The notes beneath the pieces are model-generated. The model worked only from the letters and a program-made list of their open reading frames with translations, made no database searches and was not told the DNA's origin. DNA of 64,000 bases from Ignavibacteriales bacterium. GTDB taxonomy: Bacteria > Bacteroidota > Ignavibacteria > UBA10030 > SZUA-254. The translations under genes and the position numbers were made by a program. The stretch's first letter is position 1; every line of letters starts with the position of its first letter. Where the stretch lies: the NCBI GenBank assembly GCA_016214905.1, contig JACRMQ010000007.1:757695-821694 (forward strand), written 5' to 3'. This document shows, piece by piece, positions 1 through 64,000 of this stretch.

Positions 1-135
1 TTTCATTTTCTCGAGAGCTTCGTCACCGTCGCAAGCTTCATCAACATAGAAGCCGCGTTCTTCTAATTCGGCGCGGACAAGAGTTCTGAGTGTATCTTCA
101 TCGTCAACGATCAATATTTTTTGAGGATCCGGCAT
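1..135 (-). CDS. Response regulator receiver domain protein (partial, N-terminus only)
   Basis: Only the first 45 codons are inside the window; the gene continues off the left edge. The translation begins MPDPQKILIVDDEDTLRTLV, the typical first strand and acidic pocket (VDDED) of a CheY-like receiver, followed by the helix around ELEERGFYVDEACDGDEAL. Such domains take a phosphoryl group on an aspartate from a sensor kinase; that aspartate and any output domain lie outside the window, so the regulated process cannot be told. A perfect 14-bp palindrome (169-182) lies 34 nt upstream of the ATG and could be an operator. Confidence 0.9.
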   Translation of the reverse strand, partial: MPDPQKILIVDDEDTLRTLVRAELEERGFYVDEACDGDEALEKMK

Positions 136-168
136 TTATTCACCTTTTAAATTTTGATAAATATACAA

Positions 169-182
169 TTACGATATCGTAA
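169..182. promoter_or_regulatory. Perfect 14-bp palindrome upstream of the response regulator
   Basis: TTACGATATCGTAA is perfectly self-complementary. It lies between the response regulator start (135, minus) and tRNA-Arg (278, plus). Position and symmetry suit a dimeric regulator site; the binding protein is unknown. Confidence 0.3.
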
Positions 183-277
183 AAGCAAACAGGGAGGCGG
201 GCAGATCACATTGTTTGCTCGAAAGGAAGAAAAATGGTATATTTTTTCAGTCTGATAAATTATCCCTTTAAAAAACG

Positions 278-351
278 GGGCCCGTAGCTCAACTGGATAG
301 AGCAACAGCCTTCTAAGCTGTAGGTTACGCGTTCGATTCGCGTCGGGCCTA
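278..351 (+). tRNA. tRNA-Arg (anticodon TCT)
   Basis: A full cloverleaf can be drawn. Acceptor GGGCCCG pairs with CGGGCCT (first pair G:U), anticodon stem ACAGC/GCTGT encloses loop CTTCTAA with anticodon TCT, and T-arm ACGCG/CGCGT encloses TTCGATT. The discriminator is A351. CCA is not encoded. A hairpin with a T-run follows at 365-392. Confidence 0.95.
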
Positions 352-364
352 CTCAAGAATCCAC

Positions 365-392
365 AAACGCGGTATCATAGCTGCGTTTTTTT
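365..392 (+). terminator. Rho-independent terminator of tRNA-Arg(TCT)
   Basis: AAACGC (365-370) pairs with GCGTTT (383-388), with an inner G/C pair, and runs into a T-tract. It starts 14 nt after the tRNA. Confidence 0.6.
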
Positions 393-559
393 ATTGTTTT
401 AAAACGGATTCTATGGATTTCCTTACGGACTCCTCCTAAAAAGGTTCTCTCGTTACACTGGATAAAGCTTATTGACTCGAGAACCATCTTTAATATCCTT
501 TGGCTGAGGCAGTTATTGCAGAGGGCCGAATGGAGGTTGACTAACAAATAAGAAAAGGA

Positions 560-640
560 GTCATTCCGAACTTGTTTCGGAATCTGAATATCGCAAAACG
601 GTTTGCTCTTGTATAGATGCTGAAATAAATTCAGCATGAC
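560..640. repeat. Dispersed intergenic double-hairpin (REP/MITE-like) repeat
   Basis: This 81-bp unit starts GTCATTCCGAA and ends TTCAGCATGAC, so its outer ends are GTCAT/ATGAC inverted. It contains two hairpins: ATTCCGAA/TTTCGGAAT (564-582) and ATGCTGAA/TTCAGCAT (617-624 with 630-637). Reading it on the minus strand gives the MLNLFQHL...KQVRND pseudo-peptide that is commonly mis-annotated in bacterial genomes; I treat this as a non-coding dispersed repeat. The rest of 353-772 holds no gene I can support; it has a 7-bp inverted repeat GGTTCTC/GAGAACC (443-449 with 479-485) and two TTTTGTACA copies. Confidence 0.55.
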
Positions 641-772
641 CCTGAATTTTTTGGTCAATCCCCAAACGAGAAAACCATCTTAAGTGACAACCACACACAC
701 TCTTTCTTGTTTAAACAACTTTCCCTTTTGTACAAATTGTAACAAAAATTGTTTTTCTTAGCCAGTTTTGTA

Positions 773-806
773 CAGAAAAGAAAACCCCAACCGGAATAGC
801 TGGGGC
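773..806 (-). terminator. Terminator of the T9SS cargo gene
   Basis: On the minus strand CCCCA (revcomp of 801-805) pairs with TGGGG (revcomp of 785-789), followed by TTTTCTTTT. It lies 24 nt past the stop of the 830-1657 gene. Confidence 0.6.
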
Positions 807-829
807 TCATATTTCATACAAGAACTTTA

Positions 830-1657
830 CTAACGCATTAATATCATTTTCTTGGTTTGGATAAAATCTCCCGCTGATAATTTATAAAAATATACACCGC
901 TTGGAACGTTATTAGCACTCCATGTTACAGTATATTCACCTTGTTGTTTTTTGTCTTGAACAAGCGTTGCTACTTCTCTGCCAAGCACATCATAGACTTT
1001 AAGTGTGATGAAACTTTCTTTTGGTACTGAGAATGATATTTTTGTTTGTGGGTTGAAGGGGTTGGGATAATTTTGAAACAATTGAAAATTATATAGTTGA
1101 CTAACTATGTTGGGGGCATAGACTAATGTTCCGAATTCCTTCCCATTTATTTTTGCATAAATAAGTGTAGACCGATATGGCCAACCACCACCATAATTTT
1201 CCTGAGAAATTATACCGAATCCGAATGCAAAACCACAAACACCATCCGTGGGTCCAGCATATAGAACACAGGTTGGAATACCAAGTATCGTATCAAATTT
1301 GGATGAATTTGAATGTGATAGGTCATATATGATTGATTCATGTCCTGGGTCTACCCAAGCGCAAACATATCCACTTGATGTATCTATCCGCTGATAATAG
1401 ACAGATGGGTATATGTTACTTGTGAATGCATAATATCTGATTCCGTTTGACATAATAGAATCATGCAATATTTCCCACTTCTCGTAATACATATGAGAAG
1501 GTGGATTGCTAATCCCATTTCTCCAATCAAATTGCCACACATTTCCAACTTGGAGAGGATAGAAAGATGTCAACGAATTTTTTAATTGAGAAATGGCTTT
1601 CGAAGAAAGGAGAGTCAATGTACAAAATAAAATGTAGGCTGAAATATATAGTTTCAT
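830..1657 (-). CDS. Secreted protein of unknown function with T9SS type A sorting domain
   Basis: A 275-residue protein. Residues 1-23 form a signal peptide (KLYISAYILFCTLTLLSSKA, cleavage near ISQ). Residues about 25-190 are an aromatic-rich beta domain that I do not recognise. The last 80 residues are a type IX sorting domain: NYPNPFNPQTKISF, KVYDVLGREVATL, GVYFYKLSAGDF, then the basic end TKKMILMR. By family knowledge this domain directs export through T9SS and is usually cleaved on surface attachment. A consensus-like promoter (complement 1737-1765) and a terminator (773-806) make it a single-gene transcript. The processing and localisation call is strong; the molecular function is unknown. 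Confidence 0.85.
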   Translation of the reverse strand: MKLYISAYILFCTLTLLSSKAISQLKNSLTSFYPLQVGNVWQFDWRNGISNPPSHMYYEKWEILHDSIMSNGIRYYAFTSNIYPSVYYQRIDTSSGYVCAWVDPGHESIIYDLSHSNSSKFDTILGIPTCVLYAGPTDGVCGFAFGFGIISQENYGGGWPYRSTLIYAKINGKEFGTLVYAPNIVSQLYNFQLFQNYPNPFNPQTKISFSVPKESFITLKVYDVLGREVATLVQDKKQQGEYTVTWSANNVPSGVYFYKLSAGDFIQTKKMILMR

Positions 1658-1736
1658 TGAAATCTCTTGATCCTTTATAGCGCAACTGTCTAACTACTAA
1701 TTATCTTGCGCAGTTGTATATCTATGTAATCGCAAT

Positions 1737-1765
1737 AATGTAATTGAATGTTTTGTAAAAGTCAA
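1737..1765 (-). promoter_or_regulatory. Sigma70-type promoter for the T9SS cargo gene
   Basis: On the minus strand TTGACT (revcomp of 1760-1765) and TACATT (revcomp of 1737-1742) are separated by exactly 17 nt. The predicted start near 1730 gives a leader of about 70 nt. Confidence 0.55.
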
Positions 1766-1796
1766 CCAACATTCGCCCCGACTGATGACATTCTTA

Positions 1797-1829
1797 TTTC
1801 ATCAAAACCATTTTTTAGTTTGGATAAAT
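1797..1829 (-). pseudogene. Remnant of a T9SS C-terminal tail (frameshifted)
   Basis: On the minus strand, just after the response regulator stop, the sequence reads TTT ATC CAA ACT AAA AAA TGG TTT TGA TGA. Adding one A to the six-A run would give FIQTKKMVLMK-stop, nearly identical to the real tail FIQTKKMILMR of the neighbouring gene. No upstream part of such a gene remains, so this is probably the end of a deleted cargo gene. Confidence 0.4.
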
Positions 1830-1836
1830 TTTCGAA

Positions 1837-2202
1837 CTATCGATGGGCAAGATTCTCGATATTGTAACGCAAGGTTTCCAAATCGTATGGTTTTGTCATG
1901 AACTCGTCGGCGCCGCCATCGTGCGACATGATCTTATGTTTTAAATCGGCGTATGCCGTGAGCATGATTGTTTTTGTGGCAGGATATTCTTTTTTTATGA
2001 ACGATAACACGCCGAAGCCGTCAACCTTCGGCATTCTGATATCAAGTACAGCAATATCGTATTTACCTTTTTGCAATAATGAAATAGCATCGGCGCCGTT
2101 TTCAACAAAGTCGACTGAAAATCCAAATGTACGAAGCTCCTTCGTTAGAATGCCGCCAAGTGTAGAATCATCGTCTGCTAATAGAACGTTAATTACCGAC
2201 AT
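1837..2202 (-). CDS. Single-domain response regulator (CheY-like)
   Basis: A 121-residue protein that is only a receiver domain. The acidic pocket is LLADDDST (residues 7-14), the phospho-acceptor lies in VLDIRMPKVDGFG (about residue 53), the switch threonine is in MLTAYAD (about 81) and the conserved lysine in FMTKPYDL (about 104). There is no output domain, so it probably signals through protein contact, as CheY or Spo0F do. A strong promoter lies upstream (complement 2266-2294). No kinase gene is adjacent. The class is sure; the pathway is unknown. Confidence 0.92.
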   Translation of the reverse strand: MSVINVLLADDDSTLGGILTKELRTFGFSVDFVENGADAISLLQKGKYDIAVLDIRMPKVDGFGVLSFIKKEYPATKTIMLTAYADLKHKIMSHDGGADEFMTKPYDLETLRYNIENLAHR

Positions 2203-2265
2203 AAATCCCCGCTTTATTTATTAATATCAATGTTTAAAACGTCTTATCCGCTTTATAATGAGGTT

Positions 2266-2294
2266 ATTGTAAGAAATTACTGAATCAAAGTCAA
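2266..2294 (-). promoter_or_regulatory. Sigma70-type promoter for the single-domain response regulator
   Basis: TTGACT (revcomp of 2289-2294), 17 nt, then TACAAT (revcomp of 2266-2271). The predicted start is about 57 nt upstream of the ATG. Confidence 0.6.
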
Positions 2295-2337
2295 CATTAT
2301 TCCGGTAAATGGGTCCATCCTGCCACTAAAAATAAAA

Positions 2338-2362
2338 AACCCTCAACATTTTCGTTGAGGGT
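2338..2362 (-). terminator. Rho-independent terminator (minus strand) without an intact gene before it
   Basis: AACCCTCAAC (2338-2347) pairs with GTTGAGGGT (2354-2362). On the minus strand the hairpin is followed by TTTTTTATTTTTAG. The only minus-strand sequence it could serve is the decayed T9SS tail at 2464-2532. Confidence 0.6.
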
Positions 2363-2463
2363 ACACCTAATCCACAATATGAAATACTTAACTCCCATAT
2401 ATATCTCTAACGGCATCAGATAATAAAAGTTTCATGCGGTAATTCCTCTAGAAAATTAGAATA

Positions 2464-2532
2464 TCATCTCATCAAAATAATTTTCTTAATTTCTACAAAC
2501 TCAGTTGCAAAACTGCCGATTAAACACTGATC
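2464..2532 (-). pseudogene. Remnant of a T9SS cargo gene (C-terminal tail only)
   Basis: Minus-strand codons ending at stop 2464-2466 read GSFATEFVEIKKIILMR, which is the classic end of a type IX sorting domain (compare GDFIQTKKMILMR in the 830-1657 gene). Only 23 open codons remain before an in-frame TAG at 2533-2535. The terminator at 2338-2362 would have ended the original transcript. I infer a gene largely lost by deletion or recombination. Confidence 0.5.
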
Positions 2533-2565
2533 CTACAGAAAAAATCCATATTCCAAAATTTATTC

Positions 2566-2594
2566 TTGATTATCTTACGGTTTTTGAGTATCTT
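2566..2594 (+). promoter_or_regulatory. Promoter of the tRNA-His/tRNA-Glu unit
   Basis: TTGATT (2566-2571), 17 nt, TATCTT (2589-2594), 18 nt before the tRNA-His 5' end. Confidence 0.5.
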
Positions 2595-2611
2595 TATAAG
2601 CGCCAAACCAT

Positions 2612-2686
2612 GGTGTCCATAGTTCAGTTGGTTAGAACGCCAGGTTGTGGCCCTGGAGGTCGTGGGTTCAAATCCCACTGGACACC
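2612..2686 (+). tRNA. tRNA-His (anticodon GTG)
   Basis: Acceptor GTGTCCA (2613-2619) pairs with TGGACAC (2679-2685). The histidine-specific extra G at -1 (2612) faces C73 (2686). Anticodon stem CCAGG/CCTGG encloses TTGTGGC, anticodon GTG. CCA is not encoded. Confidence 0.95.
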
Positions 2687-2743
2687 CAAAAATATTTCCA
2701 ATTTTCAATTGTAAATCGACAATTGTCAATTGACAATTATTCC

Positions 2744-2816
2744 GCCCCCATCGTCTAGAGGCCTAGGACACGAGCTTTTCAAGCTTGTAACACCGGTTCG
2801 AATCCGGTTGGGGGCA
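2744..2816 (+). tRNA. tRNA-Glu (anticodon TTC)
   Basis: Acceptor GCCCCCA pairs with TGGGGGC, anticodon stem CGAGC/GCTTG encloses TTTTCAA (anticodon TTC), and T-arm ACCGG/CCGGT encloses TTCGAAT. The discriminator is A2816. It lies 57 nt after tRNA-His and probably shares its transcript. No terminator is visible before the next gene 32 nt on. Confidence 0.95.
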
Positions 2817-2848
2817 CTTAAAGTGCACAGCAATTATAAACCATTCGG

Positions 2849-3823
2849 ATGAGAGCTATTATTCCCGTTGCCGGTTTCGGTACCCGGTTGCGGCCACATA
2901 CATATACGCTTCCTAAAGTCCTGCTGAATGTTGCAGGCAAGCCGATCATAGGCCATATCCTCGATAAAATTGTAGAAGATGGTTTTGATGAAGCCACCAT
3001 AATCGTTGGAAACATGGGAGAAAAAATCCGCGACTTCGCCACATCAAACTACAAAATCAACTTCGATTTTGTTGAACAATCGGAACCGAAAGGATTGGCT
3101 CACGCAATTTCATTAGCGAGGAAAACTTTTACAACCGAACCGATATTAATAATTTTGGGCGACACGATTTTTGATGTTAATTTAAAACCGATATTAAAAG
3201 AGCCACTCTCTTCTTTGGGTGTTAAAAAAGTTCAAGACCCTCGCAGGTTCGGTGTTGTTGAGATGAAAAATGGATTGGTTGCGAAGCTGATTGAAAAACC
3301 GGAGAACCCAACCAGCAATCTGGCTTTGGTGGGATTGTACTGGATACGTAATCCGTTCTTGCTCGATCAATGTATTGAAGAGTTGTTCAAAAATAATAAG
3401 AAGACAAAAGGCGAGTATCAATTGACCGACGCGCTGCAATCGATGGTTGAAAAAGGTGAAAAAGTAAAAACGTTCAACGTAGAGGGATGGTACGATTGCG
3501 GCAAACCCGAAACATTGCTTGCCACTAACCGGCATTTGTTGGATAAACTTCCTCACCGCAAAAATCGCGACGGCGTTGTAATAAATCCACCAGTATTCAT
3601 TGCCGAAGATGCGAAAATCAGCCGGTCAATCATCGGACCTTATGCTACAATCGCATCGGGTGCAACTATTGAAGATTCCATCATTCGAAATTCAATTGTG
3701 AGTGATGATTCGCAGGTGCATTGCGCCCTTCTTGAAGATTCACTTGTCGGTGATAACTCGATAGTTCGGGGGAATTTTCAAAAAATCAATATAGGCGATT
3801 CATCAGAAATCGAATTTCATTAA
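2849..3823 (+). CDS. Sugar-phosphate nucleotidyltransferase
   Basis: A 324-residue protein of the NTP-transferase family (RmlA/GlmU-N/GDP-mannose pyrophosphorylase type). It would join a sugar 1-phosphate and an NTP to an NDP-sugar plus pyrophosphate, in the cytoplasm. The N-terminal loop [18 protein letters not shown] (residues 9-26) is the nucleotide-binding signature with catalytic Arg and Lys. GDTIFD (about residue 98) carries the metal Asp, and EKPENP and GWYDCGKPE are further family motifs. Residues from about 245 on form hexapeptide turns ([24 protein letters not shown]), a left-handed beta-helix. The exact sugar and base cannot be told. It lies 15 nt before metK, so the two are probably cotranscribed. 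Confidence 0.88.
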
Positions 3824-3837
3824 CCTTAGGAAAATCT

Positions 3838-4992
3838 ATGTCATATCTTTTTACTTCTGAGTCCGTATCCGAAGGACATCCTGATAAAGTCTGCGATCAG
3901 ATTTCGGATGGAGTGTTAGATTCATTACTTCATCAGGATCCTCTGTCGCGTGTTGCGTGCGAATGTTTTGTAACCACCGGTTTGGTTCTTGTTGGCGGTG
4001 AGGTTACCACCAAGGGATATGTTGATGTTCAGAAAATTGTCCGCGATGTTGTTAAAGATATCGGTTACACCGAAGCAGGGGTAGGATTCGATGCCGATTC
4101 TTGCGCTGTGCTTTCCACTTTGCATTCTCAATCTCCCGATATCGCTCAGGGTGTTGATACAGGCGGAGCGGGTGATCAGGGTATGATGTTCGGATATGCG
4201 TGCAGTGAAACCCCAGAATTAATGCCGATGCCGATAATGTTCTCGCACAAACTTGTTAAGAGGTTGGCAGATATACGGAAAAAAGAAAATGGTTTGATGC
4301 CGTATATCCGCCCCGATTCAAAATCGCAAGTGACAATCGAATATGAAGGTAAGAAACCGATTAGAGTTCATACGGTAGTAGTATCAACCCAACACGCGCC
4401 CAATGTTACACAAAAGAAGATCAAGAGCGATATCATAGAAAATGTCGTAAAAAAAGTCATCCCCAAAAATCTATTAGATAAAAACACGAAATATTTTGTC
4501 AACCCAACAGGCATGTTTGAAATCGGCGGACCTCACGGCGACAGCGGATTAACGGGAAGAAAAATTGTCGTTGATACATACGGCGGACGCGCGCCTCATG
4601 GCGGCGGAGCGTTTTCGGGAAAAGATCCGACAAAAGTTGATCGAAGTGCCGCTTATGCCGCACGGCATCTTGCCAAGAATATCGTCGCATCAGGTTTGGC
4701 AAGCGAATGCCAAATTCAGGTTGCCTACGCAATCGGAGTGAAACATCCTGTTTCAATTCATGTGCAAACATACGGAACAGGCATTATCCCGGATTACGAA
4801 CTTGAGCAATTCATTAAAAAGAATATTGTTGAAGGCGGACCTATTGATATGACACCGCGTGGAATAATAAAACGTTTGAATCTTCGCCGGCCTATCTACA
4901 GGAAATCTGCAGCGTATGGACACTTTGGACGAACCGAGAAAGAATTCTCATGGGAGAAGTTGGACCTAGTTAAACTGTTCAATAAGCTTTAA
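3838..4992 (+). CDS. metK: S-adenosylmethionine synthetase
   Basis: A 384-residue methionine adenosyltransferase, the usual bacterial length. It makes SAM from methionine and ATP. Clear signatures are [18 protein letters not shown] (residues 6-23, ATP and Mg binding), [12 protein letters not shown] (about 116) and [19 protein letters not shown] (about 256-274, the P-loop-like segment). It begins 15 nt after the nucleotidyltransferase and ahcY follows 150 nt later, so the SAM-making and SAH-recycling genes are neighbours. The 4993-5141 gap shows no SAM riboswitch core that I can recognise. Confidence 0.97.
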
Positions 4993-5075
4993 GAGCCGGA
5001 ATTTGATTTAAGATTCACGTATCACGATACAAGGTTCATGGTATGAGATCTAATTTAATGTCAACCATGAATTAA

Positions 5076-5123
5076 CAAAAATTCATAACTCATAACTCAT
5101 AATTTATAACTAATCACTATCAC
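5076..5123. repeat. Short tandem AT-rich repeat between metK and ahcY
   Basis: The intergenic sequence contains several near-copies of ATTCATAACTCATAACT and ATAACTAATCACT. The stretch is low-complexity and looks like intergenic debris rather than a structured leader. No promoter or riboswitch was recognised in 4993-5141. Confidence 0.4.
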
Positions 5124-5141
5124 TCAACCATTCACAAAGCT

Positions 5142-6422
5142 ATGGATCACAAAAAAGGAAAATACAAAGTTAAAGATATTAAGCTCGCGGCGGAAGGCAA
5201 ACAATTAATCGCCTGGGCAGAATCGAGAATGCCGGTTTTAATGGCATTACGCGAAAAATATAAAAGAACAAAACCGTTAAAAGGATACCGCATTGCCGGT
5301 TGCCTGCATGTAACAAAAGAAACCGCAGTGCTTGTAAAGACATTTGTTGAAGCCGGAGCCGAAGTTTGCTGGAGCGGCTGCAATCCTCTTTCTACTAACG
5401 ATGCGGTGGCATCTGCCCTTGCGGCTGATGGAGTTTCGATCTTCGCGTGGCATGGTATGTCTGTAAAAGAATTTTACTGGTGCATAGAAGAAACTTTAAA
5501 GATTCATCCCAATCTTACTCTTGATGATGGTGCCGATTTGATATTCACCATCCATAATAAACATCCCGAGTTTGCAGAAAAATATGTTATAGGCGGAACT
5601 GAAGAGACTACAACCGGAGTTCACCGGCTGCGTGCAATGGCGGCAGACGGCGCATTGAAATATCCGGTTATCGCTGTGAACGATGCCGAAACGAAATGGG
5701 ATTTCGATAACGTTTACGGTACAGGTCAATCTACATTGGATGGAATTCTCCGCGCGACAAGTATCTTGTTAGCCGGAAAGAATGTTGTTGTTGCAGGTTA
5801 CGGACATTGCGGTAAAGGTGTGGCAATGAGGGCTAAAGGACTTGGCGCCAACGTGATTGTTACCGAAGTGAAACCGACAGCCGCACTCAAAGCGACGCTT
5901 GAAGGTATGCGCGTGATGAAGATGGATGATGCCGCAAAAATCGGTGATGTATTCATTACAGCAACAGGCGTTAAGGATGTTATAGTGGATCGCCATTTCA
6001 AAATGATGAAAGAAGGCGCTATCGTTTGCAACACAGGCCATTATGATTGCGAAATTAATCTTAATCATCTCGGTAAACTTGCAAAAGGAATAAAAGAGAT
6101 GCGTGCTAATAACGAGCAATATTCTTTGAAGAATGGAAACCGGATTTATGTTCTTGCCAAAGGCAGATTGGTGAATCTTGCCGCGGCAGAAGGGCATCCG
6201 TCGGAAGTTATGGATATGTCGTTTGCGAATCAGTTCATGTCTCAGCTAAAACTTGCCGAGCTTCATAAAAAAGGTAAGCGATTAGACAACAAAGTACACG
6301 ATATTTCCGTCGAACAAGATCAGGAAATTGCAACCGTTAAATTAGCCACGATGGGAATGAAGATCGATAAACTTACTCCCGAGCAGAAAAAGTATATGGA
6401 CGACTATAGTTCCGGAACATAA
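5142..6422 (+). CDS. ahcY: Adenosylhomocysteinase (S-adenosylhomocysteine hydrolase)
   Basis: A 426-residue NAD-dependent enzyme that splits S-adenosylhomocysteine into adenosine and homocysteine and so relieves product inhibition of methyltransferases. Motifs are AGCLHVTKETAVLV (about residue 52), GCNPLSTNDAVA (about 80), EETTTGVHRL (about 155), the Rossmann loop VVAGYGHCGKGVAMRAKGLGA (about 213-233), TGHYDCEIN and the C-terminal KLATMGMKIDKLTPEQKKYM with the NAD-contacting lysine and tyrosine. It pairs functionally with metK upstream and the trans-sulfuration enzyme downstream. A strong terminator follows. Confidence 0.97.
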   Translation: MDHKKGKYKVKDIKLAAEGKQLIAWAESRMPVLMALREKYKRTKPLKGYRIAGCLHVTKETAVLVKTFVEAGAEVCWSGCNPLSTNDAVASALAADGVSIFAWHGMSVKEFYWCIEETLKIHPNLTLDDGADLIFTIHNKHPEFAEKYVIGGTEETTTGVHRLRAMAADGALKYPVIAVNDAETKWDFDNVYGTGQSTLDGILRATSILLAGKNVVVAGYGHCGKGVAMRAKGLGANVIVTEVKPTAALKATLEGMRVMKMDDAAKIGDVFITATGVKDVIVDRHFKMMKEGAIVCNTGHYDCEINLNHLGKLAKGIKEMRANNEQYSLKNGNRIYVLAKGRLVNLAAAEGHPSEVMDMSFANQFMSQLKLAELHKKGKRLDNKVHDISVEQDQEIATVKLATMGMKIDKLTPEQKKYMDDYSSGT

Positions 6423-6453
6423 TTCTGTGAGTGGTTAGTTGTAAGTGGTAAAT

Positions 6454-6483
6454 AAAAAAGGTGACCGTGTGGTCATCTTTTTT
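6454..6483 (+). terminator. Rho-independent terminator of ahcY
   Basis: AAAAAAGGTGACC (6454-6466), loop GTGT, GGTCATCTTTTTT (6471-6483), with one G:U pair and a T-run. It is symmetric enough to work also for the convergent 6514-6864 gene. Confidence 0.8.
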
Positions 6484-6513
6484 GTTATATTAACACTATT
6501 TAGGATGATTCAA

Positions 6514-6864
6514 TCAGGTTTTCCGATCAGTTATATTGACCTCAGGCTGCCATCTTCGTTCATTGCACTTAGGGCAATTCAAGTATTTCGAGTTTGGAGT
6601 ATGCGGGCTAAAGAAATCAATAAGGGCTGAGATTTTAAATTCATTACCGCAATCAACACAGCGATAAACAGTATTTCGTGCGTGTTGCCGAACAATAAAA
6701 AACAACATACCTCCAACACCAATAATTAACCAGGCGATAAAACCAACGGGCCAGAGAATTAGCGCCATTAAATATGCACTTATCGCTAATGTCGTAGTGA
6801 CCAACAATATTCGGATGACAATATTTTTCCATCCAGCATTAGTATGTTCAGTATCTGAGTCCAT
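6514..6864 (-). CDS. Two-helix membrane protein with a C-terminal zinc ribbon
   Basis: A 116-residue protein, not assigned to a named family. Residues about 15-37 and 40-60 are hydrophobic helices joined by a short turn. A cytoplasmic zinc ribbon follows, with CVDCGNEF (about residue 74) and CPKCNERRW (about 96). The ribbon suggests metal binding or contact with nucleic acid or protein at the membrane. The minus-strand gene lies between convergent ahcY and the trans-sulfuration enzyme. Start ATG 6864 fits because the N-terminus is short and polar before helix 1. Confidence 0.7.
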   Translation of the reverse strand: MDSDTEHTNAGWKNIVIRILLVTTTLAISAYLMALILWPVGFIAWLIIGVGGMLFFIVRQHARNTVYRCVDCGNEFKISALIDFFSPHTPNSKYLNCPKCNERRWQPEVNITDRKT

Positions 6865-6915
6865 ATGAATCCTCTCATTTCAAAAAAATATCAGCTTGAG
6901 TATATTGTAAATTAA

Positions 6916-8106
6916 CTATGAAATTTTATTCAGTGCCTGATCGAGATCGTCGCGGAGATCTTCGTAATCCTCACAGCCAACAGCAATGCGAACCAGTTCA
7001 TCCGAAATCCCCGATTTTATTTTTTCTTCTTTTGATACTGTAGCATGCGTCATCGATGCCGGATGCTCGATTAATGATTCAACACCGCCCAATGAAACTG
7101 CAAGCGTAAATATTTCAACATTATTCATTACAATCTTGCCGCCTTCTAAACCGTTTTTTACACCGATGGCAATCATCGCACCGAAACCATCCATCTGCTT
7201 CTTTGCAATCTCATACTGCGGGTGTTCAGGTAAACCGGGGTAGGTTACCCATAAAACTTTCGGATGTTTCTTCAAATATTGCGCAAGTTTCAAAGCGTTA
7301 TCCTGGCTTTTCTCTACTCTCAATCCCAACGTCCGTATGCCGCGCAATACGAGCCATGCTTGATGGGGATCCATAGTTCCACCGAAGGAGGTAAACGTAG
7401 GGCGAATCATCTTGTAATAATTTTCATCTTTCACCACGATCATTCCTCCAACCACATCGCTGTGACCATTCAGGAATTTTGTCAAGCTGTGAACGATGAT
7501 ATCCGCACCGAATTCAAACGGACGTTGAAGATATGGGCTTGCGAAAGTATTATCAACAACAAGCGGGAGCTTATGTTGATGTGCTATTTCGGCAGCACCT
7601 TTGATATCCGTGATTGTGATTGTCGGGTTTGCGGGTGTTTCAATGAAAATCATTTTCGTGTTCGGCTTGATTGCCTTTTTGATATTATCAAGATTCGAGG
7701 TGTCGACGAATGAAGATTCAACTCCGTACTTAGCGTAAATAGTTTCAAGCACGACTCGCGACGGACCGTAAACAGTTTCGGAACTGACTACATGCGCACC
7801 TTGATGAAGCAGGGCAGTGTACACCGTAGTTATTGCTGCCATACCTGTTGCTGTTGCAAAACCTTTATATCCTCCCTCAAGTTCGGTTACATTTTCTTCA
7901 AGTGCACTGATGGTTGGATTCCCTAATCGCGTATAGATGTATCCTTGCTTTGTGCCGGCAAAGCGGGCGGCACCATCATCTGCGCTGGGGAATGCGAAAG
8001 TGGAGCTTTGAAAAATCGGCATCGAAACTTCGCCTATTTCGGAAAGATGAGAATTTCCGGCGTGTATTGCTTTTGTTGATTTGCCGATTTGTTTATTTAA
8101 TTTCAT
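6916..8106 (-). CDS. Trans-sulfuration family PLP enzyme (Cys/Met metabolism)
   Basis: A 396-residue enzyme of the cystathionine gamma-synthase/gamma-lyase/methionine gamma-lyase family. It has the N-terminal family start IHAGNSH, TRLGNPT (phosphate contact), TGMAAI, the PLP-lysine motif HSLTKFLNGHSD with a GGMIV follow-on, and the C-terminal SLGGVESLIEHPASMTH. The position after Tyr in the substrate loop is YGPSR, not YGC, so the cysteine typical of methionine gamma-lyase is missing. That makes a gamma-lyase, gamma-synthase or O-acyl-homoserine sulfhydrylase role as likely. An AAAGGA Shine-Dalgarno precedes the ATG. A paralogue lies at 32720-34021. Confidence 0.88.
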   Translation of the reverse strand: MKLNKQIGKSTKAIHAGNSHLSEIGEVSMPIFQSSTFAFPSADDGAARFAGTKQGYIYTRLGNPTISALEENVTELEGGYKGFATATGMAAITTVYTALLHQGAHVVSSETVYGPSRVVLETIYAKYGVESSFVDTSNLDNIKKAIKPNTKMIFIETPANPTITITDIKGAAEIAHQHKLPLVVDNTFASPYLQRPFEFGADIIVHSLTKFLNGHSDVVGGMIVVKDENYYKMIRPTFTSFGGTMDPHQAWLVLRGIRTLGLRVEKSQDNALKLAQYLKKHPKVLWVTYPGLPEHPQYEIAKKQMDGFGAMIAIGVKNGLEGGKIVMNNVEIFTLAVSLGGVESLIEHPASMTHATVSKEEKIKSGISDELVRIAVGCEDYEDLRDDLDQALNKIS

Positions 8107-8264
8107 GAGTTGAATCCTTTTTAATAATTTCTTTTTAAATTGCTGATGCGATGCAAAATCTTGAAAAATGATCGATCTGGCAAGGGAAATGGTTCAATAA
8201 ATTTTTCACAACGCATATAAAGGTAAGAAGAATTCCTGAATAATTCTAACCGGTTGTTGATGGA

Positions 8265-8708
8265 TCAGTTTTGACTGACGGTTTTTACTTCAGCTTGCCG
8301 CTTTCTCGCTGTTCCAATTAATCCAATGACGCCAAGTCCGATGAACGCCGCAGGTGCGAGAATGGGAGGTGAAGCCTCGTCTGATTTTTCTTCTTCTTCG
8401 ACTAATTCGCTTTTCTCTTCGTCACTTTCAAACCTTTCTCTATTATGAAAGAAGATCCCTCCGAATCCGACCAGTATTGTAAGCATTAAGTAAATATGAA
8501 GCCAACGGATTATACCATCTTTCCAACCTTGAACAGCAAGGAGAGCAATTATGAATCCGATAAGGCTGATTATAATCGGTATAAAAGCCGGTCGTTCATT
8601 TGGCAGAACATCCTGATGTTCGAGAAGAGTATCGATAAATAAAAATAAAAACCCTCCGGCAACCAGTAACACTAATAATCGATTTATTGAAAAAGATTTA
8701 AATAACAT
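8265..8708 (-). CDS. Small integral membrane protein, function unknown
   Basis: A 147-residue protein with hydrophobic segments at about 10-28, 42-60, 69-87 and 117-133. The stretch between segments three and four is very acidic (SDEEKSELVEEEEKSDE). The C-terminus after the last helix is basic (ARKRQ). I do not recognise a family. GAGAGG upstream of the ATG is a reasonable ribosome site. It stands alone between divergently spaced neighbours. The 8107-8264 gap holds only the trans-sulfuration leader. Confidence 0.65.
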   Translation of the reverse strand: MLFKSFSINRLLVLLVAGGFLFLFIDTLLEHQDVLPNERPAFIPIIISLIGFIIALLAVQGWKDGIIRWLHIYLMLTILVGFGGIFFHNRERFESDEEKSELVEEEEKSDEASPPILAPAAFIGLGVIGLIGTARKRQAEVKTVSQN

Positions 8709-8789
8709 AATAACCTCTCAAATAAATTTGAATATGAGAATGATTTTATTCAAATGGCTACATAAAATAAGAAAAGTCGGTTACAAATA

Positions 8790-8820
8790 AAAACCCCGTC
8801 TGTTTCGCAAACGGGGTTTT
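8790..8820 (-). terminator. Terminator of the subtilisin-like protease gene
   Basis: AAAACCCCGT (8790-8799) pairs with ACGGGGTTTT (8811-8820) around GTTT/AAAC. The minus strand continues into TTTTTATTTG. Confidence 0.75.
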
Positions 8821-8850
8821 CAATGTTACAACTTTAGATGTATAGTGGGA

Positions 8851-10260
8851 TTAAAATCCACTTACATTTAACCTTCCGCCGGTTACACACTTACCCGACA
8901 ATGAAGCAGTTGGTACAACGCTGGCAAGAACTGCCGCTTTAATTTGGGCAACAGTTGAGCCTGGATGATATGCTGCATAAAGAGCCACACCGCCAGTGAC
9001 ATGTGGACACGCCATTGATGTCCCACTATACGATGCATAACTGGCAGCACCTGATTTGCTTGGTATGGTAGAATAGATAGCAGAACCCGGTGCACCCAAA
9101 TCAACAGTGGTTAAACCGTAATTCGAGAAACTTGATAACGTTCCGGTTGATGTTATCGAAGCTACAGCTATGACATTCGCATTAGGATAGCATGATGGAT
9201 AACTTGCTGTAACATCTGTGTTGAGAGTTGAATTACCTGCTGCTGCTACGAATACAATATTTGCCTGATTCGAGCGTTCGATTGCATCTTGCAATGCAAG
9301 AGAATAAGCACCACCGCCCCATGAATTGTTTGTAGCGACGATGTTCAAACCATGACGTGATTTAAGGTCGGTGAAATAATCAAGCGCTAAAATGGCATTT
9401 GTTGTTGAGCCACCTTGTTTACCAAGGAACTTGCCTGATATTATTTGAATATTCCAGCAAACACCGACAACACCAAGAGCGTTGCCGCCTTTTGCGCCGA
9501 TTGTACCGGCGACATGCGTACCATGATCGTCAGCCGGACCGTCGTAAATTGTGTTGTTGTTTCCATCGAAATCCCAACCATGAATGTCGTCGATATATCC
9601 GTTACCGTCATTGTCAATACCATCGACTAAGTCATAAGGATTGGTCCAAATCTGTCCGGCAAGATCTGGATGAGTGAACATAATTCCCTCATCGATTTCT
9701 CCTACAAATACCGTTGATAATCCGGTATGTCCTGCTGCCCATGCTTCGCCTGCCTGAGAACCGTATTGGTTTGCGGGTGTTGTAGCATCGCCATACATGC
9801 CCCACAACGATCCATTTGTATAATATGTATCGTTTGAAGTTGCATTATGGTAATAATAATAATTCGGTTCCGCGTACAGAACATCCGGTGAGTTCTTCAA
9901 AGCGTTTACAGCATCACGAACCGACATTGGTGTGTTAATAACGTTTATGCCTTCATTGTCCCCGGCTTTTTTCATCGCGGCGGTGACAATCTTTTGATTT
10001 AATTTACCGTTGACCGAACCGACTGCGGCATTCCGCTTTACATCGGTGACACCGGTTTTGAATTTAACAATCACTTCGCCGGGAACGAATTCAAGTCGGA
10101 TTCCGTCGTAACCGACTTTTTCTAACGGTGTGATTTGTTGGGTTCCAATAGATTGGGTGGGGGCTTCGGTTTTTGAACAGCCTGCTATCACCACAATAAC
10201 CAGGAACGAGAGTAATCCGAGCAAAATTATTTTCCCGGACCATGTACGTGTATCGTTCAT
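8851..10260 (-). CDS. Subtilisin-like serine protease (S8), predicted lipoprotein
   Basis: A 469-residue protease. Residues 1-28 end in a lipobox (VVIAGC), so the mature protein is probably lipid-anchored in the envelope. Residues about 50-130 form a propeptide of the fervidolysin type (VPGEVIVKFKTGV ... YAEPNYYYY). The S8 triad is visible: Asp in GEIDEGIMFTHPDL (about 190), His in DDHGTHVAGTIGAKGGN (about 247) and Ser in SYSGTSMACPHVTGG (about 418). The oxyanion Asn is in NNSWGGG. The protein stops soon after the catalytic domain and has no T9SS tail. The promoter is near consensus and AAGGAGT lies 6 nt before the ATG. Confidence 0.93.
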   Translation of the reverse strand: MNDTRTWSGKIILLGLLSFLVIVVIAGCSKTEAPTQSIGTQQITPLEKVGYDGIRLEFVPGEVIVKFKTGVTDVKRNAAVGSVNGKLNQKIVTAAMKKAGDNEGINVINTPMSVRDAVNALKNSPDVLYAEPNYYYYHNATSNDTYYTNGSLWGMYGDATTPANQYGSQAGEAWAAGHTGLSTVFVGEIDEGIMFTHPDLAGQIWTNPYDLVDGIDNDGNGYIDDIHGWDFDGNNNTIYDGPADDHGTHVAGTIGAKGGNALGVVGVCWNIQIISGKFLGKQGGSTTNAILALDYFTDLKSRHGLNIVATNNSWGGGAYSLALQDAIERSNQANIVFVAAAGNSTLNTDVTASYPSCYPNANVIAVASITSTGTLSSFSNYGLTTVDLGAPGSAIYSTIPSKSGAASYASYSGTSMACPHVTGGVALYAAYHPGSTVAQIKAAVLASVVPTASLSGKCVTGGRLNVSGF

Positions 10261-10313
10261 AAAAAACTCCTTATGAATTAGGTGTGGGTTATTAATGATA
10301 TGCGGGCAAAAAT

Positions 10314-10342
10314 ATTATAATCAATTCTTCAGACGATGTCAA
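10314..10342 (-). promoter_or_regulatory. Consensus sigma70 promoter of the protease gene
   Basis: TTGACA (revcomp of 10337-10342), exactly 17 nt, TATAAT (revcomp of 10314-10319): a perfect match to the vegetative consensus. The start near 10307 gives a leader of about 47 nt. The rest of the 10343-10567 gap shows nothing else I recognise. Confidence 0.8.
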
Positions 10343-10567
10343 GTGTTTTTTTTTGGAAATGTGTTCTGAATTCTTCATTTTTCTGATAATATGTCTTAGG
10401 CGGTTCGCGATTTAAGGTTTTTCCCAGGTATAAGGTGGTTATAGTCAAATTTTGTGTAATCGGGCAAACAAAATCCTACTCAAGTATGAACTCAATCCCA
10501 TTTTATAAATATCTCTCTATACTGTCCAAATTTGCAGTACAGGAATTATTTTCAGTTTCTAAATCTA

Positions 10568-11008
10568 TTACTTTGCTTTGTTTGCCGCCGGTTCAATCCG
10601 GTATGAGTGGGATATATTCACACTCGCTTTGAGCATTGCGGACACGGAACAATATTTGGTTGTGGACATTTCGATGGCTCGTTCAATATCTTTCGGATCG
10701 ATTCCATCACCGTAGAAAACGTATTCGACATGAATATCGGTGAACACTTTTGGATGTTCTTCGCTTTCATTACCGGTGATGTTCATTTCAAATGAAATAA
10801 CCGGAGCTTTTCTTTTTCTGAGTATAGCGGCAACATCGCTTCCGGTGCATCCGCCAAGTGCGATAAGTAAAAGTTCTTTTGGACGAGTGCCGGAGTTGCT
10901 CCCGCCGAAATCTTCAGGTCCATCCATTGTAACCCAATGGTTAGAATCTGCTTTTGCAACGAAAGTTATACCCTGTACTTGCTTAACTATTGCTTTTTTT
11001 TGTGCCAT
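10568..11008 (-). CDS. OsmC family peroxiredoxin-like protein
   Basis: A 146-residue OsmC/Ohr fold protein. By family it reduces organic hydroperoxides with a reactive cysteine pair. The first cysteine is in ALGGCTGSDVAAIL (about residue 54) and the second in TTKYCSVSAML (about 119), both in the expected places. It precedes nothing in an obvious operon; a DUF2892 membrane gene lies 30 nt upstream on the same strand and may be cotranscribed. Whether it is a peroxidase or a YhfA-type OsmC protein cannot be told. Confidence 0.9.
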   Translation of the reverse strand: MAQKKAIVKQVQGITFVAKADSNHWVTMDGPEDFGGSNSGTRPKELLLIALGGCTGSDVAAILRKRKAPVISFEMNITGNESEEHPKVFTDIHVEYVFYGDGIDPKDIERAIEMSTTKYCSVSAMLKASVNISHSYRIEPAANKAK

Positions 11009-11038
11009 GAGATAATTCCAAGAATGTTGTTACTATTT

Positions 11039-11242
11039 TCATTGTTTTTTAAGAGTAGATATTTTCGCAGGTTTGTAGAGCGGGCAGAAACTGACGAAAC
11101 TGGTTAGAAGGAAAACGATTCCCAATATCAATAAAATAATACCCAGTATTCCGGTTACTGTATCGGTGAAATAAAGAATACCGAATAAAAGAGCCAGTAT
11201 GATGCGGATAATTTTATCGGTCGAACCCATATTCTTTTCCAT
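11039..11242 (-). CDS. DUF2892 (YgaP-type) small membrane protein
   Basis: A 67-residue protein. It starts MEKNMGSTDKIIRIILALLF, has two hydrophobic segments (about 11-27 and 31-49) and ends with FCPLYKPAKISTLKK. The NMG..D..IR start and the CPLY...IST end are the hallmarks of the YgaP-like transmembrane domain family. Its role is unknown; relatives are often fused to rhodanese domains or lie near sulfur or redox genes. AGGATTATTATT precedes the ATG. It is probably cotranscribed with the OsmC gene. Confidence 0.85.
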   Translation of the reverse strand: MEKNMGSTDKIIRIILALLFGILYFTDTVTGILGIILLILGIVFLLTSFVSFCPLYKPAKISTLKKQ

Positions 11243-11334
11243 AATAATAATCCTTTTATGATTAAATGTTTATGCTTTATTTGATGTTGTCGATATGTTT
11301 TTGATTCATCTATTGTGGAATTAGTGCTGTTTCA

Positions 11335-11571
11335 TCAAATTTTTAACTTTGCGAGAATTTTTCGACTGGATCCGCTTGGTACTTTAGCCGGCGGATATGC
11401 CCGGTATAATAAAATCGTTCTCTTCAAGCTATCTAAATATGCTGTGCATTTCGGACATTCATCCAGATGCTTTTTAATAATCCGGCATTTAGGTGAATCG
11501 ATATTCTGATCTAATTTATCGCAGATGTAAGTGAAAACATCGCCGCATTTTGTGTCTATTTTTTTCTTCAT
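11335..11571 (-). CDS. Anti-sigma factor-like zinc-finger protein
   Basis: A 78-residue soluble protein with KCGDVFTYICDKLD near the start and the motif HLDECPKCTAYLDSLKR (about residues 36-52), an H-x3-C-x2-C zinc-binding anti-sigma domain. It overlaps the sigma factor gene by 4 bp (ATGA), so the two are translationally coupled. It has no membrane helix, unlike many anti-sigma factors, so it probably holds the sigma factor in the cytoplasm and may sense redox or metal state through its cysteines. Function is inferred from domain and position. Confidence 0.8.
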   Translation of the reverse strand: MKKKIDTKCGDVFTYICDKLDQNIDSPKCRIIKKHLDECPKCTAYLDSLKRTILLYRAYPPAKVPSGSSRKILAKLKI

Positions 11572-12176
11572 ACTGTCATATACTGGTTAAGTTGTTCACG
11601 AAGGAAAACACGGGCTCTGCGCAAACGTGATTTGACTGCGGGAACCGTGATCTTCAAAATTCTTGCGGTTTCCTCTGCCGATCTTCCTTCGATATCGCGC
11701 AATACAAATACGATGCGGTAATCACCGGGAAGTTTCTGAATAGCGTTATCGAGCAGGTCTTTCAACTCGTTGTTCATGAGTTTATCTAACGGTGTACTTT
11801 TCCACTCCTGAATCATATCGCCGCGATTATGATCTTCACCATCGTGAGCGGCAGGAGCCGCATCGATGGAGATTGATGCTTCATCTAACTTAGTCCGGCG
11901 GTTCTTCATCAAGCAATTATTTGCCACGATGCTATAAAGCCAAGTGGTGAATTTAGAACGGTGATCGAATTGATTCAACTTCCGATACACATTAACGAAA
12001 GTATCTTGGAGTGTTTCGGATGCTTTATCTTTGTTACGGCAAACTTTAAATGCGAAACTGTAGACCAGATCTTCATAAGTGCGAACAATCTCTGCGAATG
12101 CCTGATGATTTCCTTTTTTGGCATTACGTAAAAGCCGAGGATCGGGTTCAGGATGAGTGGGTGTATTGAATTTCAT
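11568..12176 (-). CDS. ECF-type RNA polymerase sigma factor
   Basis: A sigma-70 family ECF factor of about 202 residues from the ATG at 12176; the frame is open to an upstream ATG at 12248, but those extra 24 residues are Lys/Ile-rich and not domain-like. Region 2 is visible as AFAEIVRTYEDLVYSFAFKV and FVNVYRKLNQFDHRSKFTTWL, region 4 as LPGDYRIVFVLRDIEGRSAEETARIL followed by AVKSRLRRARVFL. It pairs with the overlapping zinc-finger anti-sigma gene. Its regulon is unknown. The subtilase and OsmC genes downstream have their own signals. Confidence 0.92.
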   Translation of the reverse strand: MKFNTPTHPEPDPRLLRNAKKGNHQAFAEIVRTYEDLVYSFAFKVCRNKDKASETLQDTFVNVYRKLNQFDHRSKFTTWLYSIVANNCLMKNRRTKLDEASISIDAAPAAHDGEDHNRGDMIQEWKSTPLDKLMNNELKDLLDNAIQKLPGDYRIVFVLRDIEGRSAEETARILKITVPAVKSRLRRARVFLREQLNQYMTV

Positions 12177-12333
12177 GTAAAATGTTTTATTTTCAATTTT
12201 TCTAAATATAATAATTTTTTTAATTTTCTTTCTCATCGCTGAAATCATACCTACGATCCATTCTCAACAATGACATCCGGATACTGAATATTGAACCAAT
12301 TATATGATTTATTCTCTTAAAATCAATTTGCTT

Positions 12334-13773
<1,440 letters not shown>

Positions 13774-13843
13774 GAATAAAGCAATTACGAAGAAATTATC
13801 GTCTATGATATAGTAAAAGAAGACGAATGCTTCACGATCATTG

Positions 13844-13876
13844 AATCGGAGTGGTTTTTTACACTCCGATTTTTTT
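13844..13876 (+). terminator. Rho-independent terminator of gdhA
   Basis: AATCGGAGTG (13844-13853), loop of eight, CACTCCGATT (13862-13871), then a T-run. Confidence 0.85.
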
Positions 13877-13906
13877 ATTATATATGTAATAATATTTTAA
13901 TTAATT

Positions 13907-16906
13907 ATGGCAGATCAAACTATCCGATCATCAAAACGTACCGAATATCCATGGGAAACTGCCGGTTATAACACGCGCTTCCAGGGTTTTCAAAAACTGA
14001 TGCGATTCAACGTCAGGGATATTCTTTTAGTTTCCAGTCTATACGACTCATATATCATCGAAGAAGATGGACGATTGTATGAACTGATTCGAAAAGAATA
14101 CGAAGGACTTAATTTGAGCCACTCACCCGAGATTACGCATGTTTCCAGCGGAGAAGAAGCACTCGAGTTGGCCACAGGCGGAAGGCGGTTCGATTTAATA
14201 ATCACCACACTTCACATCGAAGATTTCCATGCTGTACGGTTTGCGAGGAGGGTAAAAGAATCAGGTTTGAATATTCCTGTCGTACTTCTTACATACGATA
14301 ACCGCGAACTATCTGAGTTAATGCTGAGGCAGGATACATCGGTATTCGACAGGATTTTTATTTGGCAGGGAGATTCCCGCATTCTTGTCGCGATCATTAA
14401 ATATATAGAGGATCGGATGAATGTTGAGCATGACACTCAAACCGCCGGCGTTCAATCGATCATTCTTATCGAAGATAATGTCAAATATTATTCTGCTTTT
14501 CTGCCAATCATCTATACTGAAATTCTCATTCAATCTCAGCGGTTAATCGCAGAAGGCATCAATCCATCCGATCGGTATCTTCGAATGAGGGCGAGGCCAA
14601 AAATTCTTCTTTGTACGACATACGAAGAAGCATGGGAATATTTTCAGAAGTATGAGGAAAACATTCTTGGGGTAATATCTGACATCGATTTTTACCATAA
14701 TGGCAGTGATGATCCGCAAGCCGGGATAGAGTTTGCAAGAAATGTGAAGTTGCGCCGTGCCGATATACCAATTTTGCTGCAATCGAACGCGCCCGATAAA
14801 GAGCTCGAAGTTCACACGATCGGTGTTTCTTTTTTACTCAAAGATTCACCAACATTACTGAACGATCTGCGGTTGTTCATGAATCGCTACTTCAGTTTTG
14901 GAGATTTCATTTTCCGTATGCCCGATGGAACAGAGGTCAGCCGGGCAACTGATTTGAAATCACTTGAAGAACAATTGAATTTTGTTCCTGATGAGAGTAT
15001 CCGATACCACGCTGAAAGAAATCATTTTTCAAACTGGCTCAAAGCGAGAACCGAGTTCTGGCTTGCATATAAACACCGGCCGCGTAAAGTTTCAGATTTT
15101 CCATCAATCGCCGACATGCGGCAGGATCTGATTATATCCTTCCAAACGCATCGCCGATTGCGGCAACTGGGACAAATAACCGATTTCGATAAAACTACTT
15201 TCGATCCGTCCAGCAGTTTTGCCCGGATCGGCAGCGGATCTCTTGGTGGAAAAGCCCGTGGATTGGGATTTGTGAATACTCTGTTAAATAATTTTGATAT
15301 ACGTGATCGATTCAAGGATATTCAAATTACGGTTCCTCCCGCGGTTATTCTTGGAACCGATGTATTTGATCAGTTCCTTGACGAAAACAATTTACGTGAA
15401 TTTGCATTACGCTGCACCGACGATACAGAAATCACTCAACGATTTTTAGAGACAAAAAAATTTCCTCGGAAAATAAGTCGACAGCTTAACGATTTTTTGG
15501 AGATTGTTCGAGAACCGCTTGCCGTAAGATCATCATCTCTTCTGGAAGATTCCCAGTTCCATCCGTTTGCGGGTGTTTATAAAACTTATATGATACCGAA
15601 TAATCATAATAATCCGGTTACCAGGCGTACGGAGTTGATAAACAGCATAAAGCGAGTATACGCTTCCACTTTTTATCAAACCGCAAAAGATTATATCAAG
15701 GTAACATCGTATCGGCTTGAAGAAGAGAAGATGGCGGTTATTATTCAGAAGATGGTTGGGGTTCCGCATGATTCAAAATTTTATCCGGATTTCTCCGGAG
15801 TAGCAAAATCGTATAATTTTTACCCGGTTGCGCCTCAAAAATCGCAAGATGGAATTGTATCTGTCGCACTCGGATTGGGAAAGATGATTGTTGATGGCGG
15901 AATCACCGTCCGTTTTTGCCCGAAGTATCCGGATAATCTGTTACAATTTTATTCCGTCCAGGAAACACTTCGAAATAGTCAAACAGAATATTTTGCTTTG
16001 GACCTTGATTCAAAATTAAGCGAATCCGCTGATCCAAGTCATACACTGTTAAAGAAATATGAATTGAATGAAGCTGAGCGTGATGGAACTCTACGTTATG
16101 TCGGTTCAACCTATTCATCAGAAAATGATACGATTCATGATGGATTATCGCGCGACGGAAAACGGGTAGTAACATTCGCGCCTGTCCTTCGAAATAAAAT
16201 ATTTCCACTTCCGGAAATAATCGAGCTTTTACTTGAGTTGGGTAATTGGGGAATGGGTGCGCCTGTCGAATTGGAGTTTGCGGTGAATATGTCGGAGTCA
16301 CTCTCAAAACCGAAAGAGTTTGGGTTGTTGCAAATTCGTCCACTCGTTCTGAATCGTGAAGCGGAGGAATTGGAAATCGATGAGATCGATCGTAACAAAT
16401 TGATTTGTCATAGTCATCAAGTGTTAGGTCATGGCATCATTAAAGATATCTATGATATTGTTATGGTTGATATCAATCGATTTGATCGGAGTAAAACAAA
16501 TGAAGTGGCGGCGGAGATAGGGCAATTCAATCAAAAACTTATCTTTGAACAGCGACCTTATCTTTTAATAGGTTTGGGACGTTGGGGAAGTTTAGATCCC
16601 TGGCTTGGTATTAGTGTGAAATGGGAACAAATAGCCGGCGCGCGCGCCATCATTGAAGCCGGATTTAAAGATATCGACGTTACACCATCGCAGGGTTCAC
16701 ACTTTTTTCAGAATATAACTTCGTTTATGGTTGGTTATTTTACAATCACTTCCAGAATAGAAGAAGGATTCGTTGATTGGGATTGGTTGTTGGGACAGAA
16801 TGTAGCGGAAGAAAAAATGTTCACCAGACATATCCGTTTAAAAAATCCCCTTGTTGTTAAAATGGATGGGCAAAAGAACGAGGGAATTATTTTGAAACCT
16901 GAATAA
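13907..16906 (+). CDS. Receiver-domain / PEP-pyruvate-binding (PPDK N-terminal) fusion protein
   Basis: A 999-residue protein. Residues about 37-165 are a receiver-like fold whose acceptor site is degenerate (DLIITTLHIEDFHA). Residues about 183-325 are a second receiver with an intact set: IEDN pocket, VISDIDF acceptor, QSN and LLKD lysine. Residues about 440-830 match the nucleotide-binding domain of PEP synthase/PPDK: GSGSLGGKARGLGF, PLAVRSSSLLEDSQFHPFAG, GLGKMIVDGG and LQIRPL. The swivelling phosphohistidine domain and the PEP barrel are absent. The last 130 residues hold the motifs LIGLGRWGSLDPWLGI and DVTPSQGSHFFQNITSF. I know of uncharacterised relatives in Bacteroidota. A phosphorylation-controlled ATP-dependent enzyme is inferred. 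Confidence 0.85.
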   Translation: MADQTIRSSKRTEYPWETAGYNTRFQGFQKLMRFNVRDILLVSSLYDSYIIEEDGRLYELIRKEYEGLNLSHSPEITHVSSGEEALELATGGRRFDLIITTLHIEDFHAVRFARRVKESGLNIPVVLLTYDNRELSELMLRQDTSVFDRIFIWQGDSRILVAIIKYIEDRMNVEHDTQTAGVQSIILIEDNVKYYSAFLPIIYTEILIQSQRLIAEGINPSDRYLRMRARPKILLCTTYEEAWEYFQKYEENILGVISDIDFYHNGSDDPQAGIEFARNVKLRRADIPILLQSNAPDKELEVHTIGVSFLLKDSPTLLNDLRLFMNRYFSFGDFIFRMPDGTEVSRATDLKSLEEQLNFVPDESIRYHAERNHFSNWLKARTEFWLAYKHRPRKVSDFPSIADMRQDLIISFQTHRRLRQLGQITDFDKTTFDPSSSFARIGSGSLGGKARGLGFVNTLLNNFDIRDRFKDIQITVPPAVILGTDVFDQFLDENNLREFALRCTDDTEITQRFLETKKFPRKISRQLNDFLEIVREPLAVRSSSLLEDSQFHPFAGVYKTYMIPNNHNNPVTRRTELINSIKRVYASTFYQTAKDYIKVTSYRLEEEKMAVIIQKMVGVPHDSKFYPDFSGVAKSYNFYPVAPQKSQDGIVSVALGLGKMIVDGGITVRFCPKYPDNLLQFYSVQETLRNSQTEYFALDLDSKLSESADPSHTLLKKYELNEAERDGTLRYVGSTYSSENDTIHDGLSRDGKRVVTFAPVLRNKIFPLPEIIELLLELGNWGMGAPVELEFAVNMSESLSKPKEFGLLQIRPLVLNREAEELEIDEIDRNKLICHSHQVLGHGIIKDIYDIVMVDINRFDRSKTNEVAAEIGQFNQKLIFEQRPYLLIGLGRWGSLDPWLGISVKWEQIAGARAIIEAGFKDIDVTPSQGSHFFQNITSFMVGYFTITSRIEEGFVDWDWLLGQNVAEEKMFTRHIRLKNPLVVKMDGQKNEGIILKPE

Positions 16907-16911
16907 TAAAA

Positions 16912-16942
16912 AACCTGACAATTCTAAGTTAACTGTCAGGTT
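16912..16942 (-). terminator. Terminator of the glutamate synthase operon
   Basis: AACCTGACA (16912-16920) pairs perfectly with TGTCAGGTT (16934-16942). On the minus strand it runs into TTTTTTATTATT. On the plus strand no T-run follows, so it mainly serves the gltB-like gene, 23 nt past its stop. Confidence 0.75.
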
Positions 16943-16964
16943 CCGAAAAATTTACCGACTGATA

Positions 16965-18545
16965 TTACTTCAGTATTGCTTCCACTTCTTCCTTGTCAAC
17001 ATCCATCACGTACTTAATTCCGCTGATAGCGGTTGCTTCATGAGTGAGCGAAGCGATATCGTCGCGTGTGATATGATCAAGTGAAAACTTCCTGTTACCT
17101 GCCATTAGCTGGCGTAATCCCTGACCGAGACGCTCGTAATATGTGTAAAGTCCGAGTGCGCCGGTGGGAATTTTTTCGAATTCATCATTGCCCAATTCGT
17201 GTCGCAGGTGAGCTGCCGTGACGAAGACCTCGTCTTTCGTGCTGCCGAACCGCTCGACATAAACAGGTAATTGACCTTCTTCCATCGCGCGACCGATTGT
17301 TTTTCCCACCATAGCTGCAGCAATAGGTGCACGTGCCATGCCAACGAGTTTTACAAACGGAGCGCCAAGTGCAAGTCCTTTAAATATTTGATCTTCGAAT
17401 GTAAATCCGCCCGCAACCGCAAGTGCCGGAATGTGTTGTTTGTTGTCTGCCAGTTTCTTGGTATAGGAATATAAAAGCGAATGTAATTCAACAGGTGGTA
17501 CACCCCATTCGTTCATCATACGCCATGGGCTCATACCTGTTCCGCCTCCGGCACCGTCTACCGTAAGAAGATCGAGTTTATACTTCGAAGCAAACTTGGC
17601 TGCACGTGCCAAGTCGGCCGGGCGATATGCACCGGTTTTTAAGAAAATATATTTTGCCCCGGCTTTGCGGAGTTCGTTAATTCGCTGCGCAAAAGATTCT
17701 TCGGTGACCATACCAACACGTGAATGTCGCTCGAATTCTTTGAATGCGCCGCGCTCAAACGCTTTTATTATCATTTCATCCATAGGATTCGGAAGAACAA
17801 CATAACCTCGCTGGTAAAGAGTTTGGGCTTTTTTAAGATTACGAATTTTCACTTCACCACCGATGTCTTTGGCACCCTGGCCCCATTTCAATTCAACAAT
17901 TTCAACACCTAATTTTTCGATTGCATATTCTTGAACACCGAGGCGTGTATCCTCGACGTTTGCTTGAACGATGATTGCACCGTAACCATTGCGCATGTGG
18001 TCTTTATAGAGTGATACACGACGCTTCAAATCTACAGTGTCATGAACTTTTCCATTTTTTATTATTGCGTCCATGTCCATGCCAACTACATTCTCTCCGA
18101 TGGTCAATCCGGTTCCTGAGAGAGCGGAACCGATTGCCAAGCCCTCCCAATTATTTTTTGCAATATCGGTAGAGCCAATACCGGGAATTATCCATGGGTA
18201 GTGGAACTTAATTCCTTTGTCATGGCCGAAACGAACTTCTAAATTAACATTCGGAAAGATTGCCACATCACTATCGGCTTTAATACCGTGCGCACCAACC
18301 GCAGTACCCATGATGTTAAAGTGAGAATAGTCGACAGGATAAAATTTTTCTCCCGCCGTTGTGATCACGCCGAACGGCTGAGGATAAATTACTTCATGAC
18401 CCCGATAAGCAGATTTGCCGATTTCGCACATGCCTATGCAGCCATCTACGCATGTTACGCACATACCGGAGGCAGGCACGATTGAACCGTCTGTTCTGTT
18501 CTTAGTTAGAGTTGCTGCTGTTGCGTTTATTTTTGAGAGCGACAT
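16965..18545 (-). CDS. FMN-binding glutamate synthase core domain protein (archaeal-type GltB)
   Basis: A 526-residue protein of the FMN-dependent glutamate synthase domain family, lacking the amidotransferase and C-terminal structural domains of full GltB. The N-terminus has a cysteine cluster (GMCVTCVDGCIGMCEIG, residues 27-43), a likely extra iron-sulfur site. FMN/substrate parts are visible at VELKWGQGAKDIGGEVK (about 220), LLTVDGAGGGTGMSPWRMMNE (about 328-348) and ALAVAGGFTFEDQIFKGLALGA. It is the last gene of the minus-strand operon with NuoE-, NuoF-GltD- and HoxU-like genes, 19 nt after the last of these. Role: reductive amination of 2-oxoglutarate with ammonia or a glutamine-derived ammonia source, electrons supplied by partners. 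Confidence 0.88.
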   Translation of the reverse strand: MSLSKINATAATLTKNRTDGSIVPASGMCVTCVDGCIGMCEIGKSAYRGHEVIYPQPFGVITTAGEKFYPVDYSHFNIMGTAVGAHGIKADSDVAIFPNVNLEVRFGHDKGIKFHYPWIIPGIGSTDIAKNNWEGLAIGSALSGTGLTIGENVVGMDMDAIIKNGKVHDTVDLKRRVSLYKDHMRNGYGAIIVQANVEDTRLGVQEYAIEKLGVEIVELKWGQGAKDIGGEVKIRNLKKAQTLYQRGYVVLPNPMDEMIIKAFERGAFKEFERHSRVGMVTEESFAQRINELRKAGAKYIFLKTGAYRPADLARAAKFASKYKLDLLTVDGAGGGTGMSPWRMMNEWGVPPVELHSLLYSYTKKLADNKQHIPALAVAGGFTFEDQIFKGLALGAPFVKLVGMARAPIAAAMVGKTIGRAMEEGQLPVYVERFGSTKDEVFVTAAHLRHELGNDEFEKIPTGALGLYTYYERLGQGLRQLMAGNRKFSLDHITRDDIASLTHEATAISGIKYVMDVDKEEVEAILK

Positions 18546-18564
18546 TTTTGTGTATCTCCTTTCG

Positions 18565-19242
18565 TTAATCTTTTTTTATTTCACATGCCACACAGGGTTC
18601 CATGTAGCACATCATGTCATTAAACTTTTCTTTTTCTATGCAGGGTGGACTAAGGTTAGCGCAACCGCCGCAGATTGCAAGCTCGGGTTGCGTATAAGTA
18701 CATCTTAACTGACAAGCCGGACAAACGTATATACAACCGCCGCACAGACGGCATTTTTCTGATTTAATATCGAACGGTGTACCTATACTTCGATTTCCAC
18801 CTCTGCCACGAAAACCAATCGCATTGCCGATCATTTGTTCTTTGCACATTCGAACGCATAATCCGCAAAGAATGCATTCTTCATGTTCCTGTCGGAACCG
18901 TTGTTGGCGCACCTCATGAGCCGATGCTATATCTTGAATTATTTTTGATTGTGGACAAGAAGCCAGCAACAACTCGATCACCATTTTCCGTGCGCGAATT
19001 ACTCTATTGGAGGATGTTCTGATTTTCATTCCTTCCTCGACCGGGTAAGTGCACGACGAAACAAGTTTCGACTTAAGTCCTTCACCGATTTCCACCACGC
19101 ACAGCCGGCATGCACCGTAGGGTGTCAAACCGTCCATGTGACACAAGGTTGGAATTGGGAAACCAAGGAATTCTGCAGCTTCGAGTATTGTTGTGCCTTC
19201 TTCTACGGAGACAGGCAGGCCGTTTATTTTTATATTAATCAT
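18565..19242 (-). CDS. HoxU/NuoG-N-like iron-sulfur subunit ([2Fe-2S] plus [4Fe-4S])
   Basis: A 225-residue electron carrier. Residues 1-80 are a plant-type [2Fe-2S] ferredoxin domain (CHMDGLTPYGACRLCVVEI, then SCTYP). Residues about 96-120 have the NuoG-type helix region (LASCPQSKIIQDIA). Residues about 120-185 form a two-[4Fe-4S] module (CILCGLCVRMC ... CRLCGGCIYVCPACQLRC). A last cysteine group (CGGCANLSPPC, CYMEPCVACEIK) is additional. It resembles HoxU of bidirectional hydrogenases, but no hydrogenase gene is present. It overlaps the NuoF-GltD gene by 4 bp, so the two are tightly coupled and probably one complex. Confidence 0.88.
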   Translation of the reverse strand: MINIKINGLPVSVEEGTTILEAAEFLGFPIPTLCHMDGLTPYGACRLCVVEIGEGLKSKLVSSCTYPVEEGMKIRTSSNRVIRARKMVIELLLASCPQSKIIQDIASAHEVRQQRFRQEHEECILCGLCVRMCKEQMIGNAIGFRGRGGNRSIGTPFDIKSEKCRLCGGCIYVCPACQLRCTYTQPELAICGGCANLSPPCIEKEKFNDMMCYMEPCVACEIKKD

Positions 19243-22200
19243 GCTGATTGTTCCTTCAATACCTGAGATTTCGGTTCTTCATGTTTCTTCTGTGTGAATT
19301 CAAGATCACATCGGAGGCATCTGCCCGCTTCGCTTTTTGCCTCTTCAATAGAAAGTGCCATCTCCACTTCGGTGAATTCGTGTTTCCTTCTCTCGATTGA
19401 AATTCGCGGTAGATCTGTCCGTTTTGTGGATTGCGAACTGCCGTTCGTTTTGAACGGTTCGATGTAATGATGAGGTAATTTCAATTCAGAGGGATGTTGT
19501 AATTCCTCATTTTTCAAATAGCGGTCGATCATTACAGCGACTTTTTTACCTGCGGCGATTGCATCGATCACGGTATTGGGACCTGTTATTACGTCACCGC
19601 CCGCAAAAACACCCGATCGATTTGTGCAGAGAGTTTCAGAATTTACTATTATCGTATTCTTGCGATCATCGACATCAAGCCGATTTGCACCGGCCACAGT
19701 TACACAGTCAGTATCGGAGCCCTCGCTTATTGCCACTATTAAAGTGTCGAGCGGAATGACATGTTGAGTACCGGGAATTGCAACAGGGCGTCGACGTCCG
19801 GTCGCATCAAGATCACCCAACTCATTATTAATACATTCAATGCCGGAAAGTTTACCGCCTTCCGATAGAATACCTGTCGGTGATACCAGCGTTTCTATAT
19901 GGATACCTTCCTGAAGAGCAGCTTCAATTTCTTCTTCGAATGCAGGCATTTCTTCTTGTGTCCGCCGATAGAAGATAGTAACACTTTTCACATCCGGTTG
20001 CCGGATAGCAATCCGTGCCGCATCAAGAGCAGAGTTACCACCGCCAACAATACCAACGCGACCTTTTGCCAATTTTTCACCGCGCAGGTTAAAAGCTTTC
20101 AGGAATTGAATTGATGGATATACTCCTGGCATATCTTCTCCGCGCAGTTGTAAGCGCAAGCTCTTATGGGCGCCAATGGCTACAAAGATTGCCTGGAATC
20201 CATCATCGAACAAACTATCCAATGTTATATCGCGGCCCAAGGTAGTATTACATTTGATTGTAATGTTCTCGTCCAGCAACGCATCTATTTCTTTCTTAAT
20301 GACCTCATGAGGTAAACGATAAGATGGAATTGCACTGAAAAGCATTCCGCCCGGTTGTGTTTCTGTTTCGAATACCGTTACCTTGTAACCTCTCAATGAA
20401 AGATAATGTGCAGCAGTCAATCCCGCAGGACCCGATCCGACTATAGCTACTAGTGGATGGCTGTTTGTAGTTTTTGCGAGACGCAACGGTTTATAAACCG
20501 AGGGCTCAATGCGATCGGTAATGAAACGTTTTAATGCCCGGATGGCGATTGGATCACCGCCGTGGATTCCTGCCTTGCATCGATCTTCGCACGGATGATT
20601 ACAAACGCGTGAACAAACGGACGGAAGAGGATTGGCTTCTCTGATAACTCGATATGCTTCCTCAAATTCGCCACGCTGGATATGCGCTATGTAACGCCAT
20701 GCCTCTGTTCCGATCGGACAAGCAGATGCACAAGGTGCACCTACGATTCCCTTACAAACGAAGGCATCGCATCGTTTGTTGTAGATATGTCTTCTGTATT
20801 CATCGATGAAGTACCGCAATGTGCTTAGAATCGGATTCGGTGCCGATTGACCAAGTCCGCACATCGAAGTATCTTTAACTGTTTCGGCTAATTCTGAGAG
20901 TAGTTTCAAATGACTTTCAGTACCTCGTCCTTCTGAAATATCTTCGAGTATTTCGTACATGCGCTGAGTTCCTTTGCGGCATGTAAAACACTTTCCGCAA
21001 GATTCATCTTTTAGAAAATTCATGAAGTACTTTGCCACATCGACCATGCAAGTATCATCGTCCATAACTATCATGCCGCCGGAACCCATGATGGAACCTG
21101 CAGCTGTTAAACTATCGTAATCAATCGGGAGGTCAAACATCTTCGCAGGAATACAGCCACCTGATGGACCGCCGGTTTGGACAGCTTTTATCTTTGCTTT
21201 TTTAACAGGGCCACCGCCAATTTCATTGACGATTGTATTGATTGTAATTCCCATCGGAATTTCAACTAAGCCGGTATTTTTTACTTTTCCGACAAGACTG
21301 AAAATTTTTGTTCCCGAATTTTTCGCTGTACCTATCTTTGAAAATTCTGAACCGCCGACATTAAATATTATTGGAATATTCGCCCATGTTTCAACATTGT
21401 TGATAGCGGTTGGTTTTCCTTCAATTCCTTTTTGTACCGGATATGGCGGACGTTGTCGCGGTTCTCCCATCTTTCCTTCGATCGAACGGATGAGAGCAGT
21501 TTCCTCACCGCAAACAAACGCGCCTGCGCCTTTTACTACATTAAGATCAAATGAGAAATTAGTTCCTAAAATATTTTTCCCTAAAAGACCAAATTCACGA
21601 GCTTGGCGTAAAGCGATTAAGAGATGTTTGATTGCGAGCGGATATTCAGCACGGACATATACAATACCTTCGGTTGCTCCTGTTGCAAGAGCTCCGATAA
21701 TCATTCCTTCTATGATGCTGTGTGGATTGCCTTCAAGAACGCTTCGGTCCATGTATGCCCCCGGATCACCTTCGTCAGCATTACAGACGAGAAATTTCCC
21801 CCTTCCGTTTTTTTGTTTTGCAAGCATTTCCCACTTCATACCGGTTGGAAATCCGGCGCCGCCGCGGCCACGCAAACCAGACGTTTTAACTTGATCTACG
21901 ACCCATGAAGCATCATTTTTTTCAATAACTTTTATCAACGATGAGTAACCGTCATTCACGATGTAATCTGTAATTCTTATCGGATCAACTTTCTCGTTCC
22001 TTGATAAGATACTGCGGTTTTGTTTCTTAAAGAATGGTATATCGTTTTGTTTTTCAAATTTTTGGCCCGTGGCAATATCGGTGTAGAATAAATCGGGTAA
22101 TAATGCACCTTTTGCTACCGCCTCAACAATTCGTATCATGTCATCCATCTTCAACTTAGGGTAGAAAGTACCTCTTGGTTCAACAAGGACGGATGGTTCC

Positions 22201-22427
22201 ATTTCACAGTAACCATGGCATCCGGTAATACGCAGATGGATTTTGGTTGTTAATTTTCTTGCGATGATTTCGCGTTTGGCAATTCGGATTAGATCATTGG
22301 CTCCGCTCGCCTGGCCGCAAGTTCCGGCAGAGATAATAATTGTCGGTGCATTTGATTCTTTCTGAGTTACTAATTTCTTTTGAAATTCTTTTAAAGCATT
22401 AATCGAGTTGAATCGTTCAGGTGCCAT
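19239..22427 (-). CDS. NuoF-GltD fusion: NADH-binding flavoprotein joined to NAD(P)H:glutamate synthase small-subunit-type oxidoreductase
   Basis: A 1062-residue flavoprotein. Residues 1-120 are a thioredoxin-like [2Fe-2S] domain (AGTCGQASGA ... TGCHGYCEMEP). Residues about 150-570 are NuoF: FMN/NADH site GLRGRGGAGFPTGMKWE and CNADEGDPGAYMDRSV, SLBB domain, and the [4Fe-4S] motif ESCGKCFTCR. Residues about 580-1050 are a GltD/NfnB-type half: Fe-S motif VCSRVCNHPCEDRCKAG, FAD loop VAIVGSGPAGLTAAHYL and NADPH loop VGIVGGGNSALDAARIA. The layout, two flavin halves joined by iron-sulfur centres, is that of the Stn-type (Sporomusa-type Nfn) transhydrogenase as I recall it. Upstream NuoE- and downstream HoxU-like subunits complete the set. 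Confidence 0.9.
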   Translation of the reverse strand: MAPERFNSINALKEFQKKLVTQKESNAPTIIISAGTCGQASGANDLIRIAKREIIARKLTTKIHLRITGCHGYCEMEPSVLVEPRGTFYPKLKMDDMIRIVEAVAKGALLPDLFYTDIATGQKFEKQNDIPFFKKQNRSILSRNEKVDPIRITDYIVNDGYSSLIKVIEKNDASWVVDQVKTSGLRGRGGAGFPTGMKWEMLAKQKNGRGKFLVCNADEGDPGAYMDRSVLEGNPHSIIEGMIIGALATGATEGIVYVRAEYPLAIKHLLIALRQAREFGLLGKNILGTNFSFDLNVVKGAGAFVCGEETALIRSIEGKMGEPRQRPPYPVQKGIEGKPTAINNVETWANIPIIFNVGGSEFSKIGTAKNSGTKIFSLVGKVKNTGLVEIPMGITINTIVNEIGGGPVKKAKIKAVQTGGPSGGCIPAKMFDLPIDYDSLTAAGSIMGSGGMIVMDDDTCMVDVAKYFMNFLKDESCGKCFTCRKGTQRMYEILEDISEGRGTESHLKLLSELAETVKDTSMCGLGQSAPNPILSTLRYFIDEYRRHIYNKRCDAFVCKGIVGAPCASACPIGTEAWRYIAHIQRGEFEEAYRVIREANPLPSVCSRVCNHPCEDRCKAGIHGGDPIAIRALKRFITDRIEPSVYKPLRLAKTTNSHPLVAIVGSGPAGLTAAHYLSLRGYKVTVFETETQPGGMLFSAIPSYRLPHEVIKKEIDALLDENITIKCNTTLGRDITLDSLFDDGFQAIFVAIGAHKSLRLQLRGEDMPGVYPSIQFLKAFNLRGEKLAKGRVGIVGGGNSALDAARIAIRQPDVKSVTIFYRRTQEEMPAFEEEIEAALQEGIHIETLVSPTGILSEGGKLSGIECINNELGDLDATGRRRPVAIPGTQHVIPLDTLIVAISEGSDTDCVTVAGANRLDVDDRKNTIIVNSETLCTNRSGVFAGGDVITGPNTVIDAIAAGKKVAVMIDRYLKNEELQHPSELKLPHHYIEPFKTNGSSQSTKRTDLPRISIERRKHEFTEVEMALSIEEAKSEAGRCLRCDLEFTQKKHEEPKSQVLKEQSA

Positions 22428-22449
22428 ATTTTTACTCTCTGAAATTAGT

Positions 22450-23304
22450 TCATTGGAGTGTTGGAGTGGTTAAATCGAGCATGTGACTTTTACATCCGCG
22501 TCTTGAACAAATCTGTATTATGCCGCCATCTCGAACCACCAGAGGTATCATAGCTGCGTTGCACATCGTGCAATTTGATGTGCCAACTAATTCTGTATGA
22601 CAGTGAGGACAGAAGAAATGAACAATTGTATCCATCGGTATTTCATTCCCTGTTTCTATCGTATAACTTCCATATAACGACGATAATCTAACCCAACCAT
22701 GTTCTTGTCCGTAAGAAATCGTGATTTTTATGGAGGGGTGATTATCGATTAAATTTTCATGATCCATGAGAGGATGATTACAGCGCGAGCAATTTACCTC
22801 GAGAGGGAAAATTCTTTTATCTTCTTTGATATCAACTTTATCTAAACCGGATTTAGTGTGCTGGATAATTTCTTTTACCTTGCCGGTTGTTACGTGAGAA
22901 AAATAATGTCCGTCAACAACTACAACAGGGGCAATAGCACATGCGCCTAAGCAGCGAACTGTTTCTAACGTGAATTCTTTATCTGTTGTTGTTTCGCCGT
23001 CACTTTTTATTTTGAGTTTCTGTTCAAACTCATCTGCGATGGCTTGTCCGCCTCGAACGTGGCAGGCTGTTCCGAGGCATACCGAGGCAAGATGTTTACC
23101 TCTTTCTTTTAACCGGAATGCTCGATAGAATGTGGCAACACTGTAAATATCAACAATATCGTGGGCGGTTATCTCTGCTACTATGCGAAGTACATCTTCA
23201 GGTAAATAACCGTATTTTGATTGGATCTCTTCGAGGATGGAGATGAGTCCACCTCGGTGATGTTTGTACTTCTCTACGATGGGTAAAACACTTTCACGAT
23301 TCAT
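22450..23304 (-). CDS. NuoE-like [2Fe-2S] subunit with extra zinc-ribbon C-terminal domain
   Basis: A 284-residue protein. Residues 1-150 are a normal NuoE/HydC-type thioredoxin-fold subunit: HHRGGLISILEEIQSKYGYLP, then cluster ligands SVCLGTACHVRGG and ETVRCLGACAIAPVV. Residues about 165-284 are an addition absent from ordinary NuoE (about 160 residues): CSRCNHPLMDHEN, FFCPHCHTEL, CTMCNAAM and CSRRGCKSH, four pairs of zinc or iron ligands. It is the first gene of the operon, 22 nt before the NuoF-GltD fusion. It would pass electrons between NADH-FMN and the iron-sulfur chain; the extra domain may dock the glutamate synthase or sense metal. Confidence 0.87.
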   Translation of the reverse strand: MNRESVLPIVEKYKHHRGGLISILEEIQSKYGYLPEDVLRIVAEITAHDIVDIYSVATFYRAFRLKERGKHLASVCLGTACHVRGGQAIADEFEQKLKIKSDGETTTDKEFTLETVRCLGACAIAPVVVVDGHYFSHVTTGKVKEIIQHTKSGLDKVDIKEDKRIFPLEVNCSRCNHPLMDHENLIDNHPSIKITISYGQEHGWVRLSSLYGSYTIETGNEIPMDTIVHFFCPHCHTELVGTSNCTMCNAAMIPLVVRDGGIIQICSRRGCKSHMLDLTTPTLQ

Positions 23305-23344
23305 CAGTCACCTTCTTAGATAGTTTTTCGTTAAGCGATTTATG

Positions 23345-23374
23345 CTACAACAACCGATTATTATCTTTCTTCAA
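23345..23374 (-). CDS. Possible 9-codon leader ORF ahead of the NuoE-like gene
   Basis: On the minus strand a near-perfect Shine-Dalgarno AAGGAGGT (revcomp of 23382-23389) is followed, 7 nt later, by TTG and eight codons (KKDNNRLL), then TAG. It ends 40 nt before the nuoE-like ATG. It may be a leader peptide or a stray site; there is no conservation evidence here. Confidence 0.2.
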   Translation of the reverse strand: MKKDNNRLL

Positions 23375-23560
23375 AGTATTGACCTCCTTCATTCAAATCA
23401 TGCTTGATATGTAAAATATCAGAATAATTTTTAATTAGCAATCTTTATTCCAACGTATTAATAGTTTGAAGTTAATAATAATTGTGAATATTTAAAAAGT
23501 TTGTATATTAATTTTTGGTTAAGCTCTTCACGATAGGGAATGACTATCAACTCTGAAAAT

Positions 23561-23591
23561 TATCTCATAAAAAATTATCATTCATGAGATA
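23561..23591. promoter_or_regulatory. Inverted repeat, possible activator site upstream of ald
   Basis: TATCTCAT (23561-23568) and ATGAGATA (23584-23591) are a perfect 8-bp inverted repeat with 15-nt spacing. Its centre is about 97 nt upstream of the predicted ald start (about 23673), the distance usual for sigma54 enhancer-binding proteins. The remainder of 23305-23730 is AT-rich, with a weak minus-strand TTGCTA-17-TATTTT that could drive the NuoE operon. Confidence 0.35.
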
Positions 23592-23648
23592 TCAGATTAT
23601 TTGTGAAAAGAGATATTGTTACTTATAATCCTTTAAAACAATCAATAT

Positions 23649-23665
23649 CTGGCATACAAATTGAC
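23649..23665 (+). promoter_or_regulatory. Sigma54-like promoter of ald
   Basis: CTGGCAT (23649-23655), 5 nt, TTGAC (23661-23665), with AATCAAT just upstream: the same motif and spacing as before gdhA (12334-12350). The -12 element is GA instead of GC. Predicted start near 23673, leader about 58 nt. Confidence 0.4.
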
Positions 23666-23730
23666 ACTTTTAATTCGGTCGATATCCAATAATAATTCTA
23701 TATCATTCAATCATTTTCAGTGTTGGTTCT

Positions 23731-24846
23731 ATGAATTTTGGTGTACTTAAAGAAGACACAGCACGCGAAAGACGTATCGCATTAACGCCTGCGGGAGTCC
23801 AGTCACTAGTCAGTGGCGGGCATCAGGTCTATATTGAAAAAGATTCCGGAGTCGCTTCCCACTTTACCAATGAACAGTACGAAACAACCGGAGCAAAAAT
23901 TGTTTACACTCGCGATGAGATATTCGGCCGATCCGAAGTTGTATTGAAAGTATCTCCACCCACCGTTGAAGAATGCGAGCGATTGGAAGATGGAAAAACA
24001 TTGATTTCAGCTCTTCATCTCGTAGTTGGAAAAAAAGAAAAACTTGAATTACTTTTGAAAAAAAATGTGTGCGCTATCGGTTATGAGTTGATAGAAGATC
24101 AGAACGGGGAATTGCCGATACTTCAGGTGATGAGTGAAATCGCAGGTCAAATGGCAACACAGGTCGCTGCGCGTTATCTTGAAAGCAGCGCGAATGGACG
24201 CGGTATAGTGATGGGTGGAATTACAGGAGTTCCACCGGCAACAGTTTTAATAATCGGCGGCGGAACTGTGGGGCATGCGGCTGCTCGAATCGCTTTTAGT
24301 CTTGGAGCCGAAGTTATATTACTGGATAAAGATTTAAGGCGCATCCGCACGCTGGCAAACGAATTTAAATTTCGTATAGTAACAGCCATCGCTAACGAAT
24401 ACAATATCCGTAAGGCATTGCATTTCGCTGATGTTGTGATTGGCGCGGTACTAATTAAAGCAGAACGCGCGCCTCATGTAGTAACTGAAGACATGATAAA
24501 ACTGATGAAACCCGGTTCGATTGTAATAGACGTTTCAATCGACCAGGGTGGATGTATTGAAACCAGCCGCCCAACTACGCTTGAGAATCCGACATACGTT
24601 CTGCATAATGTAATTCATTATTGTGTCCCAAACATGCCGGCGAATGTTTCGCGTACCGCAACCTATGGTTTGACTAACGCTCTGCTTCCTTATCTCTTAA
24701 ATATCTCGCAATTGGGAATCTCAGGTGCATTGGCAGAAGATACCGGACTTGCAAAAGGAGTTTGCACATACAAGGGCAAATGTACCAACGAGCCGCTCGC
24801 TCGCAGGTTCGAGTTGAAGCATTATAATGTTCAATCACTGTTGTGA
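23731..24846 (+). CDS. ald: Alanine dehydrogenase
   Basis: A 371-residue NAD-dependent enzyme that interconverts alanine with pyruvate and ammonia. Motifs: N-terminal GVLKEDTARERRIALTPAGV, the substrate-site EKDSGVASHFTNEQY, the nucleotide loop VLIIGGGTVGHAAARIAFSLGAEV (residues about 174-197), HNVIHYCVPNMPANVSRTATYG and the C-terminal TNALLPYL. Length is typical. It is divergent from the NuoE/GltB operon and 42 nt before the CoA-transferase. The shared promoter motif suggests coregulation with gdhA, for instance by nitrogen status or amino-acid supply. Confidence 0.96.
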   Translation: MNFGVLKEDTARERRIALTPAGVQSLVSGGHQVYIEKDSGVASHFTNEQYETTGAKIVYTRDEIFGRSEVVLKVSPPTVEECERLEDGKTLISALHLVVGKKEKLELLLKKNVCAIGYELIEDQNGELPILQVMSEIAGQMATQVAARYLESSANGRGIVMGGITGVPPATVLIIGGGTVGHAAARIAFSLGAEVILLDKDLRRIRTLANEFKFRIVTAIANEYNIRKALHFADVVIGAVLIKAERAPHVVTEDMIKLMKPGSIVIDVSIDQGGCIETSRPTTLENPTYVLHNVIHYCVPNMPANVSRTATYGLTNALLPYLLNISQLGISGALAEDTGLAKGVCTYKGKCTNEPLARRFELKHYNVQSLL

Positions 24847-24888
24847 TTTGTTTGACTGTCATAATCAAACGATAAATATTTAAAGAAT

Positions 24889-26196
24889 ATGAATTGGGTA
24901 TATCAATATAAAGAAAAGCTTACAACACCCGAGCAAGCGGTTACCACCGTTAAGAGCAACGACCATATTTTTATAAGCGGGAATGCAGCAACACCTTTTC
25001 AACTGGTAGAAGCACTTGCCGCACGCAAAGATGAACTGAGGAATGTGGAAGTAAACCATGTTCTCCTGATAGGTGATGATCCGTTCACGAAGCCGGGGAT
25101 GGAAAAACATTTCAGACATAATTCTTTATTTGTCGGTCCGGCAGATCGCCTTGCTATTAACGATGGTCGCTCCGATTATGTGCCGGTTTTTCTTTTTGAG
25201 ATACCTGCTCTTTTCACTAAGAAAGTTATTCCTCTTGATGTTGCAATAATCCAGGTCTCGCCTCCGGACGAGCACGGATTTATGAGTTTTGGCGTCGAAT
25301 GTCTAACATCCAAAGCTGCCGCCGAAAGTGCAAAAATTGTTATAGCTCAAGTGAATGAAAATATGCCCCGCACATTGGGAGATTCATTTATCCATATTTC
25401 GCGTATCCATAAGATTGTTGAGTTATCGAGAGAATTACCTGAGCTCCCGAGAAAACCACCTTCCGCGGTTGAACTTCAGATCGGAAAGCACATAGCCTCT
25501 CTTGTTGAAGACGGTGGAACACTTCAACTTGGGATTGGCGGAATTCCCGATGCCGTTCTGCAATCATTGATGGATAAAAAAGATTTAGGCATTCATACCG
25601 AAATGGTTTCGGATGGAATTGTAAAACTCATTGAATCCGGAATCATCACCAACAGTAAAAAAACACTCCATCCCGGTAAAATAATCGCCACCTTTATTTT
25701 TGGCTCGAAACAATTATACTCGTTCGTTGATAACAATCCGCTATTCGAAGTTCATCCGTGCGATTACACAAATGATCCGTTCATCGTGGCTAAGAACGAA
25801 AAAATGGTGGCTATCAATTCAGCCATCGAAGTCGATATCACAGGTCAAGTTTGTTCCGATTCAATCGGTACTAAAATTTACAGTGGATTCGGCGGTCAGC
25901 TCGATTTTATTCGCGGAGCGGCTTATTCGAAGGGCGGAAAACCAATTATCGCACTTCCATCGACAACAAAAAAAGATACGGTTTCAAGAATAGTACCCAA
26001 ATTAAAATCAGGAGCGGGAGTTGTTACCACCCGTGCCGATGTTCATTATGTAGTGACCGAATACGGTATAGCAGAACTTCATGGTCGAAATATCCGCCAG
26101 CGTGCCAAAGCGTTGATCGATATTGCCCACCCGAAATTCCGCGAAGAACTTGAACGGTATGCTGTTGAACATAAATATACTCGACCGGTTTTATAA
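24889..26196 (+). CDS. Acetyl-CoA hydrolase/transferase family protein (4-hydroxybutyrate CoA-transferase-like)
   Basis: A 435-residue class I CoA-transferase. Recognisable parts are VSPPDEHGFMSFGVECLTSKAAAE (about residues 123-146), the site loop LGIGGIPDAVLQSL (about 207), HTEMVSDGIVKLIESG with the likely catalytic glutamate (about 230), GFGGQLDFIRGAAYSKGGKPII and the C-terminal YVVTEYGIAELHGR. Relatives move CoA between acetate, butyrate, 4-hydroxybutyrate or propionate. Next to ald and the malic enzyme it fits disposal or activation of acids during amino-acid fermentation. The actual acids cannot be told. Confidence 0.88.
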   Translation: MNWVYQYKEKLTTPEQAVTTVKSNDHIFISGNAATPFQLVEALAARKDELRNVEVNHVLLIGDDPFTKPGMEKHFRHNSLFVGPADRLAINDGRSDYVPVFLFEIPALFTKKVIPLDVAIIQVSPPDEHGFMSFGVECLTSKAAAESAKIVIAQVNENMPRTLGDSFIHISRIHKIVELSRELPELPRKPPSAVELQIGKHIASLVEDGGTLQLGIGGIPDAVLQSLMDKKDLGIHTEMVSDGIVKLIESGIITNSKKTLHPGKIIATFIFGSKQLYSFVDNNPLFEVHPCDYTNDPFIVAKNEKMVAINSAIEVDITGQVCSDSIGTKIYSGFGGQLDFIRGAAYSKGGKPIIALPSTTKKDTVSRIVPKLKSGAGVVTTRADVHYVVTEYGIAELHGRNIRQRAKALIDIAHPKFREELERYAVEHKYTRPVL

Positions 26197-26264
26197 AATA
26201 TATCGATAAGTTATTCAACCGGATAAAATATAAAGTGAGACTATCATAAGAAAGGAATTTTACT

Positions 26265-28517
26265 ATGTTAAAAAAACAAGATGCACTTGATTATCATTCC
26301 CAGGGACGAAAGGGAAAGATCGAAGTTGTTTCTACTAAACCGTGCGCTACTCAGCGTGACCTCTCCCTGGCATATTCGCCGGGAGTTGCAGAACCATGTC
26401 TTGAAATTGAAAAAAATCCTGAAGATGCTTATCTCTACACCACCAAAGGAAACCTTGTTGCAGTTGTCAGTAACGGAACAGCTGTGCTAGGATTAGGAGA
26501 TATAGGTGCCCTTGCAGGCAAACCTGTGATGGAAGGTAAAGGTGTGTTATTCAAAACATTCGCAGATGTAGATGTTTTTGATATCGAGCTTGACTCTCAC
26601 GATCCGAAAGAAATAATCAAAGCTGTAAAACTTCTTGAACCGACATTCGGTGGAATTAATTTGGAAGATATTAAAGCACCCGAATGTTTCGAGATTGAAG
26701 AAGAATTAAAAAAGATAATGAATATTCCTGTGTTCCACGACGATCAGCACGGTACCGCGATCATCAGCGGAGCTGCGTTGCTGAACGCGCTTGAAATAGT
26801 CGGTAAAAAGATTTCAGATATTCGCGTTGTGTTCAGCGGCGCTGGCGCTTCCGGTATTGCATGTGCGAAATTTTATGAAACCCTTGGTGTAAAACGAAGT
26901 AATATCCGGCTTGTTGACACTAAAGGTGTTGTGTTCAAGGGACGTACAGAAGGAATGAATAAATACAAAGAATATTTTGCGGTCGATACTAAGGATAGAA
27001 CGCTTGCCGATGCGATGAAAGGTGCTGATGTTTTTTGTGGGGTTTCCGTAAAAGATTTAGTCACCAAAGATATGGTTCGTTCGATGACCGATAACCCGAT
27101 TGTGTTTGCTATGGCAAATCCGGATCCCGAAATAACATATCCTGATGCCATTGCCGCAAGGAAAGATATTATTATGGGAACAGGCAGGTCGGATTATCCG
27201 AATCAAGTTAATAATGTTCTCGGATTCCCGTTTATATTCCGGGGCGCATTAGATGTCAGAGCAACGCAGATTAACGACGAGATGAAAGTAGCCGCAGCAA
27301 TGGCGTTAGCCAAGCTTGCGAAAGAAGATGTACCGGATACGGTAATTCGTGCTTATGGCGGTAAGAAGATTGAATTTGGCAGAGAATACATTATTCCAAA
27401 ACCGCTTGATCCTCGAGTTCTATTGTGGGAAGCTCCTGCGGTTGCGAAGGCAGCAATGGAAACAGGTGTTGCCCGTATTCAAATAAAAGATATGGAAGAA
27501 TACAAAGATCAACTCGAAGCGCGTCTTGGAAAATCGCGTGAAATTATGAGAGTGTTCATCCATCAAGCCCGTAAATCACCGAAGAAAATTGTTTACCCGG
27601 AAGGAGAAGAAACAAAAATTCTTCGTGCCGCACAGATGGTGATCGAGGATGGAATCGCACACCCGATTTTACTGGGCGATCCCAAAATAATCGAGCAAAA
27701 AGCTAAAGATATGTCGATAGATATGAGTGGAATCGAAGTTATAAATCCGCTTAACTCAAAGAAGTATAAAGATTATACAGTCAAATTTTATGAATATCGG
27801 AAAAGACGGGGGATAACACACTTCGATGCAGAACGGCTAATGAAAATAGAAAATTACTACGGCATGATGATGGTGCGCGAGGGTGATGCGGATGGATTAA
27901 TATCCGGATTGACACAGCACTATCCCGACACTGTCCGACCTGCACTTCAAATAATTGGTCACAAGGAAGGAACAGATGTAGTGGCCGGTCTGTATATGTT
28001 GATCTTTAAAAATCAAATCATCTTCATTGCAGATGCTACGGTAAATATCGAACCGGACGCTAAACAGCTTGCGCAGATCGCAATGCTGACTGCCGAGAAA
28101 GTAAGACAATACGATGTTGAACCGCGAATAGCAATGTTGGCATTCAGCAATTTCGGCAGCACTCGGCATCCGCTCGCAGATAAAATGCGCGAAGCGGCAG
28201 ATATTGTGAAAGCCAAAATGCCAAGTTTGATTATTGATGGTGAAATGCAAGCAGATACCGCGGTATCACCTGAAATAATCAATGAAATTTATCCGTTCAG
28301 CAGTTTGAAGGGCGGAGCCAATGTGCTCATTTGTCCGGGACTTACATCAGCGAATATTGCGTATAAACTGTTAGCCCGTCTTGGAGGTGCAACCGCCGTA
28401 GGACCGATTCTTATGGGAATTAAAAAACCGGTTTACCTTTTAATCCCAGGTAATGATGTATCCGATATCGTAAATATCACTGCGATGGCGGTTAAAGATG
28501 CACAATTAACAGATTAA
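26265..28517 (+). CDS. maeB: NADP-dependent malic enzyme fused to phosphotransacetylase-like domain
   Basis: A 750-residue MaeB-type enzyme. Residues 1-425 are the malic enzyme: [31 protein letters not shown], the metal/substrate motif [12 protein letters not shown] and [15 protein letters not shown] for NADP. Residues about 430-750 are a phosphotransacetylase-like domain ([16 protein letters not shown] ... [10 protein letters not shown] ... [11 protein letters not shown]). In known MaeB proteins that domain is regulatory, binding acetyl-CoA, not catalytic. It converts malate to pyruvate with NADPH. AAGGAATTT precedes the ATG. It lies 38 nt before the oxidoreductase genes. Confidence 0.94.
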
Positions 28518-28555
28518 AGAAACAGATAAGATTAATCATCAATCAGAGGAAATTC

Positions 28556-28882
28556 ATGGCAGTTCGAGGAACAGTCAAAGTCGATATCGAGACTTGTAAA
28601 GGGTGTGAGCTTTGCGTAGAAGCATGCCCGCAAGATACTCTCGCGATGTCGAAAGATATAAATAATAAAGGATACCACTTCGCAGTAACCATTCAAGATA
28701 ATTGTACGGGGTGCGTTAATTGTGCGTTGGTTTGTCCGGATGCAGTTATTACTGTCTATCGTTCTTCTTCAAAGAAAAAAGATAAAGAACCGGTAGCTGT
28801 AATCTCCAATGTGAAAAGCAATATAAAATTTACAATCGATAACCCCAATGTCCCCGGTGGAGTAGGAAGGATTGATGTATGA
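28556..28882 (+). CDS. korD: 2-oxoacid:ferredoxin oxidoreductase, delta (ferredoxin) subunit
   Basis: A 108-residue two-[4Fe-4S] ferredoxin. The ligand motifs are [15 protein letters not shown] (residues 14-28) and [15 protein letters not shown] (about 47-61). The last 45 residues are a short polar tail. It overlaps the alpha subunit by 4 bp and carries electrons from the TPP subunit to external ferredoxin. AGAGGAAATTC precedes the ATG. Confidence 0.92.
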
Positions 28883-29961
28883 GTGAGATACGTTTAATGA
28901 AAGGAAACGAAGCAGTAGCAGAAGCAGCCATTCGTGCCGGATGCGATGCCTATTTCGGTTATCCGATAACCCCTCAATCCGAAATCATCGAGTATCTATC
29001 AGACCAAGGACGTAAACGCGGTATGATTGTGATGCAGGTGGAAAGTGAAGTAGCGGCGATAAATATGATATATGGCGCTGCAGGCGCCGGTGCTCGCGCA
29101 ATGACAACTTCGTCGAGTCCCGGGATGAGTCTCATGCAGGAAGGGATATCGTATATCGCTTGTGCGGAATTACCATGCTTGCTAATGAACGTAAATCGTG
29201 GTGGTCCCGGTTTGGGAACCATACAACCGTCGCAAGGAGATTATTTTCAATCGGTGAAGGGTGGAGGTCATGGCGATTATCATCTGATAGTTCTCGCGCC
29301 CGCAAGCGTTCAAGAGATGGCCGATTTTGTTTATCTTGGCTTTGATCTCGCCGATAAGTATCGAAATCCGGTACTCATCCTAACCGACGGGGCGCTTGGT
29401 CAAATGATGGAAAAAGTTATTTTTCCGGAGTACGATCCCAAAGCTCACAAACCTCCGAAACCATGGGCAACAGTTGGAAAGAGCAGTAACCGATCTCCGA
29501 ACGTAATAACATCGCTTCATCTCCACTCTGACGAAATGGAGAACATCAATATTCGGCTTCAGGAAAAATATCGCAAGATAGAAGCGAATGAAGTTAGATA
29601 TGAATTGATGAACACCGAAGATGCCGATGTTATCATGGTAGCGTATGGTTTAACCGCCCGGATTTGCCAGCGAGTTATTGAACTTGCAAAACAAACCGGA
29701 ATAAAAATCGGATTGATGCGTCCGATCTCGCTCTATCCTTACCCGTTCGATATTATTGCGAAACTTTCGGAGCAGGTAGGCGGATTTTTCGTGGTTGAAA
29801 TGAATGCCGGTCAGATGATTGAGGATGTTCGCTTGGGTGTGAATGGAAAAGTGCCTGTCGGATTTTATGGCAGGATGGGAGGTGTAATACCTACCGCCGA
29901 AGAAATTCTGCATAGTTTACAACTGTTTATGAAAAGTATTGCGATGAAGGAGAAAGTATAA
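28879..29961 (+). CDS. korA: 2-oxoacid:ferredoxin oxidoreductase, alpha subunit (KorA/VorB type)
   Basis: A 360-residue subunit. The start [26 protein letters not shown] is diagnostic for the KorA/VorB subfamily, followed by [35 protein letters not shown] (pyrimidine-binding fold) and the later transketolase-C-like domain [15 protein letters not shown]. In four-subunit form these enzymes oxidise 2-oxoglutarate or branched-chain 2-oxoacids to acyl-CoA, CO2 and reduced ferredoxin. Gene order delta-alpha-beta-gamma is kept. The substrate cannot be settled: annotation pipelines usually call this alpha type VorB. Confidence 0.92.
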
Positions 29962-29962
29962 T

Positions 29963-30784
29963 ATGTCCGACATTCAAGTTCCAACAAACGGCATGGAAGT
30001 AGTTTGGGAAAAACCGAAATCCTTAAGCGAAACGAGAATGCATTACTGCCCCGGCTGCGGGCATGGTGTGGTTCATAAAGTTTTAATGGAAACGATTGAT
30101 GATCTTGGAATCCAGGATAAAACTATCGGAGTTGCACCTGTTGGTTGCTCTGTTATCTCTTACAATTATATGAACATCGATATGCAAGAAGCGGCTCACG
30201 GGCGGGCAACGGCGGTCGCTACCGGTATAAAGCGGGTTCTCCCCGATAGACTTGTTTTCACGTACCAAGGTGACGGAGATCTTGCAGCAATCGGAACAGC
30301 AGAAACTATCCATGCGTGTAATCGTGGTGAAAATTTCTTGATCATTTTCATTAACAACGCCATATACGGAATGACTGGAGGACAAATGGCTCCTACTTCA
30401 CTCCTCGGCATGGTTACAAGCACCACACCCGAAGGCAGGCAGGTTGAAACTCAGGGATTCCCGATAAAGATTACCGAGATGGTTGCAACATTGCCGGGTA
30501 CTTATTATATCACCCGTCAATCTGTTCATAATCCAACCGCCGTAAGACATCTTAAAAAAGCGGTTGAAAAAGCTTTTAAATATCAACAGGATAAAAAAGG
30601 AACCTGCTTAATCGAAGTCGTTTCAAATTGTCCATCGGGTTGGAAGATGAATCCGCTGGAAGCGAATCAGTGGCTTGAAAAAAATATGTTTCCTATGTTT
30701 CCTCCGGGTGACATAAAAGTGGAAGGAAAACTTATCGAGAAGAAACAAATAACTATGCCCGAGCAGAAGGAGACTAAAATATGA
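29963..30784 (+). CDS. korB: 2-oxoacid:ferredoxin oxidoreductase, beta (TPP) subunit
   Basis: A 273-residue thiamine-pyrophosphate subunit. YCPGCGHGVVHKVLME (residues about 28-43) is the family start, and GDGDLAAIGTAETIHACNRGENFLIIFINNAIYGMTGG contains the TPP motif GDG...NN. It starts 1 nt after korA and overlaps korC by 4 bp. With the other three subunits it makes acyl-CoA and reduced ferredoxin; reduced ferredoxin could in turn feed the glutamate synthase/transhydrogenase complex encoded 8 kb upstream. Confidence 0.93.
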   Translation: MSDIQVPTNGMEVVWEKPKSLSETRMHYCPGCGHGVVHKVLMETIDDLGIQDKTIGVAPVGCSVISYNYMNIDMQEAAHGRATAVATGIKRVLPDRLVFTYQGDGDLAAIGTAETIHACNRGENFLIIFINNAIYGMTGGQMAPTSLLGMVTSTTPEGRQVETQGFPIKITEMVATLPGTYYITRQSVHNPTAVRHLKKAVEKAFKYQQDKKGTCLIEVVSNCPSGWKMNPLEANQWLEKNMFPMFPPGDIKVEGKLIEKKQITMPEQKETKI

Positions 30785-31338
30785 CACATGAAATTTTATT
30801 TGCCGGATTTGGCGGACAAGGTATTCTATCAATGGGGATGACGCTTGCTTATGCGGGTATTATCGAAGGGAAAGAAGTTTCATGGATGCCTTCGTACGGT
30901 CCCGAGATGCGCGGTGGTACGGCAAACTGTATCGTGATTGTATCCGATAAACGAATAAGTTCTCCGATCGTTGGTAAATTCGATGCGTTGATTGCGATGA
31001 ACCAGCCATCGCTCGATAAGTTCGAGAAATCTGTGAAGCCGAACGGAATCATCATGTATGATAGCGGGAATATAATTGTTCCTCCCACGCGGACAGATAT
31101 AACGATCGCGGCAGTTCCTGTAGAAGCTGAAGCATTGAAACTCAACAATCTTAAAGTTAGAAATATGATTATGGTTGGTGCCTTTTTAAGTGTTTGTCAG
31201 GTTGTTGAAACCGGAACAGTTGTAAAAGCGTTATCTAAAGTTCTGCCCGAACGATACCACCACATGCTAAAAATAAATCAAGAAGCGCTCGAACGGGGAG
31301 AAAAAATTGTAGTAGAAGCAGCCACACCATTAGCTTAA
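30781..31338 (+). CDS. korC: 2-oxoacid:ferredoxin oxidoreductase, gamma subunit
   Basis: A 185-residue CoA-binding gamma subunit. Typical motifs are FAGFGGQGILSMGMTLAYAG (residues 7-26), SWMPSYGPEMRGGTANC (about 38) and ALIAMNQPSLDKFEKSVKPNG. It closes the conserved four-gene set. The next small gene starts 14 nt after its stop with its own Shine-Dalgarno. Confidence 0.93.
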   Translation: MTHEILFAGFGGQGILSMGMTLAYAGIIEGKEVSWMPSYGPEMRGGTANCIVIVSDKRISSPIVGKFDALIAMNQPSLDKFEKSVKPNGIIMYDSGNIIVPPTRTDITIAAVPVEAEALKLNNLKVRNMIMVGAFLSVCQVVETGTVVKALSKVLPERYHHMLKINQEALERGEKIVVEAATPLA

Positions 31339-31352
31339 TGGAGGTCGAAATT

Positions 31353-31610
31353 ATGAAAAAAGAAATTGAATGTGCTCACTCTTGTAAAGGATTTTGCAAC
31401 GCGTTGGAAATTGCAACTCTTCACGAGAAAGAAGCTATTCTTCAATATGACTCGCTGCGGGATGAGTGTAACTATCCTGATGTAAAGGTGATATTGAACG
31501 AATTGATTATACAACGCCAAAAAACTATCCGCTTACTTGAAGAAGCGAAAGTCTTGTTAAAATCGAAGTTCGAAGTTCTGGATCAAATACAGGATGGATT
31601 TAAAAGTTAA
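31353..31610 (+). CDS. Small Cys-containing two-helix protein (ferritin/rubrerythrin-like hairpin), unknown function
   Basis: About 85 residues from ATG 31353, chosen because GGAGG (31340-31344) lies 8 nt before it. After CAHSCKGFC the rest looks like two long helices (LEIATLHEKEAILQYDSLRD and KVILNELIIQRQKTIRLLEEA), with a His-Glu-Lys-Glu pattern recalling one half of a rubrerythrin or ferritin-like four-helix bundle. I do not recognise a named family. It is the last gene of the oxidoreductase operon, before a terminator at 31591-31644. An electron-transfer or oxygen-protection role for the oxygen-sensitive oxidoreductase is a guess from position. Confidence 0.65.
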   Translation: MKKEIECAHSCKGFCNALEIATLHEKEAILQYDSLRDECNYPDVKVILNELIIQRQKTIRLLEEAKVLLKSKFEVLDQIQDGFKS

Positions 31611-31644
31611 TCACCCGGATTGAATGGGTTATCCATCCTTTTTA
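31591..31644 (+). terminator. Probable terminator of the oxidoreductase operon
   Basis: AGGATGGAT (31591-31599, at the end of the coding region) pairs with ATCCATCCT (31631-31639), with an inner ACCC/GGGT pair, followed by TTTTTATCC. The loop is long, so the call is moderate. Confidence 0.45.
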
Positions 31645-31715
31645 TCCGACTCTTGAACGATTTTTAAAAATGCATTAGTCAGAATGCAAATGAAATTATA
31701 ATCAAAGGGATTGAA

Positions 31716-32705
31716 ATGCAGATGCACTCAAATACTTCACAGTTGCGAAACGATTTCCGTCCCAGGATGATCGTTTGGCAGCTGACAGGTAATGGCGCCC
31801 TGGATAATTTGCACGACAAATTACTTACTCAGCATGAATGTCTCTGTATTATCGATAGCATCGCACGGTTATCTAAACCAATCATCGTTTTGAACGGTGA
31901 TTCTCTAATCGATCGGCCTGATTTACATGAAATAATCGAGTACGGAAGCGCACTGGACTTAAAGATGATTGCCGAAGTCCATCCCGAAGAAATTACGGAA
32001 GAGCTACTCGATAAATATAAATCGTTAGGACCAAAAACATTCCGACTTATCCTGAATAATCATATTGTTGAAGATTTCGAAACAAGATTTCAGTTAACGC
32101 CCGCTTTCCAATCGCTTGAACGCGCTGTGGATTTATTGCGTGCTAAAGAATTCGAAATTCACTTTAGCATTCTGGTTACAAAACCAAATCTCAGGAATCT
32201 CGCCTTCAATTTAGATTACGCTTTCAGGAAAAATGGTCATGGTTTATACTGTCACCTTCGTTTCGATAGAAGCGTTCAAGAAGTAACAATGCTCGATGAC
32301 GAGATTAAATCTCTCGATGAATTCATCACCAAGATATCAGATTTAAAATTCATTCTTCCCAATAACATGTATCTCTCACCCCAATGCGTCAGGTACTCGC
32401 CGTTTCCGGAAGAAGAGCAAAACGATTTTGATTTTTCCGATAGTAGACATCCGCGTTGGATCCATCACTGTCTCGCAGGAAAAACTTATGCTTTTATAAA
32501 CGAGCTGGGAAAAGTTTTTGTTTGCAGCGGTATGTGCCAGGAGTGCGGTGATCTGAGAGAAGAAAATTATAATTTCAAATCGATCTGGATGAATTCAGAA
32601 GTTATGCAGCTGTTGCGAGAACACTTCCGCTCGTGTGTTCAAACACGTCTCCTCTTGAAAAAGACCAGGGGAATTCCGGTTCAACAATTAGATATCATTC
32701 AATAA
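31716..32705 (+). CDS. Radical-SAM/SPASM-like protein lacking the catalytic cysteines
   Basis: A 329-residue protein whose order of secondary structure follows radical-SAM enzymes of the heme-maturase type: RMIVWQLTGN (residues about 17-26) stands where these have WEITxxCNLxCxHC, then PIIVLNGDSLIDRPDLHEII, then LKMIAEVHPEEITEELLDKY. At the place of the three iron-sulfur cysteines it has GNGALDNLHD, with none. A C-terminal SPASM-like region keeps cysteines: HHCLAGKTYAFINELGKVFVCSGMCQECGDL. So SAM radical chemistry looks impossible, but an auxiliary cluster may remain. AAAGGGA precedes ATG 31716. It is followed 14 nt later by a trans-sulfuration enzyme. Function unknown. Confidence 0.7.
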   Translation: MQMHSNTSQLRNDFRPRMIVWQLTGNGALDNLHDKLLTQHECLCIIDSIARLSKPIIVLNGDSLIDRPDLHEIIEYGSALDLKMIAEVHPEEITEELLDKYKSLGPKTFRLILNNHIVEDFETRFQLTPAFQSLERAVDLLRAKEFEIHFSILVTKPNLRNLAFNLDYAFRKNGHGLYCHLRFDRSVQEVTMLDDEIKSLDEFITKISDLKFILPNNMYLSPQCVRYSPFPEEEQNDFDFSDSRHPRWIHHCLAGKTYAFINELGKVFVCSGMCQECGDLREENYNFKSIWMNSEVMQLLREHFRSCVQTRLLLKKTRGIPVQQLDIIQ

Positions 32706-32719
32706 TATGCAAATGAATT

Positions 32720-34021
32720 ATGAAAAAAAATAAACAAAAACATTCGGTAGAAACCACACTCATTCACGGAATGAATATCAGCAAAAAATGGGATTTCAGC
32801 CATCATGTTGTTCCTCCCATATCATCATCGTGCACATTCCGCCTGGAATCGGCTAAACGCGGCGCGCTCGGTTTCGCGGAGTTCGCTCATCATACGGATG
32901 ATGCGGCTATTTCATCAAGCGCCCCTATTTATATATACGACCGGCTTGGTGAACCGAACAAAGAAGTGCTGGAGGAAAATTTAGCCGCCGCCGAGAATGG
33001 TGAGGCCGCGGTTACATTCTCTACCGGAATGGCGGCAGTTGCTGCCGCGCTTGGATGTGTAACAGGTACGGGTGATGAAATTATCGCTCATAATATTCTA
33101 TACGGATGCACATACTCTCTGCTCACAAATTGGTATCCTCGCTACAGGATTTCGACAAAATTCATCGATATGAAAAATCCTGTCAATGTTCGGCGCACAA
33201 TTACACCGAAAACACGGGTAATTTATTTTGAAACTCCCGTAAATCCCACACTTGAATTGATTGATATTCAAGCGATCGTCAATGAAGTGAAACAGCAAAA
33301 TAAAAAGAGGCCCAAGGGAAGAAAAATATACGTTATCGTCGATAACACTTTCGCAAGTCCGTATTGCCAGAGACCTCTCGAGTTCGGAGTTGATTTTGTA
33401 ATTGCATCTCTGACTAAAAATATTTGTGGTTTCGGAACCGATATGGGCGGGGTTGTTGTGGGTCCCAAGTGGAGCTACGATATTTTGCTGCTATATCGAA
33501 AAGATTTTGGAGGTGCCCTTGCCGCGAAAAGCGCGTGGCCACTTCTTGTGTATGGTTTACCAAGTTTAGCAGCGCGAATGCGCCATCAAATGGAAAGCGC
33601 GCTGGCAATATCTACTTTCTTGGAGAGCGATCCGCGTGTTGCGTTCGTGAATTTTCCCGGATTAAAATCGTTCGCCCAATCCGACTTAGCAAAGAAACAA
33701 ATGCGAGATTATGACGATAAGTTCGCACCCGGCAGTATTCTTTATTTCGTTCTTAAGGGAAAAAGTCCGAAGCAGCGTCATAATAAAGGAGAAAAATTTA
33801 TTAACTTCGTTGCAAAAAATGCTTATTCAATTACTCTTGCAGTAAGCTTGGGTCATATCAGAACGCTGATTGAACATCCGAGTTCTATGACTCACTCAGC
33901 TATTCCTTTGGATGAACAGGTGAGAAGCGGGCTCGAGCCGGGTGGTATACGGCTTTCCATCGGATTAGAAAAACCGAGTGATATAATCAAAGATCTTGCG
34001 AATGCTTTAGACAGAGTTTGA
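32720..34021 (+). CDS. Trans-sulfuration family PLP enzyme, methionine gamma-lyase-like
   Basis: A 433-residue member of the Cys/Met metabolism PLP family and a paralogue of the 6916-8106 gene. Motifs are YIYDRLGEPNKEVLE, FSTGMAAVAAAL, the substrate loop ILYGCTYSLL with the cysteine typical of methionine gamma-lyase, FETPVNPTLELID, the PLP lysine in ASLTKNICGFGTD and SLGHIRTLIEHPSSMTHS. An insertion near NKKRPKGRKIY makes it longer than usual. It could make methanethiol, ammonia and 2-oxobutyrate from methionine. It lies between the degenerate radical-SAM gene and the CoA-binding gene in one probable operon. Confidence 0.88.
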   Translation: MKKNKQKHSVETTLIHGMNISKKWDFSHHVVPPISSSCTFRLESAKRGALGFAEFAHHTDDAAISSSAPIYIYDRLGEPNKEVLEENLAAAENGEAAVTFSTGMAAVAAALGCVTGTGDEIIAHNILYGCTYSLLTNWYPRYRISTKFIDMKNPVNVRRTITPKTRVIYFETPVNPTLELIDIQAIVNEVKQQNKKRPKGRKIYVIVDNTFASPYCQRPLEFGVDFVIASLTKNICGFGTDMGGVVVGPKWSYDILLLYRKDFGGALAAKSAWPLLVYGLPSLAARMRHQMESALAISTFLESDPRVAFVNFPGLKSFAQSDLAKKQMRDYDDKFAPGSILYFVLKGKSPKQRHNKGEKFINFVAKNAYSITLAVSLGHIRTLIEHPSSMTHSAIPLDEQVRSGLEPGGIRLSIGLEKPSDIIKDLANALDRV

Positions 34022-34026
34022 TCCCG

Positions 34027-34479
34027 ATGATTTCCAAAAAATTGATCGATGGTTTTCTTGAAGATGGAATATTTGCGATAGTGGGAATATCGCGTTCAGG
34101 AAAAAAGTTCGGTAATGTTATTCTGAAAGAATTAAGTGGAAAAGGATATACGCTTCATCCGGTTCATCCGAGTGCGGGAACAATCGATGGTTTTAAATGC
34201 CATAACAATATTTCGGCAATACCGGAAAATGTGAAATCGTTGATCATCGCAGTCAAACCCGACCAATCGAAAAATATTATACGCGAAGCGGCACAATCAG
34301 GCATTAAGAAAGTATGGTTTCAGCAAGGATCATCGTCTACGGAAGTTCTTGAGATGTGTTCAGAGTATGGCATCGAAGCCATCCACGGTGAATGTATCTT
34401 GATGTTTGTGTCTCAGCAAAAATTTCCGCACAACTTTCATAAATTTATCTGGAAATTGTTAGGGAAATATCCTCAATAA
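34027..34479 (+). CDS. CoA-binding domain protein (YccU-like)
   Basis: About 150 residues of the CoA_binding_2 Rossmann family. Seen: FAIVGISRSGKKFGNVILKEL (residues about 14-34), HPVHPSAGTIDGFKC, SLIIAVKPDQSKNIIREAAQSGIKKVWFQQGS and IHGECILMFV. These are single-domain relatives of the succinyl-CoA synthetase/acyl-CoA synthetase nucleotide-binding fold; the ligand is not established. I take the ATG at 34027; an in-frame TTG at 34018 overlaps the upstream stop. The 275-bp gap after it is AT-rich and carries the feo control region. Confidence 0.85.
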   Translation: MISKKLIDGFLEDGIFAIVGISRSGKKFGNVILKELSGKGYTLHPVHPSAGTIDGFKCHNNISAIPENVKSLIIAVKPDQSKNIIREAAQSGIKKVWFQQGSSSTEVLEMCSEYGIEAIHGECILMFVSQQKFPHNFHKFIWKLLGKYPQ

Positions 34480-34603
34480 AAAGAAATCTCTTTTTGCATA
34501 TCAAGAAGTTCTTACCGACTGCGAACAGATTTAAACCAAATAATATTTGTTATAGTATATCGTTTTTCAATTATTCATTTTTAAAATCTTATTAATATCT
34601 AAA

Positions 34604-34628
34604 TTATCGTGAATTTATCATACGATAA
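34604..34628. promoter_or_regulatory. Inverted repeat in the feo upstream region (distal)
   Basis: TTATCGT (34604-34610) and ACGATAA (34622-34628), perfect 7-bp arms with 11 nt between. Possible operator. Confidence 0.25.
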
Positions 34629-34676
34629 AAAAGATCATACTTGGAAAACTAAAAATGGTTATTAAATTGTTATACT

Positions 34677-34727
34677 GATAAGGATAAAATCATCCTTATT
34701 GAGATATTCTGATTTTACGTTAAAATC
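34677..34727. promoter_or_regulatory. Two inverted repeats just before feoA, possible iron-regulator operators
   Basis: ATAAGGAT (34678-34685) and ATCCTTAT (34692-34699) are perfect arms; each half recalls the Fur half-site GATAATGAT, but the spacing is 6 nt and not 1. Next, GATTTTA (34711-34717) and TAAAATC (34721-34727) form a tight hairpin or a second site. Position before feoAB supports metal control. Confidence 0.4.
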
Positions 34728-34754
34728 GGAGAAAATGAAAGAATTTTGAAGATT

Positions 34755-35018
34755 ATGGTTCATAGTAAAGATGTTCACAAATTGATATCAGTTAATAGCG
34801 GTCAATGGATTAAAATAGTGTTTGTTCCGCACGGAGTGATGCGAGCGCAGTTTGTTCGCTTGGGAATTCATGAAGGCGAACGGGTAAAATGTTTGGAACG
34901 GTTACCCGGTGGTACGGTAGTTTTGCAAAAAAATCGTCAACATATTGCAATTGGAAATCAGTTGGCAAAGCAAATTCTTGTGACGGTTAGCGGAGAAAAA
35001 GGAGCTCATCGTGACTGA
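34755..35018 (+). CDS. feoA: FeoA domain protein
   Basis: An 87-residue SH3-like protein from ATG 34755 (an in-frame TTG lies 9 nt earlier). It has the FeoA layout: VNSGQWIKIVFVPHGVMRAQFVRLGIHEGERV, then ERLPGGTVVLQKNRQHIAIGNQLAKQILV. It assists FeoB in ferrous iron uptake at the inner membrane. The stop overlaps the feoB GTG start by 8 bp. Two inverted repeats lie directly upstream. Confidence 0.9.
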   Translation: MVHSKDVHKLISVNSGQWIKIVFVPHGVMRAQFVRLGIHEGERVKCLERLPGGTVVLQKNRQHIAIGNQLAKQILVTVSGEKGAHRD

Positions 35019-36897
35019 ATTTCCATCCGAGAAGAAAATCGAACATCTTGAAAAACATCCTCACGCGCAACCAACACTTCTTGAAAAGAATAATCAAAAA
35101 TCTAAAATTGTTCTGGTTGGGAATCCGAACGTAGGCAAATCGCTTATCTTCAATGAATTAAGCGGCATGAATGTTGAAGTTTCTAATTACCCCGGTACAA
35201 CAGTGGAAATCACGAAAGGGATTTACCGTAATTATGAAGTATACGACACTCCCGGTGTTTACGGCGTCTCCTCTTTCAATGACGAAGAAAAAGTTGCAAG
35301 AGATGTAATACTACAAGCCGATTTGATAATCAATGTTGTTGATGGCGTTCATTTGGAGCGGGATTTGTTTCTAACCCAACAATTGATTGATATGGGAAAA
35401 AAAATCGTCGTGTTGGTTAATTTTATGGATGAGGTGAACAGGCATCAGATAGAAATTGATTTTGATCGCTTCTCGCATTTTCTCGGAGTTGATATTATAC
35501 CAATAATCGCGGTAGATAAAACTGGTTTCGAACGATTAGATGAAGCAATCCAAAATACAAGAGAGGGAATACAAAGAGAAGAAACGCATTCGATTTTGCA
35601 CTCGATGCTTAATATGGTAGGTTCACAGGCAGAGGCACTCCTTATATTGGAAGGTGATGAGTTTGTGGCAAAAAAACATGGCGTTCAGCTGGGGAATAAA
35701 CGTGATGAAATATATATTGATCGGCGTAATCGAGTTAATTACGTAATAAGCCAAATCATTCATGATGTTTCTGAGAAAAAAAGGTTTCCTGAATTATTCG
35801 GCCGATGGGCTATCAGACCGAGTACCGGAATACCAATTTTCATCGTCGCAATATATCTTGCATACCTTTTTGTCGGAAAATTCGTTGCTCAAGATGTTGT
35901 TAATTTCACAGAAAAGCAGATCGGTCAAGCACACTGGGAACCGTGGATACGCGGGTTAATAACCGACATCACTCCCTCAACCTCTTGGTGGAATGCTATT
36001 CTTGTCGGTGAATTCGGTATTATAACAATGACAACGACATATCTATTCTTCCTTCTCCTGCCACTGGTAATTGCCTTTTATATCGCGTTGGCATTGATGG
36101 AAGATAGTGGATACCTTCCACGTCTTGCGACAATGGTCGATTCAACTTTAAATAAAATCGGATTGAACGGGAGGGCTGTTATTCCCCTCATCCTCGGATT
36201 TGGATGTGTTACTTCTGCAACCCTTACAACAAGATTGCTTGGATCGGAGAGAGAAAAAACAATCGCAACTGCCCTGTTGCAATTTGTTATACCGTGCTCT
36301 GCGCAGATAGCGGTTATTGCCGCGCTGCTTGCCGGCGCCGGTATTTATCCTATGGTCGTTTATATAATTACAATTCTTGGTGTTCTTATCGCTATCGGAA
36401 CAATTTTAAACCGCTTTCTCGCGGGTGAGTCGGTGCCATTGTTATTAGATTTGCCTCCGATGCGCTTGCCGAAAATAAATAATGTTGTTCGAAAAACAGT
36501 TTTTCGCTCATACAACTTTATGAAGGAAGCAGCCGGGTGGTTTTTTGCAGGAGCATTAGCTGTTGGAATCGCGCAAAATACCGGAGCCCTTACATTCATT
36601 ACCCGATTGCTCAAACCGTTAACAACTTATTGGCTGCAACTTCCGGAAGCGGCATCAACAGCGTTTGTTATGGGTGTGGTTCGAAGAGATTTTGGGGCAG
36701 CCGGCCTTTATCATCTTTCATTAACACCGATGCAGATTACTGTTGCGCTGATAACCATTACATTATTCGTTCCTTGCATAGCATCACTGATGGTGATGAT
36801 GAAAGAACGCGGATTTAAAGAAGGATTTATAATCTGGATCGGTACCTGGATAGTTGCATTCGGTATCGGTGGTGTAGTTTCTCATCTTGTTCAATGA
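35011..36897 (+). CDS. feoB: Ferrous iron transport protein B
   Basis: A 628-residue Fe(II) transporter, slightly short for the family. The cytosolic G-domain (residues about 30-195) has G1 GNPNVGKSLIF, G2 NYPGTTVE, G3 YDTPGVYG and G4 region VVLVNFMDE; the expected NxxD motif reads NFMD. The membrane part (about 275-628) has the Gate motifs GFGCVTSATLTTRLLGSEREK and FVMGVVRRDFGAAGLY. It starts with GTG, with AAGGAG 7 nt upstream. It is coupled to feoA and to the zinc-ribbon gene after it by overlaps. Confidence 0.96.
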   Translation: MTEFPSEKKIEHLEKHPHAQPTLLEKNNQKSKIVLVGNPNVGKSLIFNELSGMNVEVSNYPGTTVEITKGIYRNYEVYDTPGVYGVSSFNDEEKVARDVILQADLIINVVDGVHLERDLFLTQQLIDMGKKIVVLVNFMDEVNRHQIEIDFDRFSHFLGVDIIPIIAVDKTGFERLDEAIQNTREGIQREETHSILHSMLNMVGSQAEALLILEGDEFVAKKHGVQLGNKRDEIYIDRRNRVNYVISQIIHDVSEKKRFPELFGRWAIRPSTGIPIFIVAIYLAYLFVGKFVAQDVVNFTEKQIGQAHWEPWIRGLITDITPSTSWWNAILVGEFGIITMTTTYLFFLLLPLVIAFYIALALMEDSGYLPRLATMVDSTLNKIGLNGRAVIPLILGFGCVTSATLTTRLLGSEREKTIATALLQFVIPCSAQIAVIAALLAGAGIYPMVVYIITILGVLIAIGTILNRFLAGESVPLLLDLPPMRLPKINNVVRKTVFRSYNFMKEAAGWFFAGALAVGIAQNTGALTFITRLLKPLTTYWLQLPEAASTAFVMGVVRRDFGAAGLYHLSLTPMQITVALITITLFVPCIASLMVMMKERGFKEGFIIWIGTWIVAFGIGGVVSHLVQ

Positions 36898-37130
36898 GAT
36901 TGATTGTGTCGGTCGAATTAAATAAGAAAACATTTGAGGAGCAACGAAAATCCGAAATTCGGCTTTGTTCGAAATGCAATTTCTCTGTTGATAATCCTTT
37001 CATCGAAAGATGTCCGCGCTGTTATTCCCTTCTATCCAAAGCGTCTGTAGACTGCGAGGGTTGTGTCCATAAAGTTTTGTGTCCTACCGGAAAATATCGT
37101 AAATTCAATCCTCAAGAGTCCGATCTTTAA
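36894..37130 (+). CDS. Small zinc-ribbon protein coupled to feoB
   Basis: A 78-residue protein with two ligand groups: CSKCNF ... CPRCYSLL (a zinc ribbon, residues about 25-44) and CEGCVHKVLCPTG (about 55-67). It overlaps feoB by 4 bp (ATGA), so it belongs to the feo operon. It is at the place where other bacteria have feoC, which can carry an iron-sulfur or metal site, but the sequence does not look like the winged-helix FeoC. A metal-sensing partner of FeoB is inferred. Confidence 0.7.
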   Translation: MRLIVSVELNKKTFEEQRKSEIRLCSKCNFSVDNPFIERCPRCYSLLSKASVDCEGCVHKVLCPTGKYRKFNPQESDL

Positions 37131-37200
37131 GTCGATTTTCTTTAATTTCAGACTGAATTAACGGAATTTTTATTCCACAAAAAATTTAGAGGATTTGTAT

Positions 37201-38529
37201 ATGAAGAGGATAAAAGTAATCATTATGGGAGCTGCCGGCAGAGATTTTCATGATTTTAATACTGTTTATCGTGATAATGAATTGTACGATGTTGTAGCAT
37301 TCACTGCAACTCAAATTCCTAACATCGACGGTAGAAAATACCCTGCTGAGTTAGCCGGTAAGTTGTACCCCAACGGAGTTCCAATCTACCCCGAATCAGA
37401 TCTGGTTTCCCTAATCAAAAAAAATAATGTAGATGAAGTAGTTTTCGCATATTCTGATGTGTCCCATAATTATGTTATGGCAAAAGCGTCTGTGGTTATG
37501 GCGGCCGGTGCGCATTTCAAACTTTTAGGTGCTCATCCGACGATGATAAAGAGTAAAGTTCCGGTGATTGCTATTGTTGCCGTTCGAACCGGTTCCGGTA
37601 AAAGTCAAACCTCGCGCAAAGTATGCAAGCTTCTTCGCGATATGGGAAAAAGAGTTGTTGCGATCCGTCATCCGATGCCCTATGGCGATTTAGTGAAGCA
37701 AAAAGTTCAACGCTATCAAACACTCGATGATCTTGTAAAGTTTGAATGCACTGTTGAAGAAATGGAAGAGTACGAACCGCACATTGTGAATGGTACCATC
37801 ATATATGCCGGTGTTGATTATGAAGCTATACTTCGGCAAGCAGAGCAAGAAGCAGATGTAATTGTTTGGGATGGCGGGAACAACGATATGTCGTTCTACC
37901 AACCGGATATGACGATTACGGTTGCCGATCCTCATAGGCCCGGACATGAATTGACTTATTACCCAGGAGCCGCGAATATTAATTTAGCTGATGTTATCGT
38001 TATCAATAAAGTTGAATCTGCCACTCGCGAGAATATCGATTCCGTACGAAGAAATATCAGATCGGTAAATTCAAAAGCTGTGGTGATTGAGGCGGCATCG
38101 CCGATATCTGTTGATGACGAAAATCTTATCCGTGGTAAAAGAGTGCTTGTAGTTGAAGATGGTCCAACACTCACACATGGCGAAATGGCTTACGGTGCGG
38201 GTGTTATTGCCGCGCAAAAATTCGGTGCTAAAGAAGTCGTCGACCCGCGTCCATGGGTTGTGAATTCAATTGCCGAAACATTCACGAAATATCCGAAGAT
38301 AGGAATATTACTTCCGGCTATGGGCTACGGCGGAAAACAAATTAAGGATCTCGAAACAACAATCAACAAAGTGGATTGCGATACCGTAATAATCGGCACT
38401 CCGATTGATCTTCGCCGGATTATTAAGATAAATAAACCAAGCGTTCGCGTACGGTACGAGTTGGATGAAATTGCTAAACCCGATTTGAACGATTTGTTGT
38501 CGAATTTTTTTAAGAATTACAAAGGATAA
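37201..38529 (+). CDS. P-loop GTPase/ATPase related to cyclic 2,3-diphosphoglycerate synthetase
   Basis: About 442 residues from ATG 37201, which has AGAGGA 7 nt upstream. Residues about 1-115 are a Rossmann-like domain (IIMGAAGRDFHDFNTVYRDN). Residues about 120-370 are a P-loop domain: AIVAVRTGSGKSQTSRKV is the Walker A, VIVWDGGNNDMSF the Walker B-like strand and VIVINKVES an NKxE-type base motif. Homologues are annotated as cyclic 2,3-diphosphoglycerate synthetase after the archaeal enzyme, but bacteria like this one are not known to make that compound. It stands 6 nt before argF and heads the carbamoyl-phosphate gene set, so a link to carbamoyl or arginine metabolism is inferred. Confidence 0.75.
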   Translation: MKRIKVIIMGAAGRDFHDFNTVYRDNELYDVVAFTATQIPNIDGRKYPAELAGKLYPNGVPIYPESDLVSLIKKNNVDEVVFAYSDVSHNYVMAKASVVMAAGAHFKLLGAHPTMIKSKVPVIAIVAVRTGSGKSQTSRKVCKLLRDMGKRVVAIRHPMPYGDLVKQKVQRYQTLDDLVKFECTVEEMEEYEPHIVNGTIIYAGVDYEAILRQAEQEADVIVWDGGNNDMSFYQPDMTITVADPHRPGHELTYYPGAANINLADVIVINKVESATRENIDSVRRNIRSVNSKAVVIEAASPISVDDENLIRGKRVLVVEDGPTLTHGEMAYGAGVIAAQKFGAKEVVDPRPWVVNSIAETFTKYPKIGILLPAMGYGGKQIKDLETTINKVDCDTVIIGTPIDLRRIIKINKPSVRVRYELDEIAKPDLNDLLSNFFKNYKG

Positions 38530-38535
38530 TCAAGC

Positions 38536-39456
38536 ATGAAAAAAGATTTCTTAACGATCGCAGAATGGTCTTCAGATGAATTATTTGCCCTCATCGATTT
38601 ATCGAAGGAAATTAAAAAGCATCCCGAAAATTATCGACACAGTTTGGAAGGAAAATCTATTGCGACAATTTTCGAGAAACAGTCACTCCGGACTCACGTA
38701 ACTTTTGATGTTGGAATTTACCAGTTAGGCGCGCATGCAATTTATTTGACGCAAGGCGATATAAGCCTCGGTAAACGTGAATCAATTTATGATACCGGAA
38801 AAAACCTGGAGCGTTGGGTCGACGGTGTTGTTGTGAGAACCTACGCTCATAAAACATGCACAGATCTAGCCGAAGCAATGAAAATTCCGGTAATAAATGC
38901 GCTGACAGATTTTGAACATCCATGTCAGGCACTGGGCGATTTTTTGACTGTTCACGAAAAAAAATGGAGCTTCACCGGAAAAAAATTCGTTTTTATCGGT
39001 GATGGAAATAATGTCTGCCATTCTCTGATGATATTTGCCGCTAAAGTTGGAATGAATTTCGTCGCGAATACACCCAAGGGATATGAGCCCGACAAAAATG
39101 TTGTAAAATTATCTGCCGCAGCGGCTAAGAAAATGGGTTCCACTATCGAAGTAATAAACGATCCGAAAGAAGCCGTCAAAAACGCGGATGTGCTCTACAC
39201 CGATGTTTGGACGAGCATGGGGCAGGAAGCGGAAAAAGAAAAAAGGTTGGAAATATTCAAGAGCTATCAGGTAAATAAAAAATTAATGGCGGTTGCTAAG
39301 TCTGACGCCATTTTTATGCATTGTTTACCGGCGCATCGTGGAGAAGAAGTGACCGATGATGTGATCGATTCGAAAAATTCCGTTGTATTCGATGAGGCGG
39401 AAAATCGGTTGCATACTCAAAAAGCAGTTATGCTAACATTGCTTAAGGGGGCGTAG
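38536..39456 (+). CDS. argF: Ornithine carbamoyltransferase
   Basis: A 306-residue transferase of typical length. It exchanges carbamoyl phosphate and ornithine for citrulline. The carbamoyl-phosphate motif, usually STRTR, reads FEKQSLRTHVTF here. The rest is regular: DFEHPCQALGDFLTV, FIGDGNNVCHSLM, TDVWTSMGQE (ornithine side) and FMHCLPAHRGEEVTDDV. The HCLPA motif marks ornithine rather than aspartate carbamoyltransferase. It is followed 1 nt later by carbamate kinase. Confidence 0.9.
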   Translation: MKKDFLTIAEWSSDELFALIDLSKEIKKHPENYRHSLEGKSIATIFEKQSLRTHVTFDVGIYQLGAHAIYLTQGDISLGKRESIYDTGKNLERWVDGVVVRTYAHKTCTDLAEAMKIPVINALTDFEHPCQALGDFLTVHEKKWSFTGKKFVFIGDGNNVCHSLMIFAAKVGMNFVANTPKGYEPDKNVVKLSAAAAKKMGSTIEVINDPKEAVKNADVLYTDVWTSMGQEAEKEKRLEIFKSYQVNKKLMAVAKSDAIFMHCLPAHRGEEVTDDVIDSKNSVVFDEAENRLHTQKAVMLTLLKGA

Positions 39457-39457
39457 T

Positions 39458-40408
39458 CTGAAAAATTCGGTTCTAATTGCGATCGGAGGAAATTCACTAA
39501 TTCGTGCCGGTCAAAAAGGTACAATTCCGGAACAATTTGCCAACGCCCGCATAACCGCTCAAAGTATATCAGATTTGGCAAAACTCGGATATCGTTTAGT
39601 TATTACTCATGGAAACGGTCCGCAAGTAGGTGCCCAGCTTCTCCGATCTGAAGCCGGTTCTCATCAGACATATACAATGCCGCTCGATGTTTGTGTCGCG
39701 ATGACACAGGGTGAAATTGGATATATTCTTCAAACTTCTTTGCAGTCGATTCTGAAATCGATGAATCTGCAGACATCGGTTGCGGGACTTGTTACGCAAG
39801 TTGTTGTCGATAAAAACGATCCCGCATTTCTCAAGCCAACAAAACCTATCGGTCCGTTTTACTCGCGCGAAGTTGCTCAGCAAAAAAAAGAAGAGCTCGG
39901 TTGGAACATCATAGAAGATGCTGCGCGAGGTTATCGGCGCGTTGTTCCTTCTCCTAAGCCACTCGATATTGTTGAACTCGATATCATCAAAGAGTGCCTT
40001 GAGCGAGGAATAATTGTAATCGCTTCCGGCGGCGGTGGGATACCCGTAAGTTTTGAAAATGGTTCGATTGTTGGCGTTGAAGCTGTAATCGATAAAGACC
40101 GTGCATCAGCTCTTCTTGCAAACCGGTTAGGGATTGAACGATTTATTATTTCAACAGAAGTAGAGCAAGTATATATCAATTTTAAAAAGTCGAATCAAAA
40201 ACCTTTAAGTACGGTTACTCTAGATGAAATAAAAAAATACCTGGAGGAAGGACATTTCCTTGAGGGAAGCATGAAACCGAAGATAGAAGCCGCGATAAAT
40301 TTTCTTGATGGAGGTGGAATGGAAGTAATAATCACAGATCCGGCACACATAATTGAATCCTTTGAAGGAAAAACAGGTACACGAATAAAAGGAAGGAGAT
40401 TGCAATGA
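39458..40408 (+). CDS. arcC: Carbamate kinase with a non-standard CTG start
   Basis: The in-frame family N-terminus KNSVLIAIGGNSLIRAGQKGT begins right after CTG at 39458; no ATG, GTG or TTG lies in frame before the first strand. AAGGGGG (39445-39451) sits 6 nt upstream, a good ribosome site, so I take CTG as the start, giving 316 residues, the usual length. A start at the TTG 39575 would cut off the GGN phosphate loop. Other motifs are THGNGPQVG, VIASGGGGIPV and EGHFLEGSMKPKIEAA. The enzyme links ATP, ammonia and bicarbonate with carbamoyl phosphate. It overlaps pyrB by 4 bp. Confidence 0.88.
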   Translation: MKNSVLIAIGGNSLIRAGQKGTIPEQFANARITAQSISDLAKLGYRLVITHGNGPQVGAQLLRSEAGSHQTYTMPLDVCVAMTQGEIGYILQTSLQSILKSMNLQTSVAGLVTQVVVDKNDPAFLKPTKPIGPFYSREVAQQKKEELGWNIIEDAARGYRRVVPSPKPLDIVELDIIKECLERGIIVIASGGGGIPVSFENGSIVGVEAVIDKDRASALLANRLGIERFIISTEVEQVYINFKKSNQKPLSTVTLDEIKKYLEEGHFLEGSMKPKIEAAINFLDGGGMEVIITDPAHIIESFEGKTGTRIKGRRLQ

Positions 40409-41328
40409 AATTAGGACATGTTATAGAATCTCAGCAATTTACGCTACCGATGCTGGTGGAACTTTTCGAAGTTGCGGACCAGATGGAAAGAATTGTCGCA
40501 CGTGGAGGTACACAAGATTATCAAAGCAAAATAATGGCTTCCTTGTTTTATGAGCATTCAACCCGGACGCGATTTTCTTTTGAATCTGCGATGTACCGCC
40601 TCGGCGGAAAAGTTTTATCAACTGAACGGGCGAATACGTTTTCTTCTGTTGCCGCAGGCGAGACTCTGGAAGATACAATTCGCGTTGTGAGCAATTATGC
40701 AGATGTGATTGTTTTAAGGCATAACGAAATCGGTGGTTGCGCGCGTGCCGCCGCAATATCTGCTGTTCCTATTGTTAATGCAGGAGACGGAAAAGGAGGA
40801 CAACATCCCACTCAGGCTCTTCTCGATTTGTATACAATTTATAAAGGCGTGAAAACACTCGAAGGCGTAAAAGTAGCCTTGGTCGGTAATCTGACAGATG
40901 GTAGGACGGTAAGATCGCTCGCTTACCTGCTGGGGAAATTTGAAAGAGTGAAATTGTATTTCGTTGCACCGGACTCATTTCAAATCAAACAAGATATACT
41001 GGATTATTTGACGAAACACAATGTTTGGTACGCTCTTGAGAATAATCTAAAGAAAATATTGCCGGAGGTTGATGTTGTATACAGCACGCGTATCGAACCG
41101 GAATTATTAACCCAACGTGGTGAACGATTGGAGACAATCTCACAATATTTTATTGACGACACATTACTGAAATTACTTCCGTCCCACGCGTTAGTAATGC
41201 ACCCGCTTCCGCGGTTGCATGAAATATCGCCGACGGTCGATACCGATCCGAGGGCTGTTTATTTCAAACAAACTAAAAACGGAGTGCTTATTAGAATGGC
41301 TCTCTTAGCTTCGGTGCTTGGTTATTAA
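40405..41328 (+). CDS. pyrB: Aspartate carbamoyltransferase
   Basis: A 307-residue catalytic-chain protein. It makes carbamoyl aspartate for pyrimidines. Motifs: YEHSTRTRFSFESAMYRLGG (carbamoyl phosphate), VLRHNEIGG, AGDGKGGQHPTQALLDLYTI and VMHPLPRLHEISPTVDTDPRA. The lysine loop of ATCase is in ANTFSS. The ATG overlaps the carbamate kinase stop, so it is cotranscribed with argF and arcC. No regulatory chain gene (pyrI) is next to it. Confidence 0.92.
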   Translation: MKLGHVIESQQFTLPMLVELFEVADQMERIVARGGTQDYQSKIMASLFYEHSTRTRFSFESAMYRLGGKVLSTERANTFSSVAAGETLEDTIRVVSNYADVIVLRHNEIGGCARAAAISAVPIVNAGDGKGGQHPTQALLDLYTIYKGVKTLEGVKVALVGNLTDGRTVRSLAYLLGKFERVKLYFVAPDSFQIKQDILDYLTKHNVWYALENNLKKILPEVDVVYSTRIEPELLTQRGERLETISQYFIDDTLLKLLPSHALVMHPLPRLHEISPTVDTDPRAVYFKQTKNGVLIRMALLASVLGY

Positions 41329-41354
41329 ATTATTGAACTGGGAGTAAAAAAATA

Positions 41355-42602
41355 TCACTTGTTAAGTTTTGCGCGCGGTTCCTTGACTATCAAGATCATT
41401 ATCAGAATTCCGATGATTGAACATCCCATTGCTAAACCGAACAACCAGTTATATCCGAATGCTTCGCTAATCCAGCCACCCAACAATCCTGAGACATAAA
41501 AAGGAGAGAGTATCATATTCATCAACGCGATGTAGGTTGAACGTCTCTCTGCAGGCGCATATTCCATCGCGATGTTATGCCGTATCATTAATTCCGATCC
41601 CAAATTCATTCCCATGAATAGAAAAACACCGTAAAAGATTTCTATAGAACTTGATAGAGTGCCGAGTAACGAAGCGATGAGCATTGCGCTTGCACCTGAT
41701 ATCAGAGCGACTTTGTTTCCGAAATGATCGGCTATGAATCCGTTAATCAGCGCACCGAGACCTTGACCAACAACCATTACAAGCGTGAATCTTCCAACAG
41801 CACTATCATCAGTGGCAAAATGTCGGAGTCCGTATACTGTAAAAAATCCCGCAGGCATAACAGCGAGCGTGAGCGGGATTGAAGCGTAAAGAAAATTCCG
41901 GAATTCATGGTTGTTCTTTAAGACAGATTTGAGCGATGCGAAATATTCGGACAACGATTCTCCGCTGATTGTATTGCTTGGCGTTTCTTCCACCAAAGCG
42001 AATTGAAGTAAAATAGATATAAGCTGTAGAACGAACGTGATCGAAAAAGCAATTGCGTAACCGTATGGGAAGTTAAATTCTATTAAAAGTTTTGAAAGCA
42101 ATAGAGAGCCGAACAGCGCACCGATACCGGCAATAGCGGTTCGTATACCGGTTAACCTTCCCCTCAAATGAGGTTCAGTCAGTTTTGCAAACATATCGAA
42201 CCAGAATGGCGTAGCGATTCCCATTAAAATTTGGTGTGCGGTAAAAAGTGATAGTATGAGTAATATCGTAATATGTTGATTATCAGCACCAAAAATGAAA
42301 AGTACACACATTATCAACAAAACATTAATACGCTGAAAAAGTCCCCAACGAATCGCCCACTTTTTTTTCCATTGCTGTCTTTGCGCGTAGCGGGCAGCAA
42401 AGATTTGGGGAACGTAAAGTCCGACCCAAGTAATGACGATTAAAGCTCCGACATACAAATTGTTTCCACCAAGACGTGTGATCAACGCCGGCAGAACTGT
42501 ATGGGGTGCAACAAACGAAGCGCCTGCCATGAATAATGCACCTTCAGCAAGGTTAATTGAGAAATTCCTTCGGTCCGAATTATTTTTAAACCTATTAATC
42601 AT
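41355..42602 (-). CDS. Major facilitator superfamily transporter
   Basis: A 415-residue protein with about twelve hydrophobic segments and a central polar loop (EETPSNTISGESLSEYFASLK). The family loop motif is present in an irregular form (ADHFGNKVALISG, about residues 275-287), as is GRLTGIRTAIAGIG. It resembles the MFS_1 group; the substrate is unknown. It is convergent with pyrB and divergent from the response regulator at 42735. The 42603-42734 gap is AT-rich without a clear operator. Confidence 0.85.
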   Translation of the reverse strand: MINRFKNNSDRRNFSINLAEGALFMAGASFVAPHTVLPALITRLGGNNLYVGALIVITWVGLYVPQIFAARYAQRQQWKKKWAIRWGLFQRINVLLIMCVLFIFGADNQHITILLILSLFTAHQILMGIATPFWFDMFAKLTEPHLRGRLTGIRTAIAGIGALFGSLLLSKLLIEFNFPYGYAIAFSITFVLQLISILLQFALVEETPSNTISGESLSEYFASLKSVLKNNHEFRNFLYASIPLTLAVMPAGFFTVYGLRHFATDDSAVGRFTLVMVVGQGLGALINGFIADHFGNKVALISGASAMLIASLLGTLSSSIEIFYGVFLFMGMNLGSELMIRHNIAMEYAPAERRSTYIALMNMILSPFYVSGLLGGWISEAFGYNWLFGLAMGCSIIGILIMILIVKEPRAKLNK

Positions 42603-42734
42603 TTTATTAGTAAAATATAACGTCTAAATATAAACAACATAATTTCACAAAGCTAATCGATTATAAAAATTGACTTTAGGAGTAAGAACTGGTATATTAA
42701 TCATAAGTCGTCTCCTAACCTATTATTTTTTAAA

Positions 42735-43106
42735 GTGAAGAAAAAAAACATACTGTTTCTTGAAGATGAAGACGAATTGTTGCTGACGTTGGGAGCGCTT
42801 CTTCGAGATCAGAAATATAATGTTCTTGAAACTAAGAGTGCGGAAGATGCGCTCAAAATTTTAAAAGAATATACTCCGGATCTCATCATCGCAGATATCA
42901 AGCTTCCCGGGATTGACGGGTTTGATTTTTTCCATGCTGTTCATCAGAATCCTAGCTATAAGAAAATTCCATTCATATATCTCACCGCGTTTAATAATCT
43001 GAAAGCTGCGATTCGGGCAAAAGAAGAGGGAGCTGCGGATTATATCACAAAACCTTTCGATTTAGAATACTTAATGGTTAGGATACGCGAGTTAATCCCG
43101 CCATAG
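42735..43106 (+). CDS. Single-domain response regulator
   Basis: A 123-residue receiver beginning at GTG (VKKKNILFLEDEDELLLTLG). Pocket LEDEDE, acceptor in IIADIKLPGIDGFDF (about residue 54), switch Thr in IYLTAFN (about 84) and Lys in YITKPFDLEYL (about 105). There is no output domain. It is followed by a hairpin (43124-43154). The partner kinase is not in the window. Confidence 0.9.
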   Translation: MKKKNILFLEDEDELLLTLGALLRDQKYNVLETKSAEDALKILKEYTPDLIIADIKLPGIDGFDFFHAVHQNPSYKKIPFIYLTAFNNLKAAIRAKEEGAADYITKPFDLEYLMVRIRELIPP

Positions 43107-43123
43107 GGCGAGCATTATAAAAA

Positions 43124-43163
43124 ACGGCGATCGCTATAAAGTAGTGATCACCGTCATTGTTTT
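43124..43163 (+). terminator. Probable terminator of the response regulator gene
   Basis: ACGG-GATC-CTA pairs with TAG-GATC-CCGT (43124-43154) with two interruptions, followed by CATTGTTTTAT. Confidence 0.45.
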
Positions 43164-43215
43164 ATGCTGAAACTTGAACTATTTTGTATTTAAAAAGATG
43201 GCATAATCGAATATT

Positions 43216-43371
43216 ATGATTAATGAAGATAAAGGTCTTGTAAAGATTTTAAAATGGGCAGGTATTGTTGCGTTGATCACAGTGCCTGTTATTGTTTTTC
43301 TCAAGAACAAAAAGAGTAAACAGGCATCAGATAATTCAGAAGACGAATCGAGTATCTATTCAACCGATTAA
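43216..43371 (+). CDS. Small single-helix membrane protein (51 aa)
   Basis: ATG 43216 opens 51 codons. The start MINEDKGLVKILKWAG is followed by a hydrophobic helix (IVALITVPVIVFL, residues about 17-29), a basic stop (KNKKSK) and an acidic serine-rich tail (SDNSEDESSIYSTD). The positive-inside pattern fits an N-out or N-in single-span protein. It ends 4 bp inside the convergent PBP1A stop region. I recognise no family; the reading is supported by the regular helix and charge layout only. Confidence 0.5.
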   Translation: MINEDKGLVKILKWAGIVALITVPVIVFLKNKKSKQASDNSEDESSIYSTD

Positions 43372-45596
43372 AAATTGGTTGGATTTTTTTGATCTTCCAT
43401 TTCTTTCCAGTTACTGCTGGTGTGCTTTGTACACTTTCCAGGTAAATATTTTTTATTGAAAATTTCAGTTTCCTTTTCAGGACAAAACTCTGTTGCAATT
43501 TTCTTTGTTTCAGCGCATATCGAGTCAGTTTCAATCCCATCCGGTTGAATGAAATATGCCACAGGTAAATTAATGTTAGGATCGTCGTAAACATATTTCA
43601 TGAATCGTCCCCAAATTGGTGCGGCGGCTCGCCCCCCTTGTCCATCTTCGTTTGTGAAGTGCACGGATTTATTATCAAATCCCACCCAAACACCGGCTGT
43701 AATTTTCGGAGTGAATCCAACAAACCATGCGTCGGCATATTCCTGAGTTGTACCCGTTTTACCCGCGGCGGGCCCAACGAAATAATTTCTGACGCGTACT
43801 CCTGTTCCACCGTTCACATTACCTTCCAACATGCTCGTCATTAAGTAGGCGGTTTCTTTGCTTAAAACATCACGCTTAGTCGGTTGATTTTCTTCTATTA
43901 TATTTCCGTTTTTATCTTCTATTCGAACTATAGCTAGAGGTTCAACATAAACACCTTCGTTCGGATAAACGCCATACGCGGAGATCAGCTCGAGCGGTTG
44001 AACTTCACCCGTTCCGATTGCCAACGATTCATAAGGAGGCAGATCGGATTTTATTCCCATTCGATGGGCGTATTGAATGACAGTTGAAATAGGAGCAAGT
44101 TCCATTATTACGCGAATTGCAACCAGGTTTATGGATTGTTTGGTAGCTTCACGAATAGTGAACTTTCCGCCGAATGTGTGGTCAAAATTTTCCGGAGCCC
44201 ATCTTGTTCCGTCAGCCATCATCAGTGTCACCGGTTGATTCATTATCTCATACGATGGCGGATATCCGTTATCGATCGCCACGGTGTAAACGAACGGTTT
44301 GAATGCAGACCCCGGTTGCCGAAGTATTTGTGTTACGTGATTCAATCCATACTTGAACGATTTAAATTCCGAGCCGCCAACCATGGCAAGGATTCCTCCG
44401 CTCGAGTGATCAATTGCTGTAAATCCTACTTCTATTCTTGCTGCAAGTTTTTTTACAGACTCGAGAAACGCTTGATTCTTTTTTAGCGCACGAGCAATGC
44501 TGTCTCGCTGCTTATCCGTTAAGGCATCGCGGTATTCTTCGGATGTACGGATCGCGAGCGATATAACCTGCCGTAATTCATCTCTGTGATATTTCCAATT
44601 CCAACGCTTGTTGAATTCAGATTGATATTCTCCAAGATGCTCATCGACCGCACGGTTAGCGTATCTCTGCATTCTGCTATCCAGTGTCGTATATACAGAA
44701 AGTCCATCGCGGTAAATGTCGAATCCGTATTTTTCCGCTTTCTGAATTAATTGTTGGCGCACCATTTCTATGAAATGCGGAGCAATACCGGCGCGCAGAT
44801 GCTCGTCGAGAGGGATGAATGTAATCTTTTCATTTTTTGCAATTTCAAATTCCGGCAGTTTCAAATATTCATATTTTACCATCTGACTCAATACCGTATT
44901 ACGGCGATTTATGGCTCTTTCGAAATGACGGAATGGATCATAAGCGCCGGGTCCTTTCAATAAACCGATTAAGAGAGCCCCTTCAGAGACAGTTAAGTCT
45001 TTTGGATTTTTCCCGAAATAGATCTGCGCCGCTGAAGAAATACCGTATGCGCTTCTTCCAAAAAAAGCGACACTCAAATACATTTCCAGTATTTCATTTT
45101 TTGTGTAGTTACGTTCAATTTGCACAGCGGTTATAAACTCACGGATTTTTCTCGACATCTTTCCGAACACAGATTCATTCGATCCTTTTAACTCGTATAG
45201 ATTTCTGGCTAACTGCTGTGTAATCGTGCTGGCACCTTCGCGTAGTCGGAGCGTAAAAACATTTTTCACCATCGCGCGCGCAAAACGGGGTAAGTCAACA
45301 CCCCAATGCTCATAAAAATTTTTATCCTCGGTGGCTATCAGTGCCTGAATCAAATGTGGCGGAAGCTGATCGAGGGTGATTGATGTGCGGTTTTTAATGT
45401 AATACTGATCGAGTACTTCTCCGTCAACCGAGTACACTTTTGTGGCATATTCGGGTTTCGGATTTTCAAGTTGCTCAAGAGATGGTAATCCCGAAAAAAG
45501 GTAAACACCGTATGCTGCAATAAGTATCGTTATTCCAAGAACAAGTAAAATTATATTCCGGCGGCGATCTTTGAAAATATTTTTGATTTTTTTCAT
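43368..45596 (-). CDS. Penicillin-binding protein 1A (glycosyltransferase/transpeptidase)
   Basis: A class A PBP of about 742 residues from ATG 45596, which overlaps the LpxH-like stop as ATGA; an ATG 18 nt earlier is also in frame. It has an N-terminal signal-anchor helix (IILLVLGITILIAAYGVYLF). The glycosyltransferase domain shows ATEDKNFYEHWGVD and EGASTITQQLARNLY. The transpeptidase domain has the active serine in GSAFKPF, SxN region TKQSINLVAI and KTG box GKTGTTQEYADAWF. It builds and cross-links peptidoglycan on the periplasmic side. It is last in the nusB-MFS-DsbD-N-lpxH order. Confidence 0.95.
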   Translation of the reverse strand: MKKIKNIFKDRRRNIILLVLGITILIAAYGVYLFSGLPSLEQLENPKPEYATKVYSVDGEVLDQYYIKNRTSITLDQLPPHLIQALIATEDKNFYEHWGVDLPRFARAMVKNVFTLRLREGASTITQQLARNLYELKGSNESVFGKMSRKIREFITAVQIERNYTKNEILEMYLSVAFFGRSAYGISSAAQIYFGKNPKDLTVSEGALLIGLLKGPGAYDPFRHFERAINRRNTVLSQMVKYEYLKLPEFEIAKNEKITFIPLDEHLRAGIAPHFIEMVRQQLIQKAEKYGFDIYRDGLSVYTTLDSRMQRYANRAVDEHLGEYQSEFNKRWNWKYHRDELRQVISLAIRTSEEYRDALTDKQRDSIARALKKNQAFLESVKKLAARIEVGFTAIDHSSGGILAMVGGSEFKSFKYGLNHVTQILRQPGSAFKPFVYTVAIDNGYPPSYEIMNQPVTLMMADGTRWAPENFDHTFGGKFTIREATKQSINLVAIRVIMELAPISTVIQYAHRMGIKSDLPPYESLAIGTGEVQPLELISAYGVYPNEGVYVEPLAIVRIEDKNGNIIEENQPTKRDVLSKETAYLMTSMLEGNVNGGTGVRVRNYFVGPAAGKTGTTQEYADAWFVGFTPKITAGVWVGFDNKSVHFTNEDGQGGRAAAPIWGRFMKYVYDDPNINLPVAYFIQPDGIETDSICAETKKIATEFCPEKETEIFNKKYLPGKCTKHTSSNWKEMEDQKNPTNF

Positions 45597-46327
45597 TCTT
45601 TGTTTTGCTTCCATTCTTGGAGTGAGATCTTTCCGTTATCTATCACGGCATATCTGCCCCCATCTATCCAATCTCCAAGATTGATATAAATTCCGCCAAC
45701 AAGATTGTTCACGCTCGGTATGTGCCGATGACCCATGATGACATAATCGTTACCCTCCTTAATTTTTTGCTGGGCGAATTCAGTCATACCATCTCCTTCA
45801 CCATAATGTTTTCGGGAAGTGTATTGCCGGCTCGTTTTTGAAGACGAGCGGGCGAGTTTTAAACCGATATCCGGATGAAGCCACGAGAATAACCAGATTG
45901 AAAAAGGGTGGCGTACGATTTTTTTTAAAATCGAGTAACCGACATCGTTTTTTGCATGTCCGTCTCCATGATGCAAATAAATTTTTTTGGATTGATGTTC
46001 AAACTGAAATGGTTCAAGGTAAACTTTCATTCCGATCACTTCAGAAAAATAATCCCGTACCCAACAGTCGTGGTTGCCGACTAAAAAATGCACGGTAATT
46101 CCACTATGAACGAATTCATCCAATTTCGATAATGTTCGGTGAAAACCTTTAGGAATAACGTTTCTATATTCAATCCATGCATCGAACAGATCTCCGATTA
46201 TGAAGAGTTGTTCGGCGTCTTTTTTTATCGAATCTAAAAAACCGATAAACCGGTTTTCTTTTTCTCGTTCTTCGGATTTTGATCCTAATCCTAAATGAAT
46301 ATCGGATACGAAATATATCTTCGGCAT
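45593..46327 (-). CDS. lpxH: UDP-2,3-diacylglucosamine diphosphatase-like metallophosphatase
   Basis: About 244 residues from ATG 46327 (an upstream in-frame ATG at 46399 overlaps the preceding gene). It has the calcineurin-type metal motifs FVSDIHLGLG, IIGDLFDAWIEY, FLVGNHDCWVRDY, YLHHGDG and IMGHRHIP. It resembles LpxH, which removes UMP in lipid A synthesis, so a Gram-negative outer membrane is implied. It is packed between the DsbD-N gene and PBP1A, an envelope-synthesis context that supports the call. A different phosphatase role cannot be excluded. Confidence 0.85.
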   Translation of the reverse strand: MPKIYFVSDIHLGLGSKSEEREKENRFIGFLDSIKKDAEQLFIIGDLFDAWIEYRNVIPKGFHRTLSKLDEFVHSGITVHFLVGNHDCWVRDYFSEVIGMKVYLEPFQFEHQSKKIYLHHGDGHAKNDVGYSILKKIVRHPFSIWLFSWLHPDIGLKLARSSSKTSRQYTSRKHYGEGDGMTEFAQQKIKEGNDYVIMGHRHIPSVNNLVGGIYINLGDWIDGGRYAVIDNGKISLQEWKQNKE

Positions 46328-46329
46328 TC

Positions 46330-46776
46330 TTATTTTACTTTTATTGAAAACTCGAAAGGTTGCTTGAATCTGCTGCACCATCCATCGGAACCCGAACAAT
46401 AAAAATATGTCAGAGCTCCTTTAATAACGATGTTCCCTGGCGGAGTGTCTTTTGCGATACTGAATTTTTGCACAAGTTCTTGCTTTGTATCTAAATAATC
46501 TTGCTTCGGTTTACGAGGTATTCTCAATTTTTCAACCTTGTTTAAATATAACGTACTGTCGAATTTGAGGGATATCGGTGGATCGAAATTTATATGAATA
46601 CCTTCCTTCGGTTTGAATCGGATCAGCAGGTCGCAGGTAGAGCCGGGTTTAACCTCTTTTTGTTTCAAGCTAATTTTAACATCCACAAATTCATTTATTT
46701 TTTTTTGGTCGGCACAAAATGTAACGGATGTTGAGCCGAAAAGCAGCAGCATTGAAATTAAATGTATAATTCTCAT
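46330..46776 (-). CDS. Exported DsbD N-terminal (thiol-disulfide) domain protein
   Basis: A 148-residue protein with a signal peptide (IIHLISMLLLFGSTSVTFCA, residues 3-22). The mature part follows the Ig-like N-domain of DsbD/'disulphide bond corrector': KQKEVKPGSTCDLLIRFKP, EGIHINFDPPISLKF and, near the end, YFYCSGSDGWCSRFKQP, where a cysteine pair could be the redox site. It lacks the membrane and C-terminal thioredoxin domains of DsbD. It stops 2 nt before the LpxH start. A periplasmic redox shuttle is inferred. Confidence 0.75.
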   Translation of the reverse strand: MRIIHLISMLLLFGSTSVTFCADQKKINEFVDVKISLKQKEVKPGSTCDLLIRFKPKEGIHINFDPPISLKFDSTLYLNKVEKLRIPRKPKQDYLDTKQELVQKFSIAKDTPPGNIVIKGALTYFYCSGSDGWCSRFKQPFEFSIKVK

Positions 46777-46859
46777 CTTATTATTTTGAATACTGAAATC
46801 TGTTTTTATAAGGTAAAGAAAAAAATGAATTTCTAAAAATGAACATAAAACAATCTTTA

Positions 46860-48095
46860 TCAGGATGATCGAACAGGTTCCTCAACACGCTGTAAAACAA
46901 TAAATCCGACTATAAAGAATAATCCTATCGAAGCGGCCGCTATTCGTTCCGAGGTTGCATCTGCTATCAGACCATAAATAAGCGGTCCGATAACCGCGCT
47001 TGCTTTGCCGCAAAGACCATCGTAAAAGCCGAAAAATTCCGCTTCCCTGTCGCGCGGAGTTAAAAGCGCCATCAAACTTCTGCTCGCTGATTGCGCCGAG
47101 CCGATGGCGATCCCTGCCGCGAGCGCGACGATATAGAAGAAGGAGACTGACTGAACGAAATATGCGGCGAACGAAATCCCTACCCACATAATAAGCGTAA
47201 CGGAGATTGTTTTTTTCGGGCCAATTATATCGGTGATGAATCCGAATATTAGCGATCCGATGATCGCGCTGGTTTGCACAATCGCGAAAAATATGATGAT
47301 GTCTTTATCCGACATGGCTAAAATATTTTCAGCAAAAATAGCGGCGAATGCAATTACTGTAAGTATTCCGTCGTTATACAGGAAGAATGCGATCAAAAAC
47401 CGTGCAATGTTCGGATATTCTTTTTTTATGAAAATCGCCTTGAAAGTATTTTTCGCTTTATTGAAACCATCTCTCATTACCGAGCCGTTAAAAGATTTTA
47501 TAGTGCGGGCTTCGTGCACAGATAGAAACAAGGGGAGTGAGAAAAGGAAAAAAAAAGAGGCGGAGATCACGAACGAAAGTCGCACGAAATAATCATACCG
47601 GGGCGAAGAAGATTCGGGCAGAATTATTGCAACAATTAAAAGTATTACCAGTGCGCCGAGATATCCCATGGCGAATCCATACCCCGAAACTCTGCCGTAA
47701 GATGTTTTTTGAGTGATGCCCGGAAGAAAAGAATCGTAAAATACAAGACCGCCTTCAAAACCAACGTTCGCCATGATAAACAATATTATTCCGAGAAATA
47801 TCATTCCGGGCTGAACGAAGAACAATAATGCGGTGCAAATAATGGATACGAATGTGAACGCGAGAAGGAAACGCTTCCGATTATGTCCTGAGTCTGCGGC
47901 GGCACCGAGAGGAGGAGATAAAATTGCAGCGACTATCATCGATAAACTTACTGCTAGTCCCCAAAGCCATCTCTGTCCGCCGCTGATTGTTTTAGTGAAG
48001 TAACGGGAATAAATAACCGTTACGATAATGACAGAAAAGGCGGTATTGGCGAAATCAAAGAGAGTCCATGAAAAAATTTTAGCTCGACTTGTCAT
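46860..48095 (-). CDS. MFS transporter of the Atg22/UMF1 type
   Basis: A 411-residue transporter. The start KIFSWTLFDFANTAFSVIIVTVIYSRYF is the diagnostic opening of the UMF1/Atg22-like group, and the loop AAADSGHNRKRFL is its MFS motif. About twelve helices can be counted, with GSAQSASRSLMALLTPRDREAEFFGFYDG near helix 10. Yeast Atg22 effluxes amino acids from vacuoles; the bacterial substrate is unknown. It lies 17 nt after nusB in the same orientation. Confidence 0.88.
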   Translation of the reverse strand: MTSRAKIFSWTLFDFANTAFSVIIVTVIYSRYFTKTISGGQRWLWGLAVSLSMIVAAILSPPLGAAADSGHNRKRFLLAFTFVSIICTALLFFVQPGMIFLGIILFIMANVGFEGGLVFYDSFLPGITQKTSYGRVSGYGFAMGYLGALVILLIVAIILPESSSPRYDYFVRLSFVISASFFFLFSLPLFLSVHEARTIKSFNGSVMRDGFNKAKNTFKAIFIKKEYPNIARFLIAFFLYNDGILTVIAFAAIFAENILAMSDKDIIIFFAIVQTSAIIGSLIFGFITDIIGPKKTISVTLIMWVGISFAAYFVQSVSFFYIVALAAGIAIGSAQSASRSLMALLTPRDREAEFFGFYDGLCGKASAVIGPLIYGLIADATSERIAAASIGLFFIVGFIVLQRVEEPVRSS

Positions 48096-48112
48096 TAAAA
48101 TAATTCGAGTGA

Positions 48113-48619
48113 TTACTTTCCGGTTGGAGGATGCTTTCGAGCCTGCGATGTTTCTGTTGGCAGTGAATCTTCTATTAATCCTCTGCCGGTCTTGTTTAAC
48201 ATTTTTGAGTTTTTAAAATCATCGAGAAGTGCATCTAGTATGCCGTTCACAAATTTACCGCTCTGATCGGTGCTGAAATTTTTTGCAATTTCAATCGATT
48301 CGTTTATTGTAACCTTCGGCGGGATTTCTGGGAAGTAAAGCATCTCACAAACTCCCATGCGCAAGAGAATTTTGTCGATGTATGCGATGCGGTCATATTC
48401 CCAGTGGGCAACTTTGTTTTTTATTATTTTTTCGATTTCATCTTCGTGGTGGATGACCTCGTTGATAAGTTTTTTGGCGAATTCGAAATCGTCGTACGAG
48501 CTTTTTAACTCGCCCAGCACGTTGGATATTACATCGGTAATAGGTTCTTTTGACATTTCATAGGCATATAATGCCTGAAGCACCTTTTCCCGCACTAATC
48601 TTCGTTTGAATGTTGGCAT
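48113..48619 (-). CDS. nusB: Transcription antitermination factor NusB
   Basis: A 168-residue all-helical protein with the NusB start RRLVREKVLQALYAYEMS and the characteristic WEYDRIAYIDKILLRMGVCEMLYFPEIPPKVTINESIEIAKNF, then KFVNGILDALL. It binds boxA RNA with NusE to prevent termination in rRNA operons. The C-terminus has about 25 extra residues (RGLIEDSLPTETSQARKHPP) of no clear function. A promoter with 17-nt spacing lies so close that the message may have almost no leader. Confidence 0.93.
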   Translation of the reverse strand: MPTFKRRLVREKVLQALYAYEMSKEPITDVISNVLGELKSSYDDFEFAKKLINEVIHHEDEIEKIIKNKVAHWEYDRIAYIDKILLRMGVCEMLYFPEIPPKVTINESIEIAKNFSTDQSGKFVNGILDALLDDFKNSKMLNKTGRGLIEDSLPTETSQARKHPPTGK

Positions 48620-48628
48620 ATGTGTAGT

Positions 48629-48657
48629 AATGTATGCAAAATTCTTAAGCTTATCAA
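48629..48657 (-). promoter_or_regulatory. Promoter of nusB and following genes
   Basis: TTGATA (revcomp of 48652-48657), 17 nt, TACATT (revcomp of 48629-48634). The predicted start near 48622 is about 3 nt before the ATG, and no Shine-Dalgarno is seen, so the transcript would be nearly leaderless. Confidence 0.4.
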
Positions 48658-48721
48658 GAATTGAGCATAATATGCCTATCCATCCAAAAGATTTACATAC
48701 TAAAAAATTAGATTTAAAATC

Positions 48722-49354
48722 TTATTTTGCAAGTACCATCCGCCTCGTTTCAATCTCACCTGAAGCCTTGAGTTGATAAAAATAAATACCGCTTGGCTGA
48801 CCTGCTGCATCCCATTCAATTCGATGTTCCCCGGCAGAGACATTTTCATCTATCAAAGTTATAATTTCGGTTCCGAGCATGTTGTATATTTTTATCGATA
48901 TATGATCGGCGTGGTTTAGTTGAAAATATATTTCTGTCCGAGGGTTGAAAGGATTTGGGAAATTTTGCATTAATGTGAATTCTCGCGGTGTCGATAACTC
49001 CGAACCTTTTATATCGGTAGTTTGATTTACGGTGATGATTCCTTTCATTCCCAAGGATGCGTGCACTGTGCAAACATAATAATATGTCCCGGTTGTGAGT
49101 GGCACAACCGACCCGCCGCCGAATCCAAGAGCAAAGCCGCCGTTCGATGTTGTACCGTTCGCATTCCATGTTGTTTGATTGACCTCAACGGCATTATGAA
49201 GAGATGAAAGCGCGAAGATAACGGTATCACCAAGGTTGATTGTAACGGAGTTAGGCGAAAATGTGGTTCCAACATTGGTGATAGTGTGAGTGACCGAATA
49301 ACCCAATCCTGCAAAGGAAAGTAATAATATCATTACTACTGTTAGTTTCTTCAT
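48722..49354 (-). CDS. Secreted cupredoxin (plastocyanin/azurin-like) with T9SS sorting domain
   Basis: A 210-residue protein. Residues 1-19 are a signal peptide. Residues about 20-112 form a type 1 copper domain: GTTFSPNSVTINLGDTVIF, histidine in SLHNAVEV (about 53), and the Cys-His-Met ligand loop YVCTVHASLGMKGIITV (about 93-109). Residues about 128-210 are the type IX tail: NFPNPFNPRTEIYF, KIYNMLGTEIITL and GIYFYQLKASGEIETRRMVLAK. So it should be an extracellular or surface-bound copper electron carrier. A stand-alone gene; no terminal oxidase or nitrite reductase is next to it. Confidence 0.9.
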   Translation of the reverse strand: MKKLTVVMILLLSFAGLGYSVTHTITNVGTTFSPNSVTINLGDTVIFALSSLHNAVEVNQTTWNANGTTSNGGFALGFGGGSVVPLTTGTYYYVCTVHASLGMKGIITVNQTTDIKGSELSTPREFTLMQNFPNPFNPRTEIYFQLNHADHISIKIYNMLGTEIITLIDENVSAGEHRIEWDAAGQPSGIYFYQLKASGEIETRRMVLAK

Positions 49355-49556
49355 GATTAGTTCTCCAAAAAATGACTTATAAAAAAATCAAATTTAACTG
49401 TCCATGTAAATTAAACAAAGCGGAATATTGAAAAGTGCCTTAGATCGATTTTGGATGAAGATAACATTGTTTGTTGAAAAGGATAATTCAGGGAAATTAG
49501 TAGTCGTAACTTGACATTAAAATAGTTTATAAAAGTCAACCACATAACTCTCTCTT

Positions 49557-49585
49557 TTGCACGCCCCGAAATAAAGAGTTATATT
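49557..49585 (+). promoter_or_regulatory. Promoter of the DUF1385 gene and prfA
   Basis: TTGCAC (49557-49562), 17 nt, TATATT (49580-49585). Predicted start near 49592, 24 nt before the ATG. The rest of 49355-49556 shows nothing I recognise. Confidence 0.5.
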
Positions 49586-49615
49586 TACATAGAATTTTTT
49601 TATGAATCTAATCTC

Positions 49616-50641
49616 ATGGAGAATAATTTGTCGGAAAATAAAAATGATGTAAAGTTTGACCCAAACAAACCTTTGCAAGTTGGGGGACAAGCGGTTATTG
49701 AAGGTGTGATGATGCGTGCCCCCGGAAAGATTGCTACCGCCATCAGACGATCGAATGGCGATATTATTGTGCGCAAACGCGATCATCAATCGCTGGGTGA
49801 AAAGTATAAATTCTTCAAGCTTCCGGTGTTACGGGGTGCCGCCGGTTTGATTGAGATGATGTTTGTTGGCATCGAGACCTTGAATTTCTCTGCTGAAATA
49901 GCAATGCACGATCTTGATCTGAAAGAACGGAATAACGGCAAGGAAATAAAAAAGAAGAAATCTGCAGGAAATTTGCAATTAACTTTGACAGTAATTTTTG
50001 CGCTTGTACTCGGCATTGCAATCTTTTTTATTACACCACTCATCGTGGCGACCCAATTATTCAGCGTGGAGCAAAACGCAGTTGGATTCAATATAATTGC
50101 CGGGGTAATTCGGCTCACCATTTTAGTGGTTTACTTGCTTGCCATTTCAATGATGAAAGATGTAAAGCGATTGTTCGAGTATCATGGTGGCGAACATAAG
50201 GCGGTTATGAGTTTTGAATCGAACAAACTTCTTACCCTCGAATCGGCAACAGCTTCAACCCGTTTTCATCCCCGTTGCGGGACGAGTTTTATTCTTATCG
50301 TCGCTCTTGTTTCGGTGTTGCTATTTGCCGTATTTGATTCGATGATGATTCTTTGGCTTGGCAAACTGACACTGCCGATACGGTTGATAACTCATCTGCC
50401 TTTGATCCCACTTGTTGGAGGAATCGCCTATGAATTTATTCGGTGGTCATCGAAAAAAACAGAAACCACGCTGGGTAAAATTCTTGTCGCTCCCGGACTT
50501 TGGTTACAGCGTGTAACCACGAAAGAGCCGGATCAAAGCCAAATCGAAGTTGCGCTGGTAGCGTTGCAGTGTGCATTAGGTTTCGAAGAATCGAAACCTG
50601 TAAGATATGTTCAAACTGTTTCTGAATTGGTTGAAGAGTGA
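49616..50641 (+). CDS. DUF1385 family membrane protein
   Basis: A 341-residue protein of the DUF1385 family (QVGGQAVIEGVMMRAPGKIATAIRR at residues about 21-45; EYHGGEHKAVMSFES at about 188; TRFHPRCGTSFILI at about 215). Several membrane helices lie at about 123-145, 157-180, 223-245 and 250-275. Its biochemical role is not known, though it commonly lies beside prfA, as here (gap of 74 nt). The conserved HGGEHK and HPRCGTS motifs suggest metal or catalytic residues on one membrane face. Confidence 0.9.
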   Translation: MENNLSENKNDVKFDPNKPLQVGGQAVIEGVMMRAPGKIATAIRRSNGDIIVRKRDHQSLGEKYKFFKLPVLRGAAGLIEMMFVGIETLNFSAEIAMHDLDLKERNNGKEIKKKKSAGNLQLTLTVIFALVLGIAIFFITPLIVATQLFSVEQNAVGFNIIAGVIRLTILVVYLLAISMMKDVKRLFEYHGGEHKAVMSFESNKLLTLESATASTRFHPRCGTSFILIVALVSVLLFAVFDSMMILWLGKLTLPIRLITHLPLIPLVGGIAYEFIRWSSKKTETTLGKILVAPGLWLQRVTTKEPDQSQIEVALVALQCALGFEESKPVRYVQTVSELVEE

Positions 50642-50715
50642 AGAATTTATTGATTGTCGATAAAACACGGCCAGAATTTTATTCCTAATATATCGGACGG
50701 ATGATGAATTGATTT

Positions 50716-51786
50716 ATGTTTGAAAAGCTTGAAAACTTAATAGAACGATATAACGAAATTACTAATTTGCTCTCTGATCCCGCGGTGATATCTAATCAGG
50801 AAAGATATCGCGAATTGAGTAAGGAACACAGCGAAAAAACCGAAATCGTTAAGAAATATCTCGAATATAAAAAAATCAAATCCGATGTTGAGAATCTCAA
50901 ACATCTCGTTGAATCTGAGTCGGATAGCGAGATGAAGGATCTGGCGTCGGTTGAGCTTATCGAATCGCAGTTAAAGCAAACAGGATTGGAGGAGGAATTA
51001 AAAATTATTCTCATTCCCAAAGATCCCAACGATGATAAAGATTGTATCGTGGAGGTGCGTGCCGGGACGGGAGGCGACGAAGCGGCTTTGTTTGCGGCAG
51101 ACCTTTATAGGATGTATACACGTTTCGCGGAACGCGCCGGATGGAAAACGGAATTAATAGATTGGAACGATACCGGCTTAGGTGGATTTAAAGAAGTTGT
51201 CTTCTCCCTTAAAGGAGTTGGTGCGTATGGTACGCTGAAGTATGAATGCGGAGTTCACCGTGTTCAGCGTGTGCCCGAAACTGAAGCGCAGGGGCGTGTT
51301 CACACTTCCGCAGCAACCGTTGCAGTTTTACCTGAAGTTGAAGATGTAGAAATCGAAATCAATCCCGCAGATTTACAATTCGATACATACCGTGCAGGTG
51401 GTAAAGGCGGGCAAAATGTTAACAAGGTGGAAACTGCAGTTCGTATCACGCATAGACCGTCCGGAATTGTGGTTGCATGTCAACAGGAGAGGTCACAGTT
51501 TCAGAACAGAGAACGTGCAATGAAAATGCTTCGGGCGAAATTGTTTGAAGCGAAAATCCAAGAGCAGAATGCAAGAATAACTGCTAAGCGGCGTTCGATG
51601 GTCAAGAGCGGAGATAGGAGCGATAAAATAAGGACATATAATTTTCCGCAAAATCGTTTGACAGATCACCGCATCGGATTGACTCTCTACAATTTGAATG
51701 AAATTATCGACGGAAAACTAAACGATGTTATTGAACAATTAAAGATTGCCGATAGGGCAGAAAAATTACAGGAAGGATCAGAATAA
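50716..51786 (+). CDS. prfA: Peptide chain release factor 1
   Basis: A 356-residue class I release factor, reading UAA/UAG stops. The catalytic motif is in YRAGGKGGQNVNKVETAVRI (about residues 222-241), with the glutamine that is methylated by PrmC. The codon-recognition PxT motif is PET in HRVQRVPETEAQGRVHTSA. Several RF1-typical parts (ELSKEHSEKTEIV, LIPKDPNDDKDCIVEVRAGTGGDEAALFA) agree. KSGDRSDKIRTYNFPQNRLTDHRI is the C-terminal signature. The neighbouring DUF1385 gene is a common partner; prmC is not seen after it. Confidence 0.96.
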   Translation: MFEKLENLIERYNEITNLLSDPAVISNQERYRELSKEHSEKTEIVKKYLEYKKIKSDVENLKHLVESESDSEMKDLASVELIESQLKQTGLEEELKIILIPKDPNDDKDCIVEVRAGTGGDEAALFAADLYRMYTRFAERAGWKTELIDWNDTGLGGFKEVVFSLKGVGAYGTLKYECGVHRVQRVPETEAQGRVHTSAATVAVLPEVEDVEIEINPADLQFDTYRAGGKGGQNVNKVETAVRITHRPSGIVVACQQERSQFQNRERAMKMLRAKLFEAKIQEQNARITAKRRSMVKSGDRSDKIRTYNFPQNRLTDHRIGLTLYNLNEIIDGKLNDVIEQLKIADRAEKLQEGSE

Positions 51787-51835
51787 ATAAATCTCCATGC
51801 TTATTCGTATGGACTAATTTGGATGGAGCTAAAGC

Positions 51836-52300
51836 CTATTTTCTATTAATCCGTTGTGCTTCAAAAAATTCTTTTAATATCCCTCCGCATTTCGCCTCCA
51901 TTATTCCTCCTATCGTATGAACACGATGATTAAGGCGTGTATCGTTCGTGATTGTGTATAGCGATGAGCACGCACCGGCTTTAGGATCGTAAGCGCCAAA
52001 AATAAGAAGAGAAATTCTAGCAAGCACAATTGCACCTGCACACATCGGACATGGTTCAAGGGTTACATAAAGAGTGCATTTCTCCAATCTGCGGTTCCCA
52101 AGATGGGAGGAAGCGGCAGTAATAGCAATCATCTCGGCATGTGCCGTGGGATCTTGCAGCATTTCGATCTGGTTTGACCCTTTACCGATAACAGCTCCTT
52201 CGTAAACAATCACCGCCCCAACCGGCACTTCTTTTCTTTTCATTGAAATTTCGGCTTCTTTAAAAGCGATTTCCATCCAATATTCATGATTTTGTTTCAT
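51836..52300 (-). CDS. tadA: tRNA-specific adenosine deaminase
   Basis: About 154 residues from ATG 52300. An upstream in-frame ATG at 52360 lies inside the -35 element of the gene's own promoter, so it is excluded. The zinc site of the cytidine/adenosine deaminase fold is visible: PTAHAEMIAI (His and catalytic Glu, about residue 58) and LEPCPMCAGAIVLAR (two Cys, about 88). It deaminates A34 of tRNA-Arg to inosine. It is divergent from the large secreted nuclease gene. Confidence 0.94.
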   Translation of the reverse strand: MKQNHEYWMEIAFKEAEISMKRKEVPVGAVIVYEGAVIGKGSNQIEMLQDPTAHAEMIAITAASSHLGNRRLEKCTLYVTLEPCPMCAGAIVLARISLLIFGAYDPKAGACSSLYTITNDTRLNHRVHTIGGIMEAKCGGILKEFFEAQRINRK

Positions 52301-52331
52301 CGATTTTATGCAACTTCCTTTTTTTTGAATT

Positions 52332-52373
52332 AGTATACGAAAATGCACCGAATGCGCCAAAAATGCATCGAAT
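52332..52373. promoter_or_regulatory. tadA promoter overlapped by a 20-bp-period direct repeat
   Basis: On the minus strand TTGGCG (revcomp of 52355-52360), 17 nt, TATACT (revcomp of 52332-52337). The repeats AAAATGCACCGAAT (52340-52353) and AAAATGCATCGAAT (52360-52373) are 13/14 identical and 20 bp apart, two helical turns, overlapping the promoter. On the plus strand, TTGTTT (52399-52404), 17 nt, TATTTT (52422-52427) could drive the secreted nuclease. Confidence 0.4.
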
Positions 52374-52463
52374 TAAATATATGATATCCGCGATCACATT
52401 GTTTTTTTCGATAATTTTCGATATTTTAGTAAAGAAGATCTAGAGAAAATAGAAAATTAACTG

Positions 52464-55400
52464 ATGAAGAACCGTCTCCCAACAGTTCTCGCCATCGCAT
52501 TGGTGTATTTTATCCAACCGGTAATTTACAGCCAAACGGTACCTTCCGGTACAATGGCGATTAACTATGATACGTTGCGTATTGCATCGTATAATCTTTT
52601 AAATTATCCGAACGATAATACGACCCGTGATCCATTCATGCGCCGCGTTATTCACTCGATGAAACCGGATGTTTTGGTTGTACAAGAGATGACAAGCCAA
52701 ACCGGTGTAACTGCATTTCTGAATAATGTTCTTAATTATTACCAGGCAGGATTATACTCAACTATCACATTCCATGATGGGTATGATACTGACAATCATA
52801 TCTATTTTAAAACTGGTAAAGCTACAGTTCTCAGTGCGGCATACATTCCAACTGCATTGCGCGATATTGCCGAGTATGTTGTGCGGTTTACTTCATCAAA
52901 TGATACGGTTAGATTTTATTCTCTTCATCTTAAAGCAAGTACTGGATTTGAAGCAGACCGGCTTGCTGAAGCAACGATCTTGCGTAATCATCTTAATAAT
53001 TTGTCCACCGGAACAAAGTTCATGGTGATGGGAGATTACAATATTTATACAAGCACCGAGCCAGCATTTTTAAAATTAATTAACAGCGAAACCGATAACG
53101 ATGGACGATGCAAAGATCCTATCAATGCGGTTGGAAACTGGAATAATAATTCTGCATTCAAAGCGATTCATACACAATCACCGAGAGTCCGTGCCTTTGG
53201 CGGCGGTTCTACCGGCGGAATGGATGATAGGTTCGATATCATCTTAACATCTTACTCGGCGTTAGATAATAATACGTTAGTTTCAAGTTATAATGCTTAC
53301 GGCAATGACGGCAATCATTTTAATGATAGTATTAATCGTTTACCGAATTCCGCAGTGCCGGATAGTGTTGCGAATGGTTTGCATTACGGTTCAGATCATA
53401 TACCCGTAACATGTAACTTTAAATTCGAAAAAAATGTAACAGCATTCCAATTGCTTTCGCCAGCTAACACTGCGAGCGGTCAGCCAATATCCGGGACGCT
53501 TCGTTGGCAATCATCAACGAATACGGACCGTTACGATATTTATCTCGATCAGAACAATCCACCCACAACAATCGTTAGTGCTAATCAGATAGATACTACA
53601 TACCCTTACACTAATTTAGTCCAGGGACATTCATATTATTGGAAGGTAGTAGCGAAGAACGGATCTAAGACGATCACATCTACTGCCGCGCCGTGGAGTT
53701 TTACCACGTTATCGATGAATCCACCTGCCGTTTTCGAATTAATTTCACCAACCGATAATTCGGTCGATCAAAGCTTGAGCGGACTATTATCATGGCAGAC
53801 TTCCACTAACGCCGAGAGTTATGATGTTTATCTCGATACAATCAATCCTCCCGCATTGCTCATTGATTCTAACTTGCTAATCACTTCATTTCAATATTTA
53901 AATTTACGCGGCAATACAAGTTATTATTGGAAAGTTGTCGCGAAAAATTCAGCAGGTACAATTGTTTCTCAAAATGCACCATGGAAATTTACAACGGCAA
54001 CTCCGCCCATGCAGCCTACCGATCTGAATGCGAATGCCATTTCAACGACACAAATTGATCTTACATGGATAGATAATTCATCCGATGAAAACGGATATCG
54101 TGTTTATCGTTCAAGTTCCATTGGTGGATCTTATGTTTCGGTAAGCGGTGATTTATCTTCCAATACGATTACTTACAATGATACCGGATTATCGGTCAAC
54201 ACTCAATATTTTTATCGTGTGGTGGCATTTAACGATATCGGTGAGAGTGATATAACCTCAGCGGCAAAAGTCACATTTGCTGATGTCCCAACCATGCCTG
54301 ACATTAAAAATTTTATGCCACATTCATTGAGGTTGACTCTGAATTCAAATTTAAACCCTGCAGTAACAGAATATCTGGTCAGATTTATTTCCGGTAATGA
54401 TACTGCATATCTACAAAACAACGGAATGCTCACAAGTGTGTTGACTTGGAATACGCGGCAGATGTTGGGTGATTCAAATGGAATAGATGTTGCCGGCTTG
54501 GATTCTTGTTCGGTTTACGGAATAGATGTTAAAGCAAGAAATCTTGATACTGTTGAGACAGATTTCAGTGCCAGCATTAGCAAGCAGTTGCCCTGTTATC
54601 TAATATCAGGATCAATGAATCCCGGATGGAATCTATTATCGATACCGTTAATTGTAGAAGACGCCTCAAAACAAACCCTTTTTCCATCAAGCATATCGAA
54701 CGCGTATAGTTATAACGGAACATATCTTCTCGCGGAGACATTGAAGAACGGGATCGGATACTGGCTGAAATTCGGATCACTATCAGCCATTGAGCTTGCC
54801 GGCAGTCCAATTTATGAGGATACGATTGATTTATCGGAAGGATGGAATATTATTGGATCCATCACTAATCCGATCCCGATTAGCTCAATTACAACCGATC
54901 CTCCCGGAATAACACTCTCCCAATTTTTTGAGTATCAAGGGACTTATCAAATAAGCACAATGTTAGAACCGTTTAAAGCATACTGGGTAAAAGCGACAGC
55001 GGGATCTAAACTAGTAATTCCTCAAATATTTCTGAATCGTTCTTCAATAGTTGAGCCTAGAAGTTTTGATCAATTAGAAAACCATATCGTTTTTTCTTTT
55101 ACAGATCGAACCAATCTGAATCAAAAATTATATTTAATTCCATCATCAACAAATCTTAAATATCCGGCTGAGCTTCCTCCTATGCCGCCCATTGACGCGT
55201 TCGATGTTCGGTTTAAATCGAACCGGTTCGCCGAAGAGTATTCTACTTCCGATGCTAGACAAGAATTTAGTTTCTCTTTAAATTCTTCATCGTATCCTGT
55301 CCGCATGCAATGGAAAATTATTGACAGTGATTATAATATATCATTTGTTGATAATAATAATAGTCGTTCACTTAATGGTGAAGGATTTTTGACGATAGAT

Positions 55401-55736
55401 AAATCTGGAACATACAAATTCGAGATCACTAAAAATATTATTGTGCAAGAACCAGAACAATTTTCACTTCAGCAGAATTATCCAAATCCGTTCAATCCCG
55501 AAACAAACATCTCATATGAATTACCGGAAAGAAGTATTGTAAAACTGACGTTGTTCGATAACCTGGGGAATGAAATTGCGATTTTGGATGAAGGTTTAAG
55601 AGAGAGAGGCAGTCATCGAGTGCGTTGGGAACCGAAATGTGCCGCCGGTGTTTATTATTACCGAATGATTGCAACGGCATTAGATAATCCTAAGCATACT
55701 TATCAATCGGTTCACAAGATGACTTTATTGAAGTGA
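52464..55736 (+). CDS. Large secreted endonuclease/exonuclease/phosphatase protein with Fn3-like modules and T9SS tail
   Basis: A 1090-residue exported protein. Residues 1-23 are a signal peptide (AIALVYFIQPVIYS). Residues about 35-325 are an EEP-fold hydrolase: LRIASYNLLNY, DVLVVQEMTS, FMVMGDYNIYT and YGSDHIPVT carry the metal and catalytic residues. Then come two tandem modules of about 92 residues (SGQPISGTLRWQSS, DQSLSGLLSWQTS), a fibronectin type III domain (about 515-610), a repeated GWNLLSIP/GWNIIGSI module (about 710-855) and the type IX tail (NYPNPFNPETNISYEL to the end). It probably degrades extracellular DNA, RNA or phospho-substrates. Its modules match those of the next gene. Confidence 0.9.
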   Translation: MKNRLPTVLAIALVYFIQPVIYSQTVPSGTMAINYDTLRIASYNLLNYPNDNTTRDPFMRRVIHSMKPDVLVVQEMTSQTGVTAFLNNVLNYYQAGLYSTITFHDGYDTDNHIYFKTGKATVLSAAYIPTALRDIAEYVVRFTSSNDTVRFYSLHLKASTGFEADRLAEATILRNHLNNLSTGTKFMVMGDYNIYTSTEPAFLKLINSETDNDGRCKDPINAVGNWNNNSAFKAIHTQSPRVRAFGGGSTGGMDDRFDIILTSYSALDNNTLVSSYNAYGNDGNHFNDSINRLPNSAVPDSVANGLHYGSDHIPVTCNFKFEKNVTAFQLLSPANTASGQPISGTLRWQSSTNTDRYDIYLDQNNPPTTIVSANQIDTTYPYTNLVQGHSYYWKVVAKNGSKTITSTAAPWSFTTLSMNPPAVFELISPTDNSVDQSLSGLLSWQTSTNAESYDVYLDTINPPALLIDSNLLITSFQYLNLRGNTSYYWKVVAKNSAGTIVSQNAPWKFTTATPPMQPTDLNANAISTTQIDLTWIDNSSDENGYRVYRSSSIGGSYVSVSGDLSSNTITYNDTGLSVNTQYFYRVVAFNDIGESDITSAAKVTFADVPTMPDIKNFMPHSLRLTLNSNLNPAVTEYLVRFISGNDTAYLQNNGMLTSVLTWNTRQMLGDSNGIDVAGLDSCSVYGIDVKARNLDTVETDFSASISKQLPCYLISGSMNPGWNLLSIPLIVEDASKQTLFPSSISNAYSYNGTYLLAETLKNGIGYWLKFGSLSAIELAGSPIYEDTIDLSEGWNIIGSITNPIPISSITTDPPGITLSQFFEYQGTYQISTMLEPFKAYWVKATAGSKLVIPQIFLNRSSIVEPRSFDQLENHIVFSFTDRTNLNQKLYLIPSSTNLKYPAELPPMPPIDAFDVRFKSNRFAEEYSTSDARQEFSFSLNSSSYPVRMQWKIIDSDYNISFVDNNNSRSLNGEGFLTIDKSGTYKFEITKNIIVQEPEQFSLQQNYPNPFNPETNISYELPERSIVKLTLFDNLGNEIAILDEGLRERGSHRVRWEPKCAAGVYYYRMIATALDNPKHTYQSVHKMTLLK

Positions 55737-55940
55737 CCAGACCGAATATAGTCTCCTGAAATTAAAATCATCAATTTCTTGTTACTATTAATACTTGAAA
55801 GATGATATTATTTATTGCCGAATGTAATTCTTTCAAAATTTGTAAGGATTTCAATTTCAGGGACTGATAAATATTTTAATTAATTCCAAGCATTAGATTT
55901 GGAACAGAAATTGCCCATTTACCATGAGATAAGAGAGATA

Positions 55941-58900
55941 ATGTTAAGATATAAGGACAGACAAGTGAGACAAAGTTATAATTCGGGGTGGAGATACAAA
56001 AGCATAATTCTGAGTTTAATGATTTTAAGCATTCAGACCTTTATGAATGCTCAATCAACTTACAATATATATTTTGGAGATAATCATTCTCATTCATGGT
56101 ATTCGGATGGGAATCAGGATCAAAATAAAACCACTTATACAAATCCGGTTGCCCGTTCAATAACCTGGGCGCGAACTAACAGATCAAGTTTGGATTTCAT
56201 GGGAATAAGCGATCATAACCATAATGAAAGCTTGAATATGACATTGGCTTACTGGCGCTCAGGAGTTCGCGAAGCCGATTCTGTAAATATCGATGGTAAT
56301 TTCGTTGGGTTGTATGGACAGGAATGGGGCACCATAGGCGGTGGTGGACATGTATTAATTTATGGGACCGACAAATTATTCGGCTGGAATCCGGGTGTCT
56401 ATGATGTTTACGTTGCGAAAAGTGATTACGCTAGATTATGGGATTCTGTAAAAAAATATAACGGATATTGCTATCTGGCTCACCCGAATACGTCTGATTT
56501 TGGATCAATAGCAACAACAGCTTACAATCCGAAAGTCGATAGTGTTGTACGAGGTGTGGCAATGAAAAGTGGAAATGCCTTTTCAACAAATACCAGCGAA
56601 ACTGATCCTGATGCCGGTGATAATACGACTTATTTCAATACGCTGTTAGCTAAAGGTTATCATGTTGCTCCGATAGCAAATCAGGATAATCACAATACAA
56701 CTTTTGGTAAATCAAACCAGCAGAGGACCGTTGTTCTTGCAGCTTCGTTAACCAAGGCGAATGTAGACGATGCATTTAGGCAAAGAAGAGTGTACGCGTC
56801 GGAAGATCATAATCTTCAAGTCAGGTTTGAAGTCAACGCTCATCAGATGGGAGAAATATTTTCGATGAGCGGATCGATTCCTTTTCGGATAAAAGTAACA
56901 GATCCGGATATTGAATCGATAAGTAAAATAGAATTACGTTACGGAGTCCCCGGTTCAGGTACGGCACCAACAGTTTTATCGAGTGTTTTGAATAGAGATT
57001 CTCTTGTCCTTTCGCAATCACAAGCTGCCGGAACAACTCATTACTATTATGTCTATGTGCAAGAAGCTGACGGGAATGAAGCTTGGTCGGCACCAATGTG
57101 GATAACAATAACTACCGGACCGGTTCCGGGTTCATTCAATTTATTGTCTCCTTCAAATTCAAGCGTCAACCAACCTTTGAGCGGAACTTTATCGTGGCAG
57201 ACGGCATCAGGCGCGACATCATACGATGTTTACCTTGCAACAACAAATCCACCGGCGACAAAAGTTGGAGCCGATCTTGTAACAACTTCTTATAATTATT
57301 CGGGATTAGTGAACGGTACAACATATTATTGGAAAGTAGTTGCAAAAAACAGCAACGGCTCTACAGATGCAACAGCATCACCATGGAATTTCTCAACAGT
57401 GTTAGCTCCGCCTTCAGCTTTTAATTTACTAACACCCTCAAACGGTTCGGTCAATATTCCTACATCCGGAACAGTTACATGGCAATCATCGGTTAATGCG
57501 ACAGGTTACGATGTTTATATTGGAACTACGAACCCGCCGACAACAAAAGTCAGTTCAAATCAACCCGGTACAAATTATTCTTACAGCGGATTGAGCAACA
57601 GCACCGTCTACTATTGGAAAGTTGTATCTAGGAACAGCGTTGATACGGTAATTGCAACAGGTTCTCCCTGGAATTTTACAACAATTATTTCTCCGCCGGG
57701 TACTTTCTCGCTCGTATCGCCGCCTGATAGTTCAATTAATTTGCCGATAACCGGCACACTTTCGTGGCAAGCATCCGCGAATGCTTCATCCTACGATGTA
57801 TATTTAGGAACAACTAATCCGCCAACAGTTAAAGTTAGTGCAGATCAAATTGGCACATCATACAACTATAATGGTTTATCAAATAACACGACATATTTTT
57901 GGAAAGTGGTTGCGAAAAATGTTGCCGGAACATTGGACGCTGTTGGTTCTCCCCGAAGGTTTAAAACTATAGTGGCACTGCCCGGTAGTTTCGCACATCT
58001 TTCACCCTCGAACTTAGCAATTAACCAGAACATTACCGGAACACTAAGCTGGCAGGCATCATCGAATGCTTCAGCATACGATGTATATCTTGACACAATA
58101 AATCCACCGGTACAAAAAGTGAGTGCAGACCAGGCGACAACTTCGTTAAATTATTCCGGTTTAATGAATAATAAAAATTATTATTGGAAGATAGTTTCAA
58201 AAAATATAGCTGGCACAACAGATGCCTCAGCATCGCCATGGAGTTTCACCACGATAATAGATACACCTTCAACATTTTTGCTTTTAGCTCCTGCAAATTT
58301 AACCATTAATCAATCAATTGATGGCATGTTATCATGGCAAGTTTCTACGAATGCTGCAACTTACGATGTATATCTTGATATAAATAATCCCCCATTGATA
58401 AAAGTCAGTTCCGACCAAGCAACAACTTCTTTTAATTATTCAGGATTAACGAACAACACGGTTTATTTCTGGAAAGTTATTGCAAAAAATATTGGGGGAG
58501 AAATGATTGCATCGGGTTCTCCATGGACATTTACGACGATTGTTGCAACTCCGAACGAATTTAATCTTGTCGCACCGGTCAATGATGCTCTGAACGTTTC
58601 AATCGATGGTGTACTATCGTGGCATCGAGCAACAAACGCCCAGTCATATGATGTTTATCTGGACACACTCAATCCGCCGATAAATGTTGTCAGCTCGAAT
58701 CAGGTAGATACAACATTCAGTTATACTAATTTATCTAACAACACTGTTTATTATTGGAAGATAGTTGCTAAAAATGTCAATGGAACGACCGAAGGTTTAT
58801 TTACACCTTGGAAGTTCACAACAATCATATCGCAACCATCGGCATTTCAGCTGATTGCGCCTGACGATCATGCCGGCGACCAATTACTTTCGGGAATTCT

Positions 58901-60851
58901 ATCGTGGGAACTGTCATCGAATGCCGAACTGTACGATATTTATCTCGATACATTAAATCCACCAATAATTAGAATCGATTCGAATATTCTGGGGACAACA
59001 TATTTATATTCAAATCTTCAGGGTGGAAAGCAATATTATTGGAGTGTTGTCGCGAAGAATATTGCGGGGACTAGGAACGCTTCAAACAATTCACGCTCAT
59101 TCGTGACTATCGCTGTTCCTCATGCGCCATCTGCACTCTTTTTGAGCTCGGTATTAGATTCTCATGTTGAAATATTCTGGCACGATAATGCCACTAACGA
59201 AAGCGGTTATCGTGTTTATCGTTCTGCCAGCGCAAGCGGACCGTTTGAACAGGTAGATTTAGACTTACCTGCGAACAGCATAAGTTTTTATGATTCCGGA
59301 GTTTTACCGAACCATCCGTATTATTATCATATCGTTCCGTTCAATTTAATCGGCGAAGGATCGATGGCATCAATAGCTGCAACTACATTAGCCAGAAAAC
59401 CGGATAGTCCGAACATTTCGAGTGTATCATTCAGTTCAATTAAAATAATTCTCGATCCGACTTCAAATCCGCCCAACACGGAGTTTGCAGTTAAAGTGAA
59501 AGTTGGAGTGAATGAAAATTATTTACAACATGACGGTTCACTTGGCTCGATAATTCAGTGGAACGATTTTGCAGCATGGCACGATACAACCGGTGTTCTC
59601 CTCGATTCGCTCTCATCCTGCGAATCGTATACGGTGAGCGTCAAGGCAAGAAATATTGAAAATGTTGAAACAAACTGGAGCGACACAATCACCGGAACAA
59701 TCTCGTGCTATGGGATTGACAAGGAATTAAATGCCGGATGGAATCTAATTTCTGTGCCAATTATTTCTTCTGATCCGAGGAGATCGGTTTTATTCCCAAA
59801 CAGTACTTCTTTCGCATTTTCATTTAACGGTGGATATGTTCAATGCGATACTCTTTTAAATGGATACGGATATTGGTTGAAGTTTGAGATTCCGTCGACC
59901 TTCAGGTTCAGTGGTACACCTGTAGACAAAGAAACGATAAATGTTTTGCAAGGATGGAATTTAATCGGTGGTGGTTCTGTTGATATTCCGACCGTCTCAT
60001 TGCGTACAGAACCTGAAAATTTATTGAGCAACAATGTATACGGATTTGACGGCTCATACAGGCAAGTTGATACACTCAAACCCGGAAGCGGATATTGGGT
60101 AAAAGCGAATGGAGCGGGGAAATTATTTTTTAACTCATCTCAGGCTGTGATGAAATCAGCACCTGTGATGGAGAAATTCGAATCCCGTAATAAAATTGAA
60201 ATTCGGTTCGACGATAATCATGGTAATCAGGAGTGCTTGTCAATTGTCGATGGATCGATATCGGAAGATCAATTTGAAACAACCGCATTGCCGCCAATTC
60301 CACCAAGCGGTGCATTCGATGTTCGATTTAAATCGCATAGTTCTCTTGAAACCTTTGAGAACTCAACCGAGAAACAATTTTCTCTCTTAGTCCAGTTATC
60401 TTATTATCCTGTCATGATATCAACCACGACCGACGTTTCGGGCATCGATTTATTCCTTTTCGATGGAAGACAAGAGAAGAGATTATTCTCTGGGAATAGT
60501 TTAACAATCGATGAACCAGTAAGCTCATTATCGCTTATCATCAGGAGCAAAATAATTTCGGAACAAACTAAATATTTTGAATTGTCTCAAAATTATCCGA
60601 ATCCGTTTAATCCATCAACAAAGATTCAATATAAATTGCCGAGTCTTTCAAAGGTAAAAATTAATGTACACGATCTTCAGGGAAGGGAGGTCGCTACCCT
60701 TTGTGATGCGGTCAAGGAATCGGGGATTTATGATATTGATTGGCGTCCGGAATTATCATCAGGAATTTATTATTGTCGGATCACAGCTGTTGATTTAAGA
60801 GATCCTAATAATAGTTTCCAAAAAACCATAAAGCTTGCCTTCATGAAATAA
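55941..60851 (+). CDS. Giant secreted PHP-domain phosphoesterase with seven tandem Fn3-like modules and T9SS tail
   Basis: About 1636 residues from ATG 55941 (the frame is open to TTG 55899, but a signal peptide, SIILSLMILSIQTFMNA, fits the later start). Residues about 40-345 are a PHP-type metal hydrolase: YFGDNHSHSWYSDG, MGISDHNHNE, GQEWGTIGGGGHVLIYG, CYLAHPNTSD and IANQDNHN. Residues about 393-1058 are seven tandem modules of about 95 residues (57120-59115). A different Fn3 domain (about 1060-1150), the paired GWNLISVP/GWNLIGGG module (about 1250-1395) and the type IX tail (NYPNPFNPSTKIQYKL onward) follow. It should be a surface-exposed phosphoesterase acting on polymeric or complex phosphate substrates; the actual substrate is unknown. 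Paralogous in its C-terminal half to the preceding gene. Confidence 0.9.
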   Translation: MLRYKDRQVRQSYNSGWRYKSIILSLMILSIQTFMNAQSTYNIYFGDNHSHSWYSDGNQDQNKTTYTNPVARSITWARTNRSSLDFMGISDHNHNESLNMTLAYWRSGVREADSVNIDGNFVGLYGQEWGTIGGGGHVLIYGTDKLFGWNPGVYDVYVAKSDYARLWDSVKKYNGYCYLAHPNTSDFGSIATTAYNPKVDSVVRGVAMKSGNAFSTNTSETDPDAGDNTTYFNTLLAKGYHVAPIANQDNHNTTFGKSNQQRTVVLAASLTKANVDDAFRQRRVYASEDHNLQVRFEVNAHQMGEIFSMSGSIPFRIKVTDPDIESISKIELRYGVPGSGTAPTVLSSVLNRDSLVLSQSQAAGTTHYYYVYVQEADGNEAWSAPMWITITTGPVPGSFNLLSPSNSSVNQPLSGTLSWQTASGATSYDVYLATTNPPATKVGADLVTTSYNYSGLVNGTTYYWKVVAKNSNGSTDATASPWNFSTVLAPPSAFNLLTPSNGSVNIPTSGTVTWQSSVNATGYDVYIGTTNPPTTKVSSNQPGTNYSYSGLSNSTVYYWKVVSRNSVDTVIATGSPWNFTTIISPPGTFSLVSPPDSSINLPITGTLSWQASANASSYDVYLGTTNPPTVKVSADQIGTSYNYNGLSNNTTYFWKVVAKNVAGTLDAVGSPRRFKTIVALPGSFAHLSPSNLAINQNITGTLSWQASSNASAYDVYLDTINPPVQKVSADQATTSLNYSGLMNNKNYYWKIVSKNIAGTTDASASPWSFTTIIDTPSTFLLLAPANLTINQSIDGMLSWQVSTNAATYDVYLDINNPPLIKVSSDQATTSFNYSGLTNNTVYFWKVIAKNIGGEMIASGSPWTFTTIVATPNEFNLVAPVNDALNVSIDGVLSWHRATNAQSYDVYLDTLNPPINVVSSNQVDTTFSYTNLSNNTVYYWKIVAKNVNGTTEGLFTPWKFTTIISQPSAFQLIAPDDHAGDQLLSGILSWELSSNAELYDIYLDTLNPPIIRIDSNILGTTYLYSNLQGGKQYYWSVVAKNIAGTRNASNNSRSFVTIAVPHAPSALFLSSVLDSHVEIFWHDNATNESGYRVYRSASASGPFEQVDLDLPANSISFYDSGVLPNHPYYYHIVPFNLIGEGSMASIAATTLARKPDSPNISSVSFSSIKIILDPTSNPPNTEFAVKVKVGVNENYLQHDGSLGSIIQWNDFAAWHDTTGVLLDSLSSCESYTVSVKARNIENVETNWSDTITGTISCYGIDKELNAGWNLISVPIISSDPRRSVLFPNSTSFAFSFNGGYVQCDTLLNGYGYWLKFEIPSTFRFSGTPVDKETINVLQGWNLIGGGSVDIPTVSLRTEPENLLSNNVYGFDGSYRQVDTLKPGSGYWVKANGAGKLFFNSSQAVMKSAPVMEKFESRNKIEIRFDDNHGNQECLSIVDGSISEDQFETTALPPIPPSGAFDVRFKSHSSLETFENSTEKQFSLLVQLSYYPVMISTTTDVSGIDLFLFDGRQEKRLFSGNSLTIDEPVSSLSLIIRSKIISEQTKYFELSQNYPNPFNPSTKIQYKLPSLSKVKINVHDLQGREVATLCDAVKESGIYDIDWRPELSSGIYYCRITAVDLRDPNNSFQKTIKLAFMK
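57120..59115 (+). repeat. Seven tandem repeats of about 285 bp (Fn3-like modules)
   Basis: Each unit begins with a variant of PxxFxLLxPxxxxxNxxxxG, has LSWQ, YDVYL, TNPP and YYWKVVAKN, and ends near SPWxFTT. Units start near 57120, 57406, 57688, 57974, 58260, 58545 and 58831. Divergence between units means they are old duplications, not a recent expansion. Confidence 0.8.
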
Positions 60852-60872
60852 TCGAAAGTGTGAATGGAAATC

Positions 60873-60906
60873 AAACTGCCGATTTCGGGAAGGGAATCGG
60901 CAGTTT
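60873..60906. terminator. Bidirectional terminator between the PHP gene and the aminotransferase
   Basis: AAACTGCCGATT (60873-60884) pairs perfectly with AATCGGCAGTTT (60895-60906), followed by CATTTT on the plus strand. It ends at the last base of the convergent aminotransferase gene. Confidence 0.75.
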
Positions 60907-62078
60907 CATTTTAAAGGAGATAAAATAGATCTGAATTCTTTGATGAAATAGTCGGCATGTTTTTCCTCTATGATCAACGGTGGAAGAAGCCGAATCACAT
61001 TGGAATTCGTACAGTTGATCAAAATTCCCTGCTCCCGCATTTCCGTTACGATCGAGGTGCAATCACGATCGAGTTCGATGCCAATCATGCAACCAGCGCC
61101 GCGAAGATTTTTTATAATCGCAGGGTATTCTTTTTGTAATTCATGCAGATGATGAAATAAATATTTGCCAATCCGCTCAGCGTTCTGCACGATTCTTTTA
61201 TCGATGATTTTATTTAGAACGGCAATACCTGCCGCGCAAGCAACGGGGTTTCCGCCGAATGTTGATCCATGCGTACCGGGTGAGAAAATATTGGCAACAG
61301 AATCATTACCGAGAATCGCTCCCAATGGCAAACCACCGCCGACGGCTTTCGCAATGACAACGATATCCGGAGTGATATTGAAATGTTCGAAGAAAAAGAA
61401 TTTGCCAGTTCTTCCCATGCCGGATTGAATTTCATCGGCAACTATCAGGAATTTATATTTCTTTTGAAGTCGGTTTAAGACTTCAATAAATTTTTCGGAT
61501 GCTGAAATTATACCCGATTCACCTTGAAGGAATTCTAGAAATACAGCCGCGGTACGCTCGTTAATGTTTTTTTCGATTTCAACCGGATCGTTGAATGGAA
61601 TAATAGTACAGCCCGGTAAAAAAGGTCCGAATCCGTCTCGGTATTTGATTCTGTCCATCAAAGAGAGTGCGCCGAGTGTACGTCCATGAAAAGAGTTTGA
61701 AAAAGAAATGATTTCGGATTTACCTGAAATTGTTCCCCATTTCCGTGAAATCTTTATTGCACCTTCAATTGCTTCGGTACCGCTGTTAGTAAAAAATATT
61801 TTTTTATATCCGGTATGTGTTGCTAACAGTTTGGCAAATTTTTGCTGCGGTTCTTGGATAAAATAATTTGAGAGGTGAATATATTTTTCAATTTGATTTA
61901 TTATTGCCTGTCGAACATCGGGATCGTTGTAACCGAGAGAGTTGACGGCAAGTCCTCCGAAAAAATCTAAATACTTATTATCATTCTCATCGAATAAATA
62001 AACACCTTTACCGCGTTTAATATGAATTGGAAAGCGGTTGTATGTATCGAAGAAATAATTGACTTCGTTTTTATCCAT
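60906..62078 (-). CDS. argD: Acetylornithine/aminotransferase class III (ArgD-like)
   Basis: A 390-residue PLP aminotransferase. Motifs: GVYLFDENDNKYLDFFGGLAVNSLGY, FTNSGTEAIEGAIKISRKW, SFHGRTLGALS, the aspartate in IVADEIQSGMGRTGKFF, the PLP lysine in VVIAKAVGGGLPLGA and GTHGSTFGGNPVACAAGIAVL. It fits acetylornithine transaminase of arginine synthesis, which agrees with argF in the window, but class III enzymes also include succinylornithine, ornithine and 4-aminobutyrate aminotransferases. The gene is separated from the GIY-YIG remnant by a terminator. Confidence 0.87.
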   Translation of the reverse strand: MDKNEVNYFFDTYNRFPIHIKRGKGVYLFDENDNKYLDFFGGLAVNSLGYNDPDVRQAIINQIEKYIHLSNYFIQEPQQKFAKLLATHTGYKKIFFTNSGTEAIEGAIKISRKWGTISGKSEIISFSNSFHGRTLGALSLMDRIKYRDGFGPFLPGCTIIPFNDPVEIEKNINERTAAVFLEFLQGESGIISASEKFIEVLNRLQKKYKFLIVADEIQSGMGRTGKFFFFEHFNITPDIVVIAKAVGGGLPLGAILGNDSVANIFSPGTHGSTFGGNPVACAAGIAVLNKIIDKRIVQNAERIGKYLFHHLHELQKEYPAIIKNLRGAGCMIGIELDRDCTSIVTEMREQGILINCTNSNVIRLLPPLIIEEKHADYFIKEFRSILSPLK

Positions 62079-62108
62079 AAAAAATACACTGGATTACGAA
62101 ATAAAAAA

Positions 62109-62127
62109 CCTGATCGTAAAGATCAGG
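62109..62127 (-). terminator. Rho-independent terminator of the tRNA-Arg(TCG)/GIY-YIG unit
   Basis: CCTGATC (62109-62115), loop GTAAA, GATCAGG (62121-62127). On the minus strand it runs into TTTTTTATTTCG. It lies downstream of the tRNA and the GIY-YIG fragment, before the aminotransferase start. Confidence 0.75.
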
Positions 62128-62140
62128 CGGTTAACTACTG

Positions 62141-62151
62141 AGTGCGCCCAG
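62141..62151. repeat. Direct repeat copy 1: duplicate of the tRNA-Arg(TCG) 3' end
   Basis: AGTGCGCCCAG is identical to 62338-62348, which covers the 3' acceptor end of tRNA-Arg. It lies 12 bp beyond the stop codon of the GIY-YIG fragment. The pair has the form of attL/attR or an insertion-made duplication. Confidence 0.6.
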
Positions 62152-62162
62152 TTATGGTACAC

Positions 62163-62333
62163 TTATTTATACGTTAAAATAGAAGGTCGTCTGGATTTTG
62201 TAGAAATAACTTTCCCGGAATTATGCTCTGCAAATCGCTTTGCAAGGTTTGAAGTCATCCCAACATATCTTTTATTATCTGACAGACTTCGAAGAACATA
62301 AACAGTAACCGATGAATCAGACAGAATCTTCAT
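62163..62333 (-). pseudogene. Truncated GIY-YIG endonuclease gene downstream of tRNA-Arg
   Basis: 56 residues from ATG 62333 (a longer frame runs into the tRNA itself). VYVLRSLSDNKRYVGMTSNL is the GIY-YIG signature in its YVx-(n)-YVG form, followed by the catalytic arginine and histidine region AKRFAEHNSG and STKSRRPSILTYK. Stand-alone GIY-YIG proteins of this type normally run on for some 30 residues with a conserved glutamate (E-A-x-x-R-E region), which is missing, so the protein lacks a metal ligand. The frame ends 12 bp before direct repeat copy 1. Confidence 0.6.
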
Positions 62334-62337
62334 ACTT

Positions 62338-62348
62338 AGTGCGCCCAG
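62338..62348. repeat. Direct repeat copy 2 within the tRNA-Arg(TCG) 3' end
   Basis: AGTGCGCCCAG, eight bases of it within the tRNA acceptor/discriminator and T-arm edge. Partner of 62141-62151; together they bracket 186 bp holding the GIY-YIG fragment. Confidence 0.6.
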
Positions 62349-62413
62349 AGGGAGTCGAACCCCCAACCCTCAGATCCGAAGTCTGATGCTCTATCCAGTT
62401 GAGCTATGGGCGC
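62340..62413 (-). tRNA. tRNA-Arg (anticodon TCG)
   Basis: On the minus strand acceptor GCGCCCA pairs with TGGGCGC, anticodon stem TCAGA/TCTGA encloses CTTCGGA (anticodon TCG), and the T-arm has the loop TTCGACT. Discriminator A is at 62340. The 3' end is duplicated at 62141-62151. Confidence 0.94.
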
Positions 62414-62454
62414 GTTATTTTGGGCACTTTTTCTTACTTAAATCAATAATTATT

Positions 62455-62465
62455 GACAGACTGTC
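62455..62465. promoter_or_regulatory. Palindrome upstream of tRNA-Arg(TCG)
   Basis: GACAG-A-CTGTC, a perfect 5-bp inverted repeat, 42 nt upstream of the tRNA 5' end; GTCTA/TAGAC occurs again just beyond. Possible regulator site. No clear promoter was found for the tRNA. Confidence 0.2.
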
Positions 62466-62727
62466 TACTACTTTATAGACATTTTAGTCATCAATCAATG
62501 TGGAAAGAACTGTAAACTATTGTTATTGATTATTAATTAACAGACGTAAGATACAAAATTATAGACTGAATTTCAATAAAACTATCAGGTAAATATTTGA
62601 CTTCATTGATATTATTTAAGACGAAACCTAACATATTAATATTTCCGCATCGCTTCATGTCCTGCAACAGAAACATTTCTACCTTCATCATAAATCCGGT
62701 CACACAATTTCAAACAGTTAAAGTTGA

Positions 62728-62761
62728 CCTACCCCCAGAGCCAAAAGTAGTGGGGGTGGGT
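62728..62761. other. GC-rich hairpin in an AT-rich gap
   Basis: ACCTACCCCCA (62728-62738) pairs with TGGGGGTGGGT (62751-62761), one G:U, loop of 12. No T-run follows in either direction, so it is not a standard terminator. The rest of the 62466-62891 gap holds no gene I can support. Confidence 0.45.
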
Positions 62762-62891
62762 ATTCTATCTATTGGTCGTCATAAAATTTTACAGATTTTA
62801 AATGTTTGAAGTAGTACTTTTTGCTTTAAAATCCTTATAATTATATTGTACGTTGAAGTATATTGAAAACATTTACATAAAAGGATGTAGC

Positions 62892-63542
62892 ATGAGTTAT
62901 ATTTGCCTTTATGATGATTTGATAGAAGAGGGAGAAAAACTATATGGATTATGGAAATTCAGATTAATAACTGATCCCGTTGAAACGAGAGATTGGAAGA
63001 TACAAAACAAAAAGGATGTGAGCCCAAATAGTAATAAGAATAAAATCGATGATGTTGTTGTGAAAGAGCTATATAATACAAAAGGTAAAATAGTTGCATT
63101 ACGTTCTCTTAATAAAATACAACACTTATTGTTGAAACAAGAATTAGGAGATTTGGAAGATAGTTATATAGATGAGGATGAATACAGAATACGAAAAAGT
63201 TTAATAAAACAATTGCAACAACTATTTAAAATATTGGGAGACAAAAATAAGAGTTCATTGGATGGGAGGGAAAATGAAAAGACAATCGAACAACAGAAAC
63301 GAACGCCGGATGTCGAGACCTATAATGATAAAGATCGGACGATAGAGATTCAAAACGAAAAGATTAAGGTATTCATGAAGAAGGTACGTAATAAGAACAA
63401 GCCTCCTTTGGAGGAGTTAAGGAGCTTGGCGGATAATTGCAGATTTAAAAATGGAAAGATCAACTATTCAGAAATGGGGAAACAACTTGGGTATTCTAAT
63501 CACACTGTGAGGAAGTGGTGCGATAGTGATAATATAAAATAA
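62892..63542 (+). CDS. Hypothetical protein with C-terminal helix-turn-helix, accessory type
   Basis: About 216 residues from ATG 62892, which has AAAAGGA about 7 nt upstream. I recognise no family over most of the length: residues 1-40 hold MSYICLYDDLIEEGEKLYGLWKFR, the middle is strongly charged and probably coiled. The last 45 residues (LEELRSLADNCRF and YSEMGKQLGYSNHTVRKWC) look like a DNA-binding helix-turn-helix. The codons are markedly A/T-rich compared with genes left of 62 kb, and the gene lies next to a tRNA, both signs of horizontal transfer. A regulator of a mobile or defence locus is a guess. Confidence 0.6.
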   Translation: MSYICLYDDLIEEGEKLYGLWKFRLITDPVETRDWKIQNKKDVSPNSNKNKIDDVVVKELYNTKGKIVALRSLNKIQHLLLKQELGDLEDSYIDEDEYRIRKSLIKQLQQLFKILGDKNKSSLDGRENEKTIEQQKRTPDVETYNDKDRTIEIQNEKIKVFMKKVRNKNKPPLEELRSLADNCRFKNGKINYSEMGKQLGYSNHTVRKWCDSDNIK

Positions 63543-63612
63543 TTGGAATTCGTTTCCATTTACAGACTTCCATATTTTTGGAATTGGAAGTGGCATCCAA
63601 TTAGTCTATGTG

Positions 63613-63658
63613 TGAGCTCATAGCGGTCTCAGGAAGAGACGTGAATGAGCTTTTTTAT
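63613..63658 (+). terminator. Rho-independent terminator of the HTH gene
   Basis: AGCTCAT (63615-63621) pairs with ATGAGCT (63645-63651), an inner GTCTC/GAGAC extends the stem, and TTTTTTATTTTAT follows. Confidence 0.75.
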
Positions 63659-63677
63659 TTTATAGAAAGATAATTGG

Positions 63678-64000
63678 ATGCAACCTATTTATTCAAGCTA
63701 CGAATTACAAGAATATGTAGCCCTTGAAATAGCCCGCTTATATTCGATAGAATATAGTGAGCCATTCTTTGTAGTAGTAGGCTCTTATAGCAATTTCGAT
63801 ATTGTATCGTCGAGTAAGAAGATTACTATTGAATTGAAATGTGAAACTTCACCCCTTCGGACTGGAAATGTCTGCATTGAGTTTTGGAATACTAGTTTAG
63901 ATAAACCATCGGGTATTCTGGGTACAAAGGCAACGATTTGGGTGCATATCGTGCTAGAGAAAGAGGGTCTGATAGCGTATGAATATGATATTCACACTTT
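63678..64000 (+). CDS. PD-(D/E)XK nuclease-like protein (partial, runs off the right edge)
   Basis: The first 107 codons are inside the window. The start is MQPIYSSYELQEYVALEIA. A PD-(D/E)XK pattern is visible: Asp in SNFDIVS (about residue 43), then Glu and Lys in ITIELKCETS (about 52-61), followed by the TGNVCIEF ... KPSGILGTKATIWVHIV stretch that follows the active site in several such families. The fold is used by phage, defence and repair nucleases, so a host-invader conflict role is plausible but not shown. It starts 20 nt after a terminator; no promoter is clear. AT-rich like the gene before it. Confidence 0.6.
   Translation, partial: MQPIYSSYELQEYVALEIARLYSIEYSEPFFVVVGSYSNFDIVSSSKKITIELKCETSPLRTGNVCIEFWNTSLDKPSGILGTKATIWVHIVLEKEGLIAYEYDIHT

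Follow-up and report, generated by a model that had tools for sequence, protein, structure and literature searches.

The window, which is the whole stretch of 64,000 nucleotides that was analysed, contains an operon of four genes at positions 37201-41328, all of them on the forward (+) strand, encoding a GTPase-like P-loop protein (hereafter GTPase, 442 amino acids, 37201..38529), an ornithine carbamoyltransferase (OTC, 306 amino acids, 38536..39456), the carbamate kinase ArcC (CK, 316 amino acids, 39458..40408) and an aspartate-carbamoyltransferase-like paralogue (ATCp, 307 amino acids, 40405..41328). The GTPase and OTC genes are 6 nt apart and ATCp overlaps CK by 4 nt, which confirms the tight run, with gaps of 6 nt or overlaps, described in the initial annotation. 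The GTPase frame opens with TTG at 37195 and ends at 38529, and the ATG at 37201 is preferred as its start over that TTG. Scores above the NCBIfam cut-offs were obtained for OTC with TIGR00658 (417.5 bits, cut-off 280.85), for CK with TIGR00746 (385.1 bits, cut-off 358.25) and for ATCp with TIGR00670 (288.7 bits, cut-off 236.95). In addition, OTC carries FEKQSLRT, HPCQ, HCLP and DVWTSMG, and thus all the family motifs FxKxSxRT, HPxQ, HxLP and DxxxSMG listed in a passage of PMC4581275. The ORF caller set the CK start at TTG 39575; judging from the sequence we place it at CTG 39458, because this codon lies 1 nt past the OTC stop and is preceded by AAGGGGG. Among the loci of relatives, the CTG is conserved in three, and the start is TTG in another one and ATG in two more. 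A search of positions 34000-43000 against Rfam gave no match at the gathering score, and counts of promoter-like and terminator-like sites were below the shuffle means.

The initial annotation had proposed that CK could supply carbamoyl phosphate (CP) to both transferases and that the GTPase could channel or regulate this CP; under such a proposal, CK would make CP from ammonia and bicarbonate, towards arginine and pyrimidines. The statement that arginine deiminase and carbamoyl-phosphate synthetase are missing holds within the operon. In the genome (assembly completeness 99.64%), the check for carAB was positive: carB was found elsewhere (TIGR01369, 1503.7 bits, cut-off 1027) with carA adjoining it. 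A canonical pyrB is also located elsewhere, within a pyrR-pyrB-pyrC run, and the genome-wide search for argG gave no credible match (best 21.3 bits against a cut-off of 268.2). As an obligatory anabolic source of CP, CK has consequently been rejected, since carAB and pyrB are present. A function of the window OTC in arginine biosynthesis was likewise rejected on the lack of a credible argG, with a gap being possible in this 99.64%-complete assembly. The tight gene order and the reversible chemistry of CK, which makes the sequence compatible with anabolic use, speak for the proposal; however, carA-carB and the separate pyrB, citrulline that would not lead to arginine and an operon ATCp devoid of Lys84 and Gln231 leave it very improbable. 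Channelling or regulation of CP by the GTPase is conceivable apart from this proposal.

No match to the arginine deiminase family PF02274 was found in the genome, the control search being positive in 3 of 14 genomes, and an arcA-like gene was not matched in it either. Such a gene was found in 13 of the 46 genomes with the GTPase and in 79 of the 247 genomes of a first phylum sample, none of them scoring over the model cut-off. There is no evidence for the GTPase as a stand-in for the missing deiminase. The genome carries elsewhere a purine-degradation cluster with SsnA (502.3 bits, cut-off 444), YgeY (594.7 bits, cut-off 321) and a YgeW-like transferase that scores 261.4, under its family cut-off of 453; no CK was found in this cluster, and HyuA was not seen. 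A tie of the operon to YgeW itself was considered; in 10 related genomes, YgeW-like genes were clear in 2 and weaker in another 2. The YgeW of Escherichia coli makes CP for a carbamate kinase, according to a passage of PMC12507026. At the threshold of E 1e-40, a single CK was matched in the own genome, that of the operon.

The fourth gene had been described as an aspartate carbamoyltransferase, a name with which its score over the TIGR00670 cut-off agrees, but it is devoid of two hallmarks of that enzyme. The CP-binding motifs of ATCp are kept, together with the Arg167 and Arg229 positions, and its closest relative among PDB sequences is the PYRB of 6ypo (327 bits). The Lys84 position of the 80s loop is occupied by Ala and the Gln231 position by Glu, and RIEPEL stands in place of the RxQxER motif, which is said in a passage of PMC4581275 to be common to all known ATCases. 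In all 9 members of the clade of ATCp, Gln231 is replaced and the Lys84 position has one of the residues A, T, R, G and E; in the underlying tree, long fused reading frames were trimmed, partial rows and rows without SxRT were left out, and long branches may meet, including the pair G251/G253. ATCp is a paralogue distinct from the canonical PyrB of the genome.

Searches with the GTPase gave no NCBIfam model match at E 0.001, and from Pfam cobW passed its cut-off (22.3 bits, cut-off 20.7), CbiA remaining under its own. Among PDB sequences it showed a distant relationship to cyclic 2,3-diphosphoglycerate (cDPG) synthetase (9sxb, E 5.2e-6), and the closest full-length fold was 8oru (Foldseek E 1.1e-18), with a Z of 22.3 over 368 aligned residues and an rmsd of 13.0 that suggests a domain shift. 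The protein has the two-domain cDPG synthetase fold, with an N-terminal Rossmann-like domain. The DUF1611/DgcN structures 2g0t, 2obn and 7xrj were weak Foldseek matches. The P-loop reads AVRTGSGKSQ and NKVE replaces NKxD, which is present in most members of the family; D or E comes after the NK motif in the majority of them. In the archaeal cDPG synthetase, the P-loop residues K145 and R146 bind 2,3-DPG, according to a passage of PMC10690619. These residues align with T130 and G131 of the GTPase, in a low-scoring stretch whose register is set by the Walker lysine, and T-G occupies both positions in all eight commonest P-loop types among 138 GTPase sequences. This set consists of the window protein and 79 of 80, 29 of 29 and 29 of 30 sequences from other sources, with 0 of 2 haloarchaeal ones, which the motif filter dropped. 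A role as cDPG maker, which the initial annotation rightly considered unfit, has been rejected as improbable from the residues, as those that bind 2,3-DPG are absent.

The G-protein features of the GTPase could also indicate a regulator or maturation factor of the HypB, UreG or MeaB type acting on CK or on a carbamoyltransferase, and not a metabolic enzyme. HypB (2hf8, Z 17.8, rmsd 2.9, 185 aligned), UreG (5xkt, Z 15.3, rmsd 2.8, 171 aligned) and MeaB (8dpb, Z 13.3, rmsd 3.6, 175 aligned) are fold relatives, and the NKxD of most members and the company of CK agree with it. We regard this explanation as unlikely, because the nearest full-length fold, 8oru, is that of a metabolic enzyme, conservation reaches at least 98% at 135 of the 442 columns of the 138 sequences, with many of these columns in motifs other than the G motifs, which is more like a substrate site, and neither CK nor OTC is known to require a metal or cobalamin.

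The genomic company of the GTPase was analysed in the best 80 of 578 relatives, a choice by which the contexts lean to close kin and which includes some loci with short flanks. In 59 of these 80 loci, a CK gene is found at most 3 kb away from the GTPase. For the 21 loci without it, 20 genomes were searched (one was left out) and CK was present in 14 of them, the same genome-wide search recovering CK in 4 of 4 genomes with a CK at 3 kb or less. In the first phylum sample (247 genomes), 35 genomes had both genes, 11 the GTPase only and 2 CK only, so that CK was found in 35 of 46 genomes with the GTPase; in a second phylum sample (201 genomes) the corresponding numbers were 32, 4 and 33, with CK in 32 of 36. 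These counts are raw, ignoring kinship, and the E 1e-40 threshold misses weaker copies. Just 6 of the 32 pairs of the second sample are 2.5 kb or less apart. The pairing recurs under many phylum labels in Bacteria and Archaea, and also on haloarchaeal plasmids. One follow-up sequence set used 34 of 46 tried sequences. The association of the family with CK and carbamoyltransferases is supported as non-random. Whether the GTPase always adjoins the transferases had been raised initially; the contexts are non-random in the best 80 of 578 relatives, and the genes are mostly apart in the second phylum. Of the two findings named beforehand as refuting the initial proposal, carAB was found and random contexts were not.

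Neighbour families, named from one member each, were counted in 76 loci from the same best 80 of 578 relatives, the GTPase having been lost to overlapping reading frames in the other four; they include GlmS (16), P5C dehydrogenase (17), succinate-CoA ligase (19 and 17) and ndk (10), and also arginase. Succinate-CoA ligase, ndk, P5C dehydrogenase and arginase fit catabolism or energy metabolism. The argS gene is near the GTPase in 13 of 20 second-phylum regions (one member checked; these regions represent 20 of the 36 genomes with the GTPase), and universal stress proteins are near it on a haloarchaeal plasmid. GlmS and argS are frequent neighbours without an obvious link to CP. These neighbours other than arginase, with the separation of most second-phylum pairs, would suit a GTPase whose function lies elsewhere, such as in the supply of arginine or in the metabolism of amino sugars or stress, and that shares only physiology with CK. 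This is distinctly unlikely in our view, given that the pairing recurs under many phylum labels in two domains and that co-occurrence (32 of 36) persists even with the genes apart. The 11 of 46 first-sample genomes in which CK was not found, and the separated second-phylum pairs, also count against a catabolic module that includes CK.

The literature on the family was searched in open-licence PMC articles, where no paper matched COG2403, sll0572, or cDPG synthetase/synthesis with carbamate kinase/arcC, and nothing related, as judged from titles and the start of abstracts, was retrieved with carbamate kinase, OTC, gene neighborhood and GTPase. The Synechocystis protein sll0572, adjoining the carbamate kinase gene sll0573, may presumably be a member of the family. 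A passage of PMC2242806 reports that the sll0573 transcript is increased in arginine-grown cells.

We favour, with a probability of roughly 0.55, that the operon is a catabolic, energy-conserving CP module with CK as ATP-forming sink and the GTPase working with CK. CK is most likely this sink because carA-carB and pyrB are present, neither a credible argG nor a deiminase family gene was found, the only CK found is in this operon and the purine cluster shows none; the carA-carB, pyrB and argG results also leave CP supply to both transferases from CK unsupported. OTC would most likely act as a phosphorylase on citrulline to release CP, a flux direction against which it counts that no citrulline source was recognised in this genome, and ATCp most likely as a phosphorylase on a related, putative N-carbamoyl compound. 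The YgeW-like enzyme of the purine-degradation cluster should release additional CP, against which its score under the family cut-off and the lack of a HyuA match count, and CK would transfer the phosphate of CP to ADP, with ATP, ammonia and CO2 as products. The GTPase probably uses GTP and, with its cDPG synthetase fold, acts as an enzyme in partnership with CK; the likeliest function is that of an NTP-dependent enzyme on small molecules, by which the pool of CP (or ureido compounds) is made, spent or gated.

More tentatively, and as a possibility rather than an expectation, the GTPase might be a new GTP-dependent enzyme of CP catabolism working with CK across Bacteria and Archaea and, jointly, ATCp a transcarbamylase from the ATCase branch with a catabolic function, acting for instance on carbamoyl-beta-alanine, carbamoyl-aspartate or a purine-derived ureido acid. 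Enzymes of this last type are possible but unproven according to a passage of the review PMC4581275, and ATCp, without Lys84, is a concrete candidate for one. At least one public entry, that of a haloarchaeal copy annotated as 'cyclic 2,3-diphosphoglycerate synthase', names the highly conserved GTPase family for a reaction that it probably does not perform, and the tendency to accompany CK assigns the family a place in energy metabolism that can be tested.

Compared with known systems, the proposal for hyperthermophiles, in which CK serves as carbamoyl-phosphate synthetase without carAB, differs in that this genome has a carB of 1503.7 bits and an adjoining carA. The plant-type aspartate carbamoyltransferase, which we take 6ypo PYRB of Arabidopsis to be, is the closest solved relative of ATCp, which retains the motifs for CP binding and the positions Arg167 and Arg229, whereas Lys84 and Gln231 are replaced in ATCp and the canonical PyrB is separate. 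With the arginine deiminase pathway (arcA-arcB-arcC) the operon has in common the logic of a catabolic OTC and a CK that turns CP into ATP; in contrast, no deiminase family gene was found in the genome and the operon adds the GTPase and ATCp. The YgeW-YqeA step of the reductive uric acid pathway, in which a carbamoyltransferase running in reverse feeds a carbamate kinase, is also comparable, most of its cluster being in the genome, although the CK is in this operon and outside the purine cluster and the YgeW-like protein is under the family cut-off. Finally, cDPG synthetase (8ork/8oru from Methanothermus fervidus, and 9sxb) matches the full length of the GTPase best, both in sequence and in fold, with the same two-domain plan, whereas the GTPase has T/G at K145/R146, an NK motif with D or E after it in most members, a bacterial, non-methanogenic host and a gene located beside CK.

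The operon located at positions 37201-41328 of the window consists of four genes on one strand, encoding a GTP-binding P-loop protein (GTPase), ornithine carbamoyltransferase (OTC), carbamate kinase (CK) and an aspartate-carbamoyltransferase-like protein (ATCp). They are tightly spaced (a 6-nt gap between GTPase and OTC, a 1-nt gap between OTC and CK, and a 4-nt overlap between CK and ATCp), and the initial annotation described this four-gene set correctly. The most likely role of this operon is the formation of ATP from carbamoyl phosphate (CP). Curated NCBIfam cut-offs were exceeded by OTC as such, by CK as ArcC and by ATCp for TIGR00670, and no NCBIfam model matched the GTPase. The CK gene starts with CTG at 39458; in related loci the start codon is also CTG (L012, L013, L014), TTG (L016) or ATG (L017, L040), and gene callers restricted to ATG, GTG and TTG would lose 39 residues. 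The feoA and feoB genes (34746-36897) are directly upstream, with similar neighbours in L013; no connection between them and the operon is proposed.

CK had initially been proposed as the CP source for both transferases. The genome assembly (3,315,596 bases, 10 contigs, 99.64% complete) contains carB (1503.7 bits), with carA adjoining it, and four carbamoyltransferases: the window OTC, ATCp, a YgeW-like protein and PyrB, which is included in a pyrR-pyrB-pyrC run (pyrR and pyrC identified by eye from the sequence). Because carA-carB and a separate PyrB are present, pyrimidine synthesis is independent of the operon, and carA-carB makes CK dispensable as CP source. The genome search for argG yielded a single 21.3-bit fragment, the control search being positive in 14/14 genomes, and arginine synthesis via citrulline looks absent from this genome. 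On these grounds a biosynthetic supply of CP by CK was not supported. Citrulline, which has no known source in the genome, is presumed to be the OTC substrate; a genome search with PF02274 gave no match.

The suggested tie between the GTPase family and CP enzymes held, with exceptions. Among the best 80 of 578 related GTPase loci, 59 have CK within 3 kb of the GTPase and always on its strand; OTC was found within 3.5 kb in 29 and ATCp within 4.5 kb in 10. Labels of these loci include Ignavibacteriae, Calditrichaeota, Neomarinimicrobiota, Acidobacteria, Zixiibacteriota and Krumholzibacteriota. Among 247 genomes drawn evenly from the window's phylum, the GTPase was present in 46 and CK in 37; 35 genomes had both, 11 the GTPase alone and 2 CK alone. 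By coordinates, the two genes are at most 2.5 kb apart in 26 of the 35 genomes with both. CK was encoded elsewhere in the genome in 14 of 20 cases whose GTPase locus showed none within 3 kb. In 201 genomes of a second phylum, to which G264 belongs and which is presumably Chloroflexota given the Anaerolineae label of that record, 36 had the GTPase, 65 CK and 32 both, the distance being at most 2.5 kb in only 6 of these 32. Fisher tests of co-occurrence, uncorrected for kinship, gave 1.9e-30 and 6.5e-15, respectively. CK also adjoins the GTPase in three haloarchaeal plasmid records (GTPase identities of 55.2%, 54.5% and 51.7%), annotated as arcC in L124 and as a tblastn match in L126 and L125. 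In L125, a Salinigranum marinum plasmid, both genes are fragmented and separated by an IS1595 transposase gene; they seem to have decayed together.

Families up to six genes from the GTPase were counted in 76 of these 80 loci (best of 578), one member of each being named by NCBIfam: succinate-CoA ligase beta (19) and alpha (17), P5C dehydrogenase (17), GlmS (16) and nucleoside-diphosphate kinase (10). Most of these neighbours, but not GlmS, fit amino-acid catabolism and substrate-level phosphorylation. In several loci (L012-L091), succinate-CoA ligase and nucleoside-diphosphate kinase follow GTPase and CK, and P5C dehydrogenase or GlmS precede them; arginase is two genes upstream in L016. In the second phylum the commonest neighbour was argS (13/20 regions, L159-L178; one member Pfam-checked), and an ADI (arginine deiminase)-family gene adjoins the GTPase in two regions, L166, where Pfam assigns it, and L167, where it belongs to the same cluster. 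Carbamoyltransferase-like proteins beside CK and GTPase in L042, L061 and L068 lack HPxQ, with YPVG, YPIG and IPLV instead.

The AlphaFold model of the GTPase (pLDDT 91.3, pTM 0.90) matched best the cyclic 2,3-diphosphoglycerate (cDPG) synthetase 8oru (Foldseek E 1.1e-18; Z 22.3, rmsd 13.0, 368 residues), followed by LpxK 4ehy (Z 19.5, rmsd 3.2, 281 residues) and then HypB, UreG and MeaB. According to PMC10690619, K145 and R146 of the cDPG synthetase P-loop bind 2,3-DPG; their counterparts in the window GTPase are T130 and G131. Across 138 sequences, conservation reaches 98% or more in 135 columns, N269-K270 included. Tallied from the eight commonest types listed, the residues after this pair are x-D in 110 sequences and x-E in 17; the window motif is NKVE. 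The GTPase is read as a separate family with the cDPG synthetase fold, probably GTP-using.

TIGR00670 by itself would name ATCp an aspartate carbamoyltransferase (ATCase). Its top PDB relative is PYRB 6ypo (327.1 bits), which has FSSAAKGE where the window ATCp has FSSVAAGE. The family review PMC4581275 describes RxQxER as common to all known ATCases, with the two carboxylates of aspartate held by R229/Q231 and R167/K84, and a catabolic ATCase or beta-alanine transcarbamylase as still to be proven. In nine ATCp adjoining CK (the window and eight related genomes), the Lys84 place is occupied by A (4), T, R, G or E (2), and none of the nine retains Gln231. Together these proteins without the Lys make up a single clade (support 96/95). 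A second PyrB with Lys was found in the window's own genome and in 7/8 of the others, not in G269. The one carbamoyltransferase found in each of G251 and G253 adjoins the GTPase and keeps Lys and Gln. ATCp is read as a protein that binds CP but has a different or altered acceptor.

A purine-degradation cluster of the same genome is a candidate CP source. It occupies two stretches (L208 and L123, G000:C7:365000-403000), its parts being L208:7282-14162 and 17920-19500 and L123:1-18000, about 372-402 kb of G000:C7. It includes xanthine dehydrogenase genes (TIGR02963, 572.9 bits, cut-off 467; TIGR02965, 1064.8, cut-off 849.5), SsnA (502.3, cut-off 444), YgeY (594.7, cut-off 321), a YgeW-like transferase (261.4, under the cut-off of 453), a PydA-like pair (PF14691/PF07992 and PF01180), a PALP enzyme, an RnfC-like protein, a BMC shell protein and a deaminase. 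A reductive purine-degradation-like cluster with BMC shell and RnfC-like proteins occurs here in an Ignavibacteria-like genome; PMC12507026 names other phyla for SsnA. CP from the YgeW-like step may be passed to the window CK, which, being the only CK match in the genome, would serve the purine pathway too. In the E. coli reductive uric acid cluster, YgeW releases CP and CK is encoded as well (PMC12507026). The purine cluster of this genome resembles that of E. coli; neither HyuA nor CK was among the ORFs listed for the two stretches.
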